Positions 1-64,000 of a DNA stretch of 64,000 nt are shown in pieces. Each line of letters begins with the position of its first letter. Position 1 is the first letter of the stretch. The translations under genes were made by a program, and so were the position numbers. The notes under the pieces are model-generated. The model saw only the letters and a program-made list of their open reading frames with translations. It ran no database searches and was not told the DNA's origin. The stretch comes from Chloroflexota bacterium (GTDB lineage: Bacteria > Chloroflexota > UBA11872 > VXOZ01), in NCBI GenBank assembly GCA_026710945.1, contig JAPOQA010000027.1, forward strand, positions 62,001 to 126,000, read 5' to 3'.

Positions 1-4
1 TTTC

Positions 5-145
5 GCGGGAATGACGGAAAAGAGTTTGTGGGAATGACGGAAAAGAGTGCACGTGAAATGGCGGAAGAAAGTTCACGGGCAAGACGGAGAAGAGCTCACG
101 GGCGTGACGGAAGAGAGTTCACGGGAATTACGGATGAGAGCTCAC
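5..145. repeat. Degenerate 23-24 bp tandem repeat, six copies
   Basis: Six consecutive units of 23-24 bp can be aligned by eye, each resembling CGGGAATGACGGAAAAGAG plus TTCA. The first two are nearly identical and later ones diverge by several bases. The core resembles the dispersed 'GGAATGACGG' repeat seen again at about 56440 and 57700. It lies upstream of the transaldolase gene and may start outside the window. No coding potential is seen. Confidence 0.75.
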
Positions 146-259
146 TTTCTGGGTAATACCGGACCGTCCGCAATCACGTAGAGCGCAATCAGGTAGAGCA
201 GGAACTGAACCGGGCACACAAGGCTAAGTCGCCGTCTGTGTGTTTACAAGGAGGTAACT

Positions 260-1387
260 ATGGCAGAGAAGAACAGGCTTGTACAACTGCAAGACTACGA
301 CCAGAGCGTGTGGCTGGATAGCATCAGCCGCGGCCTCATGCAATCGGGCCAGCTTCAGGCCCTGGTGGACAACGACGGTCTGCGGGGGATGACCTCGAAC
401 CCCGCCATCTTCGAGAAGGCGATTAGCGGCAGCGATGACTACCGCGATCAATTGCGCGCGCTGCACGCCGCCGGCAAGAGTACGACGGAAGTCTACGAAG
501 CAGTTGCGGTTACCGACATTCAATCGGCCTGCGACGTGCTGCGGCCGGTGTACGACGCCAGTGACGGCGAGCACGGCCTGGTAAGTCTTGAGGTCTCGCC
601 GGAACTCGCCTTCGATACGGCGGGCACCATTGGTGAGGTGCGACGCCTCTGGCAACAGGTGGACCGCCCGAATCTGATGATCAAGATACCGGCCACTGAC
701 GAGGGCATACCCGCGGTGCAGCAGATGCTCGCCGAGGGGTACAACGTCAACATCACGCTGATGTTCTCGCTCACGGACTACGATAACGTGGCCGAGGCGT
801 ATATTTCGGCTCTCGAGGCGCGTGCCGCGGCGGGTCAGCCGGTAAACCGCATTGCTTCCGTGGCGAGTTTCTTTGTGAGCCGCATCGATACATTGGCCGA
901 TGAGTTGTTGGAGGCACGGGCTGAGGCCGGCGAGAGTCGCGCGCGGGAGCTCTTGGGAAAAGTGGCGATTGCCAACGCGAAGATTGCCTACCAGCACTTC
1001 CTCGATTTCTTCAAGTCGGAGCGCTTTGCCAAGCTGGAGGCTAAGGGCGCGCGCGTGCAACGCGTGCTCTGGGCGAGCACAAGCACGAAGAACCCCGACT
1101 TCTCCGACGTGATGTACGTGGACAATCTCATCGGCCCGCACACCGTGAATACCTTGCCGGACGACACTATGGACGCTTTCCGCGATCACGGCACGCTGGC
1201 CCAGACTGTAGATACGGGTGTGGCAGAGGCGCAAGCCGTGTTGGACGCCCTGTCGGCTGTGGGCGTGGACTATGACGCCATGACCCGCCAACTGCAGCAA
1301 GAGGGTGTGGATAAGTTCGTGCAGCCGTATCACGCCTTGCTGGAACGCATTGAGCAGGTGTGCGCAGAGCTTGTCGCAACTACCTAG
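260..1387 (+). CDS. tal: Transaldolase
   Basis: Transaldolase moves a three-carbon dihydroxyacetone unit between sugar phosphates in the non-oxidative pentose phosphate pathway, in the cytoplasm. The 375-residue product matches the longer bacterial (actinobacterial/cyanobacterial) form. It has the N-terminal 'GMTSNPAIFEKAI' block, the Schiff-base lysine in 'NLMIKIPAT' (K142), and the late 'RVLWASTSTKNP' block typical of the family. The ATG is preceded by AGGAGG at good spacing. The glucose-6-phosphate isomerase gene starts 2 bp after the stop, in another frame, so the pair is surely co-transcribed and probably translationally coupled. In some bacteria these two activities are fused in one protein of similar total length. 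Identification is secure. Confidence 0.97.
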   Translation: MAEKNRLVQLQDYDQSVWLDSISRGLMQSGQLQALVDNDGLRGMTSNPAIFEKAISGSDDYRDQLRALHAAGKSTTEVYEAVAVTDIQSACDVLRPVYDASDGEHGLVSLEVSPELAFDTAGTIGEVRRLWQQVDRPNLMIKIPATDEGIPAVQQMLAEGYNVNITLMFSLTDYDNVAEAYISALEARAAAGQPVNRIASVASFFVSRIDTLADELLEARAEAGESRARELLGKVAIANAKIAYQHFLDFFKSERFAKLEAKGARVQRVLWASTSTKNPDFSDVMYVDNLIGPHTVNTLPDDTMDAFRDHGTLAQTVDTGVAEAQAVLDALSAVGVDYDAMTRQLQQEGVDKFVQPYHALLERIEQVCAELVATT

Positions 1388-1389
1388 CG

Positions 1390-3096
1390 ATGGCGCGCCA
1401 ACCTTTATTGGCGGGAGACGCCGACAACGCAGAAGCTGCGATCCTGCAAGCATTAGCAACGCTCGCGCGCGAAGACGTTGGCGCGCGTCTTTGGCAAAAG
1501 GACGCCAGCCTCTGGTCTGACGATCTGCAAGAGCAAGCGGCAATTCGCCACCGCTTGGGTTGGCTGAACGTCGTTGCGGACGTGCGGCGCTCCGGGCTGG
1601 ATGAGATTTTCACGTCCGCTGAAACAGTCCGGGCAGCAGGCTATACTGACGCCGTAATTCTCGGCATGGGCGGGAGCAGTCTGTGCCCCGACGTCTGCCG
1701 CGCTACCTTTGGCGCCGCTCCCGGCTGGCTGCGGCTGCATGTGCTCGACAGCACCCATCCCCGCGCCGTGCAGGCCGTGCACGATGCGGTGGATGTAAGG
1801 CGCACGCTCTTCGTGGTGTCGAGCAAGTCCGGCACCACCGGTGAATCGAACGCCTTCTATCAGTACTTTTGGGACCGCGTCAGACAGGCCGGGATCACGC
1901 CGCCTGGCGCCAACTTCATCGCAATTACCGACCCCGGCACTCCGTTGGATGAGGAAGCCACTGCGCGCGGCTTCCGCCACGTCTTCCGCAATCCCGCTGA
2001 CATTGGCGGCCGGTACTCGGCGCTATCGTTCTTTGGGCTCGTGCCCATGGCTTTGCTTGGGATCGATGTCGCTGACTTTCTTGGCCGCGCGGCGGCGATG
2101 GCGCGGCGCTGTGGGCCAGAGGTAGCGGCAGCCGAAAATCCAGGCGTCGTATTGGGAGCGCAGCTTGCAACCCATGCCCAGCAGGGACGGGACAAGCTTA
2201 CCCTCGTATGCGCGCCGGAGATTGCCACGGTGGGTTGGTGGCTGGAACAGCTCGTAGCCGAGAGCCTCGGCAAGCAGGGATACGGCGTCGTTCCGGTCGA
2301 GGGCGAGGACGTGGGACAGCCGGAAGACTACGGCGCGGATCGGGTCTTCGTGCACACATCTCTCCCTGGCACGGACGGTGAGAACGACGTGGAGGGGCTC
2401 CAAGCGCTGGCAGCTGCAGGTCATCCGGTGATTCGGCTGACAATGGCGGAGACAATGGACTTAGGGCAGGAATTCTTCCGTTGGGAAGTGGCAACGGCGG
2501 TGGCCGGCCACCTGCTCGGCGTAAATCCCTTCGACGAGCCAAACGTTCAAGAGAGCAAGGACAACACCGCCGCGCTCCTGCAAACGTACCAGCGCGAAGG
2601 AGCGCTGCCGTTGGAGACGCCAGACCTTGTCGCAGGACCGCTCTCACTTTACGGCGATTGCGAAGGTACATCGGTGGCAGAGGCTCTGCAGGGCTTTTTC
2701 AGTCACGTGGCGCCCGGCGACTACGTGGCGTTGATGGCGTACTTGCCGCAGGCTGAAGTGGTTCAGAGACGCATGGATGCACTGCGCCACACGTTACGTG
2801 CCGTCACGCCTGCAGCCACGACGATGGGTTACGGCCCCCGGTTCCTCCATTCCACCGGGCAATTGCACAAAGGCGGGCCGAACGCTGCCGTGTGTTTGCA
2901 ACTCACGGCTGATATTGCCGACGACGTGCCCATCCCCGGCGCGCCGTATTCGTTCGGGACCTTTATCCGGGCGCAGGCGCTTGGGGACATGCGCTCTTTG
3001 CGCGGCCACGGGCGCCGAGTGTTGCGCGTACACCTCGGCGCTGACTACGAGCAAGGTCTCGCCGCACTTGAATCGGCCCTGAACGAGTTGCATTGA
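1390..3096 (+). CDS. pgi: Glucose-6-phosphate isomerase
   Basis: Interconverts glucose 6-phosphate and fructose 6-phosphate, linking glycolysis with the pentose phosphate genes around it. The product of 568 residues has the SIS-type sugar-phosphate loops 'GMGGSSL' and 'SSKSGTTGES', then 'GGRYSALSFFGL' and a late 'LHKGGPN' block, as in the isomerase halves of Tal-Pgi fusions. An upstream ATG at 1360 overlaps tal; the ATG at 1390, just past the tal stop, is preferred because coding similarity begins around there. Together with tal (375 residues) the sum is about 943 residues, the size of the fused enzyme. The central part is more divergent than in classical Pgi, but the call is firm. Confidence 0.93.
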   Translation: MARQPLLAGDADNAEAAILQALATLAREDVGARLWQKDASLWSDDLQEQAAIRHRLGWLNVVADVRRSGLDEIFTSAETVRAAGYTDAVILGMGGSSLCPDVCRATFGAAPGWLRLHVLDSTHPRAVQAVHDAVDVRRTLFVVSSKSGTTGESNAFYQYFWDRVRQAGITPPGANFIAITDPGTPLDEEATARGFRHVFRNPADIGGRYSALSFFGLVPMALLGIDVADFLGRAAAMARRCGPEVAAAENPGVVLGAQLATHAQQGRDKLTLVCAPEIATVGWWLEQLVAESLGKQGYGVVPVEGEDVGQPEDYGADRVFVHTSLPGTDGENDVEGLQALAAAGHPVIRLTMAETMDLGQEFFRWEVATAVAGHLLGVNPFDEPNVQESKDNTAALLQTYQREGALPLETPDLVAGPLSLYGDCEGTSVAEALQGFFSHVAPGDYVALMAYLPQAEVVQRRMDALRHTLRAVTPAATTMGYGPRFLHSTGQLHKGGPNAAVCLQLTADIADDVPIPGAPYSFGTFIRAQALGDMRSLRGHGRRVLRVHLGADYEQGLAALESALNELH

Positions 3097-3548
3097 AGAA
3101 CCAAGGTCTGGTTGTTCATTGCCAGGATCGGTTAGCAATGAGGCCCGTCATTCCCGCGCAAGCGGGGAGTTGACTTCATCTTCTGTGCGCTCGCCGCCGC
3201 AATACAGAGCGGGGGACAAGCCCCCGCGCTACGTTGCAATTCAGATCGGAGGGACAAGGATCCGCGCCCGGTGCACCCCATACAAAGCGGGGACAAGCCC
3301 CCCGCGCTACGCTTTGGCCCACAGATTTAGTGCAAGTTTCCCCGCCGCGTCCCAGTATTCAGTCGTGCGTGCAAAGTCACTGCAGAGCAGTCTTCAAGCT
3401 TGGGTTTGCATAGTTTCACTTGATTGACTATTCTGCTGGGAAACGTAGGGCAACTGCTTTGGCGGGCCTGGTGCAGGCTGATCACTTCGATGTACACGCT
3501 ATAATGTGTTGCAACAGAAACCCATGAGTTGAGAAGGGGAAGACGCAA
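3097..3548. repeat. Intergenic region with two REP-like hairpins
   Basis: This 452-bp gap between pgi and zwf holds no credible gene. Two copies of a short hairpin occur at 3209-3227 and about 3287-3308: a GCGGGG arm, an ACAAG loop and a CCCCGC arm, each followed by GCTACG. Related copies, in both orientations, lie near 46055, 46200, 46250, 59410 and 59650, so this is a dispersed family. A fragment 'CGTCATTCCCGCGCAAGCGGG' type repeat lies at about 3147-3167. The zwf promoter is at the right end. Confidence 0.6.
3500..3505 (+). promoter_or_regulatory. Probable -10 element of zwf
   Basis: A perfect TATAAT stands 43 bp before the zwf start codon. No good -35 hexamer is visible 16-18 bp upstream, so this is a partial match only. 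Confidence 0.4.
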
Positions 3549-5093
3549 ATGCAAGTTGCTTCCCAAATTGAAGAATTGGTCGAGAATGCGTCGGCGCCCC
3601 GCGGGCTGGAGGGGTGCGCCATCGTGATCTTTGGCGCGACCGGCGACCTAACCCGCCGCATGATTGTGCCCGCGCTCTACAACCTACAGCAGCGCGGTCT
3701 ACTGCCGCGTGATTTTGCCATCGTAGGATTTTCCCGCAGCAGGTGGGATACGGCGATATTTCGGGACAAGATGAAAGCGGCCGTGCGCGAGTATGCGGGC
3801 AACGTTGCCGTTGACGAAGACTCGTGCAATCAGTTTGTGAAGCGTCTGCACTATATCTCCGGTAACTACAGCAATGGTGAGGACTTTCAACAGCTTGCGG
3901 CCATGCTGAACACGGTTTCCGATCAGCATAACTGCGGCGGCAGGTACGTCTTCTATCTCTCCACCCCACCCAGTGTGTACTCTGATGTGATCCAGCAACT
4001 TGGCGCCGTGGGCCTGCATCATGTGCAGGGCAGTGACGCATGGCGGCGTGTTGTGATCGAGAAACCGTTTGGCCGGGATCTCGCGACGGCGCAGACACTC
4101 AACGCGCAGATTGCAAACGTGTTCGCAGAGTCCCAGACCTACCGCATCGATCACTACCTCGGTAAAGAGACGGTGCAGAACATCCTGGTTTTCCGGCTGG
4201 CAAACCACATATTCGAGCCGCTGTGGAACCGCCGCTATGTGGACCATGTGCAGATAACGGCATCGGAGAGTTTGGGAATAGAGCACCGAGCCGGATACTA
4301 CGAAGAGTCCGGCGCGATGCGCGACATGTTCCAGAACCACCTGCTGCAACTCTACTCTCTGGTGGCGATGGACCCGCCGGTAGTGTTTGATGCCGAGGCG
4401 GTGGGTGCGGAGAAGATTAAGGTCTTGCGGGCTACCCGCCCCATCCCGCTGACGCAGATCGATCAGTGGGCGGTGCGCGGACAATACGGTCCGGGCTGGG
4501 TCCGTGAGGAATACGTCAAAGGGTATCGCGAAGAGGAGAATACCGACCCGAACTCTAATCGCGAGACCTTTGCCGCGCTGAAGCTCTACATCGACAACTG
4601 GCGTTGGGAGGGCGTGCCTTTCTATCTACGCTCCGGAAAGAGCATGACGAAGAAGGTGACGGAGATTGCCATTCAGTTCAAGCGCGTGCCCCACTTGCTC
4701 TTCGGGCTTACCCCTGCCGATGCTCTGAATCCCAATGCGATTGTCATTCGCGTACAGCCCAACGAGGGGTTTTCTCTTCAATTTCGCGTTAAGTACCCTG
4801 GTCAAACCATCCGGGTGCATCAGGTCAGCATGAATTTTGACTATGAATCGCTCTTCAATGGTGAAGCGCCGCCGGCGTACGAAACACTGCTACTGGACAT
4901 AATGCGGGGCGACCGCACGCTCTTTGCCCACAGTGAATGGATTGAATACGCCTGGAGTTTGATTACGCCCATCATCGAGGCGTGGGAATCCCGTCCTGCC
5001 GGCAACTTCCCGAATTACGAGGCCGGTAGCTGGGGGCCACCCGAGGCCGATGCCCTTATCGCCATGGACGGCCGCTCCTGGCGACGGCCGTAG
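3549..5093 (+). CDS. zwf: Glucose-6-phosphate 1-dehydrogenase
   Basis: First enzyme of the oxidative pentose phosphate pathway: oxidises glucose 6-phosphate to 6-phosphogluconolactone and makes NADPH. The 514-residue length is standard. The nucleotide-binding fingerprint 'FGATGDLTRR' is at residues 28-37 and the substrate/catalytic signature 'RIDHYLGKE' at about 199-207, followed by 'NHIFEPLWNR'. The C-terminal domain includes 'FYLRSGKSM' and 'ANAIVIRVQP'-like blocks. The ATG at 3549 has an AGAAGGGGAAG ribosome site. It follows tal-pgi on the same strand but with its own promoter-like -10. No opcA-like or gluconate genes follow; proS does. Confidence 0.97.
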   Translation: MQVASQIEELVENASAPRGLEGCAIVIFGATGDLTRRMIVPALYNLQQRGLLPRDFAIVGFSRSRWDTAIFRDKMKAAVREYAGNVAVDEDSCNQFVKRLHYISGNYSNGEDFQQLAAMLNTVSDQHNCGGRYVFYLSTPPSVYSDVIQQLGAVGLHHVQGSDAWRRVVIEKPFGRDLATAQTLNAQIANVFAESQTYRIDHYLGKETVQNILVFRLANHIFEPLWNRRYVDHVQITASESLGIEHRAGYYEESGAMRDMFQNHLLQLYSLVAMDPPVVFDAEAVGAEKIKVLRATRPIPLTQIDQWAVRGQYGPGWVREEYVKGYREEENTDPNSNRETFAALKLYIDNWRWEGVPFYLRSGKSMTKKVTEIAIQFKRVPHLLFGLTPADALNPNAIVIRVQPNEGFSLQFRVKYPGQTIRVHQVSMNFDYESLFNGEAPPAYETLLLDIMRGDRTLFAHSEWIEYAWSLITPIIEAWESRPAGNFPNYEAGSWGPPEADALIAMDGRSWRRP

Positions 5094-5229
5094 GAACGCC
5101 AACGAATTCCCCTACTGGTTGTCCTGACGTTCGTGCAGACGGATTCTGCTACACTTAGGGCATTCACCAAAGCTACGTAGCTAAGAACTGGTCTAGCCAG
5201 ATATATTGACTGGGAGCATTTGTGAATTT

Positions 5230-6993
5230 ATGAGACGTTCATCCTTACTCTGTGAAACACTGCGGGACGATCCTGCGGAAGCGGACGTACCCAACCACAA
5301 GCTACTGGTGCGCGGCTGCTTCATCCGGCAGCTTGCATCGGGTATCTATAGCTTGCTCCCGCTCGGCACGCGCGTTGCGGCCAAGATCGAGCAGGTACTC
5401 CGTGAGGAGATGGATGCTATCGGCGGCCAGGAGCTCATCATGCCGGTAGTGCAGCCGGCGGAGATCTGGCAGCAGACGGGTCGTTGGTACGACATTGGCG
5501 ACGACTTGCTGCGGCTGAAGGACCGCGCAGATCACGACCTGGTGCTCGCCATGACCCATGAGGAAGTTATCACAAGCCTCATTGGCTACAACGTGCACTC
5601 GTACCGCCAACTGCCGGTGATGCTCTACCAGATCCAGACGAAATTCCGCGATGAACCGCGCCCGCGGGCCGGCGCAATCCGGCTGCGTGAATTCACGATG
5701 AAGGATGCCTACAGCGCGCACGTCACCCAGGAGGACCTGGACCGCTACTACCCCGACGTGTACCAGGCGTACTTCAACATCTTTCGCCGCTGCGGGCTGG
5801 ACGTGATGTCGGTGGATTCCGACGTGGGCATGATGGGTGGCACCATGGCCCATGAGTTCATGTCGCTGACGCCGGTGGGAGAGGATACGCTGGTGCTCTG
5901 TGACGCGTGCGGCCTCAGCGCCAACCGGCAGATTGCCACGTTTCGCAAAGACGTTGTTGACGGCGGCGAGCCGCAGCCGCTGGAGGAAGTAGCAACGCCG
6001 GATACGAAGACCATCGCGGACCTCGCCGAGCTCTTGGACATTCCCGAATCGAGCACCGCGAAAGCTACCTTCTTCATGGGCGACCGGGGCTTGATCTTCG
6101 CGGTGGTGCGCGGCGACATGGAAGTGAACGAGACCAAGCTCGTAAACGCGACGAAATCCACCATGCTGCGGCCCGCAACCGAGGGAGAACTACGAGAACA
6201 TGGGATCGTAGGAGGCTATGCCTCGCCGATTGGCGTGAGCGGCGTGCAGGTCGTTGTTGACGATCTGGTGGCCGAGTCCACAAATCTTGTCGCGGGCGCG
6301 AATAAGGAAGGCTTTCATTTCTACAACGTGAATTACGGCCGAGACTACGACGCAGACATTGTGGCGGATATCGCCAGCGCGTATGATGGAGCGCCGTGCC
6401 CGAGTTGCGGCGGGCCGGTGCATTTGGAGCGTGCCATCGAGGTGGGGAACATCTTCAAGCTGGGCACCAAGTACACGGCGGCGCTCAAGGCGCAGTACCG
6501 CGATGAGGCAGGTGAACTGCATCCGATGGTGATGGGATGCTATGGCATTGGCGTCGAGCGGCTCATGGCGGCAGTGGTAGAGGCCTCACACGATGAGCGA
6601 GGCATAGTCTGGCCGGTCGCGGTTGCGCCCTACCACGTTTATCTGGTAGTGCTGAACCAGAACGACGAAACGGTTGTGCAGGCGGCGGAGCAGCTCTACG
6701 CCGATCTTGGCACGGCCGGCATTTCCGTGCTCTTCGACGACCGCAACGAGAGCCCCGGGGTAAAGTTCACCGACGCCGACCTCCTTGGCATGCCGCTGCG
6801 CATTACCGTCAGCCGTCGCACGTTGAAGAATGCGGCGGTAGAACTCAAGCTCCGCACGGATAAGGACTTCACGCTCGTACCGCTGGCGGAGGCGGTAACG
6901 CAGGCGCGGGTGCAGATCGACGCGCTGCAGGCGGCCATCGATGAACGGGTTGTTGAGGAGGAATTCGACCCGGACGCTCTGAGTACTATTTAG
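5230..6993 (+). CDS. proS: Prolyl-tRNA synthetase (bacterial type, with editing domain)
   Basis: Charges tRNA-Pro with proline. The product of 587 residues has the class II architecture of long bacterial ProRS: the catalytic core with 'AMTHEEVITSL' and 'YQIQTKFRDEPRPRAG' (motif 2), a YbaK-like editing insertion at about residues 215-380 with the 'GDMEVNETKL' segment, motif 3 around 'GCYGIGVERLM', and a C-terminal anticodon-binding domain containing 'LFDDRNESPGVKF'. A TTG eight codons upstream (5206) is open, but the ATG at 5230 gives the normal N-terminus (MRRSSLL...) and has GGGAG upstream. A TGCTACACT extended -10-like sequence is at 5147-5155. Housekeeping gene; the call is secure. Confidence 0.96.
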   Translation: MRRSSLLCETLRDDPAEADVPNHKLLVRGCFIRQLASGIYSLLPLGTRVAAKIEQVLREEMDAIGGQELIMPVVQPAEIWQQTGRWYDIGDDLLRLKDRADHDLVLAMTHEEVITSLIGYNVHSYRQLPVMLYQIQTKFRDEPRPRAGAIRLREFTMKDAYSAHVTQEDLDRYYPDVYQAYFNIFRRCGLDVMSVDSDVGMMGGTMAHEFMSLTPVGEDTLVLCDACGLSANRQIATFRKDVVDGGEPQPLEEVATPDTKTIADLAELLDIPESSTAKATFFMGDRGLIFAVVRGDMEVNETKLVNATKSTMLRPATEGELREHGIVGGYASPIGVSGVQVVVDDLVAESTNLVAGANKEGFHFYNVNYGRDYDADIVADIASAYDGAPCPSCGGPVHLERAIEVGNIFKLGTKYTAALKAQYRDEAGELHPMVMGCYGIGVERLMAAVVEASHDERGIVWPVAVAPYHVYLVVLNQNDETVVQAAEQLYADLGTAGISVLFDDRNESPGVKFTDADLLGMPLRITVSRRTLKNAAVELKLRTDKDFTLVPLAEAVTQARVQIDALQAAIDERVVEEEFDPDALSTI

Positions 6994-7186
6994 CTGGGGT
7001 ACTACTGAATCCTCCGTCGGATGGATGTACTTTTGGCACGGGGTCTAGTGTGCCAAGTACCAGGAAATGCAAAGCAGCTTACATTGTGTACTCGCCCTAG
7101 CAGTTGCTCATGCCATTTAGCTTGGTCGAAACGGAAGTCGCGCAGATCTAGTGCAGGCAGGTCATGAAGTCGCCAGTAATGCGTAG

Positions 7187-8311
7187 CTAGCGCATTTGGT
7201 AATTCCTTACAGCCGACGTCCCAGCGATAAGGTCTACTAATGTACGGTTGTCCTTACGGACAAATGCCACGATTCCATTCAGGGTAGGTAGGAGGATGAT
7301 TGGAGCGAGAGAAGAACCAGATGACATCCAAGATCCTGTAATAGCCAAAGCACCTACTAGCCCCACCCACATGATTAGTCCCCTTACAATGCACTTAGGT
7401 ATACTGATACGCTGCCCCGTTCTATAGTTGACGAAGCGAAGTTTAGTCACTTGGTGTCCAAGACTCCCTGTGCCTCTTACGTACCATGCAGGTAAAACTA
7501 TCGGGGCAATTACGATTGCTATCACCCCCAAATTGACGTTGAGATTAAGGGCAAGCGCGGTGAGTAGCAAAATAAAGACATCCAGCAAATAACTGATGGT
7601 CAATCGAACCCCTGAGGGTACCAGCGTTGTTTGTTGAGTTTCGGTGTTCTGTGTCTGAACAGTTGATGCTCCTTCTTGAGCCATAATATCCTGTTCCAGA
7701 GGTTTGGCTATGCTGGCAAGCCAAACTTGCACTTCGTTGCTGGCGATAGCGAACGCCATGTTTTCAGTATTTTGAATTCCAAAGGTGTTTACGCCAATTA
7801 CCTCTCCTGCGAGATTTACGAGAGGCCCTCCACTGTTTCCACTGTTGATGGCAGCATCAGTCTGAACGTAACTTGTAGTTTCCTGCTGACGTTTTCCCGA
7901 TACGATTCCTCGTGTTATGGTCGGCTGCTGTCCTGGATGGAATCCAACAGTGGGTGGAAATCCAAGTGCAATTACCTCCTCGCCGGGGCGCGCTTGATCT
8001 GAATCTCCTAGCGGAATAGCAGTTAGAGGTGTGGGGAATATTACCCTAATTGCTGCTATGTCTATCCCGGTATCATATGCTAACAGTTGGGCTTCACAGA
8101 CTTCGCCATTGGTTGAAACCGCGACTACTTTGTCTGTGTCCGCAATTACATGAGCGTTCGTTATGGTCAGTCCGCTGCCGCTAACTGTGAAGCCTGAGCC
8201 GGTACCCTTGTCGGTAAATAGCTGAACTAGCCCTGGGGTCACCCGCTCGATCATGTCCGCTCTGTCTACAGATTTCGGTTGATCGTTTCCCATAGCTGCG
8301 GCTCTTTCCAT
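7187..8311 (-). CDS. Trypsin-like (S1C) serine protease fused to an RDD membrane domain
   Basis: The 374-residue product has an N-terminal chymotrypsin-fold protease of the HtrA/Deg type without a PDZ domain, and a C-terminal RDD family membrane domain. The catalytic triad is visible: H54 in 'TNAHV', D84 in 'TGIDIAAI', S160 in 'GNSGGPL'. A linker of Gln/Thr-rich sequence (about 205-235) leads to hydrophobic segments at about 238-256, 261-278, 310-330 and 335-352, with the 'RGTGSLGHQVTKLRFV' RDD-like stretch between. There is no signal peptide or membrane segment before the protease domain, so its side of the membrane is uncertain. The gene is visibly more AT-rich than its neighbours and stands alone on the minus strand, which hints at transfer. 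Confidence 0.88.
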   Translation of the reverse strand: MERAAAMGNDQPKSVDRADMIERVTPGLVQLFTDKGTGSGFTVSGSGLTITNAHVIADTDKVVAVSTNGEVCEAQLLAYDTGIDIAAIRVIFPTPLTAIPLGDSDQARPGEEVIALGFPPTVGFHPGQQPTITRGIVSGKRQQETTSYVQTDAAINSGNSGGPLVNLAGEVIGVNTFGIQNTENMAFAIASNEVQVWLASIAKPLEQDIMAQEGASTVQTQNTETQQTTLVPSGVRLTISYLLDVFILLLTALALNLNVNLGVIAIVIAPIVLPAWYVRGTGSLGHQVTKLRFVNYRTGQRISIPKCIVRGLIMWVGLVGALAITGSWMSSGSSLAPIILLPTLNGIVAFVRKDNRTLVDLIAGTSAVRNYQMR

Positions 8312-8386
8312 AAGCGGTCACACTCGCAGAACGACTCTAAGTCTTTGAGTTGACTTTGTCAAAGACAAGTGGGAAATGGGGAAATG

Positions 8387-9280
8387 CTAGAGCTGGGGTG
8401 GGTGCACCTCTAGCTCAATCTTCAGGTCCAGGGTCCAGCGCGCTTGGCTGAGGTAGTTTGCAAAGTCCATTGGCCGAAAGCCGAGAGCTTTCTCCATCCC
8501 TTCGACGCCTGCCGTGAAGCCCTCTTTCCACAGCCAGTCGTAGTAGGCTGCGTAGTCTGCGCCCATGCTTTCGGCCACCCACTCCGGCGGCAGCGGGTAG
8601 AATTCAACCGTCCTGCCAATGGCGGTACCAATGGCTGCGGCTATTTCTTGCCAGGTGAGCGCGTCCCCGGCCAGGTCGAGAGTCTTGCCTGTCCACGCTT
8701 CCGGTGCGGCCAGCACCGTGGCGGCAACCCGGCCGATATCCTCCACGGCGACGAGTTGGGTGGCAACGTGGGGCGGCATAGGGGCGTGGAGCCGACCCGC
8801 CAGCAAGTTGCCGGCCAGCGCGTCCGCGCCGAAGTTATCCATGAAGAAGACAGGCCGCAGCAGCGTCCAGTCTAGGCCGCTGGCTTGCAGGTACTCTTCC
8901 GCGCGGTGCTTTTGCGCGTAATGGGGCACGTCAATCAGGTCTGTCGCGCGCTGCACCGAAGAATAGACGACGTGCCGGACTTTGGCATCGCGAGCCGCGT
9001 CGATGCAGGTCTTGAGCTGCTGCCACTCCGCCTCCGGGCCGTCGGCGTAGGGCGTACCCACAAGGAAAACGCAGTCCACGCCCTGGCACGCTCGTTTCAT
9101 CTGCTCTGAATTGGTCATGTCGCCCACGACTACCCGCGCCCCGATTTCTATGAGCGTCTCGGCGCGGGCAAAGTCTCGGGTGAGCGCGCGCACGGTTCTC
9201 CCAGCGGCTAGGAGTGCACGCGCCACAGCACCGCCCTGCTGGCCGGTGGCGCCGGTCACGAGTGTCACGCCAATCGACAT
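8387..9280 (-). CDS. NmrA-like NAD(P)-binding protein
   Basis: An atypical short-chain dehydrogenase of the NmrA/NAD(P)H:quinone-oxidoreductase-like group. It begins with a Rossmann fingerprint 'LVTGATGQQGGAVARALL' and continues with 'VGDMTN', 'HVVYSSVQRATD' and 'WTLLRPVFFMDNF', the usual family blocks. The ATG at 9280 is chosen over upstream in-frame starts because the dinucleotide-binding strand begins at once and a GAGGGGG ribosome site precedes it; this gives 297 residues. NmrA-like proteins often sense NAD(P) redox state or reduce small substrates; the substrate here cannot be told. It is divergent from the PaREP1-like gene, with a palindrome between them. Confidence 0.85.
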   Translation of the reverse strand: MSIGVTLVTGATGQQGGAVARALLAAGRTVRALTRDFARAETLIEIGARVVVGDMTNSEQMKRACQGVDCVFLVGTPYADGPEAEWQQLKTCIDAARDAKVRHVVYSSVQRATDLIDVPHYAQKHRAEEYLQASGLDWTLLRPVFFMDNFGADALAGNLLAGRLHAPMPPHVATQLVAVEDIGRVAATVLAAPEAWTGKTLDLAGDALTWQEIAAAIGTAIGRTVEFYPLPPEWVAESMGADYAAYYDWLWKEGFTAGVEGMEKALGFRPMDFANYLSQARWTLDLKIELEVHPPQL

Positions 9281-9323
9281 CTGAGCAAAATCCCCCTCTT
9301 TCTCCAATTCTCGCCGGTGAATG

Positions 9324-9342
9324 ATACCACGGCCAGTGGTAT
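9324..9342. promoter_or_regulatory. 19-bp palindrome between divergent genes (operator candidate)
   Basis: ATACCAC, five bases, then GTGGTAT: a perfect 7-bp dyad in the 84-bp gap between the NmrA-like gene and the PaREP1-like gene. The right arm overlaps a possible -10 (TATAGT) for the rightward gene. The position suits a two-fold symmetric repressor site; no regulator gene is adjacent. Confidence 0.45.
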
Positions 9343-9364
9343 AGTGAGAAAAGGAGAATACTTC

Positions 9365-9805
9365 ATGAAAGACTACAAACATACTAATGCGGACGAGTGT
9401 GTGGTGCTCAGCCGTCGCTTTGTTCGTCAGGCCCAAGAAGAATTTGATAAAGGCGACCGGCTCCAAGCTTCTGAAAAGGCTTGGGGCGCCGCGGCACACG
9501 CAGTCAAGGCCATTGCCGTGAGCAAAGGCTGGAACCACAACTCACATAGACTGCTCTTTGACATCGTAGACCAAGTCTCCCGCGACGTGGAAAACCCTGG
9601 CTTGCGCTCGCTCTTCCATGCGGCAAACTCTTTGCACCAGAATTTCTACGAAAACTGGCAGCCGGACGGTTCGGTACAGGCCGGCATCAATGAAATTAAG
9701 CAATTGGTTGACTTGCTGGATGAGATTCGCACGCGGCCCCCAATGCCGTCCGCTGCGATTGACCCCCGACAGTGGGAGCGCCTCACGCGATCTCCAACGG
9801 AATAG
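9365..9805 (+). CDS. PaREP1-like / HEPN-type protein
   Basis: A 146-residue soluble, all-helical protein. The 'ASEKAWGAAAHAVKAIA' and 'LFHAANSLHQNFYE' blocks resemble the PaREP1 family, which has a HEPN-like fold; such proteins occur in archaea and scattered bacteria with unknown or toxin/nucleotide-related roles. I chose the ATG at 9365 over the GTG-type start at 9317 because AAGGAG lies just upstream. It is divergent from an NmrA-like gene and ends 29 bp before the convergent lactonase gene. No Rx4-6H RNase motif is obvious, so an active ribonuclease is not claimed. Confidence 0.7.
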   Translation: MKDYKHTNADECVVLSRRFVRQAQEEFDKGDRLQASEKAWGAAAHAVKAIAVSKGWNHNSHRLLFDIVDQVSRDVENPGLRSLFHAANSLHQNFYENWQPDGSVQAGINEIKQLVDLLDEIRTRPPMPSAAIDPRQWERLTRSPTE

Positions 9806-9834
9806 TTGAACAGGCATACTTGCACGCCGCTCCA

Positions 9835-10722
9835 TCAGCGGGGCACGGGCAGGCCGGTCGTGTTCAGCCGGATGCGGTAGAGGCTCGTGCGGGCAGTGAC
9901 GAAGAGTGTGCTCCAGTCCGCTCCGCCCCAAGCCACATTGGCCGGCTGTTCGTCGCCGATGATCCTCCCGAGCACGTGTCCTGCCGGATTTATCACCCAG
10001 ATGCCGCCCGGCCCGGTGCAGAAGATGTTTCCTTGCGTGTCCACCTTCATGCCGTCCGGACTGCCGTCATCGCTTGAGTTCATATCTGTCCAGAGGCGGT
10101 AACTGTCCAGGGCGCCGTCATCTCGCACCGCAAACGCGCGTATGTGGCGCCGCCGGCTGTCATTAACGTAGAGTGTTCGCTCATCGGGCGCTAAGGCGAG
10201 ACCGTTCGGCCGGTCGAAGTCATCAGCCAAGAGGTGCAGCACGCCGTCGGTCGTAATCATATACACGCCGCGAAAGTCCAGGTCCGGCTCCAATCCCAAG
10301 TCCTCCACGCCGTACGGCGGATCGGTAAAGTAGAGCGTGCCGTCAGTGCTTACAACCACGTCGTTTGGGCTGTTGAGACTCTTGCCTTGGTAGGAGTCCG
10401 CCAGGGTCGTGTACGTGCCGTCGGCCCCTTGCCGACTCACCCGCCGTGCGGAGTGTTCACAGGAGATGAGTCGCCCCTCGCGGTCCAGCGTAAGACCGTT
10501 CGCATTGCCGGAGGGTGTGCGATAGGTGCTCACCGAGAAGCCTTCCGGCGATTCTTGCCAGCGCACGGTGCGGCTGTTGGGAATATCGCTGAACAGCAGG
10601 CTGCCGTCCCGCCAGACTGGGCCTTCGGTGAATTTGAACCCGCCCGCTACGCGCTCGAGTTCCGCGTCTTGCGGTACAAGCTGAAAGAAAGCGGGATCAC
10701 GTACGTCGAAACTGGTTGCCAT
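9835..10722 (-). CDS. SMP-30/gluconolactonase family protein
   Basis: A six-bladed beta-propeller hydrolase of the SMP-30/gluconolactonase/LRE group, 295 residues from the ATG at 10722. Family signatures include 'FTEGPVWRDGSLLFSDI' near the N-terminus with the metal-binding Glu, 'NGLTLDREGRLISCEH', 'SPNDVVVSTDGTLYFTDPPYG' (Asn/Asp metal ligands) and 'RPNGLALAPDERTLYVNDS'. Members open sugar lactones such as gluconolactone using a divalent metal. An in-frame start 21 codons upstream is possible, but GGAGC precedes the chosen ATG. It could act with sugar dehydrogenases of the Gfo/Idh kind found elsewhere in the window, which is inference. Confidence 0.88.
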   Translation of the reverse strand: MATSFDVRDPAFFQLVPQDAELERVAGGFKFTEGPVWRDGSLLFSDIPNSRTVRWQESPEGFSVSTYRTPSGNANGLTLDREGRLISCEHSARRVSRQGADGTYTTLADSYQGKSLNSPNDVVVSTDGTLYFTDPPYGVEDLGLEPDLDFRGVYMITTDGVLHLLADDFDRPNGLALAPDERTLYVNDSRRRHIRAFAVRDDGALDSYRLWTDMNSSDDGSPDGMKVDTQGNIFCTGPGGIWVINPAGHVLGRIIGDEQPANVAWGGADWSTLFVTARTSLYRIRLNTTGLPVPR

Positions 10723-10821
10723 GTTGATTTGCTCCAAAGTTGTCCGCGTAGCGGCTACGGGGCATGATTCGCTAAATAATGCCAAGTCTATGGAGGAGTG
10801 CCGGCTAGCGGCGAAGATCCC

Positions 10822-11190
10822 CTCACCCTAACCCTCTCCCCAAGGAGAGGGGATGTACAGGCTACTCACCCTAACTCTCTTCCCAGGGAGAGGGGATGTA
10901 CAGGCTACTCACCCTAACTCTCTTCCCAGGAAGAGGGGATGTACAGGCTACTCACCCTAACTCTCCCCCAAGGAGAGGGGATGAACAGGCTACTTACCCT
11001 AACCCTCTCCAGGGAGAGGGGATGTACAGGCTACTCACCCTAACTCTCTCCCCAGGGAGGAGGGATGAACAGGCTACTTACCCTAACCCTCTCCAGGGAG
11101 AGGGGATGTACAGGCTACTCACCCTAACTCTCTCCCCAGGGAGGAGGGATGAACAGGCTACTTACCCTAACTCTATTCCCGAGAAGTGGA
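10822..11190. repeat. Array of nine 41-43 bp tandem hairpin repeats
   Basis: Nine units start at about 10822, 10865, 10908, 10951, 10993, 11034, 11077, 11118 and 11161. Each begins CTCACCCTAACTCTC or the variant CTTACCCTAACCCTC, contains a CTCTCCC...GGGAGAG inverted repeat, and ends GGATGTACAGGCTA or GGATGAACAGGCTA. In the right half the variants alternate, suggesting two-unit duplications. The core is the common intergenic 'CCCTCTCC...GGAGAGGG' repeat also present at 57780-58085. There are no unique spacers, so this is not a CRISPR. It sits between the 5' end of the lactonase gene and the 3' end of lpd. Confidence 0.9.
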
Positions 11191-11250
11191 GAAGTTCTTG
11201 CTTTCTGCCGGGAGTGTGGATAGAGCCCCCCTAAGGTTATGCCCTTTGGC

Positions 11251-12666
11251 TTACCGTCGTCGGAAGACGTGCACGGCACGGCGGTCGACGTCCCAGGAGG
11301 CTTCCATGATAGCTTCCGCGAGCGTGGGATGGGGATGAATATTGAGGCCGACTTCCAAGGGCGTTGCTTCCAGCATTTGCGCCAGTCCCATCTCGGCGAC
11401 GATGTCGGTGGCGCCGGGCCCGATGACGTGGGTACCCAGAATCTCATCGGTCTTGGCGTCGCAGACCATCTTTACAAAGCCTTCGGTCTGCCCCTTGATG
11501 AGCGCCTTGCCCAGTGCGGCAAAGGGGAATCGCCCGACTTTTACGTCTCTCCCTTGCGCGGCGGCTTCCTCCTCCAGGAGACCGATGCTCGCGATTTCCG
11601 GTCGGCAATACGTGGCGCGAGGCACGCGTAGGGGGTCCAGGGGGAAGGAACTCTCACCGGCAAGGTGCTCCATGGCGATGTGCCCTTCGGCGGTGGCCTT
11701 GTGGGCGAGCAGGAAGCCGCCCGCTACGTCGCCTATCGCGTAGACGTGCGGCACATTTGTGCGGCCGTATCCATCAACCGGAATGATGCCGCCCTCTGAC
11801 TTTATGCCAAGCGCATCCAATCCAAGGTCCTCGGTGTTGCCAATTCTTCCGACGGCCACAAGCAGCACATCTGCATGCAGAGACTCTTGCTTACCCTTTA
11901 CTTCAATGTCAACCGTTACGGCATCTTCATTCGTCCTTAAACTTTCCACCAACAGCTTGGCGTCAGTTTTGACTGTAATCCCACGCCGCTTAAACGAGCG
12001 GCCGAGTTCCTTGCCGATGTCTTTGTCTTCCAAGGGCACCAATGTCGGCATGATCTCGACCACCGTCACGGCCACGCCGAAATCGTGAAGGAGACTTGCC
12101 CATTCAACGCCTACCGCTCCCGCGCCCAAGATGATGACCGACTCCGGCAGCGTGGTGAGTTCAAGCGCATGATCGCTGCTGATCACCGCTTTGCCGTCAA
12201 TCTCCAGTCCCGGCAGGCTGCGTGGTCGTGAGCCGGTCGCGATGACGACGTTGTCGGCGCTCAGGTCTTGACCGCCGGCGCTGCTCTCCACGTGCACTGT
12301 TTGGGGCGACGTGAGGGTTCCGGTCCCGAAGAAAACGTCTACTTTGTTTCTTTTCAGCAGCCCTTGCACGCCTTTGTGAAGCTGCGCCACCACCTGGGAC
12401 TTGCGATTAAGCACTTGGGCATAGTCAAATGAAACATCCGTGGCGACAACTCCAAAGGCCGAGCTTTCGTCGCGGGCGTGGTACAGGTGCTCGGCGGATT
12501 CCAGCAAAGCCTTGGTGGGGATGCAGCCTTTGTGGAGGCAGATTCCGCCGAGTTTTTCCTTCTCGACCACCGCCACCTTGAGCCCAAGTTGTGCGCCGCG
12601 AATTGCGGCAGGGTAGCCCCCCGGGCCACCGCCTATAATCACAACGTCATGTGTGTTTTCTGCCAT
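11251..12666 (-). CDS. lpdA: Dihydrolipoyl dehydrogenase (E3)
   Basis: FAD enzyme that reoxidises the dihydrolipoyl group of the 2-oxoacid dehydrogenase complex and reduces NAD+. The 471-residue product has the FAD-binding 'IIGGGPGGYPAA' at the N-terminus, the redox-active disulfide in 'GGICLHKGCIPTK' (C43, C48), a second Rossmann site 'ILGAGAVGVEWASLL', the 'AIGDVAGG' FAD motif, and the dimerisation domain with the catalytic 'HPHPTLAE'. It is the last gene of the minus-strand pdhA-pdhB-pdhC-lpd cluster, separated from pdhC by 182 bp containing a hairpin, so it may also be expressed separately. Confidence 0.96.
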   Translation of the reverse strand: MAENTHDVVIIGGGPGGYPAAIRGAQLGLKVAVVEKEKLGGICLHKGCIPTKALLESAEHLYHARDESSAFGVVATDVSFDYAQVLNRKSQVVAQLHKGVQGLLKRNKVDVFFGTGTLTSPQTVHVESSAGGQDLSADNVVIATGSRPRSLPGLEIDGKAVISSDHALELTTLPESVIILGAGAVGVEWASLLHDFGVAVTVVEIMPTLVPLEDKDIGKELGRSFKRRGITVKTDAKLLVESLRTNEDAVTVDIEVKGKQESLHADVLLVAVGRIGNTEDLGLDALGIKSEGGIIPVDGYGRTNVPHVYAIGDVAGGFLLAHKATAEGHIAMEHLAGESSFPLDPLRVPRATYCRPEIASIGLLEEEAAAQGRDVKVGRFPFAALGKALIKGQTEGFVKMVCDAKTDEILGTHVIGPGATDIVAEMGLAQMLEATPLEVGLNIHPHPTLAEAIMEASWDVDRRAVHVFRRR

Positions 12667-12771
12667 AGTGCCTTCCCTTCAGGACTGGGTCAGCCTGAAA
12701 TCGGTATTCATTCAAGAATTCTTCTCATGTGCGCTAATTCCATCTTGCCGAATGCACTGCTCAGGAATCAA

Positions 12772-12798
12772 ATCGGGCGAACTCTGCGTTCGCCCGAT
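12772..12798 (-). terminator. Hairpin between pdhC and lpd
   Basis: An 11-bp perfect stem (ATCGGGCGAAC and its complement) with a 5-base loop lies between pdhC and lpd. Reading on the minus strand only a short T run follows, so it may be a weak terminator or a processing site that sets the pdhC:lpd ratio. Confidence 0.45.
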
Positions 12799-12848
12799 GT
12801 TCCGGCACTTGGAGCCAGGTGATAACGCCACCCAGGTGATTACGCCGC

Positions 12849-14108
12849 TTAGATCAGCAAGTTATAGGGATTTTCCAGGAGGTCTTTCAAGTCCCGCAGG
12901 AACTCAGCGGCAGGAGCGCCGTAAAGTATGCGGTGGTCGGCAGAGATGCTGAGGAACATGATATCGCGTATGACGATTTCACCATCGCGAACGACGGGAC
13001 GCGGCTCGATGCCGCCAACGGCAATGATGGCGGACTGAGGAGGATTCACGATGGCGTAAAAGTCACGCACACCGAACATCCCCAGATTCGATACGGTAAA
13101 CGTGCCGCCTTCCAGATCGCCGGGTCGATTCTTGCCTTCACGGGTACGCTCAACCAGCACCTTTGCCTCTACGGCGAGTTGACGGAGCGGCTTGGTATCG
13201 CAATTCTTGAGCACGGGGACCAGCAAACCGCTGGGTACGGCAACAGCAATACCGATATTTGCCTCTTGATGATATACAAAGCCGCCATCGCGATAGTAGC
13301 CGTTTGCATCCGGATGCCGCATGAGAGAGAGCGCGGTCGCTCTCATGATGATGTCGTTGTAACTAATGCGTTCTTCTTCACTCCAGGCGGCGTTCACCTC
13401 CGCCCGCATCGCCTTGGCGGCGCTCATGTCCACTTCCAGCGTAAGGTAGAAATGCGGCACGGTGGTCTTGCTTTCGACCATGCGTCGCACGATTGTGGCC
13501 TGCATGCGCGAGAGTGAAGCCACCTCAGTCTCGCTCGGCATGGCGGCAGGGTCGTCGGAGACGGCAGCGTCGCGTGCCGCCTTTTCAACATCATCCTTGA
13601 CGATGCGGCCGCCAGGGCCGGTGCCTGTAATCTTCGTGAGGTCAAGATCTTGTTCAGCGGCCATACGGCGCGCGAGTGGCGACGCCTTGACGCGACCGGA
13701 CGCTGCATCAGTTTGCGCTGCGTCCGTAGGTTGGGATGCGGAGCCGGTCTCTCCTGTGCTGCCGTCGGCGACAGCGCGCCCGGGACGGCGCACGTCAGCG
13801 CCGCTCTCCAGGGCATCATCAGCCGCGGGCTCGGTAGGAGCGGCAACAGCTATCTGCTCTCCTATCTCACTTTCATCACCCACCAGTGCTATGGGGGCTC
13901 CCAGAGCCGCCGAACCGCCTTCTGCCACGAGAAGCTGAAGCAGCGTGCCCTCTTCTACGGATTCGAGATCCATCACGGCCTTGTCGGTCTCGATTTCGGC
14001 GAGCAACTCGCCCTTCTTGATGCTGTCACCCACCTGCTTATACCACTGCAGGACTCTCCCTTCCTCCATGGTATCGCTAAGCCTGGGCATGGGGACTTCA
14101 CGGGCCAT
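12849..14108 (-). CDS. pdhC: Dihydrolipoyllysine acetyltransferase (E2 of pyruvate dehydrogenase)
   Basis: Core acyltransferase of the pyruvate dehydrogenase complex, carrying acetyl groups on a lipoyl arm. The 419-residue product has one N-terminal lipoyl domain (1-80; lipoyl lysine in 'EIETDKAVMDLES'), a Pro/Ala/Thr/Gly-rich linker, a peripheral-subunit-binding domain with 'ASPLARRMAAEQDLDL...GTGPGGRI' (about 145-180), and the C-terminal catalytic domain. The active-site block is 'ISADHRILYG': the His (H392) is present, but the usual Asp of HxxxDG is Tyr, as I recall for cyanobacterial and plastid E2s. It lies 28 bp after pdhB. The call as E2 is firm; pyruvate as substrate follows from the neighbours. 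Confidence 0.94.
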   Translation of the reverse strand: MAREVPMPRLSDTMEEGRVLQWYKQVGDSIKKGELLAEIETDKAVMDLESVEEGTLLQLLVAEGGSAALGAPIALVGDESEIGEQIAVAAPTEPAADDALESGADVRRPGRAVADGSTGETGSASQPTDAAQTDAASGRVKASPLARRMAAEQDLDLTKITGTGPGGRIVKDDVEKAARDAAVSDDPAAMPSETEVASLSRMQATIVRRMVESKTTVPHFYLTLEVDMSAAKAMRAEVNAAWSEEERISYNDIIMRATALSLMRHPDANGYYRDGGFVYHQEANIGIAVAVPSGLLVPVLKNCDTKPLRQLAVEAKVLVERTREGKNRPGDLEGGTFTVSNLGMFGVRDFYAIVNPPQSAIIAVGGIEPRPVVRDGEIVIRDIMFLSISADHRILYGAPAAEFLRDLKDLLENPYNLLI

Positions 14109-14136
14109 GTCTTGGGTTGCTCCTCTTCCTGTCGGT

Positions 14137-15114
14137 CTAAGCGTTGAGGGTAGTTCTCACGGCGTCTACGATCTTTTCCGGACTAGGTATTACCGCTTGC
14201 TCCAGGGGTTTGGAATAAGGCATTGGCACTTCCACCCCGCCAACACGTGCGATGGGAGCGTCCAAATGGTCGAATGCTTCTTCGTAGATAGTCGCGGCCA
14301 CCTCGGCGTTCACGCCAAAGGAGCGGTGCTCTTCTTCCGCGATGACACAGTGGTTCGTCTTTTGTACGGAGTGGACGAGTGTCTCCACGTCAAATGGCCG
14401 GATGCTGCGCAAGTCGATAACTTCTACGCTTATGCCCTCTTCGCTCAGTTGGGCGGCGGCCTGCAGTGCAAAGAGCACCATCCGCGAGTGCGCGATCAGG
14501 GTGACGTCGCTGCCGACACGCTTCACATCCGCTTCCCCAAAGGGAACGGTGTGCTCACCCTCCGGCACCACGCCCTTGCTGTTGTAGAGGGCCAGATGCT
14601 CCAAGAACATTACCGGGTTGTCGTCACGGATAGCCGTCTTAAGCAGGCCCTTGGCATCGGCAGGCACGGCCGGCGCGACTACTTTCAAGCCGGGGATGTA
14701 TGCGAACCACACGTCAAGGCTGTGCGAATGCTGGGCCGTGAGCTGTTGGCCGCCGCCGCCGGGAGCGCGAATGACCATGGGGCACTTGAGCCTGCCGCCG
14801 AACATATAGCTGATCTTGGCGGCATGATTCGCGATCTGGTCCATCGCCACCATGCCGAAGTTGATCGTCATGAGTTCGACGACGGGGCGGAGGCCCGTCA
14901 TTGCTGCGCCAGCGCCTAATCCGACGAATCCTTCTTCCGCGATCGGAGTGTCGATGACGCGCTTTTCGCCAAAGCGGTCCAGCAGGCCCTCGGTGACTTT
15001 GTATGCGCCCTGAAAGACACCGACCTCTTCACCCATGACGAAGACGTCCGGGTCTTGGTCCATTTCCTCAATCAGGGCATCGCGCAGGGCTTCCCGGTAT
15101 GAAATTTCTGCCAT
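14137..15114 (-). CDS. pdhB: Pyruvate dehydrogenase E1 component, beta subunit
   Basis: Forms the E1 alpha2-beta2 tetramer with PdhA and catalyses thiamine-diphosphate-dependent decarboxylation of pyruvate. The 325 residues are standard length. Conserved blocks are 'EEVGVFQGAYKVTEGL', 'DTPIAEEGFVGLGAGAAMTGLRPVVELM', 'QLTAQHSHSLD' and 'VIDLRSIRPFD'. It is read on the minus strand after pdhA but is separated from it by about 325 bp holding a degraded coiled-coil gene. The latter probably still lies within the transcript. Confidence 0.95.
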   Translation of the reverse strand: MAEISYREALRDALIEEMDQDPDVFVMGEEVGVFQGAYKVTEGLLDRFGEKRVIDTPIAEEGFVGLGAGAAMTGLRPVVELMTINFGMVAMDQIANHAAKISYMFGGRLKCPMVIRAPGGGGQQLTAQHSHSLDVWFAYIPGLKVVAPAVPADAKGLLKTAIRDDNPVMFLEHLALYNSKGVVPEGEHTVPFGEADVKRVGSDVTLIAHSRMVLFALQAAAQLSEEGISVEVIDLRSIRPFDVETLVHSVQKTNHCVIAEEEHRSFGVNAEVAATIYEEAFDHLDAPIARVGGVEVPMPYSKPLEQAVIPSPEKIVDAVRTTLNA

Positions 15115-15141
15115 AGGTCTTGTGCTCCCTGGGACAGATGA

Positions 15142-15436
15142 TTAGAGAATATGCCCGTTATCTGCTTGCGTTCTACGCGGTAACAACTCAAGCGCGGCCA
15201 ATACCGCTTTGGCCAAGCCGGCCGCAGCGAAAACGTATGCGCCCAAATGCAGCCGCATGCGCAGCTCCAACTCACGAAGGTCGGCTGTGGCCGCCCGCGC
15301 CAGTTCCCTTAGGTCAGACTTGGTCGCTAAGGCGTCATGCGAGCGCCCATGACGCCTAATCTGGCCTCCGCATTGACCACGCCAAAACCTGCTGCCGTAA
15401 GCGTTCTACGGCTCTATGGGTGTCAAACGCTGCCAT
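15142..15436 (-). pseudogene. Decayed CCDC90/DUF1640-like coiled-coil gene
   Basis: Starting 2 bp after the pdhA stop, the minus strand opens with ATG and 'MAAFDTHRAVERL', then needs a frame change to read 'AAGFGVVNAEARLGVMG', meets an in-frame TAG after 'RMTP', and continues as 'ATKSDLRELAR..TADLRELELRMRLHLG' and a hydrophobic C-terminus. This lines up end to end with the intact protein at 40802-41164 (MAVFDTHKAVKTL, TAAGF, LATKADL, DLELRLTLRLG). At least one frameshift and one stop show it is broken. In the intact family the product is a short coiled coil with a C-terminal membrane anchor. Its place inside the pdh operon suggests a small gene that inserted or was duplicated and then decayed. 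Confidence 0.8.
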
Positions 15437-15438
15437 GC

Positions 15439-16482
15439 CTACACATCCTCGGCGTACACGAACTTTTCCAGGTCCGCCACGTCAGGGAACGGGCTCCGCT
15501 CGGCAAAGTCCACCGCTGATTGCACCTTGGCAAGCACGGCTTCTTCAATGTCGTCGGCGTCTTCCTGTGTGAAGATCTCGCCCTCGAGCAGGCGCTTCCG
15601 GAAGTTCTCTACCGGGTCGCGTTCACGCCACTCCGCAATTTCGTCTACGGTGCGGTAGTTCTTGCCCGCGTCCGCCATCGAGTGGCCGCGATAGCGGTAC
15701 GTGACGCACTCGACAAATATCGGCTCGCTTGTGCGCCGCACTTCTTCTACGAGCTTCTTCGTTAGTTGGTACACCGCGAGCACGTCCATGCCATTAACTT
15801 TGTAGCCGGGAATGTCATAGGCCACGCCCTTCTTCCACAACTCGGTTACGGCGGAAGCGCGCGCAACGCTGGTACCCATGCCGTATTGGTTGTTCGTGCA
15901 GATGAAGAGGTTTGGCAGTTTCCATAGCGAGGCAATGTTGAGCGCTTCGTGGAAAGCCCCAATATTGGTGGCGCCGTCGCCAAAAGTGGACATAACGATT
16001 TCATCGCTGTCCCGGTACTTGATGGCAAAAGAGACACCGGTGGAGAGCGGGATACTGCCGCCCACAATGCCGTAGCCGCCCATGAAGCGGCGGTCGGGGT
16101 CTACCAGGTGCATCGAGCCGCCACGGCCCTTTGCGCAACCGTCCCGCTTGCCGAACAGCTCTGCCATAACGGTACCGTGTGGCAACTCACGCACTATGGC
16201 TGAGCCGTGCACACGGTAACTACCGAAGAAGTAGTCTTCTTTTCTTAGCGCCTTAAGGGTACCGACGACGGTGGCTTCCTCACCGATGTTTAGGTGGCAG
16301 TAGCCGCCGATTTTGGCACGCAAGTACATTTCCGCCACACGCTCCTCAAAGCGCCTGACGTATAACATGCTGGTATAGAAGTCGATAAGTTGGTCGTTCT
16401 CATAGTTGGCGAGATCGCCGGAGTCGCGTACCGGGAGCTCAGTGTCAGTAACCTGGTCTGTCGGTTCCTGGCTTTGGCTCAT
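15439..16482 (-). CDS. pdhA: Pyruvate dehydrogenase E1 component, alpha subunit
   Basis: Thiamine-diphosphate-binding subunit of E1. The 347-residue protein contains 'MLYVRRFEERVAEMYLRAKIGG' and 'FGSYRVHGSAIVREL' near the start, the ThDP motif from 'GDGATNIGAFHEALN' to 'CTNNQYGMGT', and the 'YRYRGHSMAD' loop that holds cofactor and faces the E2 channel. It is the first gene of the minus-strand cluster and is divergent from dtd across a 353-bp gap, so the operon promoter should be there; I could not pick a convincing one on the minus strand. The ATG has AGGAGGTAAT upstream. Confidence 0.95.
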   Translation of the reverse strand: MSQSQEPTDQVTDTELPVRDSGDLANYENDQLIDFYTSMLYVRRFEERVAEMYLRAKIGGYCHLNIGEEATVVGTLKALRKEDYFFGSYRVHGSAIVRELPHGTVMAELFGKRDGCAKGRGGSMHLVDPDRRFMGGYGIVGGSIPLSTGVSFAIKYRDSDEIVMSTFGDGATNIGAFHEALNIASLWKLPNLFICTNNQYGMGTSVARASAVTELWKKGVAYDIPGYKVNGMDVLAVYQLTKKLVEEVRRTSEPIFVECVTYRYRGHSMADAGKNYRTVDEIAEWRERDPVENFRKRLLEGEIFTQEDADDIEEAVLAKVQSAVDFAERSPFPDVADLEKFVYAEDV

Positions 16483-16835
16483 TCCCGTATTACCTCCTTT
16501 GGCATCTCGGGCTGGAAGCCCTGTTTTACCGTGTCACGCAATCCGCAAAATGCAATGGGGCGCAGATAGGCCACGTATGGGCATTTCCCGTTGTCCCCAG
16601 CGTGTTGCGTGATGTTCGTACAACACCGTGCACTCTGTTCGAGCGCGGCCCAAATCTTCAAGGTGCGCATTTCGCACCCAATCAAAATGCACGCACCACC
16701 GTTGACATGCCACGCTCCACCTTCTTCATTATACCGTAGGGAAACATCGCGTGGCACGACACGGGGGGCGAACAGACCCGTGCTATACTGTGCGGGAGTT
16801 CTGAATCTTGATTTTTTCACTTAAAGGGTACTTGC
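16483..16835. promoter_or_regulatory. Divergent pdhA/dtd intergenic region, with dtd extended -10
   Basis: This 353-bp gap separates divergent genes. For dtd an extended -10, TGCTATACT, lies at 16781-16789, 47 bp before the start codon; no clear -35 is seen. The same TGCTATACT occurs in the rpsO promoter. No gene, hairpin or dyad was recognised in the rest of the gap. Confidence 0.5.
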
Positions 16836-17303
16836 ATGCTGGCTGTGGTGCAACGCGTGCGTGAAGCGCGTGTGGACGTTGGAGAAAGACTTGTCGGCAG
16901 CATCGGCCAGGGGCTTGTCGTGCTCATCGCCGTGAAGACTGGCGATACGGGAGAGGCCGCAACGTATATTGCTACGAAGCTCGCCACCTTACGCATCTTT
17001 GGCGATGAAGCCGGCAAGATGAATCTCTCGGTGCAGGAGGTGGGCGGCGCAGTGCTCATTGTCTCGCAGTTCACGCTCTATGGCGAGACCCGCAAGGGCC
17101 GCCGGCCGAGCTTTACCAAGTCCGCCCGACCGGAGGAAGCCGAGCCATTGATCGGGCAGGTAGTCAGCAGTCTGCAAGACCAGGGAATACCCGTTGCTTG
17201 CGGTGAGTTTGGAGCAATGATGCAGCTATCACTCAGCAACGACGGGCCGGTTACCATCATTCTCGACTCGGACGACCGCGAGATTCCGCGCCGGCAGGCA
17301 TAG
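16836..17303 (+). CDS. dtd: D-aminoacyl-tRNA deacylase
   Basis: Removes D-amino acids (and mischarged glycine) from tRNA. The 155-residue protein is of standard length and starts 'MLAVVQRVREARV'. It has the two active-site signatures of the family: 'SQFTLYGETRKGRRP' in the middle and the cross-subunit Gly-Pro loop 'NDGPVTI' near the C-terminus. The ATG begins right at the domain start. It is transcribed away from pdhA and converges on rpoC, with a bidirectional terminator-like hairpin between. Confidence 0.95.
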   Translation: MLAVVQRVREARVDVGERLVGSIGQGLVVLIAVKTGDTGEAATYIATKLATLRIFGDEAGKMNLSVQEVGGAVLIVSQFTLYGETRKGRRPSFTKSARPEEAEPLIGQVVSSLQDQGIPVACGEFGAMMQLSLSNDGPVTIILDSDDREIPRRQA

Positions 17304-17341
17304 GTGAAGGCGCCGGCGACCGGCGGACGTTGCGCGCAGAG

Positions 17342-17402
17342 TCACAAGGGGCGGGCACAATCACCTGAGTTTCAAGCTGGTGATCGCGTCCGCCCTTTGT
17401 GA
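17342..17402. terminator. Bidirectional terminator-like hairpin between dtd and rpoC
   Basis: A 13-bp outer stem (TCACAAGGGGCGG at 17342-17354 with its near-complement at 17390-17402, one G-U pair) encloses a second stem (ATCACC/GGTGAT). It stands in the gap between the convergent ends of dtd and rpoC, so it can serve both. Confidence 0.65.
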
Positions 17403-17442
17403 TTCTAACGGCATACTTTTCCGACGGGCTGCAAGAGTGCCG

Positions 17443-22002
<4,560 letters not shown>

Positions 22003-22092
22003 AGAATAATTCGCCTCCTCGTACTGTGCTGGGAAAAAGCTTTGCGAGCAGCGGCAGACTGCCGTTTGGCGAACACAGGTCCCAAACTTGTG

Positions 22093-25000
22093 CTATTCGT
22101 GATGCTCGCGACCTTGCAGGTTGATACCCCCAAGATCGGGCAGGCCATCCGTGTCGCCTTCTTCGGGGAAGCGGATTTCCTCTTCGTTCTCGTTGAGAAC
22201 CTCCACCGCCAGAGCCAGACTTTGCAATTCTTTGACAAGAACTTTGAAAGACTCCGGTATGCCGGGCTGGAGGACTTCCTCCCCTTTTACGATTGCTTCA
22301 TACGTTTTAACACGGCCATGCACGTCATCGGACTTGACCGTAAGCATCTCTTGCAATGTGTAGGCGGCGCCATAGGCTTCCAATGCCCACACCTCCATCT
22401 CGCCAAACCGCTGGCCGCCAAACTGCGCTTTGCCGCCTAAGGGCTGTTGCGTAATCAAGGAATAGGGGCCGGTGGAGCGGGCGTGCACTTTGTTTTCGAC
22501 AAGATGAGCGAGTTTTAACATGTATACCCAACCCACCGTAATTTCCTGGTCGAAGGCCTCGCCGGAGCGGCCGTCGTAAAGGACTGCCTTGCCGCTCCTG
22601 GGCAGATTCGCAGACTCCAGTGCGCTCTCGATCTCGGCCTCGCCTGCGCTGTCGAAAACCGGCACGACTGCCTGGTAACCCAGTTCGTGTGCGGCCCACC
22701 CCAAATGTGCTTCGAGGATTTGACCGAGGTTCATGCGGGAAGGAGCGCCAAGCGGGCTGAGAACGATATCCACCGGCGTGCCGTCGGCCAGATGCGGCAT
22801 GTCTTCCACGGGCATGATGCGCGCAACCACGCCTTTGTTGCCGTGGCGCCCTGCCATCTTGTCTCCTGCCATAAGCTTGCGCTTGGAGGCCACAGAAACC
22901 CGGACCATCTCATTCACGCCGTTGGACAAATCTGCCTCAGAAATCAACCGCAAATTGTCATCTTTTGCCCGTTGCAGCATCTCCCCATAATTGGTACTTG
23001 ACCCTTTTCCAACGATTATATCTACGGCGACAACCTTGCCATGCTCGCCGGCCGGCATACGCTTGGATGTATCCTTGACGTCGCGGGCGTCCTTGCCAAA
23101 GATGGCACGCAGGAGTCGATCTTCACCCGTAAGGTCAGTCTCGCCTTTCGGGGTGACTTTTCCTACTAAGATGTCGTCGGGATGAACTTCCGCTCCGACA
23201 TAAACGATCCCGAATTCGTCCAAGTTCCGCAAAGCCTCTTCGGCAACGTTCGGTATGTCCCGCGTAATCTCTTCGTCCCCGAGTTTGGTTACGCGGGCCT
23301 CGCACTCATACTTTTCAACATGGACGGACGTGAAGAGGTCCTCCTGCACCACGCGATCGCTGATGATGATGGCGTCTTCATAGTTGCCGCCTTCCCAGAA
23401 CATGAAAGCGCACAGGACGTTTTGTCCTAGGGCAAGTTGCCCGTTGTCTGTCGAGGAACTATCCGCCAGCGGCTGGCCCGCCACCACGCGCTCGCCTTTG
23501 CGCACGATGGCGCGCTGATTGAAGCAGGTGGCTGCGTTTGTGCGCTCGAATTTCTTCAGGGGATAGACGTGCTCCTCGCCGTCGTCGCCCAGCAAGCGAA
23601 GTTCGCGTGCCGTAGCGCCGCTGACAATGCCGTCAACGGCAGCGCAAAGAACCTGTCCCGAATCTTCCGCAGCTTTCCACTCCATTCCGGTGGCCACGAG
23701 GGGCGCTTCCGGCGTGAGAAGCGGTACCGCCTGCCGTTGCATGTTGGCGCCCATCAATGCCCGGTTCGCATCGTCGTGCTCCAGGAAAGGAATGAGCGAC
23801 GTAGGTACGCTGACAATCTGTTTCGGCGAGACGTCCATGAAATCTATGCGATCGGGAACTTCCTGCAGGAATTGCCCGCCGGCCCGGCAGGCAACCCGAT
23901 CTTCTACAAACTCGCCAACTTCGTTAATCCGGGCATTTGCCTGGGAGACGTTGTACAGGTCCTCCTCGTCTGCAGAGAGATACGTAACACCGTCAACGTT
24001 CATGCTGGCAAAGGGACGCAGAGGTAGCTCCGTCCCCACGAGATTGGCTTCCTTAAGGGCGGCTATGTCGTTGTCGGTTAGTACCGTGCCGGATGGGATG
24101 ACAACGGTGTCGCCACTTTTAATGTCTGCGGTCACTGTGTGGCCGATGAGGTCCGCGCCATCGCCCTTGAGCGTGAGTGACTTTATGACTTGCCGATAGG
24201 GCGTTTCTATGAAGCCGTAATCGTTGACGCGTCCATAGCTGGCGAGGCTGCCGATGAGGCCGATGTTCGGACCTTCCGGCGTCTCGATCGGGCAAATGCG
24301 TCCGTAGTGCGAGTGGTGCACGTCGCGCACGTCAAAGCCTGCACGATCGCGGGAAAGGCCGCCCGGTCCCATGGCAGAGAGGCGGCGCTTATGCCCCAAC
24401 TCTGAGAGGGGGTTGGTCTGGTCCATAAATTGCGAGAGCTGGCTGCCGCCAAAGAACTCGCGCACGGCGGCAACCACCGGTCGCGTGTTGATGAGGGCTG
24501 CCGGCGTTACGGTCGCCGGGTCTTGCAGCGTCATGCGTTCTTTAATGACGCGTTCCATGCGGAGCAGGCCGATGCGAAACTGGTTCTGCAGGAGTTCGCC
24601 GACCGCCCGCACGCGTCGGTTCCCCAGGTGGTCGATGTCGTCCGGGGGATTCTGCGAGTTGTCGAGTTCGATGAGCCTGCGGACGATATACACAAGGTCT
24701 TCAGGTGTGAGCGTGCGTACTTCCGGCGGCGTGGGCATTTGCAAACGCTTGTTGAGCTTGTAGCGCCCGACGCGGCCCAGGTCGTACCGACGCCCGTTGA
24801 AGAACGTGGACTCGATAAGATTCTTGGCATTGTCCAGCGTGACCGGATCGCCGGGTCGGATGCGCTTGTATACCTCCCGCAAGCCACTCTCGTGCGAGTT
24901 GGAGGGATCACGCCGCTGGGCACCGTCTTGCCCGCCGATGGTGGTGGCAATGTAGGGGTGATCGGGGTTTGTATCGATGTCACGGAAGAGGTCGTAGAGT

Positions 25001-25617
25001 TCAGAATCGGAGCCGTAACCGACGGCGCGCAGGAGTGCCGTCACGGGAATGGTGCGGCGTTTATCCACCTTGACGGTCAATATGTCCTTGGCGCTGGTTT
25101 CGAATTCCAGCCACGCCCCGCGATTGGGGATGAGCTTGGCGCTATAGAGATAGCGGCTGCCGGAAGGGTCTTCCCTGCGAGTATAATACACCCCTGGCGA
25201 GCGCACCAATTGGCTCACGACCACGCGTTCCGTACCGTTATAGATAAACGTGCCGGAACTGCTCATGAGCGGAAAGTCGCCCATGAAGACCGTCATCTCT
25301 TTGATTTCGCCGGTCTGCTTGATAAGCAGTTTTGCTCGTACACGAAGGGGCGATTGGTAGGTTAGGTCACGTTTGCGGCATTCGTTTTCGTCGTAAGGCG
25401 GCCGGTCAAATGGGTTTTCCGGCACTTCGAAGCTGAGTTCAAAATTCTTTCCCGTAAAGTCCTCGATGGGCGAAATCTCAGCAAATACCTCTCGTAGCCC
25501 ATTAGTTTGGAACCAGCGGAAGGACCGCATTTGCAGTTCGATGAGGTCGGGTAGCGGTAATATCTCCGGCAACTTGCCATAGTTGTGTTGCTGCAATGCT
25601 TTACCGCTCATGGCCAT
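22093..25617 (-). CDS. rpoB: DNA-directed RNA polymerase beta subunit
   Basis: Second large RNA polymerase subunit, 1174 residues. Landmarks are '[24 protein letters not shown]' in separate short blocks, the rifampicin pocket '[17 protein letters not shown]' followed by '[13 protein letters not shown]' (about residues 390-425), '[18 protein letters not shown]', '[13 protein letters not shown]' and the C-terminal '[24 protein letters not shown]'-type region. Residues equal to the common rifampicin-resistance positions (Asp, His, Ser) look wild type. The ATG (Met-Ala-Met-Ser) may start at the first or third codon. Unusually, no rplL/rplJ precede it; an FAD oxidoreductase does, and rpoB has its own promoter. 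Confidence 0.97.
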
Positions 25618-25685
25618 AGTAACTATCCTCTCTCGCCACTTAGATACTGTCCAAAGCGACTATTGCGCCAAGGTACACTACTTTC

Positions 25686-25714
25686 ATGATAGCAGCTTGC
25701 ACCTGCGGGGACAA
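25686..25714 (-). promoter_or_regulatory. rpoB promoter
   Basis: Read on the minus strand: -35 TTGTCC at 25714-25709, a 17-bp spacer, and -10 TATCAT at 25691-25686 preceded by TGC (extended -10). The start would be about 60-65 bp before the rpoB ATG. Confidence 0.65.
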
Positions 25715-25838
25715 CCATTAGCTTGCAGCGCGCCGAGGGTGAAAGCCCCCTTACGAGTCCTTGTGATCTTGCCCACAACAACGCGCAGCGCGAGGTTCGG
25801 TGGGGCGTTTCTCACCCCACGTACGCCGTCGCCTTGCA

Positions 25839-27428
25839 TCAGCTCTCTTTGAGTATCGCCATCGCGGCGTTGTGGCCGGGGGCGCCGGTTACACCGCCGC
25901 CGGGATGGGCGCCGGAGCCGCAGAGATAGAGGTTTCGCACCGGCGTGGCGTAACGCGCCCAGCCCAATGCTGGACGCATGAAGAAGAGCTGATCGAGGCT
26001 CAGTTCCCCGTGGAAGATGTTGCCTCCGGTAAGGCCGTATTCTTGCTCCAAGTCCAGGGGGGAGAGGGCGTGCACGTGCTCAATGGCTTGGGGCAAATTG
26101 GGAGCATAGGCGGCGAGGGTATCAATGATGCGCTGCACAAAGCGCTCTCTCTCTTCCGGCCACGTATTCTCCTTGAGCCGGTAGGGCGCGTACTGCACAA
26201 ATATGCCCATGACGTGTTTTCCCGCGGGTGCGAGGGAAGAGTCATAGGCTGTGGGGATGGTGATCTCCAGCAGGGGTTGCTCGGAGGGTTTGCCGTACTT
26301 GGCATCATCCCAGGCGCGTTCCAAATACTCCATGCTTGGACAAATGTGGGTAGTGCCCCGGTGCTGCGGTCCGAGAGTCGTGCCGGGTAAGGCCGTGTAG
26401 TCCGGCAACTCGCCCAAAGCGAGATTGAGCTTGAACGACGACCCTTCACATTGGTACGACTCGATTTGCGAAATGAAGTCTTCCGGCAGGGAGCTGCGCT
26501 CCACGAGATGCAGGAACGTGCGCTTGGGGTCGGCATTCGAGACAACGACGTTGGCGTGGTATTCGGCGCCATCTACCAGCACCACGCCCGTGGCTGCGTC
26601 GCCACGTGTAACCACTTGCACGACCGGCGCGTCCGTGCGTATCACCGCGCCGTGGGCTTGGGCCGAGGCTGCCAGGGCTTGGGTGATGGCGCCCATGCCG
26701 CCCTCCACAAATCCCCATAGACCGCGCACCCCGCCGACACCGCCCATTACGTGGTGCAGGAGCACGTAGGCAGTGCCGGGAGTGCGCGGGCCGCCGTTTG
26801 TGCCGATCACACCATCAGTGGCAAGAGCTACTTTCAAAGCATCCGACTCAAACCATTCGTCCAGGATGGATTGCACGCTCCGCGTCATGAGCTTGACCGC
26901 GTCAGCCAATTGCGTGTTGGAGAGACCGAGGAGCGTGCGTCCCGCGCGCAGCGGCTCAAGCCAGTCGCTCAGCCGCTGGGGCGGAAACTGTGGCGGCGGC
27001 TGCAAGAAGAGCGGTTCGATGAGTTTCGCGACACCTTCGATGTACCTTTCATAGTCGGGATAGCGTTCCGCGTCTCGAGCCGAGAATTTGGCGATCTCCT
27101 GACTGGTGCGCGCCATGTCACGGTACATTAAGAGGTGGCCGCCGTCGGGGTAAGGAGCGAAATACGCCGGGTCTTTGGGAAATGTCATGTAACCGTAGCG
27201 CGGCAGTTCAAGTTCCCGCACCACCTTCTCCTGGAGCAGGCTTACCAGGTAGGAACACGTGGAAACGCGGTAGCCGGGAAAGACCTCTTCGGTCACGCAC
27301 GCGCCGCCGACGATGGGCCGGCGCTCCAGCACCAGCACCTTCCAGCCGGCGCGCGCCAGGTAGCCGGCTGTAACGAGTCCGTTATGGCCCGCCCCGATGA
27401 TGATGGCGTCGTATGTGGAATTCGTCAT
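25839..27428 (-). CDS. FAD-dependent oxidoreductase, phytoene-desaturase-like (PYROXD2 type)
   Basis: A 529-residue flavoprotein of the amine oxidase/phytoene dehydrogenase superfamily (COG1233). It has the N-terminal dinucleotide fold 'AIIIGAGHNGLVTAGYLARAG' split around the GxGxxG, the ensuing 'VLERRPIVGGACVTEE' block, and the C-terminal FAD-contact 'NLYLCGSGAHPGGGVTGAPGHNAA', which is typical of the PYROXD2 branch rather than of true carotenoid desaturases. No carotenoid genes are nearby. Its start overlaps the stop of the amidohydrolase gene by 4 bp (ATGA), so the two are coupled and probably act on one substrate, which cannot be named. Confidence 0.88.
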   Translation of the reverse strand: MTNSTYDAIIIGAGHNGLVTAGYLARAGWKVLVLERRPIVGGACVTEEVFPGYRVSTCSYLVSLLQEKVVRELELPRYGYMTFPKDPAYFAPYPDGGHLLMYRDMARTSQEIAKFSARDAERYPDYERYIEGVAKLIEPLFLQPPPQFPPQRLSDWLEPLRAGRTLLGLSNTQLADAVKLMTRSVQSILDEWFESDALKVALATDGVIGTNGGPRTPGTAYVLLHHVMGGVGGVRGLWGFVEGGMGAITQALAASAQAHGAVIRTDAPVVQVVTRGDAATGVVLVDGAEYHANVVVSNADPKRTFLHLVERSSLPEDFISQIESYQCEGSSFKLNLALGELPDYTALPGTTLGPQHRGTTHICPSMEYLERAWDDAKYGKPSEQPLLEITIPTAYDSSLAPAGKHVMGIFVQYAPYRLKENTWPEERERFVQRIIDTLAAYAPNLPQAIEHVHALSPLDLEQEYGLTGGNIFHGELSLDQLFFMRPALGWARYATPVRNLYLCGSGAHPGGGVTGAPGHNAAMAILKES

Positions 27429-28216
27429 GCGTCAATTGCGAAAACGCGGAGGGCATTTCGGTAGAGTACGGCCTCTTGCTGGGCGGCAGTGAGCTTGCGG
27501 CAGTGGTGTTGGATGAGCTGGGGCCCAAACTCGATGGGCATGTGCGGGGCGTTGGTAGCATTCAGCACGCGTTCGGCCCCGACGCCGTCAACGAGATTTT
27601 GTATAAAGATAGGACGCAGCACGCCAGCGAGGTCTACGACCGTGTTTTCGGCCCTCCGCATGAAGGGAATAACCTCGGGCACGAACCCCGGGACGCCCGC
27701 GTGGGCGATGATGAAGGTGATGCCGGGAAAATCCAAGGCTAAATCGGCGACCAGCGCCGGCGTGCAGGTGTGGCCGTGCTCCTCGCCGGTATGTATCATG
27801 ACCGGCACGCGGAGCGCCGCGATGGCTTCCAAGACCGGCTCCAGCAGGGCGCGGTCGGCGAGGGAATAGCAACCTGCGCCGTAGGTGGAGGCGTCGATGG
27901 TGTTCAACTTGACAGCATGAAAGCCACGCTCGCGCACCCAGTAGTGCATTTCGTCGATGGCTTGTGGGCCGCGCGGGGGGTTTACCCGCACAAAGCCATA
28001 GATGCGGTCCGGATAGGTGGCGATGGCTTGTGCGATGCGCTCGTGGTCGGCGGCAAAGTGATCGGCAGCGCCCACACCGGGAGGCGCACAGAGCGCCCGG
28101 TCCACTTCGCCCCGGTCCATGTAGGCGATCATGTCTGGGCCCTGCATGGTGGCGGGCATGCCCTGGACTTCCCAGATGGGGTTGTGTCCGAGATAGCAAT
28201 GGGCGTCGATTTTCAC
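27425..28216 (-). CDS. Amidohydrolase family protein (COG2159-like)
   Basis: A TIM-barrel metal-dependent hydrolase or decarboxylase of the amidohydrolase-2 type. From a GTG at 28216 (GGAGAC upstream) it reads M-KIDAHCYLGHNP, giving the expected 'DAH' metal-binding strand at once; an earlier in-frame start at 28255 would add 13 unlikely residues. Other blocks are 'RIYGFVRVNP', 'GFHAVKLN', 'VMIHTGEEHGH', 'FIIAHAGVPGF' and 'NAPHMPIEFG'. About 263 residues. In the last block the usual 'SD.P' Asp is 'NAPH', so the fourth metal or catalytic ligand differs from the standard form. Overlaps the oxidoreductase gene by 4 bp. Confidence 0.82.
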   Translation of the reverse strand: MKIDAHCYLGHNPIWEVQGMPATMQGPDMIAYMDRGEVDRALCAPPGVGAADHFAADHERIAQAIATYPDRIYGFVRVNPPRGPQAIDEMHYWVRERGFHAVKLNTIDASTYGAGCYSLADRALLEPVLEAIAALRVPVMIHTGEEHGHTCTPALVADLALDFPGITFIIAHAGVPGFVPEVIPFMRRAENTVVDLAGVLRPIFIQNLVDGVGAERVLNATNAPHMPIEFGPQLIQHHCRKLTAAQQEAVLYRNALRVFAIDA

Positions 28217-28300
28217 GAGCAAGTCTCCGTATTCGCCTTCCGTGCACAACCCCAAGAGACAGAGTGCGCAGAAGTGTGATGCCTCAGGAGTAGGGACTTG

Positions 28301-29254
28301 TTAGGGCGCACTATACGGGCCAAGAAACCGTTCGCCGTCGAAGTGGATCAGATGTGAGGGTGAGTCGGCAACCCACACCTCGGTCTCCCAAGCGATGTCG
28401 GGAAGATAGCGAGCCATGACGGAACGGTTGGGAAATGCCGTTACGTAGACTAATCCTGCTCTTGCTCCTGAAAACAAGCTGGTCAATTCGGTGTGCCGCT
28501 TCCCGTCAACTGGCCCATGACTGGTTACTGCTTCCACCAACAGTAGCCACTTCTTCTCGCTATAGTGCAGCACCACGTCTGGCATCTTGCCATGGGTGTC
28601 TACCGTGACGCCGATCTCGGTCAGCAGCGCTTCATCGAGGTAGCTCCACTTATCACCAGTATCTCCAGCATAGACCAGCACACTGCCGGGCGCGAAGCGC
28701 GACGCAAAGTCCTCGATGATTGCCCTAATCAGTTCACTGTGCTCACCAGAACTGAGCCTGATGCTCGTACCCGGCGCGGTCTGCACTGGAATTCTGTTCT
28801 GTTCACGTTCTCTCGCATATCGGGTAACTAGGGTTTCGCGTTCGGCTAAGTAAGCAATGAGATTGTCTCGCCACGCCGTTGACTCGTAACTGCGAAGCAG
28901 AGCCAGGGTGGTGGGTTCAATTTGGTAGACAGCTTTTGGGCTGTTTACTGGTCTATCAGAATCGTCCGGGTTGTAAAGCGTTATTCCAGCATCGACAAAT
29001 TGATGCATAGTTTGCCGACGCACTGTTTCACGGGTGTTGGGCGCGTAGTCCTTAGCGTAATGCTCCCGCGCCCAATCCATGATAGGCGTGATGCCTATTA
29101 GCGGGGCCTCAGCTTTGGCCCACGACTTGCTGGGTGTGAGGTTCAAGAGTGCCAGCAAGCAAAGCGCCGAGCGCTCGTTCTGTTGCGCGCGGGGCAGCCC
29201 AAGCGAGACAAGTATCTGCTGCGCAGCCTCTAGGTGGTCGGTCTTGTCCGTCAT
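28301..29254 (-). CDS. BsuBI/PstI-type restriction endonuclease
   Basis: Type II restriction enzyme of the BsuBI/PstI family, whose known members cut CTGCAG. The 317-residue product (from the ATG at 29254) has an N-terminal helical half and the C-terminal nuclease half with 'YAGDTGDKWSYLDEALL', 'HGKMPDVVLHY', 'LLLVEAVTSHGPVDGKRH', 'AGLVYVTAFPNR' and 'SHLIHFDGERFLGPY', all family blocks. The 'PDVV...VEAVTSHGP' segment supplies the acidic and Lys/His catalytic residues. Its ATG overlaps the methyltransferase stop (ATGA), the standard coupled order for such systems. Recognition of CTGCAG here is inferred from family membership only. Confidence 0.93.
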   Translation of the reverse strand: MTDKTDHLEAAQQILVSLGLPRAQQNERSALCLLALLNLTPSKSWAKAEAPLIGITPIMDWAREHYAKDYAPNTRETVRRQTMHQFVDAGITLYNPDDSDRPVNSPKAVYQIEPTTLALLRSYESTAWRDNLIAYLAERETLVTRYAREREQNRIPVQTAPGTSIRLSSGEHSELIRAIIEDFASRFAPGSVLVYAGDTGDKWSYLDEALLTEIGVTVDTHGKMPDVVLHYSEKKWLLLVEAVTSHGPVDGKRHTELTSLFSGARAGLVYVTAFPNRSVMARYLPDIAWETEVWVADSPSHLIHFDGERFLGPYSAP

Positions 29255-30708
29255 GCGTCCAAGTTTCTCACCTTTTCGTCGATCATCGGCTGCGGGAGTT
29301 CTTCTTGCTGCATAGCCCATTTGCCAAGCTCGAGCAACGTATCGCGGTGGGGATACTTCAGCAGCTTGAGATCGGTAGCATTGACCTGTGTGTGACCATT
29401 GAAGCGCCGAAAATACTCATCGACAGCGGTCGTGTTGAGGAACACGGTCAACCCATAGGCGAGCGCCTCAGGCAGGCCGCGCTTGTTCTCGTGGAAAACA
29501 TTCAGGTGGTTCTCGAAGCCTAGAAGGGAAGCGTCGGCGAATACGGCAGGGTCGACAACACTAGCCACGATCCGCCGCTTTTCCTCCTTCGACGAGAAGC
29601 GGCGCACCAAGCAGTAAAAGCCATTCGGATAAAGCCACTTCCTAGTGTGCTCATTGTATTGGATGGCATTGGGTTTCTTCGCCCCGGCTAGGGGCCATGT
29701 AGTCCTGCCATCTCTACAATGGCCGGGATACAGCAGTGGAGCGGTTCCTGCTCTGGGCATATGGCATAGATGTGCTCTAACCCTGAAGTCGACGACTGGC
29801 CCCGTGGAAACATCGACCCTAAGGTCGGAGAGCGAGTGCCGAATGCTCGGGGACAACTCAACCAAGCTCCTGTCGGGTGAGGTGGGCACGTGGATAAACC
29901 GCTCTAAATCATCTGTGAAGACTATCCGGTCAAATGGATGCTCATGGGTAGAAAGGTCGGTGAAAGTAGAGTCGGTCGAGTTGGAAACTCTAATCGGTCC
30001 CTGCTGGCCGCCGCGTTCCAGCAGGACGATAATGTTCTCCTGTAGCACGTCGTCATCTTTGAACGCCTTGCTGCGCGACTTGAATAAGTGCATGTGGCGG
30101 ATTGCCGCTCGCTCCAAAATGAAATTTCGGAAGTTCCGGTAATACGGTCCATTGCAGAAGCTGCGCGGAATGATTGCGGCAAGTTGCCCGTGTTCATCGA
30201 GCAATGCCAATGCTAATGCCAAGAAAGCAGCATAAAGATTGACTGTCTCAATGCCAGCCCGCCTTAATGCTGCCCGATGTTCTGAATTGCTGCGGATCTT
30301 TCTGTATGGAGGGTTCAGAATGGCGTGCGTGTACTTTGGCAATTCTTCAGCAAAGAAACTTCCTGAGATCCAATCAGCAGCAGTGTGTATAAAGTCGGCG
30401 CTTCGGATTTTCGTGCTAACTGCTGGATGGTGCCGATATTTCTCGAATGCCTGTGCCAGTGATGGGTGCAGTTGTTCATCGATCTCAAAAGCATCGATTT
30501 CAACGCTGCTAAAGTGGAGTTCCCTGGAAACGCATCTTTCAAGAAAGGCCGCCGAGAGCGCGCCAATTCCGGCGCCTGCGTCAAGCAGACGACATTGAGT
30601 ATCCACTCTTTGAGCAAATAGGTTTGCCATGAATTCGGCAATCTCGGGAGGTGTAAAGTACTGCCCAAGTTGCGATTTTCTTTGGGAAACAGGGGCGGCC
30701 TTTAGCAT
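29251..30708 (-). CDS. Adenine-specific DNA methyltransferase (partner of BsuBI/PstI-type enzyme)
   Basis: N6-adenine methyltransferase of the Eco57I/TaqI-like class. The 485-residue product has the entry 'GQYFTPPEIAEFM', the SAM-binding motif I 'LLDAGAGIGALSAAF', the catalytic motif IV 'AILNPPYRKI', and a C-terminal target-recognition half with 'RRIVASVVDP' and 'FLNTTAVDEYFRRFNGHTQVNATDL'. The open frame runs back to 30903, inside the 3' end of secA, but that part is low-complexity and out of frame with secA. The ATG at 30708 (GAGG upstream) is therefore chosen. It protects the host DNA from the endonuclease encoded just downstream. Confidence 0.92.
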   Translation of the reverse strand: MLKAAPVSQRKSQLGQYFTPPEIAEFMANLFAQRVDTQCRLLDAGAGIGALSAAFLERCVSRELHFSSVEIDAFEIDEQLHPSLAQAFEKYRHHPAVSTKIRSADFIHTAADWISGSFFAEELPKYTHAILNPPYRKIRSNSEHRAALRRAGIETVNLYAAFLALALALLDEHGQLAAIIPRSFCNGPYYRNFRNFILERAAIRHMHLFKSRSKAFKDDDVLQENIIVLLERGGQQGPIRVSNSTDSTFTDLSTHEHPFDRIVFTDDLERFIHVPTSPDRSLVELSPSIRHSLSDLRVDVSTGPVVDFRVRAHLCHMPRAGTAPLLYPGHCRDGRTTWPLAGAKKPNAIQYNEHTRKWLYPNGFYCLVRRFSSKEEKRRIVASVVDPAVFADASLLGFENHLNVFHENKRGLPEALAYGLTVFLNTTAVDEYFRRFNGHTQVNATDLKLLKYPHRDTLLELGKWAMQQEELPQPMIDEKVRNLDA

Positions 30709-30775
30709 GCTCAGCCTCAATTGGTCAGCATCTGAAAACGATGCGTGTCCTTTGCCTGACAATTTCGGCTCACGC

Positions 30776-33406
30776 TCAGCGCCCGTGGCAGCGTTTGTAC
30801 TTCTTGCCGCTGCCGCACCAACAGGGCGCGTTGCGTCCGAGCTTGCGGCCGCCCTGCTTCTGGCGTGAGCGCGCCTGCGGCCGGCTGGGGCGCTCCTCCG
30901 CACGGTTGGTGACCATCGCTTCGGCCCGCTGCGGTTGGGGTTCCGGCGCGGCTTGGACGCGGTAGATCATCTGGGCGGTCTGTCGCTGGATGTGCCCCGT
31001 GAGTTCCTGGAACATGCGGTAGGCTTCCGCCTTGTATTCGGAGAGCGGATTGCGCTGGCCCACGGCGCGCAAGCCAATGCCGGTCCGCAAGTCTTCCATC
31101 CCCGTCAGATGCTCTGTCCAGAGCGCGTCGATCGTCCGCAGCAGCACCCAGCGCTCGACCCGGTGCATAAGCTCCGGGCTCATGGCTGCTGTTCTCTCCG
31201 CGTAGACCTCATCCGCCCAGCCGGTGAAACGGTCGGTAATCCCCTCGGGGGTAAGTCCCGCCAAATCGTCAGCGGGTGGCGAGGTGGGCTGATTGACGAG
31301 CTGGCGGCAGGCTTCTACCAATGCTTCGACGTCCCAATCCTCTTGGGGCCCGGCGGTATGTCCAGTGACCATCTGCGTGATCTCATCGTGGACCATACCT
31401 TGAATTTGCTCGGTAATCTGTTCCAGTTCCAGCACCTTGCGGCGTTCGCCGTAGATGGTGTTGCGCTGCGTATTGAGCACGTCGTCGTATTCGACCGTGT
31501 GTTTACGCAGGTCGAAGTTGTAGGCTTCGATCTTAGTCTGGGCTTGTTCCAGCGCTTTGCTGATGAGGTTGTGCTCAATTGGCATGTCGTCGTCCATGCC
31601 GAGGCGGTCCATGATGCCGGATATCCGGTCGCTGCCGGCGCGCTTGAGCAGCTCGTCCTCGAGGGAGACGTAGAAGCGTGAATAGCCGAGATCGCCTTGG
31701 CGGCCGGAGCGACCGCGCAATTGGTTATCGATGCGTCTGGACTCGTGCCGCTCAGTGCCGATGACGTGGAGACCGCTGGCTTCACGAACGGCCTCCGCCT
31801 CATTGGGATCGGGGGGATTGCCGCCAAGCACAATGTCGGTGCCGCGTCCGGCCATATTTGTGGCGATAGTAACCGCGCCCTTCCTGCCGGCTTGGGCGAC
31901 TATCTGTGCCTCTTGTTCGTGAAATTTCGCGTTCAGCACTTGATGCGGTACGCCGCGCCGCTTGAGCAGCATGCCCAGGGATTCGGATGTTTCGATGGAG
32001 GTTGTTCCGGCGAGCACCGGCGCGCCCTTCTTGTGCCACTCCTCGATGGTGTCTGCGACGGCGTTGAACTTTCCCTGCTCGGTGCGATAGACGAAATCGG
32101 GCTCATCCTGACGCACCATCGGCATGTTGGTGGGAACCTCCACGACGTCCAATGCGTAGATCTTGCGGAATTCGTCCGCTTCCGTCGCCGCCGTACCGGT
32201 CATGCCGGCCAGTTTGCCGTACATACGAAAGTAGTTTTGAAAGGTGATAGTCGCCAGCGTCTTGCTCTCGCGCTGGATCTTTACACCCTCTTTGGCCTCG
32301 ATCGCCTGGTGCAAGCCTTCGCTGTAACGGCGTCCGGTCATGAGCCGGCCGGTGAATTCATCGACGATCACCACTTCGGCGTTGGGATCGTGGTGCTCGA
32401 TCACGCGGCCTTCTTTCATGAGCACATAGTCGCGACCGCGCTGGTACAGCGCCTGGGCACGCAATGCTTGCTCCATGTAATGAACCAGCTCGAAAGCGCC
32501 TTCCTCATAGAGGTTGCCGACCCCCAGCCACTTCTCCATCTTGCCGATGCCTACTTCGGTGATGCTCACCGCCCGCAGCTTGTGGTCTATGGTGTAGTCC
32601 TGGTCCTCACGCAGCCGAGGCACGAGTCGCGTAAAGTCGCCGAACGTCTCGCCGGGGGCATCAGCCTGGCCCGAAATGATAAGCGGCGTGCGCGCTTCGT
32701 CAATGAGAATGTTGTCTACCTCGTCAACGATGGCGTAGTTGTGCTCGCCCTGCACCATTTCGTCGAGATCGAGCACCATATTGTCACGCAGATAATCGAA
32801 TCCGTATTCGTTATTCGTGCCGTACGTGATATCGGAGGCGTACGCCTCCTTGCGTGCTACCGGCCGCAATTCCTCACCGCTGCCGTGATGTGATTCGCGT
32901 TCCTCTTCTTTAGGAGAGAAGATGTACGCTGTGTCGTTGTTCAAGCAGGCCACGCTCAGGCCGAGGGCGTGATAGGCCGGCCCCAGCCACTCGGTGTCGC
33001 GGCGGGAGAGATAGTCGTTCACGGTCACAACGTGAACGCCCTTTCCGGCGAGCGCATTGAGATATGCGCTTAGCGCGGCGACATAGGTCTTGCCCTCGCC
33101 GGTCTTCATTTCGGCAATTTGGCCGTTATGGAGCACAATGCCGCCGTGCATCTGCACGTCGAAGAGGCGGTGACCGATAATGCGTTTGATCGCCTCTCGC
33201 ACGGCAGCAAACGCTTCGGGCAGGAGGGAATCCAGCGTTTCGCCAGCTTGAAGGCGCCCACGAAACGCGGTAGTCTTGTCAGCCAGCTCGGCAGTGGATA
33301 GTGCCTCAAACTCGGCTTCGAGCGCGGCGATTTCCTCGACGACCGGCCGCTGACGGGAGACTTCACGTTCGGAGTGATCGAAGAAGCGTTGGATTACGCC
33401 AAACAT
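30776..33406 (-). CDS. secA: Preprotein translocase ATPase SecA
   Basis: Motor ATPase that pushes unfolded proteins through SecYEG. The 876-residue product starts 'MFGVIQRFFDHSE' (ATG at 33406; a TTG two codons earlier is possible). It has Walker A 'MKTGEGKTYVAALSAYLNAL', the 'VDEVDNILIDEARTPLIISG' DEAD block, the preprotein cross-linking domain, 'TNMAGRGTDIVLGG', the helical scaffold, and a C-terminal zinc-binding SEC-C tail 'CWCGSGKKYKRCHG'. The presence of the SEC-C tail suggests the SecB/membrane-binding type linker is kept. The restriction-modification pair begins 67 bp after its stop on the same strand. Confidence 0.97.
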   Translation of the reverse strand: MFGVIQRFFDHSEREVSRQRPVVEEIAALEAEFEALSTAELADKTTAFRGRLQAGETLDSLLPEAFAAVREAIKRIIGHRLFDVQMHGGIVLHNGQIAEMKTGEGKTYVAALSAYLNALAGKGVHVVTVNDYLSRRDTEWLGPAYHALGLSVACLNNDTAYIFSPKEEERESHHGSGEELRPVARKEAYASDITYGTNNEYGFDYLRDNMVLDLDEMVQGEHNYAIVDEVDNILIDEARTPLIISGQADAPGETFGDFTRLVPRLREDQDYTIDHKLRAVSITEVGIGKMEKWLGVGNLYEEGAFELVHYMEQALRAQALYQRGRDYVLMKEGRVIEHHDPNAEVVIVDEFTGRLMTGRRYSEGLHQAIEAKEGVKIQRESKTLATITFQNYFRMYGKLAGMTGTAATEADEFRKIYALDVVEVPTNMPMVRQDEPDFVYRTEQGKFNAVADTIEEWHKKGAPVLAGTTSIETSESLGMLLKRRGVPHQVLNAKFHEQEAQIVAQAGRKGAVTIATNMAGRGTDIVLGGNPPDPNEAEAVREASGLHVIGTERHESRRIDNQLRGRSGRQGDLGYSRFYVSLEDELLKRAGSDRISGIMDRLGMDDDMPIEHNLISKALEQAQTKIEAYNFDLRKHTVEYDDVLNTQRNTIYGERRKVLELEQITEQIQGMVHDEITQMVTGHTAGPQEDWDVEALVEACRQLVNQPTSPPADDLAGLTPEGITDRFTGWADEVYAERTAAMSPELMHRVERWVLLRTIDALWTEHLTGMEDLRTGIGLRAVGQRNPLSEYKAEAYRMFQELTGHIQRQTAQMIYRVQAAPEPQPQRAEAMVTNRAEERPSRPQARSRQKQGGRKLGRNAPCWCGSGKKYKRCHGR

Positions 33407-33469
33407 AGCCAATCTCTCGGCAGCGTGAGGTTAGGAGTGGTGGGACTTTGGATTCTTTGACCTGCTTCC

Positions 33470-33499
33470 AGTCTACGTGGCGCAATTGAGTGAAGTCAA
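33470..33499 (-). promoter_or_regulatory. Candidate secA promoter
   Basis: Minus strand: -35 TTGACT at 33499-33494, an 18-bp spacer, -10 TAGACT at 33475-33470, about 64 bp before the secA ATG. Moderate match to consensus. Confidence 0.45.
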
Positions 33500-33641
33500 T
33501 GAACCTGCACGTCACCCCAGTGGCTACGTGGTTCCAAGCACCAGCGAGGAACGACCTCAATGAGAAGCCAGGTGGGACGATCGGGAGAGAGGCAATTGCC
33601 GCGCTGCCAATGCGTAGCGTTCCTGTGATGCCCGATAGATT

Positions 33642-33670
33642 TTGCCACTGCGGACACACTGTGCTATACT
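33642..33670 (+). promoter_or_regulatory. rpsO promoter
   Basis: -35 TTGCCA at 33642-33647, a 17-bp spacer, -10 TATACT at 33665-33670 with TGC directly before it (extended -10). Good match; it implies a leader of about 285 nt before rpsO. Confidence 0.6.
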
Positions 33671-33963
33671 GTCTATGTTTGGCTGCAGGTTCGTCTTAGT
33701 TCATGCAGCATCCCTGCATTATTTCCCCCTCGGATTGCCTTACCCTTTGCAATCTTCAATGTACTCTATCGTCCTAGTTAAGTCATGTCTGGCGAACCTG
33801 CCGCCGAACGTCTCGCGCCAATAAACTGCATGACCTCGCACCATTGTTATGGTATTTGCCATAAATCTGGGCTATTTGATTGCGTTTTGAAAGCGAACGT
33901 GCGAGTATAGGGATTCGGAAATAAGCTTGTGAAGCGCAAATTTTGACATGAGGTGAGTGCAGC

Positions 33964-34230
33964 GTGCTAACGACAGAACAGAAGCAGGGGATAGTCTCCA
34001 AGTATGGCCGGGACGGTAACGACACGGGTTCGTCTGAGGTCCAGATAGCTTTGCTGACAAGTCGCATCCAGCAACTTTCGGCCCACATGGGCGAAAACAA
34101 GCACGACAAGCACTCGGAGATGGGTTTGCTCAAGCTGGTAGGGCGACGGCGGCGGCTCATGCGATATCTGCACCGCCGCAATCCGGCGCAGTACCGCACA
34201 CTCATTGCGGAACTTGGATTGCGCGGCTGA
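33964..34230 (+). CDS. rpsO: 30S ribosomal protein S15
   Basis: Primary 16S rRNA-binding protein of the small-subunit platform. The 88-residue product has the family signature 'DTGSSEVQIALLTSRIQQL' and 'HKHSEMGLLKLVGRRRRLMRYL'-like blocks (here 'HDKHSEMGLLKLV'). It uses a GTG start with GAGGTGAG upstream, which decides the start. It is followed by a simple hairpin terminator. In many bacteria rpsO is beside pnp, but here no polynucleotide phosphorylase follows; the next gene is on the other strand. Confidence 0.97.
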   Translation: MLTTEQKQGIVSKYGRDGNDTGSSEVQIALLTSRIQQLSAHMGENKHDKHSEMGLLKLVGRRRRLMRYLHRRNPAQYRTLIAELGLRG

Positions 34231-34253
34231 GCGGCAGTTTCTGCAAAAAGAAG

Positions 34254-34277
34254 AGCGCTACGGTTTTCCGTAGCGCT
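34254..34277 (+). terminator. Terminator-like hairpin after rpsO
   Basis: A 10-bp perfect stem AGCGCTACGG / CCGTAGCGCT with a TTTT loop begins 24 bp after the rpsO stop. The T tract behind it is short. Confidence 0.65.
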
Positions 34278-34345
34278 TCTGTGATTCTGGGCACCCGGTC
34301 GAGTGGCGCCTCTTTGGCACTTTGGTGGGAGTCTCCGCTTGGACT

Positions 34346-35695
34346 TCAGGAATTGTTCGTAACGTCATTCCACTCTATGCGCAGCGCGTAGAACTTGTCC
34401 GCCATCCGTTCCAACGCTTCGCGTGGAGAGACCTGGCGTAAGAGCACGCGTTGGATTTCGAGCTGGGAAAAGTGCTCCCATGTCTGAAACCAGGGTACTT
34501 CCCGCCCTTCGTGCGTACGGGAGACCTGTCGCTGCTGCAGGTAGGAGTTCATGTTTTCCAGACCACGCTCATCCGCCAGCCTCTGCACTTGCGGTTCCGC
34601 ATAGAGCGACTCGTAGGCGCTGCCAAGCGAACGGTTCACAAACCAGAAGAGCGGTGTAAAGTAGCGGTTCTCTCGATCGAGTCCGCCGAGGTACTGCAAG
34701 AGTTCCCAGGCGGCGTCTTTGTTGCGGCTCGCTCGCGGGATTGCATAGAGTCTAGTCCACATGACCGAACCGCTTTGAGAGGGATCATTCCCCGGGAATA
34801 GGGCAACGCGGCGGGATCCCGGCGCATTGCTACCCTCCTGTTGGTTGAAAAGAAAATTGTATCCGGGCTGAATAGTAAATGCCGTTGGGTTGCGTAAGGC
34901 GGCTTCGTAGCTGCTCCCAAGGACGTCGGCGTGGATTATTTCGGTACTATAGATGCCGGCCAATAACCATGAGAGGGTCTGCTCCGCGGCGGAACCCGGG
35001 AGGTGGAACACGGGATTCAGCAATTCATCGAAGAAGGTTCCGCCTCGTGCATACACCATTGACCACCAGTCAATGTTGGTGCTGGTGTGAAAGCGGTACG
35101 TAAGCCGGATCGGGTAATCCACCAGGCCGCGCCGCTTTATCTCGAGCGCCTGCTCCGTTACTTCCTCCCATGTTGCAGGTGGGAGCGGAATGCCGGCACT
35201 TTGGAGAATCTCTTCGTCGTAGACCCAGAGCGCGCACTCCGTATAGTACGGCAGGCCGTAGCTTGCCCCTTTGTGTTGGATACCCTCCACCGCCTGCGGG
35301 ACCATGGCTTCACGATACTGATTGATACCGCTGAATCCGTCCAGCGGCTCAAGCCAGTCGGCTTCCGCCCATGCCGCGAGATCCGTCTCCCGCACGTAGA
35401 CGGCGTCAATTGGCTGCCCTTCATTGAGGAGGTGGCTGACCGCCTGAAAATAGTCCGATTCTATGAGCTCCGGCGCCACGCGCAATCCGGGGTACTGCGT
35501 GACGAAGCGTTCCAGATTCCAACGCAGCAGCTCAGGTTCGTAGCCCCAGTAGACCAGGCGTAAAGACAGTGGCTCCTGCTCGTTTCCAAACGTCTCGCCA
35601 CGGCTGCACGCAGCAGCCAGCAGGGCACTGGAAAGAAGGAGATGACGACGGGAAAGTGAATTGCCGAGAAAGAGAGGTGCTTCTAGTCTGCTCAC
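34346..35695 (-). CDS. Extracellular solute-binding lipoprotein (ABC family 1)
   Basis: A periplasmic or surface-tethered binding protein for an ABC importer, probably for sugars. The N-terminus has a Tat-like 'SRRHLL' followed by a hydrophobic stretch and an 'LAAAC' lipobox. The mature part has family-1 blocks: 'LRLVYWGYEPE', 'PIDAVYVRETDLAAWAEADWLEPL', 'GLPYYTECALWVYDEEIL' and 'PPATWEEVTEQAL'. Start: the GTG at 35695 has GGAG six bases before it, better placed than the GTG at 35707; about 449 residues result. No permease or ATPase gene is near, so it must use components encoded elsewhere. Confidence 0.85.
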   Translation of the reverse strand: MSRLEAPLFLGNSLSRRHLLLSSALLAAACSRGETFGNEQEPLSLRLVYWGYEPELLRWNLERFVTQYPGLRVAPELIESDYFQAVSHLLNEGQPIDAVYVRETDLAAWAEADWLEPLDGFSGINQYREAMVPQAVEGIQHKGASYGLPYYTECALWVYDEEILQSAGIPLPPATWEEVTEQALEIKRRGLVDYPIRLTYRFHTSTNIDWWSMVYARGGTFFDELLNPVFHLPGSAAEQTLSWLLAGIYSTEIIHADVLGSSYEAALRNPTAFTIQPGYNFLFNQQEGSNAPGSRRVALFPGNDPSQSGSVMWTRLYAIPRASRNKDAAWELLQYLGGLDRENRYFTPLFWFVNRSLGSAYESLYAEPQVQRLADERGLENMNSYLQQRQVSRTHEGREVPWFQTWEHFSQLEIQRVLLRQVSPREALERMADKFYALRIEWNDVTNNS

Positions 35696-35877
35696 AATTG
35701 ACTCCACACCAAGCGGTTACTAGAGACGGTACCATTTAAGAGGCGCTTTCGTCAACGGCCGTGCAGTGTGCGCGGTACGCCATGAAGTCCGCTAAATATG
35801 AGTGTTGAAAGGCCAATCGGATTCGAGCTCTCGGCAATGTAGAGAGACTGTCGCTTAGTTCGCGGGCAAGAGCTTGT

Positions 35878-36174
35878 ATGAAAGTGAGTAGGAGCATGCC
35901 AGAGAAGATTGTGACGCTGCACCCGGCGGGCAAAGCCGGGGTGAATATCGACAAGCAGAAGTACGACACTGTACGGGAGGCCATTCTCCAGTCGCTCCAA
36001 GACAACGGCATGATGACTTTCAAGGATTTAGCTGCAGAAGTGCGCAGAAGGCTGGAAGGCAGCTTTGCCGGATCGATCTCCTGGTACGTGACCACGGTAA
36101 AGCTCGACTTGGAGGCGCGAGGCGAAATCAAGCGAGTACCCAAGAGCGGCTCCCAGCGGCTGGTAATCTCTTAG
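35878..36174 (+). CDS. Small conserved protein, DUF6958-like
   Basis: A 98-residue soluble protein beginning MKVSRSMPEKIVTLHPAGKAG. Blocks 'TLHPAGKAGVNIDKQKYD', 'LAAEVRRRLEGSF' and 'SWYVTTVKLDLEARGEI' resemble what I recall of the DUF6958 family; the helix-turn-helix-like spacing suggests a small winged-helix domain, but function is unknown. The start is uncertain: ATG at 35878 has a weak AAGAG site, and ATG at 35896 lies only one base after AGGAG. It stands alone between two minus-strand genes. Confidence 0.65.
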   Translation: MKVSRSMPEKIVTLHPAGKAGVNIDKQKYDTVREAILQSLQDNGMMTFKDLAAEVRRRLEGSFAGSISWYVTTVKLDLEARGEIKRVPKSGSQRLVIS

Positions 36175-36228
36175 GTAATCAACGCACGTTCCCGTTGTCG
36201 TATTGGGTAGCCACCAGCACTCGCACGG

Positions 36229-36981
36229 TCACTCCGGTTGGAGCAAAAGGGTGATTGACTCGTACTCCTCCCTCTGTTCGATTGGCCTAATTGAGAGCTT
36301 CCCGCGCCGATTAGAGAGTTTGAAAGCCTTAGCCCCCGCTCTTGACGTGATTACCCTGTACATTTCGTCGACGACCTCGATGGCGCAGTTGTCCTCGATG
36401 GCAATTCCCACATCCGAGTGCTTTTGCACCATTTCTTCAAAAGACTGTCTTCTCTCAACGCCGTCGGTCTCGCCATCGAAGTACGGACAGACGAGGGCGT
36501 CGATCAATCCCATGCCTCTTACTCTCATATACCGCCAGTTGTCTGAATCATAGTAGGCCATAGAGGCGCTGTGACCCCAGCTGAACCAGGATATACACCC
36601 TGCACTCACTCCCGACAGCACGATCCCTCTCCTGTGGGCCTCTTCCAAGACCGAGTCTACTCCCAGCCTCCGCCAGCGTTTCATCATCTTTAGCGCGACC
36701 CCACCACCGACATACACTAAGTCGGCTGAGAGAATCTTTTGTTCGAGCTCCTCCTTGGTTGGACTCATGCCGAGCAGGAAGAGGACGTCGGTTTCGCATC
36801 CAAGTTCTTGACCATACACTTCTTGAAAAGATCGCCAGTAATTGGGAGAGTCTCGGCTTGCAGTAGGAATGAACAACGCCTTGGGGCCGGACTTGCCCGT
36901 TAGTGTCACAATCTCCTGATCGATGACAAGAGTTTCGCGTTCGGCCATCTCTCCGCCGCCTATGGCGACAATCTTGCCCAT
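36229..36981 (-). CDS. Peptidase S51 family protein (dipeptidase E / cyanophycinase-like)
   Basis: A 250-residue cytoplasmic serine peptidase-like protein. The N-terminus 'KIVAIGGGEMAE', 'ALFIPTASRDSPNYW', 'ADLVYVGGGVALKMMKRWR' and the nucleophile elbow 'GVSAGCISWF' (Ser126) match family S51, which includes alpha-aspartyl dipeptidase and cyanophycinase; the size fits the dipeptidase E branch. A later 'IAIEDNCAIEVVDE' block is also typical. No cyanophycin synthetase gene is present here, so degradation of Asp-dipeptides is the more modest reading. Base composition is more AT-rich than the surrounding transport genes. Confidence 0.85.
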   Translation of the reverse strand: MGKIVAIGGGEMAERETLVIDQEIVTLTGKSGPKALFIPTASRDSPNYWRSFQEVYGQELGCETDVLFLLGMSPTKEELEQKILSADLVYVGGGVALKMMKRWRRLGVDSVLEEAHRRGIVLSGVSAGCISWFSWGHSASMAYYDSDNWRYMRVRGMGLIDALVCPYFDGETDGVERRQSFEEMVQKHSDVGIAIEDNCAIEVVDEMYRVITSRAGAKAFKLSNRRGKLSIRPIEQREEYESITLLLQPE

Positions 36982-37303
36982 TTACAATTACTCTCTCTTC
37001 GGGGCCCCAAAACTCAGCATTGCCGCCGCCCGATTAGTTGGCCCGGGTGTCCATTCCTTCGGTCGCCCCTACGGAAGTGCAGGGCACAATTCTGCCATCC
37101 TAAGCTAAGCACTCTTGCTATGTAGTGCTGACCGATCATGAGATGCAAAGGAACACTGGCCTACAGTAGGTTGGCCGTTTCAATGCAGTCGCTTAAATAG
37201 TGAGACAGCGACGAATCTCTCGACCCGCCACCGTCTCTTTCCGACTTTTTAGCCAAGAAGGCTTATAGTCAGCAATCTACAGTGACTTAACACCGTAGTC
37301 GGT
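36982..37303. other. Intergenic region without recognisable content
   Basis: 322 bp between the S51 peptidase start and the end of the next binding-protein gene. No gene, hairpin or dispersed repeat copy was recognised. The peptidase promoter should be in the left part. Confidence 0.4.
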
Positions 37304-38746
37304 TTACGGCCAAGAACCGAGCTTCTCGCGGATGATCTTGAGGCCGTCGTCAACGATGGCCTGCATGGTCGGCTGGATTTCCTTGAGGAAGGTCGCCGCG
37401 TCCTGATTGCCGGTCCAGAGCTGATTATCGCCAATGTCGTTGAGCAGCGTGGTAACCTGACCGCTCGTGGGCAACGAGCCAACGTTCCACTGGGGAACGG
37501 CCGTGGCGAGAGCATCCTGTGCCACCGAGATGCGGGGGTTGCTGTAACCCTGGAAGGCTTCATCGATGAACGGCTCGATCTCAGGAATCCAGGCCGGGAT
37601 TCGGCGTACAAACTTGCCCAAGCGCCCTTTGTCGAGGAGGAAGACCATGTAGTCAAAGGCCGCTTCACGCTTCTCGCTGCCGTAAACCAGTCCAAGCTTG
37701 TGCTGGTTGGCGTCCGGTGTGGACCGTTCCACGCGAGGCATCGGCGCCATCACGAAGTCAATGCCCTGCTCCAGCGCCTGGTCGGCATACGTGAGCGGCA
37801 AACTGCGCGGCGCGGAGATCATCAACGGCACCTGACCGGTCAGGAAGGGATTCTGCCCGCCGAAATAGGTGTTGTTGCGATCGGCCTGCGGCGGAATGAC
37901 CTTGTGCTTGTGCACGAGATCGAAGAAACTCGTGTAGCAGTCGATCATCGCTTCCGAATCGCAGGTCGCCGTTGTGAGGTCTTGCGACACCCAGCTACAT
38001 TCGTCACCCCAGAGCAGTTGCCAGGAGCACCAGTCGTGGGCGTGGTTGCCCATAGCCCACTGGCTTACCTGGTCGCCCTCGAACTCACGCAGCTTGACCA
38101 TCACTTCAAGCCACTCGTCCCAGGTCCATGAGTTTTCCACGTCGGCTGACGGATAGTCGAGACCCGCTGCCTCAAAGTAGTCGGGATTGATCATGACGAC
38201 GTGGGCGTTGCCGCCGTGGCCCATGGGCAGCAAGTAGACTTGCCCCTGGAACATGGCGTCGCGCTCGAGGAGATTCGGGTTGTAGACACTTAGGTCAAGA
38301 CCTCGTGCCTTTACCAGATCGTCCATGGATTGGGCGAGGTCCTGCATCACCTGCGCAAAAGCGCGGCGCGGGAACTCGGAGATGTCCGGCGGGATGCCGC
38401 CAGCCTGCATGGTCTTGATTTTTGCGACACGGTCTGCTGTACCGCCGACCTGCGAAACGAGCTCAATACTCGTCCCCGGGTTCTCGGCAACATAGGGATC
38501 GGCCATATTCTGCATGAATTCGGCTTCGAGCTCGGTCGGCACCTTCAAGAAGGTGACGATGTTTACACTCTCGGCTTCTTGGGCCGGCGCCGCTTCTTTC
38601 GCTTCCGGCTCAGCCTTGGCTTCTTCCATTGAGCCAGAGTCCGCCGGCGCTGCGCCTCCGCAAGCGGCGAAGACAATGGACGTTGCCCCCAGCATGGCCG
38701 ATCCTGCGAGTAGGCGACGTCGGGATAGAGACTTGCTATCGAGCAT
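37304..38746 (-). CDS. Extracellular solute-binding lipoprotein (ABC family 1)
   Basis: A 480-residue binding lipoprotein. The signal region has 'SRRRLLAGS' (Tat-like twin Arg) and the lipobox 'FAAC', then a low-complexity Glu/Ala/Pro linker (about 30-60) typical of surface-tethered Chloroflexota binding proteins. The mature domain has 'PTELEAEFMQNMADPYVAENPG', 'PPDISEFPRRAF', 'YLLPMGHGGNAHVVMINPDYFEAAGLDYP' in short blocks and 'WTWDEWLEVMVKL', which match sugar-binding family 1. AAGGAGGT precedes the ATG and a strong promoter is upstream. No permease genes are adjacent; the ligand is unknown. Confidence 0.87.
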   Translation of the reverse strand: MLDSKSLSRRRLLAGSAMLGATSIVFAACGGAAPADSGSMEEAKAEPEAKEAAPAQEAESVNIVTFLKVPTELEAEFMQNMADPYVAENPGTSIELVSQVGGTADRVAKIKTMQAGGIPPDISEFPRRAFAQVMQDLAQSMDDLVKARGLDLSVYNPNLLERDAMFQGQVYLLPMGHGGNAHVVMINPDYFEAAGLDYPSADVENSWTWDEWLEVMVKLREFEGDQVSQWAMGNHAHDWCSWQLLWGDECSWVSQDLTTATCDSEAMIDCYTSFFDLVHKHKVIPPQADRNNTYFGGQNPFLTGQVPLMISAPRSLPLTYADQALEQGIDFVMAPMPRVERSTPDANQHKLGLVYGSEKREAAFDYMVFLLDKGRLGKFVRRIPAWIPEIEPFIDEAFQGYSNPRISVAQDALATAVPQWNVGSLPTSGQVTTLLNDIGDNQLWTGNQDAATFLKEIQPTMQAIVDDGLKIIREKLGSWP

Positions 38747-38824
38747 TGCGCTACCTCCTTACTTCTTGTCAACACGCACTACTGGCAATAATACTTGCCA
38801 GTGCCACCCCTGATAGCAGCAGCA

Positions 38825-38853
38825 ATTCTAAAGCGGTTGCTGTCGTCTGTCAA
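38825..38853 (-). promoter_or_regulatory. Strong sigma-70-type promoter of the 37304-38746 binding protein
   Basis: Minus strand: -35 TTGACA at 38853-38848, a 17-bp spacer, -10 TAGAAT at 38830-38825. Near consensus; leader of about 70 nt to the ATG. Confidence 0.75.
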
Positions 38854-38952
38854 GTATGCTAGGGGAGGTACATCTCCAGCGTTTCAAGCTGCGGCGCTTT
38901 TAGCCAGGCATTTTGAGCAGAAAGCTTGTCCGTCGATCCTGCCAAAACATGG

Positions 38953-38981
38953 ATGACAAGCGCTTGAAAACATGCTATAAC
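38953..38981 (+). promoter_or_regulatory. Promoter of the 39232-40623 binding protein
   Basis: -35 ATGACA at 38953-38958, a 17-bp spacer, -10 TATAAC at 38976-38981 preceded by TGC. It implies a leader of about 245 nt, which contains an unused strong ribosome-binding sequence AAAGGAGGA at 39042-39050. Confidence 0.6.
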
Positions 38982-39231
38982 TACCTTGCAGTTCTTGCCT
39001 ATTTGGCGAGCGAATGGTGCGTACGCTGAGGGTTCAAAGCAAAAGGAGGAGTTCATAGCATAGACGCTCAGCAGGAAAGAGCGCTCTCATGTGCGGGTAG
39101 GGGCTCCTAAGCAATGAATAGCGTGCGAGAGGGTGCTGATTGGTTTGCGAAATGACACTGGGCTAAAGCTTGAGGGTATACCGCCCGCGGGTAAGCTTAA
39201 GACAGAGATAGCAGTCGTGAGGAGACAAATC

Positions 39232-40623
39232 ATGCGTGGAGAATTGACACGACGGAAATTGCTTGGTAGCAGTGCGGTAGCCGGTACCGGCCTGCTGCTC
39301 GCGGCCTGCGGTCAGGCGACGATGGCGCCTGCCGATGCACCTGCAGCAGCCGATGCACCTGAAGAAGAGAAGACAACCGAGGCGCCGGCAGCCGCTGAGC
39401 AGAAGATCGTCAAGTACCTGCACGTCACCACGAATCAAGCGGTGTGGGACGAGTCGTTTGGCGCTTTCTTTGATACGTTCCGCGAGCGGTATCCGGAGTA
39501 CGACCTGCAAGTCGACCCGACGGTTTGCTGTTTTGCGGAAACCATCGATAAAGCCTTGGCGTCGTTTGCCGGTGGCATATCCTACGACGTGTACTACGGC
39601 CACTTTTCCTACATCAGCCAGTTCGCGACGGCGGAAATGATCCAGTCCCTGGAGCCGTTCTTGTCGGCGGACGCTGAGGTCAGCAAGGACGACTACCACG
39701 TCTGGGCGACGGAGCGCATCCAGGGCCAGGTATACAGCATTGCCTGGTTCACCAACGGCAAAGAGTATTGGTACAACGCCGATCTCTACGCCGAGGCCGG
39801 CCTCAAGACCCCCAAGGAGCATGAGGCCGAGGGCACGTGGACCTGGGATACGTTGCTGGAAGGCGCAAAGAAGCTGACCACGCAAGAGGGCAACAACGTC
39901 ACGCAGTGGGGTTTCTGGACGCCCTCCTACTCATTTGGTTGGCACTGGATCCACTTGATGGCGTATGGCGCGACGTGGTGGAATGAAGACTTTTCCGCAC
40001 CGTCCATGCTCACACAAGAGTTCGCCGAAGGCACGCAGTTTGCCGCGGACCTGGTGACGAAGCACCGCGTGATGCCGAGTCGGGCCGCCCCCAGTGAGAA
40101 CGACGTTGCGCCGGACTTTAACACGCAACTGCTGGCGGGCCGCACCTGGGGATCGTACGGCACGCGTACGATCGAAGAGCAGATCATGTCCCAGGAGGAA
40201 CCGTTCACGGTGGAGATGGAAATGCTGCCGAAGGGCCCGGCCGGGCGCCAGGTGGTGCAGTCCATCAACGCGAACTGGATCTCCAGCTCATCGGAGAATC
40301 CCGATGGCGCGTGGGACTTCTATAAATTCTGGCTGAGCCAGGAAGGCCAGAGCTTCATCGTGCCGCTGGGCGGCGGACGCTACGTGTCGAACAAGAACTT
40401 CCAGGGCTTCACGGTCTATGACTATGAGGATCCGGAAGTCTACGCGCGCTCTGCCGAGATCAGCGTGGAACAGCGCCAGGTTGTGAAGCAGTCTGACGTC
40501 AACGCAGCATGGACCGAGAACTGGGAAGCCTTGGAGCTAGAGACCAAGACGGTCCAAGAGGTCCAGGAAGAGATGCAGCAGGTTGCGGAAAACGCGCTCC
40601 GCGAGGGCGGCTGCCTCTGCTAG
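39232..40623 (+). CDS. Extracellular solute-binding lipoprotein, GGCLC-tailed paralog 1
   Basis: A 463-residue binding lipoprotein. From the ATG at 39232 (GTGAGGAG upstream) it starts with 'TRRKLLGSS' and a lipobox ending 'LLAAC', then a Pro/Ala/Glu linker. Family-1 blocks include 'AVWDESFGAFFDTFRERYPEYDLQVD', seen in parts, 'YYGHFSYISQFATAEMIQSLEPF', and 'TWTWDTLLEGAKKLT'. It is clearly paralogous to the protein at 48495: the 'YYGHFSYISQFA' block and the C-terminal 'VQ.EMQQVA...GGCLC' are shared. The protein ends with two Cys separated by Leu. No transport partner genes are adjacent; a 24-bp palindrome lies 57 bp after the stop. Confidence 0.88.
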   Translation: MRGELTRRKLLGSSAVAGTGLLLAACGQATMAPADAPAAADAPEEEKTTEAPAAAEQKIVKYLHVTTNQAVWDESFGAFFDTFRERYPEYDLQVDPTVCCFAETIDKALASFAGGISYDVYYGHFSYISQFATAEMIQSLEPFLSADAEVSKDDYHVWATERIQGQVYSIAWFTNGKEYWYNADLYAEAGLKTPKEHEAEGTWTWDTLLEGAKKLTTQEGNNVTQWGFWTPSYSFGWHWIHLMAYGATWWNEDFSAPSMLTQEFAEGTQFAADLVTKHRVMPSRAAPSENDVAPDFNTQLLAGRTWGSYGTRTIEEQIMSQEEPFTVEMEMLPKGPAGRQVVQSINANWISSSSENPDGAWDFYKFWLSQEGQSFIVPLGGGRYVSNKNFQGFTVYDYEDPEVYARSAEISVEQRQVVKQSDVNAAWTENWEALELETKTVQEVQEEMQQVAENALREGGCLC

Positions 40624-40679
40624 CGTTCTTGGTTGCCGATGTGTAATCGGCGGCTACGACAATTGAGGATTGACGGGAG

Positions 40680-40705
40680 TAGGGGCACGACATGTCGTGC
40701 CCCTA
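40680..40705. repeat. 26-bp perfect palindrome (dispersed hairpin family)
   Basis: Arms AGGGGCACGA and TCGTGCCCCT meet around a CATG centre, extended by one T-A pair. Copies at 46361-46390 and 50086-50107 share the core, and 49918-49953 is a variant. It lies 56 bp after a binding-protein gene. Confidence 0.85.
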
Positions 40706-40801
40706 TACAGTATTATGTACATAGTGTGAGAGCGGTGGCGTGGTGTCTCGCAACGGAACGTGCGTGTTGTGACTATGCGCACGCAGCATGAAAGGCGACC
40801 G

Positions 40802-41164
40802 ATGGCTGTATTCGATACCCATAAGGCGGTAAAGACGCTCACAGCTGCCGGCTTCAACGAAACACAAGCTGAGGCCCTAATTGGCGCGGTCGGCGAATCG
40901 CACGAGGCGCTAGCAACCAAAGCCGATCTGCAAGACCTAGCGCAAATGACCAAAGCCGATCTGCAAGACCTAGCGCAAATGACCAAAGCCGAAATTCAAG
41001 CGTTAGATATTCGCATACAAGCATTAGATATGCATCTGCAAGCGTTGGCGCAAACGACGAAAGCCGACCTGAAAGACTTGGAATTGCGTCTGACGCTGCG
41101 CTTGGGCGCGCTCGTTGTAGGGGCGGCCGGCGTCCTTGCCGTCTTGCAAGTGCTTCTACCGTGA
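40802..41164 (+). CDS. CCDC90/DUF1640-like coiled-coil membrane-anchored protein
   Basis: A 120-residue protein: 'FDTHKAVKTLTAAGFNETQAEALI' at the N-terminus (family signature, seen in parts), a coiled coil built of repeated 'TKADLQDLAQM' units, 'LKDLELRLTLRLG', and a C-terminal hydrophobic anchor (about 103-118). A 33-bp DNA unit is exactly repeated at about 40918-40983, encoding two copies of the heptad block. Bacterial relatives are common but their role is not settled. The ATG at 40802 is preferred to the upstream start at 40760, because the family begins at FDTH. A decayed copy lies inside the pdh operon (15142-15436). Confidence 0.8.
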   Translation: MAVFDTHKAVKTLTAAGFNETQAEALIGAVGESHEALATKADLQDLAQMTKADLQDLAQMTKAEIQALDIRIQALDMHLQALAQTTKADLKDLELRLTLRLGALVVGAAGVLAVLQVLLP

Positions 41165-41238
41165 GCCGCCTACGTGGGGCAGGTTTACCTCCCCTAACAT
41201 TCAAGAAAACTCGCCATTAGTTACGGAGGATGAATGCT

Positions 41239-42057
41239 GTGGCAACTGAAACTACGGTAGCCTTGCGCATATTGGGAACGCACTGGTCTACGCCGAATGC
41301 GCGTGATGCCGGCTGGGTCGAAGATGCATTTGACCTCAATCCGGCGGAGACCGGCTTTGTGGCGCTCCACCTGTGGAATGTGGGAGACGTAAACGGGCCC
41401 GCTGTACCGGAAGACTACTTTGTGGACATGGGCATCACTGAAGGCCAGTTGGAGTCGGTGCGGATTGCAGACAACTATATTCGCCCGGCGATTGCGGCAG
41501 CGCGCGCGGCAGGCATGCAAATCTTCCACGTGGAGCCGGGGAACATCGCCATGAAGTACGACTCCGTCCACTACATGTTGGAAGAGGAAGACACGACCCC
41601 GCCGCCCAGTCCCGCGCGGCCGCCGGAAGCCAATCCGGGTTGGAACCTGGAACGCGCGGAACGCTCCCATGGCGCCGGGTACCGTGACTGGGATGGCTGG
41701 GAGCAATTGCGTATCATCCAATCATGCGACGCTGAGCCCGGCGATCAGGTGATCCTCACCAGCGCTCAGTTCGACCGCATCTGCCGCAGCAAGGGCATCA
41801 AGAACCTGATCTACACGGGCTTCGCGGCGAACATGTGCATCCTGGGCTCCGCCGGCGGCACACAACCCATGCTTGGGTATGGATACAAAGTCTTTCTCAT
41901 CCGCGAAGCGACGTTGGCAGTGGAGTATCCGGATACGTTTGCTGAGCGGCTCATGACCCGGTCGGCGCTCAAGTACTTCCAACAAGCGGTGGGCGATACA
42001 GTCGGCTACGACCAGTTCATCGAAGCCTGCAAGGCGGTAGCGGTGGCGCAGCGTTAA
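41239..42057 (+). CDS. Isochorismatase-family cysteine hydrolase
   Basis: A 272-residue alpha/beta hydrolase of the isochorismatase/nicotinamidase superfamily. The nucleophile Cys200 is in 'GFAANMCILGSAGG', following 'KNLIYTG'; the N-terminal strand 'TGFVALHLWNV' replaces the usual 'ALLVIDMQN', so the catalytic Asp is not obvious at its normal place. 'ILTSAQFDRICRSKGI' is the usual pre-Cys region. GGAGG abuts the ATG at 41230, too close to serve it, and sits nine bases before the GTG at 41239, so the GTG is chosen. Substrate unknown; an amide or N-carbamoyl compound is plausible. Confidence 0.78.
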   Translation: MATETTVALRILGTHWSTPNARDAGWVEDAFDLNPAETGFVALHLWNVGDVNGPAVPEDYFVDMGITEGQLESVRIADNYIRPAIAAARAAGMQIFHVEPGNIAMKYDSVHYMLEEEDTTPPPSPARPPEANPGWNLERAERSHGAGYRDWDGWEQLRIIQSCDAEPGDQVILTSAQFDRICRSKGIKNLIYTGFAANMCILGSAGGTQPMLGYGYKVFLIREATLAVEYPDTFAERLMTRSALKYFQQAVGDTVGYDQFIEACKAVAVAQR

Positions 42058-42156
42058 GTAATCGACGTAAAAGGACGCGTACCCGCGCTTTAGTCAGTTG
42101 TTTCCGCGCACAGGTTGGCGTGGTACATCGCCAAAGAACAAAGGAGTTTGAGGCAG

Positions 42157-43368
42157 ATGAGACGAGAGACCGGCCGTCGCAAATCCCAATTTCCCGGCAC
42201 ATGGCGCAGCCTGTGGACAGCGATTGCAATCCTTGTGCTCGTTGTTGCCTCCGCATGCGGGGGCGACGACCCGGACGTTGAGCCCGCGCTGTCCGAGGCG
42301 CCGGCGATTCGCGTGATTGCCGTCACGAATGTTCTTGCGGACTGGGCAAAGGCAGTCGGCGGCGACCGCGTGGAAGTAGCCAGCCTCATACCGACCGACG
42401 TGGACCCGCACGGATTCCAACCCGGCCCCCGCGACGCGGCCAAGATTGCAGAAGCCGATTTGATTATTGCCATCGGACTGGGCATGGAAGGCTTCTGGCT
42501 CGATGAGCTCTTGCACAACGTGGCGCGGGATTCGTCAATTGTGCTGACCTTGGGCGATCTCGTCGACCCCATTCTGAACGATTCGGAGGATGAGGGCGGC
42601 CACGCGGACGACGAAGACGAAGACGACCACGCTGATGACGAAGACGAAGGCCACGACGAAGACGGCCACGCTGATGACGAAGAAGAAGGCCACGACGAAG
42701 ACGACAACGGCCATGCTGACGACGAAGATGATGGCCACGACGAGGACGAAGAGGGCCACGCTGACGATGAGGATGAGGGCCACGACGACGAAGAAAACGG
42801 CCATGCTGACGACGAAGAAGACGAGCATGGGCACGACCACGGGGCGCACAACCCGCACTTCTGGTTCGATCCGCTCCGTGTCATGATCGCCATCGACGCG
42901 ATTGCCGAGCGCTTCGCGGAAATGGATCCGGCGCATGCTGACGAGTTCCGCGCCAGAGCCGCCGCCTACAAGGAAGAGCTCCAAGCGCTTGACGACTGGA
43001 CGTTGGAACAGGTCGGCATGGTGCCGCCCGAGCGACGACTGATCCTCGGTTCTCACGACTACTACCGCTACTTTGCGGATCGGTACGATTTCGAGGTCCT
43101 GGGCATAATCCTGTCGGTTGCCGAAGATGTCGAACCGTCGGCGGAGCACTTGGCGGGCTTAGTCGAGCTGATGCGGGAGCGGAACTTGCAGGCAGTATTT
43201 GGCGAGACGACTGCCCATGAGCGCCTGGCAAGCGCATTGGCGAATGAGGCCGGCGCGACGCTCGTGCGGCTCTACTCGGATTCGCTCGGGCCCGAAGGCA
43301 GCGGCGCTGCTACGTACATCGAAATGGTGAAGTTCAACGTCACGCTCGTCGTCGAGGCGCTCAAGTGA
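42157..43368 (+). CDS. znuA: Zinc/manganese ABC transporter substrate-binding lipoprotein with giant His/Asp loop
   Basis: Cluster A-I metal-binding protein delivering Zn2+ (or Mn2+/Fe2+) to the importer encoded downstream. The ATG at 42157 follows AAGGAGTTTGAGG; the signal peptide ends at a 'VASAC' lipobox. Metal-site blocks are 'VDPHGFQPGPRD', 'HNPHFWFDP', 'SHDYYRYFADRY' and 'LYSDSLGPEG'. Between residues about 145 and 231 lies a loop of repeated 'GHADDEDEGHDED'-like units with some 14 His and many Asp/Glu, several times longer than the His-rich loop usual in ZnuA. It overlaps znuC by 4 bp. About 403 residues. Metal choice is inferred from the His-rich loop. Confidence 0.92.
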   Translation: MRRETGRRKSQFPGTWRSLWTAIAILVLVVASACGGDDPDVEPALSEAPAIRVIAVTNVLADWAKAVGGDRVEVASLIPTDVDPHGFQPGPRDAAKIAEADLIIAIGLGMEGFWLDELLHNVARDSSIVLTLGDLVDPILNDSEDEGGHADDEDEDDHADDEDEGHDEDGHADDEEEGHDEDDNGHADDEDDGHDEDEEGHADDEDEGHDDEENGHADDEEDEHGHDHGAHNPHFWFDPLRVMIAIDAIAERFAEMDPAHADEFRARAAAYKEELQALDDWTLEQVGMVPPERRLILGSHDYYRYFADRYDFEVLGIILSVAEDVEPSAEHLAGLVELMRERNLQAVFGETTAHERLASALANEAGATLVRLYSDSLGPEGSGAATYIEMVKFNVTLVVEALK

Positions 43369-44120
43369 CGGCCGCCGCTGAGCTACCGCTCACCGTCGAG
43401 GGTCTCTGCGTGGACCGCGGCGAGGCGCGAGTGTTGCATAACATCAGCTTCGCCGCGGGGAATTCCCGCATCATGGGCGTCATTGGCCCCAATGGCGCCG
43501 GCAAGAGCACGCTCTTCAATACGCTCACCGGGCTGATCCCTGCCAGGGAGGGCCGGGTGCGCATTGGTGGTAAGTCGATAGGCGAGTCGCGGGGGCAGGT
43601 TGCGTTCGTGCCGCAGCGCCAGAACATCAACTGGGATCTGCCCATGACCGTGTGGGACATGGTGATGCTGGGCCGAACGCGCCAGATCGGGTGGTTTCGC
43701 CGGCCAGGGAGTGCCGACAAGCAAGCCGTGGAGGACGCCCTCAACCAAGTTTGGATGTGGGACAGGCGCGATGCCCTGATTGCGGAACTCTCCGGCGGGC
43801 AGCAGCAACGAGTATTCGTCGCCCGCGCCCTGGCGCAGGATGTGCAGGTGCTGATTCTGGATGAAGCCTTTCGGGGAGTGGATTTTACCTCCCAAGAGGT
43901 CATGACTCTGGTGCTGCAGGAGATGCGGGACGCGGGGAAGACCATTCTCCTCGCGTCCCATAACATCAGCTACATCCGGCGGTTGACCGATGATTGCCTC
44001 TGCCTCAACCGCCAAGTCATCGCCTGCGGGCTCACGTCGGAAGTGCTGGTGCCGAAAGTCATGGACGAGTTGTACCGCTCGGTGGATATCTACCGGGCCT
44101 ACGAGGGCGAGCAGCGCTAA
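43365..44120 (+). CDS. znuC: Zinc/manganese ABC transporter ATP-binding protein
   Basis: ATPase of the metal importer, 251 residues. It has Walker A 'GPNGAGKST', Q-loop 'AFVPQRQNINWDLPMTV', signature 'LSGGQQQR', Walker B 'VLILDEAF' and the H-loop 'LASHNI'. The 'NWDLPMTVWDMVMLGR' block is typical of the Mn/Zn/Fe group. It starts at a GTG that overlaps the znuA stop (GTGA), which implies translational coupling, and znuB follows directly after its stop. Confidence 0.94.
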   Translation: MTAAAELPLTVEGLCVDRGEARVLHNISFAAGNSRIMGVIGPNGAGKSTLFNTLTGLIPAREGRVRIGGKSIGESRGQVAFVPQRQNINWDLPMTVWDMVMLGRTRQIGWFRRPGSADKQAVEDALNQVWMWDRRDALIAELSGGQQQRVFVARALAQDVQVLILDEAFRGVDFTSQEVMTLVLQEMRDAGKTILLASHNISYIRRLTDDCLCLNRQVIACGLTSEVLVPKVMDELYRSVDIYRAYEGEQR

Positions 44121-44942
44121 ATGGATGTCCTTGCCGACATCTTCATTGCTCCCTTTCAGTACGGCTTCATGCTGCGGGCGCTGATTGTTTCGGTGCTTGT
44201 GGGGGTAATGTGCCCCATGCTGGGCGCCTACGTCGTGACCAAGGGCCTGGGGTTTATGGGCGACGCGCTCTCCCACGCCGTATTGCCCGGCATGGTGGCG
44301 GCGTTCGTAATTGGCGTCAATCCGTTTTTGGGAGCGATGCCCATGGGCATCGTGGTGGCGCTGCTCAGCGGCTACCTCATTCGACGCGCCGGTATCAGCG
44401 CCGATACCTCTGTAGGCATACTCTTCGCCGGCCTCTTTGCCTTGGGTGTAGTCATGTTGTCCTTCACCCGGGGTCTGCGCGTAAGCCTGGAAGACATTCT
44501 GCTGGGACAGGTGCTGGGCGTAACCACCCAGGACGTGCTCTTGACGCTGGTACTGGCCGTGCTGGTACTGGCAGTCCTCTATCTGCTCCATAAAGAACTG
44601 GTCTTTGCCAGCTTCGACCCGGCGGGGGCTACGGTCATCGGCCTGCCCACGCAGGCGCTGGATTACCTGCTCTTGGCACTGCTGGCGGTCGTGATCGTGC
44701 TGGCCATCCAGGCGGTGGGTATCGTGCTTGTGTTGGCGATGCTTATCACTCCGGCGGCCACGTCGTTCCTGCTGGTGCGCAATTTCCCAAAAGCGATGTT
44801 CACTGGGTCGCTCTTGGGATTGACCTCGGCTGTGTCCGGGCTTTACCTTTCCTACCACTACAACCTGCCGTCCGGGCCTGCGATGGCGCTGGTTGCTACG
44901 GTGATTTTTGCGGTTGTGGTGGCGGTGAAAAAAGCACGGTAA
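44121..44942 (+). CDS. znuB: Zinc/manganese ABC transporter permease
   Basis: ABC-3 family permease, 273 residues with about eight hydrophobic segments. The family blocks 'GAYVVTKGLGFMGDALSHAVLPG', read as short pieces, 'ISADTSVGILFAG' and 'VGIVLVLAMLITPAATSFLL' are clear. The ATG abuts the znuC stop codon with no gap, completing a tightly coupled three-gene operon. No zur/fur-type regulator gene or clear Zur box was found near by. Confidence 0.94.
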   Translation: MDVLADIFIAPFQYGFMLRALIVSVLVGVMCPMLGAYVVTKGLGFMGDALSHAVLPGMVAAFVIGVNPFLGAMPMGIVVALLSGYLIRRAGISADTSVGILFAGLFALGVVMLSFTRGLRVSLEDILLGQVLGVTTQDVLLTLVLAVLVLAVLYLLHKELVFASFDPAGATVIGLPTQALDYLLLALLAVVIVLAIQAVGIVLVLAMLITPAATSFLLVRNFPKAMFTGSLLGLTSAVSGLYLSYHYNLPSGPAMALVATVIFAVVVAVKKAR

Positions 44943-45081
44943 CATCTGCATGGTGAATTGCTGTAGGTGTGGCACATTGGGATCTGCAGCGACAGGAATG
45001 CGGCGTGTTTGAAGACGTCAGCGGCATTCGTCCGCCCGCAGTGCCACGTATCAAGAGTATTCGAGAATAGAGGAAGCTCTC

Positions 45082-45999
45082 ATGTACCCGAACGGCGCAC
45101 AGTTTTGCCTTAGCCTGACCTTCGACGTGGAGATGTGCACCAATTTTCCGTATTGGACGTCGGTGTGGGACCATCGCAAGGGCGCCATCGATGCTGACTG
45201 CAAGCAATATATCCAGAAGCTGAACGCGGTGGCGGCGAATTACGGCGTCAAGCTACACTACTTCCTGGTGGGCAGCGCATTGGAAGACCCCGACCTCGAC
45301 TACCTAAAGCAGGCCGTTGACGCCAGTCACGCGCTCGGCAACCATACGTATTCTCATGTTAATGTGCGGGCGCAAGAGATCCCACAGCTCCAGGTGACGT
45401 ATGCCTCAGCACCGTGGCGGGCCCACGGCCGTACCGCGCTCACGTGCATCCGCGACGAGCTACGCCAGACCAGCAGCGCCATGCGGGAGGTATTGGGCGT
45501 GAATCCAGTGGGATTTCGCACGCCGGGCGGGTTCGTTGACGGCTTGCACAGCGTGCCTGCGGTGCAGGAGCTATTGAAAGATGAGGGCTTTGGCTACGCT
45601 TCTTCGCACTTTCGTTTTCCGGTCGACCCCACGCGCAAGCGACCCCCGCGAGAGCGATTAGAAATGGCCATGCGCGAGAGTCTCGACTCGCTGCAGCCGT
45701 ACCGCTATCCCAACGGCCTGCCTGAGCTCCCGCCCACGGGCATAACCGATATTTGGGGGTTCCGCTATCTGGACCTGGACCGCTGGGAATTCATCAACCT
45801 GCTCAAGCACGGCATCGACCACGCCCACGCCAACGGTCAGGTGCTGACCATGACGTACCATCCGCCCGTTCTGGCCGCCAGGGACCCCCACTGCGACGTA
45901 CTGGAAACGGTGTTGCCCTATGCACTCGCAAAGCCCGGCGGCTGCTGGGTCGCCACGAATGACGAGGTTTACGAACACGTCGTGCCGAATGTCGCATAG
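45082..45999 (+). CDS. Polysaccharide deacetylase family protein
   Basis: A 305-residue NodB-fold hydrolase (carbohydrate esterase 4 / PuuE-like). The first motif is 'LTFDVEM' with the metal-site Asp, the second 'GNHTYSHVNV' with the His pair, then 'VGFRTPGGF' (third motif Arg) and a late 'VLTMTYHPPVLA' His. There is no signal peptide, so it acts in the cytoplasm, which fits amide hydrolases or small-sugar deacetylases more than cell-wall deacetylases. GAGGAAG precedes the ATG. It follows the znu operon by 139 bp and may have its own promoter. Confidence 0.87.
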   Translation: MYPNGAQFCLSLTFDVEMCTNFPYWTSVWDHRKGAIDADCKQYIQKLNAVAANYGVKLHYFLVGSALEDPDLDYLKQAVDASHALGNHTYSHVNVRAQEIPQLQVTYASAPWRAHGRTALTCIRDELRQTSSAMREVLGVNPVGFRTPGGFVDGLHSVPAVQELLKDEGFGYASSHFRFPVDPTRKRPPRERLEMAMRESLDSLQPYRYPNGLPELPPTGITDIWGFRYLDLDRWEFINLLKHGIDHAHANGQVLTMTYHPPVLAARDPHCDVLETVLPYALAKPGGCWVATNDEVYEHVVPNVA

Positions 46000-46493
46000 T
46001 TGCCGAATCACGGCAGGAAGTGCGGCATCCTCCATTCGATAGATCATAGTAGCGCGGGGGCTTGTCTCCATGCTGTCGCACTAAAGCATGATGGCGACAG
46101 ACAACGCGCTTCACATCCCCGGTAGCGCAGGTTCCCGGTAGCGCAGGTTTGCAACCTGCGTTCCTGCAAGGTCAATACTTTGCGTGCCTGTTACTTTTCG
46201 CCTTTGGCGGGGGGCAAGCCCCCGCGCTACTTTAGTGCGACATCATTTGGGGCTTGTCCTCCGCTCCGGTGTCAAGCGAGTCCTTTGCGAGCGGCGGGCA
46301 GTTACGCCATTCGGAGATTGAATCTGAGCGAGGAAAGTCAGCTTCTACCAGGTGCGCCAGCGTAGGGGCACGACATGTCGTGCCCCTACGTGCCATACTC
46401 TTACCAAATGGCTCGGCCCAAGAGTGAGAACTAACCCCACGGCAGAGACAAGACCATAGGAGTATTCGCGCGTAAAGCTAAGGAGAATGACCC
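46000..46493. repeat. Repeat-rich intergenic region with 30-bp palindrome
   Basis: The 494-bp gap contains inverted and direct copies of the 'GCGGGGGCTTGTC'/'GACAAGCCCCCGC' hairpin near 46050-46075, 46195-46225 and 46250-46265. A 'GGTAGCGCAGGTT' element is present twice at about 46120-46150. A perfect 30-bp palindrome fills 46361-46390 (arms CGTAGGGGCACGA and its complement around CATG). No gene is supported. Confidence 0.75.
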
Positions 46494-47708
46494 GTGAGAA
46501 AGACGATTGACGAGATTGGCGTGACTTTTGACACGGAGTTCGAGGCGGCCGCGGCGGAAGACGTATCCCTGGCCGAAGACGGGACCGTGCATCTCTATAC
46601 CCGCGTCGACCCCAAGCCCACCGGTTTCGACGAACACTTTAAGGGCGTACCCACGCAGTATCGCTACAGCGTGCGCGTCACGGCGCACCGGGAGACGCCC
46701 GCGCTGCGCATTCACGTGCATACAGACAAAGAGCTGGGTGGTTGGTACATCCAGTTCGGCGGCTTTGTCAAGCGCAGCGGCGGCTGGGAGCCAATTCCTT
46801 TGGAAAACGCCACCAACGTGCCGGACACCAGTGACGTGCTCATCACGCTCTCGCTCTGTGAAGGCGAATCGGTGGTGTTGGGCAGCATGCCGTTCATTGC
46901 GCCGTCGGAATTGGAGAAGCAACTCGAGGCGCTCATGCGCACGGAAAGTCACGTCTGGTCGACGCGCGTCTTGGCCGAGACGGCGAAAGGGCGCAAGATT
47001 TGGGCGCTGGAGACTGCGCCACGGGACAAGCGCATCGTGGTGGCGGGCACCTCCCAGGGCGCGGAGCCGGTGGCGGAAAGACTGGTGGAATTGGCGCGGC
47101 GGCTCACGGTCGATCTCACGGACTCGCGCTGGCTCTTGGATAACTACCAGGTGAGTTTGGTGCCGATGATCAATCCCGATGGCGCGGCGGAGGGGCACAG
47201 CTTGCTCAACGGCAGCGGCGAGGTGGTGGCCGGCGGTTACAAGGCCGCGGTTTCCGGCGAGCCGTGCCCGGTGGAAAGCAAGGCCTTGGCGGACTACGTC
47301 GGGCTGGCGCCAACCCAAGCCTATCTCGAATTCCATGCCCACTACCGCACGATTCCCCCGGGAGAGGAAGATCACCTGGGCGTGCGCAAGGTGCACTTGC
47401 TCAATCCCGGCATGGCGGACATCTATCCGCCGGAAACGGACCCGGAGTACGTTGAGCGATTCAATGCCGTCATGCGCCAGCGGCTGGGCGACCACAACGA
47501 CCACCGTCCCATCGGCCAATGGTGGAAACCGGCGGCGTTCTTCACGCCCAATCTCGCCCGGCTCCATCACCATTGCATGTTCTACGCCGTGCAGTCGTGG
47601 AACTACGACCTTCAAGCCACCACATCGTGGGCCGAACGCTACCTCTACGCCGCAGCGGAAGGCATCGCCATCGCCAGCGGCGAACCCACCTGGCGAGAAA
47701 TTGGGTGA
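46494..47708 (+). CDS. M14-like carboxypeptidase family protein with altered zinc site
   Basis: A 404-residue protein whose second half resembles zinc carboxypeptidases of family M14. The usual order is seen: 'RIVVAGTSQGAEPVAERLVE' (place of HGxE), 'SLVPMINPDGAAEGHS' and 'AYLEFHAHYRT'. In the first motif the zinc-ligand His is Gln188, while Glu191 and the later His281/His283 are kept. The N-terminal 120 residues form a beta-rich domain of the kind often preceding M14 domains. The GTG start has AAGGAGAATG upstream. It may be an altered metallopeptidase or a binding-only homolog. Confidence 0.72.
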   Translation: MRKTIDEIGVTFDTEFEAAAAEDVSLAEDGTVHLYTRVDPKPTGFDEHFKGVPTQYRYSVRVTAHRETPALRIHVHTDKELGGWYIQFGGFVKRSGGWEPIPLENATNVPDTSDVLITLSLCEGESVVLGSMPFIAPSELEKQLEALMRTESHVWSTRVLAETAKGRKIWALETAPRDKRIVVAGTSQGAEPVAERLVELARRLTVDLTDSRWLLDNYQVSLVPMINPDGAAEGHSLLNGSGEVVAGGYKAAVSGEPCPVESKALADYVGLAPTQAYLEFHAHYRTIPPGEEDHLGVRKVHLLNPGMADIYPPETDPEYVERFNAVMRQRLGDHNDHRPIGQWWKPAAFFTPNLARLHHHCMFYAVQSWNYDLQATTSWAERYLYAAAEGIAIASGEPTWREIG

Positions 47709-48494
47709 AGGGGCCTTGGTCGTAACATTGTTTGAGGAGTGACGCGTCTTGGGTTTCAGGGCTAGCCGTCGTGCTCATCAAGAATTGGGATCAGGATTCT
47801 GCCCAAACTAGCAACTAGCCATCGCTGATCGTCCCCAATGCAGCCGCGCACCACCTTTTGAGATGAGTCACCCTCAAATTAGCCTGGAAAATATGCGGAG
47901 GTTAGGCTTTCCGGGTAGCAGGAGCAGGGCGATCCCAAGGTGTGCCGCGAGACGTTTCATAGCGAGTGCTTCGGCAACTTGCAAGCGCGTGTATAGTCAG
48001 TTTTCTGATTGTGAGGCCATATGGCGATTACTATGGCATTTCAATCAGATTAGGATGAGCATACAGTGAAATGCGGTAAATGTAAACTCACGCTTTTGAC
48101 ACCCTTATTACATTTGCAGCTTTTACTACGGTCTAGATTGACTTGGCGGCTTCCTCGCGATACTCGCTGCTTGCTTGCGCTTGCCAAGCTGGTATACTGC
48201 TTCCAATGATGGTCGCCGACCTTGTGGAGCATTCGGTGGTGAAAACGCTGTTAGCGGCTTGTGCATCAACGTTCAAGCCGGAAACTAAGGTGAAAGGAGG
48301 ATGAGCGACAGCGTTTGCATCAGGAGATACGCTTTGATAGAGAATGCTCCCGCGATGCTGTCAACAGGCTTGCTTTGAGCGTTTCAGTTGGACTATGAGA
48401 TGGGCGCGAACAGGAAGACGTTTGCGGCTGGCGGCGCCGGTACTTTGAGAGGGAAGACGATGAATTTGCATAGATTTACCTGGAGGAAGAATAC
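47709..48494. promoter_or_regulatory. Long intergenic region; promoter and leader of next binding protein
   Basis: No gene is supported in the left 450 bp. A promoter candidate lies at 48171-48198 (TTGCTT, 16 bp, TATACT), giving a leader of about 290 nt before the CDS at 48495. In the leader, AAAGGAGG (48293-48300) directly abuts an ATG opening a 26-codon frame that ends at 48378, a possible leader peptide. A similar AAAGGAGGA lies 182 nt before the paralog at 39232. Confidence 0.45.
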
Positions 48495-49889
48495 GTGAAA
48501 GCAAGAGTAACTCGACGAACATTGCTCGGCGGTAGCTTGGTGGCTGGCGCCGGTTTGCTCGCGGCCGCGTGCGGGCAGGCCGTAACTGCGATGCCGGCCG
48601 AGGGCGAAGCCCCGGCGGCAGCGGAGGAAGAGGCCAAGCCGGCAGAAGAGACCAAGGCCATGGAGCCGAAAAAGATCGTCTACCTGCACTACACCACCGC
48701 GCAAGCAGTGTGGGAGGAGAATTTCGGTCAGATTTTCGATAATTTCCGAGCTCAGTTCCCTGAAGCTGAGCTGCAGGTGGATGCCGTAACCGGTGGTTTT
48801 GGCGTGCTCATCGAGAAGGCCGTGAGTTCGTTTGCGGGCAATGTGCCCATTGACATGTACTACGGCCACTTCTCTTATATCAGCCAGTTTGCGCAGAACG
48901 AGATGATCCAGCCGCTGGACCCGTTCATCGCGAAAGACGGTGACGTGTCCCGCGATGACTTCTACGATCACGCGCTGGAGAAGATCGCCGGTCAGATCTA
49001 CGGCATTGCCTGGTTCAACCAGGGCAAGGAATTTTGGTACAACGCAGACCAGGCAACTGAAGCCGGTCTCACCTCGCCGGCCGAGCTGGCGGCGGACGGC
49101 AAGTGGACGTGGGACGCTGCGCTTGAGTTTGCGCAGAAGCTCACCAAGAAGGAAGGCGCAAACACCACGCGCTGGGGCTTCTTCTACGCCTACCATTCCA
49201 CCGGCTGGTTCGGGCATCACCTGAAGGCCTGGGGCGCGGACTGGTGGAACGCCGACATCAGCGCGGCGACGATGACCACGCCAGAATTCGCGGCTGCGGT
49301 GCAGGCCGCACAGGACCTGGTCACGAAGCACGAAGTTTCGCCGCGCATCAGTACGCCGCGTGAGAACGACGCTGCGGCTTCATTCGAAGAAGAAACCCTC
49401 TCGTCGCGCCTGGCAAGCGGCGCCAATACGCGCAGCTTCCAAGCGAACATCATGTCCAAGGATAATCCCTTCAACATTGGGCACACGCTGCTGCCCGAGG
49501 GTCCCGGCGGACGCACCACCATTCAGGCGTTGAACGCGAACTATCTGAGTTCATCGGCGCCACAAGCGGATCTGGCCTGGGAACTCTATAAGATTCTCGT
49601 TGGTCCGGAGTCCGACCAGCAGATTGCTCAGCTCGGCGGCCGCCGCTACACGGCCAGCCGCAAGCAGAGCCCGGTGACCCTGTGGCCCTACGAGGATGCC
49701 AATGTCTACGCCCAGATGGCGGAGCTCAGCGAGGGCGCCAAGCAGATTGTGAAGCAATCTGAGGTCAATGGCGCTTGGAGTCAGGGCTGGAAAGACATCG
49801 AGGACGGCGCACGCACCGTCCAAGATGTCCAGGACGAGTTGCAACAAGTAGCTACGGTTGCCCTGGAAGAGGGTGGCTGCATCTGCTAG
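48495..49889 (+). CDS. Extracellular solute-binding lipoprotein, GGCIC-tailed paralog 2
   Basis: A 464-residue binding lipoprotein starting at a GTG with GGAGGAAG upstream. The signal has 'TRRTLLGGS' and the lipobox 'LAAAC', then an Ala/Glu/Pro linker. Shared with the paralog at 39232 are 'QAVWEENFGQIFDNF', 'YYGHFSYISQFAQNEMIQPLDPF', seen in parts, 'IAWFNQGKEFWYNAD', 'KWTWDAALEFAQKLT' and the end 'VQDELQQVA...GGCIC'. The two therefore come from a duplication and likely bind related ligands. It ends with Cys-Ile-Cys. A 16-bp-stem hairpin follows 28 bp after the stop. No permease is adjacent. Confidence 0.88.
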   Translation: MKARVTRRTLLGGSLVAGAGLLAAACGQAVTAMPAEGEAPAAAEEEAKPAEETKAMEPKKIVYLHYTTAQAVWEENFGQIFDNFRAQFPEAELQVDAVTGGFGVLIEKAVSSFAGNVPIDMYYGHFSYISQFAQNEMIQPLDPFIAKDGDVSRDDFYDHALEKIAGQIYGIAWFNQGKEFWYNADQATEAGLTSPAELAADGKWTWDAALEFAQKLTKKEGANTTRWGFFYAYHSTGWFGHHLKAWGADWWNADISAATMTTPEFAAAVQAAQDLVTKHEVSPRISTPRENDAAASFEEETLSSRLASGANTRSFQANIMSKDNPFNIGHTLLPEGPGGRTTIQALNANYLSSSAPQADLAWELYKILVGPESDQQIAQLGGRRYTASRKQSPVTLWPYEDANVYAQMAELSEGAKQIVKQSEVNGAWSQGWKDIEDGARTVQDVQDELQQVATVALEEGGCIC

Positions 49890-49917
49890 CTTTAGGCTCT
49901 TGCCGTAGGCGTTGAAG

Positions 49918-49953
49918 ACAGAGAGGGACACGAGAGATCGTGTCCCTCTCTGT
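49918..49953 (+). terminator. Strong hairpin after binding-protein gene
   Basis: A perfect 16-bp stem (ACAGAGAGGGACACGA and its complement) with a GAGA loop, 28 bp after the stop. The inner stem GGGACACGA is a one-base variant of the GGGGCACGA palindromes at 40680, 46361 and 50086. Confidence 0.8.
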
Positions 49954-50085
49954 CTATGGTGAGACGGACGCAGGTTGGGAACCCGCGCCACTCAATAATT
50001 GAAGGATGCGGAGAAACCCACCGATTCTCTGGAATCCCTAGTGGTTTCACTGGGAGTCGCCCCCGTGGAGCAAACTATTGCGGTT

Positions 50086-50107
50086 GGGGCACGACATGTC
50101 GTGCCTC
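50086..50107. repeat. Imperfect copy of the GGGGCACGA palindrome
   Basis: The inner 18 bp (50088-50105) are a perfect palindrome; the next pair is mismatched and the outermost pairs. It lies in the 438-bp gap between the binding-protein gene and the Gfo/Idh/MocA gene; no gene is seen in that gap. Confidence 0.75.
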
Positions 50108-50327
50108 TACATGGGCAGCGACAAGGATAGGAGCAGGGCTCGCCGTGCTGTAGCGTTGACAGTGAGCGAAGGCCAAGGTGAATCTTAGCTGGGCGCATCC
50201 GTGCACAGGAGTCACGCGTGCGGTACCATCTAATTCATTGAAAGCCTCGGTTTAGGCAGTGTTCTCCATTGAACGGTTGAATTTGCAATCGGTAACTCTA
50301 AGCTTAACGAAAGGATAGCGGTAGCCA

Positions 50328-51317
50328 ATGGCGTACAGAGTTGGCTTGGTTGGCGTAGAGCAGCACGTGCCGCACGTGATTGCGGGCATTGATGAATCGG
50401 ATGAGATTGAGCTCGTGGCGGTTGCCCAAGCAGGCGCTCGCGCCGGTGAGCTGGAGAAAAAATACGGCGCGCGAATTTACGACGACCACACGACGATGTT
50501 TGCCCGGGAGCAACTCGACGTGGCGGCGGTCTGCCTGATTCCCGTCGAGCAGGGACGGGTCGTGATTGACGCGTTGAATGCGGGACTGCACGTCACGGCC
50601 GACAAGCCCTTGATGATCACACAGAAAGAGCTTGACGCCACCGCAGCATTAGTGAAACAGCATCCGGACCGCAAGGTTGGGCAGCTCTTTACACTGCGGG
50701 GGACGCCCGGTTACGCGAAGCTGCACGAGATCGTGCGCAGCGGCGCTATTGGCGACGTCGTGCAGAGCTACGGCCTGCGCTCAGCCTTGGAGAAGCGCGA
50801 GCAGCGCGCCCCATGGTTCTTCGACGAGCGGCTCTCCGGCGGCCCAATTCCCGATCTGCTCATTCACGACATCGACGCCCTCCGCTGGATTACGGGTCTG
50901 GAATACACACACGTGCTGGCACGGGAGTCCAACTTCGCCCGGCCCGACGATCCATACTACCGCAATGCCGGTCAACTCTACTTCCTGCAAGAGCGGAACG
51001 CGACCGCCATCATGGAGCACCACCGCCTGGTGAGCCCGGCGTTTGCGGGTATGGACTGTCGTATGAAGGTGGTAGGCACCGATGGGCAGGTGGAGATTAC
51101 GGCCAAGGGCGAGGTGATTCTCTACAATAGCGACCATGCGGGGCAGGTGACAGATTTGCCCAGCGCGCAAAACGTATTCGCCGATTTCGCGATTAAGGCC
51201 TGCTCCGGTCATGAGCCACTGGTGGACACCGCGAGCGCGTTGCAGTCCATGCAGGTGGCGCTCACTGCCAAGGCGGCGGCAGAGGCGGACGCGTTGGTAG
51301 CGATCCCACAAATCTAG
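50328..51317 (+). CDS. Gfo/Idh/MocA family oxidoreductase
   Basis: A 329-residue NAD(P)-dependent sugar or inositol dehydrogenase-like protein. The Rossmann start is 'YRVGLVGVEQHVPHVIAGI', with the glycine pattern reduced (GLVGVEQH instead of GxGxxG), which may alter cofactor binding. The family 'EKP' block appears as 'HVTADKPLM'. The C-terminal half contains 'GGPIPDLLIHDIDALRWITG', where the His/Asp of the usual catalytic 'GxxxDxGxH' segment is 'DLLIHDID'. AAAGGATAGCGG precedes the ATG. It is only distantly related to the pair at 56629 and 58263. Substrate unknown. Confidence 0.85.
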   Translation: MAYRVGLVGVEQHVPHVIAGIDESDEIELVAVAQAGARAGELEKKYGARIYDDHTTMFAREQLDVAAVCLIPVEQGRVVIDALNAGLHVTADKPLMITQKELDATAALVKQHPDRKVGQLFTLRGTPGYAKLHEIVRSGAIGDVVQSYGLRSALEKREQRAPWFFDERLSGGPIPDLLIHDIDALRWITGLEYTHVLARESNFARPDDPYYRNAGQLYFLQERNATAIMEHHRLVSPAFAGMDCRMKVVGTDGQVEITAKGEVILYNSDHAGQVTDLPSAQNVFADFAIKACSGHEPLVDTASALQSMQVALTAKAAAEADALVAIPQI

Positions 51318-51394
51318 TCTCTTGCTCTCTTTCCAAATGCCGGGGTAGTGGAAATTCATCAATGACGGGCTCTGGGAGCCAAGCAGTGGGTTAG

Positions 51395-51768
51395 GATGGC
51401 CTTCGACAGGCTCAGGCCGAACGGAGGACAGGCTCAGGCCGAACGGCGGATAAGCTCTCACTGTTTTGAAAGGAGAGTCTCTGCACAGTGGTGGGTTGGC
51501 CTTCGACAGGCTCAGGCCGAACGGTAGAGTAGGTTCTGGTGTGGGCGGGCCTAAAGGCTCAGGCCGAACGGTAGAGTAGGTTCTGGTGTGGGCGGGCCTA
51601 AAGGCTCAGGCCGAACGGTAGAGTAGGTTCTGGTGTGGGCGGGCCTAAAGGCTCAGGCCGAACGGTGAGCGGCTTTTCCTTTCATGGCGAGATTTGGCTC
51701 TCTCCGTCTGTGGTGAGCATGCCATTCCTAAGCACTTCGACAAGCTCAGTACAGGCCTGTCGAAGCAT
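51395..51768. repeat. Repeat cluster with 47-bp tandem copies
   Basis: The common 'CTTCGACAGGCTCAGGCCGAACGG' type element occurs at about 51400, 51420 and 51500 in whole or part. From 51509 a 47-bp unit (beginning GGCTCAGGCCGAACGG, ending GCGGGCCTAAA) is repeated three times without visible change and starts a fourth copy ending about 51666. At 51738-51768 CTTCGACA and TGTCGAAG form a hairpin. No gene is seen between 51318 and 51876. Confidence 0.88.
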
Positions 51769-51876
51769 CGAACCAGGAGTGACAATACAGGGCGCTTAGG
51801 CTTGCGCATGAGCCGGTTGCGCTAAGAATGCGATTTCACAGGCCTTGAAGTCCGTGTCTCTTATCGCATAACTGTG

Positions 51877-51882
51877 TATAAT
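51877..51882 (+). promoter_or_regulatory. -10 element of the DegT-family gene
   Basis: TATAAT 31 bp before the ATG at 51913; no good -35 at 16-18 bp. Confidence 0.45.
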
Positions 51883-51912
51883 CCAATAAATCAACTTGGA
51901 AAGGAGCGTTTC

Positions 51913-53196
51913 ATGGCTATCAAGAGTCCTGCGGACGTGAGTCTGGCCATCCAGGGAGGTACGCCGGTGCGGGGGTCGGATAACCCGCTGCTGCAAGTCT
52001 TTCCTCGCTATGTGCCGGAGAGCGCCTACGACAACGTGCGCGCGGTGTTGGACGGCGGCGTTTCCAGCAACATGATCAGCCGCTTCGAGGAGGCGTTTGC
52101 CGAGGCCACCGGCACGAAATACTGCGTTTCCATTGCGAATTGCACGGCCGCGCTCCACTCCCTCTATGCTGGCTTGGACGCCGGCCCGGGCGACGAAATC
52201 GTCGTCAGCCCCATCACCGACTTCGGCACAATCGCCGGCATCATTGCCCAGGGGGCAATCCCAATCTTCCCCGACGTGGACATACGCACGGGCAACGTAA
52301 CGGCGGAGACCATCGCGAAGGTGCTGTCGCCGCGCACGGCAGTCATCGTTGCCGTTCACTTCTACGGTCTGCTCTGCCCAATGGAAGAGATTGTGGCGCT
52401 GGGGAAGAGCAAGAACATCACCGTCGTAGAAGATGTCTGCCAAGCGCCGCTGGCGAATTATTCAGGACAGAACGTGAAGGGAAAAGCAGGTTCGCTGGGC
52501 GACGTCGGCGGCTTTTCATTTGATGCGGAAAAGCACTTAACGGCGGACCATGGCGGGGCTGTTACCACGGACAGCGAGGAAGTCGCCGATCGTGTGCGGA
52601 GCTTTGCGCTCACGCGCGGCGCCGTTTCGCACCCGAACTACGGTCGCAAGCACGAATCGTTCGGCCTGAACTATCGCTTCGGTCAGTTCCAGGCGGGACT
52701 GGCGTTGGCCGAGCTTGGGGTGCTCGAGGAGCAGAACGAGCGGCGGCGGCAGGGAGCTGCCCACCTAAACTCTCTCATTGATGAGATTGACGGTCTTACG
52801 CCGCCATTCACTCCTCCAGGAAGCGACCATATTCACTGGCTCTACCACGTGCGTCTCGATCTCGATCAGTTCCGGTGCTCTATCTGGGAGTTTTCGGAAG
52901 CGCTTTTGGCTGAAGGCCTCACGCCGGGCGCCGGCCCCGCGCCGTACTATCTCGTGCCCGATAGCCATGTCTTCATGCAAGCCAAGGCGCACGTGGCCGG
53001 CAGGTCCGGCTGGCCGTGGGACCATCCGATGAACGAATTTGCCAAAGACATCGAATACAGCGCCGACATGTGCCCCCAGGCCAAGGAGCACGTGGACACC
53101 ACCGTCCGCTGGACGTGGACCGATAAGCACTCCACCGAGGACATCGAGGACATGGCGACGATGTTCGCAAAGGTGGCGGATTACTATCGGGTATAG
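51913..53196 (+). CDS. DegT/DnrJ/EryC1 family aminotransferase
   Basis: PLP-dependent aminotransferase (or related dehydratase) acting on keto-sugars, 427 residues. The PLP lysine is in 'SFDAEKHLTADHGGAV' (K207). Other family blocks are 'CVSIANCTAALHSLYAGLDAGPGDEIV' in pieces, 'VEDVCQAPLANY', and 'SFGLNYRFGQFQAGLALAEL'. The ATG at 51913 follows AAGGAG; an in-frame upstream start at 51874 lies over the -10 element and is rejected. Proteins of this family make amino sugars such as those of aminoglycosides, O-antigens or scyllo-inosamine. With Gfo/Idh/MocA genes on either side, inositol or sugar amination is possible, which is inference. Confidence 0.9.
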   Translation: MAIKSPADVSLAIQGGTPVRGSDNPLLQVFPRYVPESAYDNVRAVLDGGVSSNMISRFEEAFAEATGTKYCVSIANCTAALHSLYAGLDAGPGDEIVVSPITDFGTIAGIIAQGAIPIFPDVDIRTGNVTAETIAKVLSPRTAVIVAVHFYGLLCPMEEIVALGKSKNITVVEDVCQAPLANYSGQNVKGKAGSLGDVGGFSFDAEKHLTADHGGAVTTDSEEVADRVRSFALTRGAVSHPNYGRKHESFGLNYRFGQFQAGLALAELGVLEEQNERRRQGAAHLNSLIDEIDGLTPPFTPPGSDHIHWLYHVRLDLDQFRCSIWEFSEALLAEGLTPGAGPAPYYLVPDSHVFMQAKAHVAGRSGWPWDHPMNEFAKDIEYSADMCPQAKEHVDTTVRWTWTDKHSTEDIEDMATMFAKVADYYRV

Positions 53197-53287
53197 GTCG
53201 GGAGACTCGTATCGGATCCTCAGCAAATTCCATCACAGTGACTGTGAGTGGGGACCTTGCCGGAAGGATCAGTGACATCGTAAGAAA

Positions 53288-53315
53288 AGAGCGCAGGCCC
53301 TTGGGCCTGCGCTCT
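53288..53315 (+). terminator. Terminator hairpin after the DegT-family gene
   Basis: A 12-13 bp perfect stem beginning AGAGCGCAGGCC with a very short loop, 91 bp after the stop. GC-rich arms; only a weak T run. Confidence 0.7.
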
Positions 53316-53370
53316 GTCTCATGCGCCACGGTGTACCGATTGCTTGCCCCATTTCTACTACCACTCAGAG

Positions 53371-53484
53371 CTACGGCAATCCGTGCACCTCATCAAGGGT
53401 TTCGCCATAGTGAGCGACACCCAATTCCTCGCAGTCACCGACCCACTGACCCTCTTCTTGGAAGAACCGCAACGTAAGCATCAC
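53371..53484 (-). pseudogene. Truncated HicB-like antitoxin fragment
   Basis: The minus strand reads M(V)MLTLRFFQEEGQWVGDCEELG then VAHYGETLDEVHGLP and stops. This matches the N-terminal half of HicB-type RNase-H-fold antitoxins, which normally continue with a helix and about 30 more residues. GGCGGAGAG is well placed before the start, so it may still be translated. No HicA partner (short double-stranded-RNA-binding-like toxin) is recognisable next to it. Likely a relic of a toxin-antitoxin locus. Confidence 0.55.
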
Positions 53485-53645
53485 ATAGCTCTCCGCCACT
53501 GTGCGCCTCCCTTCCGCCGGGCGCGCTCCGCTCGCTCCGTCTCGTGTCTCTTGTAGCATTTTGCTTGATATTTGATACCCAATGCGGGACCCGTATTCAA
53601 TGCTAGCCAAGCGGTAATTCACAATGTTTCCGACTAGCACGGGCC

Positions 53646-53879
53646 TCAATGCATTTCCGGGTTTCGGACATCACTTTCCAGTTGGTACAGCACTGCGTTT
53701 GACCCATCGGCAAGGATCAAATCGCGGCGCACGGCGTAGCGCACTCTGCCGCTCATTCTCAATTCCAGAGAATACGCCGTCTCTTTCTCTTCGGGGTACG
53801 TACAACGAAGTGCAATCACTACCCTCTTGACAGTGAGGGCAAGGATCTCTGGGATGCGCTTAGTCAAGTATTCTCTCAT
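53646..53879 (-). CDS. Hypothetical protein of 77 residues
   Basis: Small frame upstream of the HicB-like fragment on the same strand, reading MREYLTKRIPEIL and including 'MSGRVRYAVRRDLILADGS'. No family is recognised and no ribosome-binding site is evident. It could be the partner of the fragment or chance coding. It has no hydrophobic segment. Confidence 0.3.
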   Translation of the reverse strand: MREYLTKRIPEILALTVKRVVIALRCTYPEEKETAYSLELRMSGRVRYAVRRDLILADGSNAVLYQLESDVRNPEMH

Positions 53880-54183
53880 GAGAGACGGTAAGGATTCCTG
53901 AGCGGCTTGCAGGTTATAGACTTGCCCTTAGGGGGTGTACGCAAAGCCCATGAAAACCATTCGTGCTGAGGGCTGCGCGAAGTCCCTGTGGAAGCATGAA
54001 CTGCCCTTCAACAAGCTCAGGGCGAACGTTACTCGTGTAGACAACACCTTTAAAAAAACCCTCTTAGAGTATCCAGTGGTCGGGTGGCATGTATTGCGGG
54101 ACACTCAATGTCGTAGGTGCGGCGGCCACAGCCGCTTTTGCAATTGTAGCAGTTGCTCGTCAAGACAGTAAAGACCATGAGAA
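53880..54183. other. Intergenic region with one dispersed repeat
   Basis: 304 bp without a supported gene. At about 54001-54024 lies a copy of the 'CTTCAACAAGCTCAGGGCGAACG' type element. Nothing else was recognised. Confidence 0.45.
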
Positions 54184-55776
54184 TTACGCATGGCTTTGCC
54201 GTCTCGGCATCCGGTTGTCGGTGCGGATCAGTTCCTCCATGAGGCGCGCCTTGAGCTCTTGCTTCAGGCTTTCGACTGAGGGGTCGTGCCACAGGTTTTG
54301 CAGTTGGCCGGGGTCGTTGTGCGTATCGAAGAGTTCACCGTACTCCTGTTCGCCGTCATCGCCCACGTAGACGGTGAGTTGATGCGTGTCAGTGACCAGG
54401 GAGCGCAGGCGCAGCCCGATATAGTCCTCGTCGTTCTCGATGACGATGGCGTCCTGCACGGATTCCGCCCCTCCCGTAAGCAGCGGCGCGAGCGACTTCC
54501 CTGGCAAGGGTGACATCTGCCGCTCCGCTTCCGGCTGGGGCACACCTTTCATAAACGGCGGACCATATTCCGGCGCTTCCACTCCCGCGAGGTCGAGTAG
54601 CGTGGTTGGAATATCCAAGTGCGACACGAGGCTCCGGGATACTTGACCCGCCGGGAACCGCGCTGGCCAGCGCCAGATCGAGGGGATATTCAGCATGCCG
54701 TCGAAGTGGAAGGGCCCTTTATTCAGCAGCCAGTGGTCGCCCAGCAGGTCGCCGTGATCGGCGGTAAAGACGACGACGGTGTTATCTGCAAGACCTAGTT
54801 CTTCGAGAGAGTCCATTATTCGTCCGACCTGCTCGTCAATGAACGACACCATGCCAAAGGTGATGGCCATGATCTCGCGCATGTGCTCGTCCGGCATCTT
54901 GGTGGCGAATCGCCGGCCGGACGTCCATTGGTCGGTCTCGTACATGAGGCGCATGTGCGGCGGCAGGTCGTCGAGTTCATTGTCTCGCCGCGTAGGCACG
55001 GGGATTGAATCACGGTCGTACATGGAGAACCAGGGATCCGGCGCGGCATAGGGATGGTGCGGATCGGGGAACGAGGCCCACAGCATGAAGGGCTGCTCGC
55101 GCGCGGCGGCATCCTGCAGATACGCAATGCTGCGGTCGGCGATCCAGGTGTTGTAATGGTATTCCGGCGGCACGTTGATGCGGTAGGACTGCTCGGCACC
55201 GCTGGCAGCAGGCGTTGAGGCCTGGCGGTTCCAATGTGGAAGGACGTCCGGATGTTCGCGTTCCAGCCACAGGTAGTGATTGTCGAAATTGCCGGGCCCG
55301 TGGCCGATGGTCAACTCCGTGCTCGCGAAACCGTAGTAGGGCGTGGGCAGCGACGAGACTTTGCGGTTGCGCCACATCCAGCGGGTCTCGGGAAAATCGA
55401 GGGGGTCCAGGGTCTCCGGGTCCACGCCGATGGGTTCGCCGGCCACGCGCACGTGGATCTTGCCAATGCTGTGGGTGCGGTAGCCAACGTCCGCGAGCGT
55501 GCCGGTGACGGTGGGAAAGGCGGGATCCAGGTCAATGCCGTTGGTGCGCACGTTGTGCCCGCGGGGAGTCAGGCCGGTGAGCAACGTGGAGCGCGAGGGC
55601 ATGCAAAGCGGGTTATTGACATAAGCGCGAGTGAGGAGCGCGCCGCCGGCCGCGAGGCGATCGAGATTGGGGGTCTGCAGGGGCGTGTCGCCTCGCCAGT
55701 CGCGCCAGGCGCAGCGCATGTTGTCGCCGCGCATCTGGTCGGTGAGGATGATGAGAAAGTTCGGTTGGTCGCTCAT
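54184..55776 (-). CDS. Sulfatase (type I, formylglycine-dependent)
   Basis: Hydrolyses sulfate esters, probably of carbohydrates. The 530-residue product starts 'PNFLIILTDQMRGD' with the metal-site Asp and has the formylglycine motif C-M-P-S-R with Cys58 in 'NNPLCMPSRSTLLTG', to be oxidised by a maturase encoded elsewhere. Further ligands are in 'GYRTHSIGKIHV', 'FPDPHHPY' and 'VVVFTADHGDLLGDH'. No signal peptide is present, so it would act in the cytoplasm on imported substrates. It fits the carbohydrate-remodelling genes on both sides. Confidence 0.93.
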   Translation of the reverse strand: MSDQPNFLIILTDQMRGDNMRCAWRDWRGDTPLQTPNLDRLAAGGALLTRAYVNNPLCMPSRSTLLTGLTPRGHNVRTNGIDLDPAFPTVTGTLADVGYRTHSIGKIHVRVAGEPIGVDPETLDPLDFPETRWMWRNRKVSSLPTPYYGFASTELTIGHGPGNFDNHYLWLEREHPDVLPHWNRQASTPAASGAEQSYRINVPPEYHYNTWIADRSIAYLQDAAAREQPFMLWASFPDPHHPYAAPDPWFSMYDRDSIPVPTRRDNELDDLPPHMRLMYETDQWTSGRRFATKMPDEHMREIMAITFGMVSFIDEQVGRIMDSLEELGLADNTVVVFTADHGDLLGDHWLLNKGPFHFDGMLNIPSIWRWPARFPAGQVSRSLVSHLDIPTTLLDLAGVEAPEYGPPFMKGVPQPEAERQMSPLPGKSLAPLLTGGAESVQDAIVIENDEDYIGLRLRSLVTDTHQLTVYVGDDGEQEYGELFDTHNDPGQLQNLWHDPSVESLKQELKARLMEELIRTDNRMPRRQSHA

Positions 55777-56628
55777 GGAGGTGCTCCTTTACTTATTGGA
55801 TTGCAACAAATCTTGCTTGGGAGCCAACGGGGGCCTTATTTTTCGAATTCAGGCCCTTGGGTCTTCTGGGAACTGCCTTCGTAATGAGTATATACCTCTT
55901 GGCGCCACCCACGGCACACTGCTGTCATGTGGGTTCTTGGGTATCTTTAGCCGCTAACTGACTGCAACCAGGGGGAGGCCCGGATTGGATTCAGTCATTG
56001 CTGTAGATGTCAGGTAATTCGTTGACAGATTTGAGAACAAGAGCAACCTTTCGCAGTGTTGGACATGACTAGTACACATGTCATTCCGAACGAAGCGCAG
56101 CGAAGAGAGGAATCTAAGATGTTGAGCCTATTGGGCGACACGTTGCATGGGCCCTAGATTCCGCGAACCCTGTTCGACGCTCCGCTCGGATTGACATGCG
56201 CCGTCAACTCCTCAGAATGGAAAGCGGATTCTATCAACGATTTGCTCAACACTTACAGGAATGACATGTACGTTCGACACAGTCCAGTGAGTTGAGGGTT
56301 CTGTCAACGAATTACTCAACACGTACAATTCCCGCGCAAGTTCGCCTCTGCGTGTGGCACGGAATCCAACTACTCTTTAGCGCAAGCTTTGCGGCCCTGT
56401 TGTCTCGTGCTTGAGAACCCCTGGATTCCGGCTTTTGCCGGAATGACGGTTCAAGCTTCTCTATTCACTCTTGAGTGGGATGCTTTTTGCATGTACGCGG
56501 CATTGAAGCGCTTGCACCCTGAGAATATAATTGCCCTAATACACTTCCCGGGCGTGGAATGCCAGCCAACCTACATCTCGCCGCGATTTGGCTGCGCCAC
56601 GACCTTACCTAATGGAGCGAATTCCCCC
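55777..56628. repeat. Repeat-bearing intergenic region
   Basis: 852 bp without a supported gene. It contains 'GTCATTCCGAACGAAGCGCAGCG' type sequence near 56090, a twice-repeated 'TCAACGA.TT.CTCAACAC.TACA' stretch near 56236-56262 and 56300-56326, and a 'GGATTCCGGC'/'GCCGGAATGACGG' hairpin at about 56420-56449. The promoter of the following oxidoreductase gene is at the right end. Confidence 0.6.
56503..56531 (+). promoter_or_regulatory. Promoter of the first tandem Gfo/Idh/MocA gene
   Basis: -35 TTGAAG at 56503-56508, 17-bp spacer, -10 TATAAT at 56526-56531. The same element precedes the second copy (58137-58165), which supports it. Confidence 0.75.
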
Positions 56629-57669
56629 ATGAATACCGCGCGTCGCGCCAGGCTTGCCTTCATCGGTTGTGGCTCCTTTGCCACGGCCTCGATCTTTCCT
56701 CAGATTCAGCTTATTCCCGAGATCGACCTCGTTGCCGTCTGCGACCTCGACGAAGAAAAAGCGCAGCGCAATGCCCGCAACTTTGGCGCGCGCCGGGTTT
56801 ACACTGATATGGAAAAGATGCTCGATACCGAAGAGTTGGACGGCGTATTCACCATCGGCCCGGCGCCGCAGCAGTACCGGCTTGCGCCGGTGGGGCTCAA
56901 GCGTGGTCTGCCGGTGTACGTGGAGAAGCCGTCGGCCAATACCTCGGCGGAGGCCAAGGAACTGGCTGAATTGGCCGAGGCGAACGGCACATGGGGCCAG
57001 GTGGGCTTCATGAAGCGCTTCGCCGACGTCTATCGGATTGCCAAGGAAGTCATTGCCCGTCCCGAATTTGGCGGCCTGCACGTGCTCAAGGTCAAGTTCG
57101 GCCAGGGGAAGTATCCGCAGATTTGGGGTATTGACTCCGCCAAGCGAGCGTTTCTCATCGGCCAGTGCGTGCATATCCTTGACCTGGTGCGCTTCTTTGG
57201 CGGCGACGTGCGCGCCGTGAACGCGCTCTACTATGAGGTCGGCCCGCAAAACTTCTCCTATCTCATCAACCTGGAGTTCGTGAACGGCACGGTCGGCCAC
57301 ATGGACATCAATACGCTCGATTCCAAGGTGGGGACTCGCGACATCATCGAGACGCTGGAACTCATCGGCATGGAGACCCACGTGGTGTGTGAGGATATGA
57401 TGAAGGTCAAGTACCAGCCCCAAGAGGCGTGGTCGGCAGAAGCGCCGCGCCTCGGCCGGTACAACTTCACTCTGGAACCCTCGTGGACCGGCCTTTCGAT
57501 CAGCAAGCGCAACTTCGGCTACACCGGCGAGGTGGAGCACTTCGCCCGCCGCTGCCTGGGATTGGAAACCAGCGGCCCCGACCTCTGGGATAGCTACAAG
57601 GCACTCACGTTCGGGGAAGCGGTGTATAAGAGCTCCCACGGCGGCGGCCGGGTGCTGGTGGAACAGTAG
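56629..57669 (+). CDS. Gfo/Idh/MocA family oxidoreductase, tandem copy A
   Basis: A 346-residue NAD(P)-dependent dehydrogenase-like protein. The dinucleotide fold is 'LAFIGCGSFATASIFPQ', the cofactor/substrate 'EKP' block is in 'VYVEKPSANTSAEAKELAEL' and the C-terminal domain has 'FLIGQCVHILDLVRFFGGDVRAV'. The open frame extends 80 codons upstream through a repeat; the ATG at 56629 is chosen because the second copy starts at the same point with the same spacing from its AAGGAGCGAAT site. The two copies differ by only about one residue in twelve. Substrate unknown; probably a sugar or cyclitol. Confidence 0.9.
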   Translation: MNTARRARLAFIGCGSFATASIFPQIQLIPEIDLVAVCDLDEEKAQRNARNFGARRVYTDMEKMLDTEELDGVFTIGPAPQQYRLAPVGLKRGLPVYVEKPSANTSAEAKELAELAEANGTWGQVGFMKRFADVYRIAKEVIARPEFGGLHVLKVKFGQGKYPQIWGIDSAKRAFLIGQCVHILDLVRFFGGDVRAVNALYYEVGPQNFSYLINLEFVNGTVGHMDINTLDSKVGTRDIIETLELIGMETHVVCEDMMKVKYQPQEAWSAEAPRLGRYNFTLEPSWTGLSISKRNFGYTGEVEHFARRCLGLETSGPDLWDSYKALTFGEAVYKSSHGGGRVLVEQ

Positions 57670-57689
57670 CGGCCATCGAGAACCTTGCG

Positions 57690-58085
57690 TAACTCCGTCA
57701 TTCCGGCGCAAGCCGGAATCCAGAGCGCCTTTATAGCTAGAGATAGCATGATGTTAAGTCGTTTCACGCCCATCCCAACCTTCCCCCTCAAAGGTGAAGG
57801 GTTATGCAAAGGTCCCTGGGGAAGAGGGTTTGGGTGAAGACGAGCGGGGCGGTGGTGGGAGCGCCGCCGGAGGACAACAGTTGAGCAAGTAGTTGATTGA
57901 CCAATCCCGTTGAATGATTCCGATCGAGGCCCTCTCCCGGGGGAGAGGGTTTGGGTGAGGGCGAGCGGGGCGGCGGGGAGAGCGCCGCCGGAGGACAACA
58001 GTGGAGCAAATAGCTGATTGACCAACCCCGTTGAATGACTCCAATCGAGGCCCTCTCCCAGGGGGAGAGGGTTAGGGTGAGGGCG
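57690..58085. repeat. Repeat block between tandem oxidoreductase genes
   Basis: It starts with a 'GTCATTCCGGCGCAAGCCGGAATCC' type hairpin at about 57698-57722. From about 57780 to 58085 a unit of roughly 120 bp is present twice and partly a third time: CCTCTCCC/GGGAGAGG hairpin, 'GGGTGAGGGCGAGCGGGGCGG', 'GCGCCGCCGGAGGACAACAG', then 'TTGACCAA.CCCGTTGAATGA'. The hairpin part is the core of the array at 10822-11190. Confidence 0.8.
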
Positions 58086-58136
58086 ACCGATTGCAATTGC
58101 TGCCATGTCCGGGCAAATGCGAGGGACAGCCCGGCA

Positions 58137-58165
58137 TTGATACGCTTGCAGCCTGGGAATATAAT
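58137..58165 (+). promoter_or_regulatory. Promoter of the second tandem Gfo/Idh/MocA gene
   Basis: -35 TTGATA at 58137-58142, 17-bp spacer, -10 TATAAT at 58160-58165. The surrounding 40 bp match the promoter of copy A closely, so the duplication took the promoter along. Confidence 0.78.
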
Positions 58166-58262
58166 TGCCGTAATACTCTTGACGGTGCAATGAGGCTGCT
58201 CTCGAAATGTTCTCCCCAGTGCGCTTGCACCGTGCCCCCCATCGCAAGGAGCGAATCCCCCC

Positions 58263-59303
58263 ATGAGTACCGAGCGCCGAGCCAGACTTGCCTTCATCGG
58301 TTGTGGTTCATTTGCCACGGCCTCGATCTTTCCTCAGATTCAACTTATTCCCGAGATTGACCTCGTTGCCGTCTGCGACATCGACGAAGAAAAGGCCCAG
58401 CGCAACGCTCGCAACTTTGGGGCGCGGCGTGTTTACACCGACATGGACAAAATGCTCGATACTGAAGAGTTGGATGGTGTCTTCACCATCGGTCCGGCGC
58501 CGCAGCAGTATCAGCTGGCGCCGGTGGTGCTCAAGCGCGGCCTGCCGGTTTACACGGAGAAGCCGTCGGCCAATACTTCGGCTGAGGCCAAGGAACTGGC
58601 CGAACTCGCAGAGGCGAATAACACGTGGGGCCAGGTGGGCTTCATGAAGCGCTTCGCCGACGTGTACACCATCGCCAAGGAGATTGTGGCGCGGCCGGAG
58701 TTTGGCGGTCTGCACGTGCTCAAGGTCAAGTTCGGGCAGGGCAAGTATCCGCAGATTTGGGGTATTGACTCCGCCAAGCGCGCGTTTCTCATCGGCCAGT
58801 GCGTGCACATCTTCGACTTGGTGCGCTTCTTTGGCGGGGACGTGCGCGCCGTGAACGCCCTCTACTACGAGGTGGGACCGCAGAATTTCTCGTATCTCAT
58901 CAATCTGGAGTTTGTGAACGGCACCGTCGGCCAGATGGATATTAATACCCTCGATTCTAAGGTAGCTTTCCGTGACATCATCGAGACGCTGGAGCTGATT
59001 GGGTTTGAGAATCACGTAGTGTGCGAAGACATGATGAAGGTCACGTACCAGCCCCGCGAGGAGTGGACGCAAGAAGCGCCGGGCTTCGGCCGCTATAACT
59101 ACACGCTCGATCCCTCCTGGACCGGCCTAGGGCGCAGCCAGATAAACTACGGCTACACCGGCGAGGTGCGCCACTTCGCGCGCCGTTGCCTGGGCCTGGA
59201 AACCAGCGGCCCCGACCTCTGGGATAGCTACAAGTCCCTCACGTTCGGCGAAGCAGTGTATGAAAGCTCCCACGGCGGCGGCCGGGTGCTGGTGGAGCAG
59301 TAG
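58263..59303 (+). CDS. Gfo/Idh/MocA family oxidoreductase, tandem copy B
   Basis: Paralog of the preceding gene, same length (346 residues) and over 90% alike by eye. It has the same 'FIGCGSFATASIFPQ' fold, 'VYTEKPSANTSAEAKELAEL' block (Thr for Val before the EKP) and 'FLIGQCVHIFDLVRFFGGD'. Differences cluster in the C-terminal third (e.g. 'FGRYNYTLDPSWTGLGRSQINYGYTGEV'), which lies near the substrate pocket in this family, so specificity may have shifted. AAGGAGCGAAT precedes the ATG. Confidence 0.9.
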   Translation: MSTERRARLAFIGCGSFATASIFPQIQLIPEIDLVAVCDIDEEKAQRNARNFGARRVYTDMDKMLDTEELDGVFTIGPAPQQYQLAPVVLKRGLPVYTEKPSANTSAEAKELAELAEANNTWGQVGFMKRFADVYTIAKEIVARPEFGGLHVLKVKFGQGKYPQIWGIDSAKRAFLIGQCVHIFDLVRFFGGDVRAVNALYYEVGPQNFSYLINLEFVNGTVGQMDINTLDSKVAFRDIIETLELIGFENHVVCEDMMKVTYQPREEWTQEAPGFGRYNYTLDPSWTGLGRSQINYGYTGEVRHFARRCLGLETSGPDLWDSYKSLTFGEAVYESSHGGGRVLVEQ

Positions 59304-59917
59304 GCGCTGCTGCTGAACGGAGAGTTGGAGCACGCAAGTATCGTCGGGGCACCGCAATACTTGAGAGACTTGCGCAGCAATCAGAGTAGCTCGGTTCCGT
59401 TCCGCCCAAAGTGCGGGGAAAAGCCCCAATCTTGGCGCATTGATCCAGCGTCCAAGCCGTTCGCCCTGAGCCAGGTCGAAATTGGAGACAAGCCCCCGCC
59501 CCGTTCGCCCTGAGCTTGTCGAAGGGTCGAAGGGTGAACGGCTCGCGCATGGATTGGACGGCTTTGGGCCTTCTACGCTCCGTTTGTGCTTCGACAGGCT
59601 CAGCACGAACGGAGAAAATTGAATCCGTCCGCTCTTACGTGACAGCATTGGGGACAAGCCCCTGCCCCGTTCGACCTGAGCAAGGGCGAACGGGGCAGGG
59701 GCAGGCTGGTCGGCTCTGAGCCTGCTACGCTCCGTGCCACCCAGCTCTTGGGTCAAGAGGCGGAAAACGAATCGGGCGTCGGCGGCTCCGGTAGCGCAGG
59801 TTCGCACGCGCCGTGCGCGCAACTTGCGTTCCGTCTCGCGAAAAAGAGTGTATAATCACCGGTGATGAGTCTGATATTGGTTGTACTTAGGAGAGTCTTT
59901 GAGAAGGAGTGAGCCTA
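59304..59917. repeat. Repeat-filled intergenic region
   Basis: 614 bp with no supported gene. It holds several 'CGTTCGCCCTGAGC.TGTCGAAGGG' type elements (about 59458, 59505, 59587, 59668) in both orientations and two 'GGGGACAAGCCCC' hairpins (about 59410-59425 and 59650-59664), plus 'GGTAGCGCAGGTT' at about 59790. A TATAAT at 59851-59856 may be the -10 of the dioxygenase gene; its -35 is poor. Confidence 0.7.
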
Positions 59918-60697
59918 ATGGCTACTGCGCAGTTGGTGACTTTAGCGCCGGAGCAGAAGCAGTTTTTCGATGACAACGGCTATCTGGTGATGGAGGGGTT
60001 GTACGACGCCGCTGAGATGGAGGAGATGCGGGCGGAGTTTCACGACCTCATTACGAATACCGATGGCCGGCCCAAGGCCATGAGATACACCTTCATGGAG
60101 CAGGCGGAGGGGTATCCCATCGACCCCTATAACCCCAAGAACGTACAGGGCATCATGGACCAGCCGTTGGCGAGCGATTACTGGTTCAACAACGTTACCG
60201 ACCCCCGCATAGTGAACGTCTTCATCGACCTCTTCGGCCCGGACATCGACTTTCACAATGGCAAGGTGCGCAACAATCCGCCGGGCTTCACGAATGAACA
60301 GGGCTGGCACCAGGACTGGCCGTACGAGCTTCACAGCAAGTCGGACCTGGCGGCGGCCATCATCTACCTGGACGCCAACGACGTAGACCAAGGCGCGACT
60401 ACGGTGCTGCCCGGCAGCCACCTGATGGGCGAGTGGGAGACGTCACACGGCCATACCGTAGCCGACGAGAAGGTGGCGGACTACGAGCCCGTGCCGATGC
60501 TTGCCAAGCCCGGCGACGTGCTCTTCATCCACGTGATGGTGCTGCACACCGCGGGCAACAACTACAGCAACACCTCGCGCCATAAGGTCATCAACGAATA
60601 CAAGTCCAAAGAAGCCATCGACCAGTGGGGCAACCGCTGCGCCTACGCTGGAATGCCCGTAGCCCGCAACGGCCAGGTGTGCATCCCGCAACTCTAG
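59918..60697 (+). CDS. Phytanoyl-CoA dioxygenase (PhyH) family protein
   Basis: Fe(II)/2-oxoglutarate-dependent dioxygenase, 259 residues. The start 'FFDDNGYLVMEGLYD' is typical of PhyH proteins. The iron triad is visible: H131 and D133 in 'GWHQDW' and the distal H210 in 'VLHTAGNN', with R221 ('SRHKV') as likely 2-oxoglutarate ligand. 'TTVLPGSHLMGEWE' is the usual strand before the distal site. AAGGAG sets the ATG at 59918 over a GTG at 59909. Substrates in such genomes are often small molecules rather than phytanoyl-CoA; none can be named here. Confidence 0.92.
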   Translation: MATAQLVTLAPEQKQFFDDNGYLVMEGLYDAAEMEEMRAEFHDLITNTDGRPKAMRYTFMEQAEGYPIDPYNPKNVQGIMDQPLASDYWFNNVTDPRIVNVFIDLFGPDIDFHNGKVRNNPPGFTNEQGWHQDWPYELHSKSDLAAAIIYLDANDVDQGATTVLPGSHLMGEWETSHGHTVADEKVADYEPVPMLAKPGDVLFIHVMVLHTAGNNYSNTSRHKVINEYKSKEAIDQWGNRCAYAGMPVARNGQVCIPQL

Positions 60698-60698
60698 A

Positions 60699-60733
60699 GG
60701 CGAGCGCCATAATCTACGGCGCTTCGTCTCGCC
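60699..60733. terminator. Hairpin between convergent genes
   Basis: GGCGAG with CTCGCC encloses GCGCC with GGCGC around a loop, directly after the dioxygenase stop and about 100 bp from the end of the convergent small gene. The stem is interrupted by a bulge. Confidence 0.45.
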
Positions 60734-60831
60734 ACAGTAAAGATTAAGGCTAGAGAAGCATTCTCCTAGCCCGCGTCAGCATGTCGAATTGCGATCTCGC
60801 GCGGAAATGCGCATTTGCAGGTTATTCAAGG

Positions 60832-61020
60832 CTACCTAGATGCGCGCGGCTTGCCGCCCGGGGGTTTGCGCGAGGACCTAACAATCGGCGGCCTCTCCTT
60901 GGGGCCAGTGCCGCGCTTGACAGGGATACGTGCCTTAGCATTCATCTTGGCAGGCCGGTCTTTTGGCGATCCTCCTTCTCGGAAAGAGCCTTCCTTGCCG
61001 CCTCTATCGCTATCTGCCAT
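60832..61020 (-). CDS. Pro/Lys-rich basic microprotein (cassette B, second gene)
   Basis: A 62-residue protein rich in Lys, Arg, Pro and Gly, starting MADSDRGGKEGSF. GGGAGG lies five bases before the ATG at 61020 (another ATG is three bases earlier). It carries two copies of a motif: 'GGSPKDRPAK' and 'GTGPKERPPIVRSSRKPPG'. The second matches 'GGGPKKRPPKTVSNRPPG' of the microprotein at 61334, so the two are homologous. It is 23 bp downstream of the truncated membrane-protein homolog. Likely disordered; it could bind nucleic acid, acidic lipid or a partner SH3-like domain, which is speculation. Confidence 0.6.
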   Translation of the reverse strand: MADSDRGGKEGSFREGGSPKDRPAKMNAKARIPVKRGTGPKERPPIVRSSRKPPGGKPRASR

Positions 61021-61043
61021 CATATCCTCCCATTGCACACGCT

Positions 61044-61337
61044 TTAGGGCCGCGACCTCATAATATCATGGAATGTCATTGCTACCCAGCCCTCGGCAGT
61101 TTGCGTCCCCGGCGAGAATTTGGAATTGTAGAAATAGGTGTATATGCTGACCGCTTCTACATCTTTGGATACAAGGAATTCAAAGGTCTCCGGGTGTCTC
61201 TCACCTGGCTCCACGACTACCTCACACTTTGGAAAGACAATGAGCCCAAGCAAGTCATCGTATCGTCTGAAGAGCCTCTGCGCAAGCCCGTGGTATGGGA
61301 ACAGAGGAGGAAACGATACGCGCCCGGCCACTATCAT
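61044..61337 (-). CDS. Truncated homolog of the cassette membrane protein (cassette B, first gene)
   Basis: A 97-residue frame whose last 50 residues match the end of the protein at 61502: 'VVVEPGERHPETFEFLVSK' against 'LIVEPGESHQETCEFIVSQ', then 'SIYTYFYNS' in both (IIYTYFYNS in the other). The two membrane helices and the middle of the full protein are absent. Its ATG overlaps the stop of the microprotein at 61334 (ATGA), so it may still be translated by coupling. Whether it is a functional short form or a decaying duplicate cannot be told. Confidence 0.6.
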   Translation of the reverse strand: MIVAGRVSFPPLFPYHGLAQRLFRRYDDLLGLIVFPKCEVVVEPGERHPETFEFLVSKDVEAVSIYTYFYNSKFSPGTQTAEGWVAMTFHDIMRSRP

Positions 61338-61477
61338 TTGGGTGGCTTCGACGACTGGGGAGGCTTAGGATTGATCGGTCCCGGCGGTCTATTCGAAACG
61401 GTCTTTGGTGGCCTCTTCTTAGGCCCACCGCCTTTTTGTCCGACGTTATCTTTTCGAACCTTAGAACTTGCCGGCAC
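61334..61477 (-). CDS. Pro/Lys-rich basic microprotein (cassette A, second gene)
   Basis: A 47-residue frame from a GTG at 61477 with an excellent AAGGAGG nine bases before it. The product begins (V)PASSKVRKDNVGQKGG and carries 'GGGPKKRPPKTVSNRPPG' followed by a Pro/Lys tail ending 'SSKPPK'. It has no Trp, no hydrophobic segment and a strong positive charge. It starts 24 bp after the membrane-protein gene stop. The shared motif G-x-G/S-P-K-x-R-P with the microprotein at 60832, and the same gene order, show that the pair was duplicated. Confidence 0.62.
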   Translation of the reverse strand: MPASSKVRKDNVGQKGGGPKKRPPKTVSNRPPGPINPKPPQSSKPPK

Positions 61478-61501
61478 TGAAACCCTCCTTAAAACCACCG
61501 C

Positions 61502-62149
61502 TCATTGACCGCGGTCATCTATGTCGTGGATCGCGGTTGCGCCCCACCCTTGGGGAACTTGCGGCACTCTCGAATTGTAGAAGTACGTGTATATGATAAC
61601 TGATTGGACTCCCTGTGAGACTATGAATTCGCATGTTTCTTGGTGTGATTCGCCCGGTTCCACGATGAGCACGTCTTTGTCCCATGTGCGCGGAACTTCA
61701 TCCAGCGTGGGCCATTGAATGCTCTCGTATTCTTCCTCCTCAAGTGCCTGGCTGTACTGGGCATAGAGGGCCTCCGCGTCCTCGTCCGACACCGGGCTTA
61801 TTTGCTGCAACAAGAAGAACGCTTCGCGGAACTCCATCTTGACCCTTGAGCCGTTATGCAAGGTTGCCATGACCGCGACGTGCACATAGCTATCGCCAAT
61901 GAACCTATGGGATACGCTGTTCACAATCGTCAGGTGCGGCTCGGATTCGCGGAATGCCTGCCACTTGTAGGCGGCGAAGATCCCACCCAGGATCACTGCC
62001 AACGCCGTCACCCCCGCCTGCATGCCCCACAGCACGTCCTTCACGCGCGTCGCGTCAGGCGCGAAATGATACGCTGTCAGGAAAACAAGGCACAGCCCGA
62101 CCACGACCGCGAGGACTGTGACAATGAGGCCGACGTTCAGCTTGCCCAT
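61502..62149 (-). CDS. Two-helix membrane protein of unknown function (cassette A, first gene)
   Basis: A 215-residue protein with two hydrophobic helices near the N-terminus (about 7-26 and 44-61) and a soluble C-terminal domain of about 150 residues that looks beta-rich: 'YVHVAVMATLHNGSRVKMEF', 'DVLIVEPGESHQETCEF' and 'VIIYTYFYNS'. A short acidic stretch (EEEEYES) lies between. The alternation of strands and the 'NGS' turn resemble immunoglobulin-like or transthyretin-like folds, but no family is recognised. With a short loop between the helices, both ends would lie on the same side. It heads a cassette with a basic microprotein. Confidence 0.7.
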   Translation of the reverse strand: MGKLNVGLIVTVLAVVVGLCLVFLTAYHFAPDATRVKDVLWGMQAGVTALAVILGGIFAAYKWQAFRESEPHLTIVNSVSHRFIGDSYVHVAVMATLHNGSRVKMEFREAFFLLQQISPVSDEDAEALYAQYSQALEEEEYESIQWPTLDEVPRTWDKDVLIVEPGESHQETCEFIVSQGVQSVIIYTYFYNSRVPQVPQGWGATAIHDIDDRGQ

Positions 62150-62404
62150 GCGTATCCCGTTTCCCGCGCCTTAGTCCTGCGGTGTTTAATAAAACAATAG
62201 TGCTTTAACCACACATCGGACATTGTATAGTAGCGACTGGACTGTAGCACAGTACTGCACTACTCAGGCAGGGCAATGGCGCGATTGCCCTTTGGCTGCG
62301 AGTATTTTGGAACATATAGTCAAATCATGCTCAACACAAACTTGCCAGTGTCGCTATTGGATCTGCATTGATGACCAAGTAGGTATCATTGCCAGGGTAG
62401 CACC

Positions 62405-64000
62405 ATGCAATCGCTGACAATCGACAGCATCGCAAAATTGGAGGAAGCCGGGCACAGGCTTTTTCAACTTCTGGATGAAGGAGACGCATCGGGAGCTTTG
62501 GAGTTTGCAAAGTCCTTGCGAGCAGACCCAGGTCAAGAGTTGCCAGTTGAACACTTTCTCGGCTGTGCTTACGTTGAGGTCGGCGGTCAGCTCAAGAGTG
62601 TCGACTTGGTAGATAAGGGTGTTCGAATCCTAAGTGAATTGGACCCTAAGCGTTCGGCGACGATTTCTTACAACCTAGCCAATGCTAAATCGCAACTTTG
62701 GAAAATTGCTGTGAACCAAAACGGCCTTAGCACTGCATGGCTGGAGATGCGTTGTCAACTTCGCGATTCTCGAAAATTATATGAGTCTGTTGCCAATGAC
62801 GACAACGCAGATATCGAGCAACGCCTGAAAGCCTTTACAGATTGGGGTAACTCCTACGACAATCAGGGCCGGTATCTTGACGCCCTTGATTGCTACGACC
62901 AGGCACTTAGGCTCGACCCATCGTATGGCATGGCCCTCGGCAACCGAGGCATGGCTCTTTTCTTTGCCGCGCCGCTAATGGGAGAGCACCAATCACACAT
63001 ATTGCTTGAAGCAGCCACCAACCTTGACGCAGCTATAGAGAATGAGAAAAGTGTCTTGAACTCCGGCGGAAGGCAAGCACTTGAAGTGTTCGAGAAGTGT
63101 CGTGCCTACATATCAACACCTTCAGGTACGCCTTTGAAACCGAAAAATAATCGTCAAACGCTCAGTGACAGTCATCTCAATTGGTGTCTGAACAACAGGT
63201 TCTTTCTGCACATCTCACCCGATTGTATTCGCGAAGATTCAGATGTGCTTGATCCACTCTCCTTTAGAGAGATTAGCTTTAGTTTAAAGGAGCCAAGAAT
63301 TTCCCCCGATGGAGAGCCTCTCAAAGCCGCCAAGGAAATTCTTGGTGCTTTCAATGCAATCAAGCAGGATTACATTACTGCTCGGTATCTCACTTGGCTT
63401 ACGAGCGAGATTCCAATACCGTTTCAAGATCACGTACAGTCCATCACAAAGCGTGCCTTTTTCTGGGATACGCTGGATTATGCAAGCTGGGGCGTCGAGC
63501 CGGGAATTGCTACGATCGCACTGAAAGCTGCAGTGGACGTTTTGGACAAAGTCGCAGTCTTCGTTCACCTATACTTGCGTTCCAACCGCAATGTGCGCAG
63601 CGTGAATTTTGCCACTCTTCCCTATAAGAACAATAAAGGGACAGAACTTGAGCCTGCCCTTGCGAACGCGCTAAGGACTCCGGCTGGGAATTGGAACTCG
63701 GGACTTATCGCTCTAATTGACCTTAGTTCTGAATTAGAAGAAAAGTCACAATCCCACTTGAGAAAGTTCCTTCAGTATCGGCACGCTGCAACTCACCGCT
63801 TCTTTGTCATTCACTCTGAGGGAGCACCTGTTTCATCCGAATGGAGCGAACACGTCAGTTGGTCTGACGCCACTAAGGATTTGCTTTGCTTGCTCAAAGT
63901 GGCACGCCGTGCGGTCTTGTACTTGACGCAAATGATTCACTTGCATGAGGCCGACATTAAACCCCGATGTTCCGGTACATCTTATCCAATGACCATTCCA
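62405..64000 (+). CDS. TPR protein with LA2681-like HEPN domain (3' end outside window)
   Basis: An open frame of 532 codons from the ATG at 62405 with no stop before the window ends. The N-terminal third has TPR-like repeats, best seen as 'NSYDNQGRYLDALDCYDQALRLDPSYGMALGNRG' in parts at about 150-185. The C-terminal part resembles the LA2681-like HEPN domain; 'RHAATHRFF' provides an Rx4H motif (R459, H464), the RNase signature of active HEPN proteins. Such TPR-HEPN proteins are predicted to be RNA-cleaving defence or stress effectors. The gene is more AT-rich than the chromosome around it, which suggests transfer. The start is the first Met of the frame; no strong ribosome site is seen. Confidence 0.8.
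   Translation, partial: MQSLTIDSIAKLEEAGHRLFQLLDEGDASGALEFAKSLRADPGQELPVEHFLGCAYVEVGGQLKSVDLVDKGVRILSELDPKRSATISYNLANAKSQLWKIAVNQNGLSTAWLEMRCQLRDSRKLYESVANDDNADIEQRLKAFTDWGNSYDNQGRYLDALDCYDQALRLDPSYGMALGNRGMALFFAAPLMGEHQSHILLEAATNLDAAIENEKSVLNSGGRQALEVFEKCRAYISTPSGTPLKPKNNRQTLSDSHLNWCLNNRFFLHISPDCIREDSDVLDPLSFREISFSLKEPRISPDGEPLKAAKEILGAFNAIKQDYITARYLTWLTSEIPIPFQDHVQSITKRAFFWDTLDYASWGVEPGIATIALKAAVDVLDKVAVFVHLYLRSNRNVRSVNFATLPYKNNKGTELEPALANALRTPAGNWNSGLIALIDLSSELEEKSQSHLRKFLQYRHAATHRFFVIHSEGAPVSSEWSEHVSWSDATKDLLCLLKVARRAVLYLTQMIHLHEADIKPRCSGTSYPMTIP

Follow-up and report, generated by a model that had tools for sequence, protein, structure and literature searches.

A two-gene unit of a membrane protein and a polybasic microprotein in restriction-gene hotspots of Chloroflexi-type genomes: a possible antiphage module

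Gene organization of the array

The window analysed here is a stretch of 64,000 nucleotides from a Chloroflexota bacterium (contig 27 of its assembly, positions 62,001 to 126,000). Four short open reading frames (ORFs) lie on its minus strand, in which a gene for a predicted membrane protein (M) and a gene for a basic microprotein (m) alternate. The locus raises two questions: whether M and m work as a pair, as the earlier note on this DNA proposed, and what such a pair would do.

The coordinates and strand of all four ORFs were confirmed, and their order on the minus strand is M_A, m_A, M_B' and m_B. M_A (61502–62149, minus strand) starts with ATG and encodes 215 aa; the ORF, its hydrophobicity, its relatives and a low-confidence AlphaFold2 model point to two N-terminal helices followed by an acidic, beta-rich C-terminal domain. 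m_A (61334–61477, minus strand) starts with GTG and encodes a basic Pro/Lys-rich microprotein of 47 aa with a net charge of +11. It is preceded by the Shine-Dalgarno (SD) site AAGGAGG (−12.6 kcal/mol) and matches the m profile at E 9e-11. M_B' (61044–61337, minus strand) is what decay has left of a second M, its C-terminal part, and the ATGA overlap that couples it to m_A was found as first described. m_B (60832–61020, minus strand) starts with ATG, encodes a basic Pro/Lys-rich microprotein of 62 aa, has the SD site GGGAGGA (−10.2 kcal/mol) and matches the m profile at E 4e-12. The strong SD sites first noticed before the two microprotein genes are thus both present.

M_B' matches M only over the C-terminal ~53–76 residues; the helices are missing and no hydrophobic segment is predicted. 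It is 58% identical to M residues 158–210 and is closer to the M of the congener G003 (77.0 bits) than to M_A (61.6 bits). Likewise, m_B is closer to the G003 m (dN 0.51) than to m_A (dN 0.78). A recent tandem duplication of units A and B was rejected, as M_B' and m_B are nearer to the G003-type unit. The earlier note had read the array as a duplicated two-gene cassette and had taken the retention of both genes as an argument for pairing. Both gene types do stand in tandem and pairing is supported, but this particular argument loses force, because only a remnant is left of the second M and the divergence of the two units is ancient. A broken M in the congener G004 resembles M_A at its start (85%) and the G003 M at its end (90%), a mosaic that would be expected if an ancestral A-B array had collapsed by deletion. 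Judged from these comparisons, the window holds an array that is old and consists of two diverged units; in the second, M has decayed and m persists.

Relatives of the pair

M-m relatives are spread over seven loci, in five genomes of Chloroflexi type that belong to two genera. One of these relatives lies in a metagenome-derived assembly recorded as 'Chloroflexi bacterium'. A second intact M in the window's own genome (G000, contig 30) is 52% identical to M_A and is followed by its own m. In G003, M is again followed by m, and in G004 the M upstream of m is disrupted by stop codons, a frameshift and a deletion. In a second genus of the class (g8), the unit occurs twice in G030 and also in G031; here M overlaps m, and a second, convergent m lies 3' of the first. 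No further relatives were found in 41 genomes of the class, in a 400-genome sample of the phylum, in viral contigs searched with M profiles, or in plasmids and phages searched by tblastn of M. A scan of genome contigs for exact peptide words, by which distant relatives could be missed, returned the G003 contig only.

An m lies directly downstream of M in 6/6 intact M genes and 2/2 decayed ones, in a small sample of related loci (seven, from five genomes and two genera). M and m are an obligate pair in fixed order. Because the loci share ancestry, the two cases of decayed M may represent one event. The two genes are 24–25 bp apart or overlap by 11, 32 or 80 bp, which suggests coupled translation. 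The order is more than chance, since the window's genome has it at a further locus and four other genomes share it. The layout is also beyond chance in that the m profile reaches E 1e-10 to 1e-22 only beside M. Across the 41 genomes of the class, 11 loci matched this profile with an E of at most 1e-10, all of them adjoining M, and no match below 0.01 lay away from M. The profile was built from the sequences of those same 11 loci, so its informative part is the missing unlinked matches. Weak matches elsewhere (E 0.01–1) look like noise.

Selection and translation signals

Pairs of M genes gave dN/dS values of 0.2–0.3, indicating purifying selection. The m genes of G003 and G004 are under purifying selection as well (dN/dS 0.26, Fisher p = 0.0004). 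The earlier note held that M homologues lacking a downstream m, or an m free of purifying selection, would speak against its proposal that the two genes work as a pair. Every M found has an m, and purifying selection acts on m; the proposal is supported. The first m of g8 gave pairwise dN/dS of 0.12, 0.35 and 0.82, each from few changes.

The second m of g8 behaves differently, with dN/dS near 0.7–1.1 and a differing N-terminal half; as a possible recombined copy, it says little about function. In one G030 copy (contig 294), the C-terminal half of the second m is common to the other two g8 second m genes and the N-terminal half is unrelated. A block of 91.5% identity between G030 contig 294 and G031 begins inside this gene, which suggests recombination at the conserved KPPGG region.

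The SD duplex energy was −7.7 to −12.6 kcal/mol for 11/11 m genes and −5.0 to +0.5 kcal/mol for 6/6 M genes. Each m therefore has a stronger SD site than any M (Mann-Whitney p = 0.0005, for sequences that are related and not independent).

Sequence and predicted structure of M and m

Hydrophobicity prediction placed two hydrophobic segments at the N-terminus of M_A and none elsewhere. Basic residues (KWQ.FR) follow the second helix, which suggests that the C-terminal domain is cytoplasmic. This domain has a net charge of −16 in M_A, and the range across M domains is −8 to −17. The AlphaFold2 model of M_A, computed from a six-row alignment, is of low confidence (pLDDT 61, pTM 0.45) and has helices at 6–29 and 33–69 followed by a beta-sandwich-like domain. 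The domain modelled alone gave similar strands, also at low confidence (pLDDT 55). The best Foldseek neighbours of these weak models are largely peptide-binding Ig-like domains (MSP/VAP, GAE, AP-2 mu2), none of them significant, and may be taken as a mere hint.

M had no significant match in Pfam, NCBIfam, PADLOC or PHROGs. Its sole PADLOC match was to a CBASS 2TM effector at E 0.038, covering residues 9–67, which are the helices only; the other members of the M family had no PADLOC match at 0.01. When the M and m profiles were run against PDB sequences, no convincing match emerged.

m_A and m_B have a pI of about 11.7–11.8, and the net charge of the m proteins is +7 to +12. They share the core G-x-x-P-[KR]-x-x-P...[KR]-P-P-G-G and are probably disordered. 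The m proteins of the window had no Pfam, NCBIfam or PADLOC match, and m has neither a recognisable DNA-binding domain nor an antitoxin match.

Genomic setting

The array lies in a site bounded on the left by a PhyH dioxygenase gene (59909–60697, plus strand; Pfam PhyH E 3e-28), which is 90–94% identical in five congeners. Divergent from M_A is a gene for a TPR protein with an LA2681-like HEPN domain (62405–64000, plus strand, running on to contig 27 position 126045; Pfam HEPN_LA2681 E 9e-29). This gene encodes an RHAATH (Rx4H) motif, lies in a low-GC stretch (49.8%) and is absent from all five congeners; it probably represents a recent acquisition, a defence gene of the RNase type. A review covers HEPN genes, the LA2681 family among them, and their association with R-M systems (PMC3710099). 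A Type IIG RM gene (contig 27: 126257–129487; PADLOC E 1e-63) follows just right of the window, and its product is 80% identical to the Type IIG RM of the congener G005. To the left of the site, two closely similar Gfo/Idh/MocA-type oxidoreductase genes, recognised by eye, stand in tandem (56389–57669 and 58263–59303, plus strand). Dispersed repeats that, when translated, read FDKLSANGL, ALSLSKG and PNPLPLGEG are common in the intergenic regions of the genus (e.g. window 57700–59700, L008:5676-6140).

In this first hotspot, all congeners retain both flanks, PhyH on the left and a CAP gene on the right. In G002, G003 and G004 the genes after PhyH are DUF3604 and CAP, and no defence gene intervenes. 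G005 has in addition a C5-cytosine methylase, a HATPase-type restriction enzyme, a Vsr gene and the Type IIG RM. The window's genome carries m_B, M_B', m_A, M_A, TPR-HEPN and the Type IIG RM, and DUF3604 is left only as a remnant. The second hotspot, flanked by an ABC-2 permease gene and a ceramidase-like gene, is empty in G002 and G005. In G003 it holds a 1.1-kb insert consisting of M and m alone, as it does on contig 30 of the window's genome. No insert-end repeats of the kind that mark transposons were found around the G003 insert, and the minimal 1.1-kb insert has no accompanying transposase or mobile replicon. Behind the same permease, G004 has a Type IIG RM, an IS1595 transposase, a DUF5677 gene, the broken M and m. 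The DUF5677 gene (L011:9139-10347, plus strand; Pfam E 2e-29) is divergent to M and lies between RM and M, like the HEPN gene of the window; this position is perhaps an interchangeable slot. Both sites thus have conserved flanks and variable content that includes known defence genes, the first in five genomes.

The M-m units on G030 contig 294 and in G031 lie beside the same Type IIG RM family. A Type IIG RM lies within about 5 kb of 4/7 M-m loci; with intervening genes, its distance from M is about 2 kb in the window's genome and about 4 kb in G004. At least two loci within 5 kb of this RM family would arise by chance with p about 1e-4, a rough figure for which four loci were taken as independent. 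On contig 30 of both G000 and G003, M-m occurs without restriction genes nearby. The unit is present in some genomes and missing from others at slots that restriction systems also occupy, and it can stand alone. The close relatives of the Type IIG RM (in G005, G004, G007, G027, G030 and G031) have differing 3' companions: Vsr, an OLD-like ATPase recognised by eye, or M-m.

Likeness to known systems

No described system matching the M-m pair was found in the open-access literature. Type II toxin-antitoxin modules are alike in having two small adjacent, often overlapping genes, and the two genes adjoin in all M-m pairs. They are also alike in that a short, basic, probably disordered protein stands beside a possible effector, and in that the putative restraint m has the stronger ribosome-binding site, survives the decay of its partner and is of accessory distribution. 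Unlike them, the pair has a membrane protein, M, whose large domain is beta-rich, and an m in which no DNA-binding domain is recognisable; the gene of the putative effector M also comes first. No toxin or antitoxin family in Pfam, NCBIfam or PADLOC matched the m proteins of the window, and none matched M significantly; any resemblance to toxin-antitoxin or abortive-infection modules would be one of mechanism.

The two-TM effectors of CBASS and Pycsar (Cap14, Cap15, PycTM) have an N-terminal two-helix region and a cytosolic domain, which is beta-rich in Cap15. M likewise has two N-terminal helices and then a cytosolic domain by prediction, whereas its best fold matches, all non-significant, are Ig-like beta-sandwiches. 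No CD-NTase or nucleotide cyclase gene was recognised among the long ORFs within several kb, of which a subset was HMM-scanned, or among the Pfam-scanned neighbours. M as a CBASS 2TM effector (Cap14/Cap15) was rejected, as the PADLOC match was confined to the helices and no Pfam effector domain matched. Type IIG RM islands with HEPN or Vsr companions are alike in that M-m uses the same slots and neighbours; they differ in that neither M nor m is a gene of restriction or methylation, and in that two M-m loci lack such genes.

Proposed function and alternatives

We tentatively propose that M-m is a minimal accessory module, likely antiphage, in which polybasic m in excess binds and restrains M; we consider this a real possibility that falls short of probable. 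M would be held in the inner membrane by its two N-terminal helices, with the acidic beta-sandwich-like domain facing the cytoplasm. The short, probably disordered m would be made from M's message at a higher rate, if, as we infer, the two genes are co-transcribed. The m core would bind the acidic domain and keep M inactive; opposite charge alone is no proof of such direct binding. When m is lost or titrated, for example in infection, freed M would act on the membrane, by damage or depolarisation, or would arrest the cell. M would then be the harmful effector, though no database family supports an effector role, and phage would be the presumed trigger of its release. The restraining role of m is favoured because m is always present, is more strongly initiated, outlives M and is of opposite charge, and the putative defence role because M-m sits in restriction-gene hotspots. 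The earlier note had offered a membrane sensor or anchor with a polycation ligand; the opposite charges are compatible with that model and nothing favours sensing; the retained m and its much stronger ribosome-binding sites fit an antidote slightly better.

Other readings were weighed against this one. A membrane housekeeping or stress pair, an envelope sensor with a basic ligand and no link to defence, would agree with the purifying selection and with the two loci at the permease/ceramidase site that lack restriction genes. We think it unlikely: close congeners lack M-m at the corresponding sites, the unit undergoes decay and it is found clustered with RM genes, and these features mark it as accessory. 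Similarly doubtful is a plain addiction module that stabilises its own locus and has no defence role. It would account for the self-contained 1.1-kb presence/absence unit in G003 and for m being kept where M is lost, but repeated placement beside Type IIG RM genes, improbable under the simple independence model (p about 1e-4), favours a shared role, and the minimal insert has neither transposase nor mobile replicon.

Superinfection exclusion, in which M would keep phage DNA from entering at the inner membrane and m would serve as a positive partner (ligand or assembly factor), not an antidote, would suit a small two-helix membrane protein in defence hotspots that is obligately paired with m. 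It leaves the persistence of m after M decay at two loci unexplained; moreover, known exclusion proteins are usually prophage-borne, whereas no viral or phage relative was found, and we regard it as quite unlikely. That m, together with M, tunes or localises the Type IIG restriction enzyme seems improbable to us, although an RM of the same family is adjacent at four of the seven loci and, in G030 contig 294 and G031, the RM is followed directly 3', on its own strand, by a second m. No m lies near the RM relatives of G005, G007 and G027, M-m occurs without RM in G003 and on G000 contig 30, and between G030 and G031 the cassette and the RM have diverged to different degrees (91.5% vs 78% identity). 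These unlinked copies also make it unlikely that M-m is part of the RM enzyme itself.

Within the restraint model, M-m might represent a new class of abortive-infection or toxin-antitoxin system, defined by an acidic Ig-like inner-membrane effector, a disordered polybasic KPPGG restrainer acting electrostatically and a 1.1-kb unit in RM hotspots; we hold this to be rather unlikely. M and m both fall outside every family library searched, and a polybasic ORF of ~50 residues is easily overlooked by gene callers. Both hotspots are concrete sites in this bacterial class in which to seek more defence genes. If M-m is a true defence module, a self-contained membrane system of very small size (1.1 kb) would join those known, and the pair would illustrate how a disordered microprotein can restrain a membrane effector.
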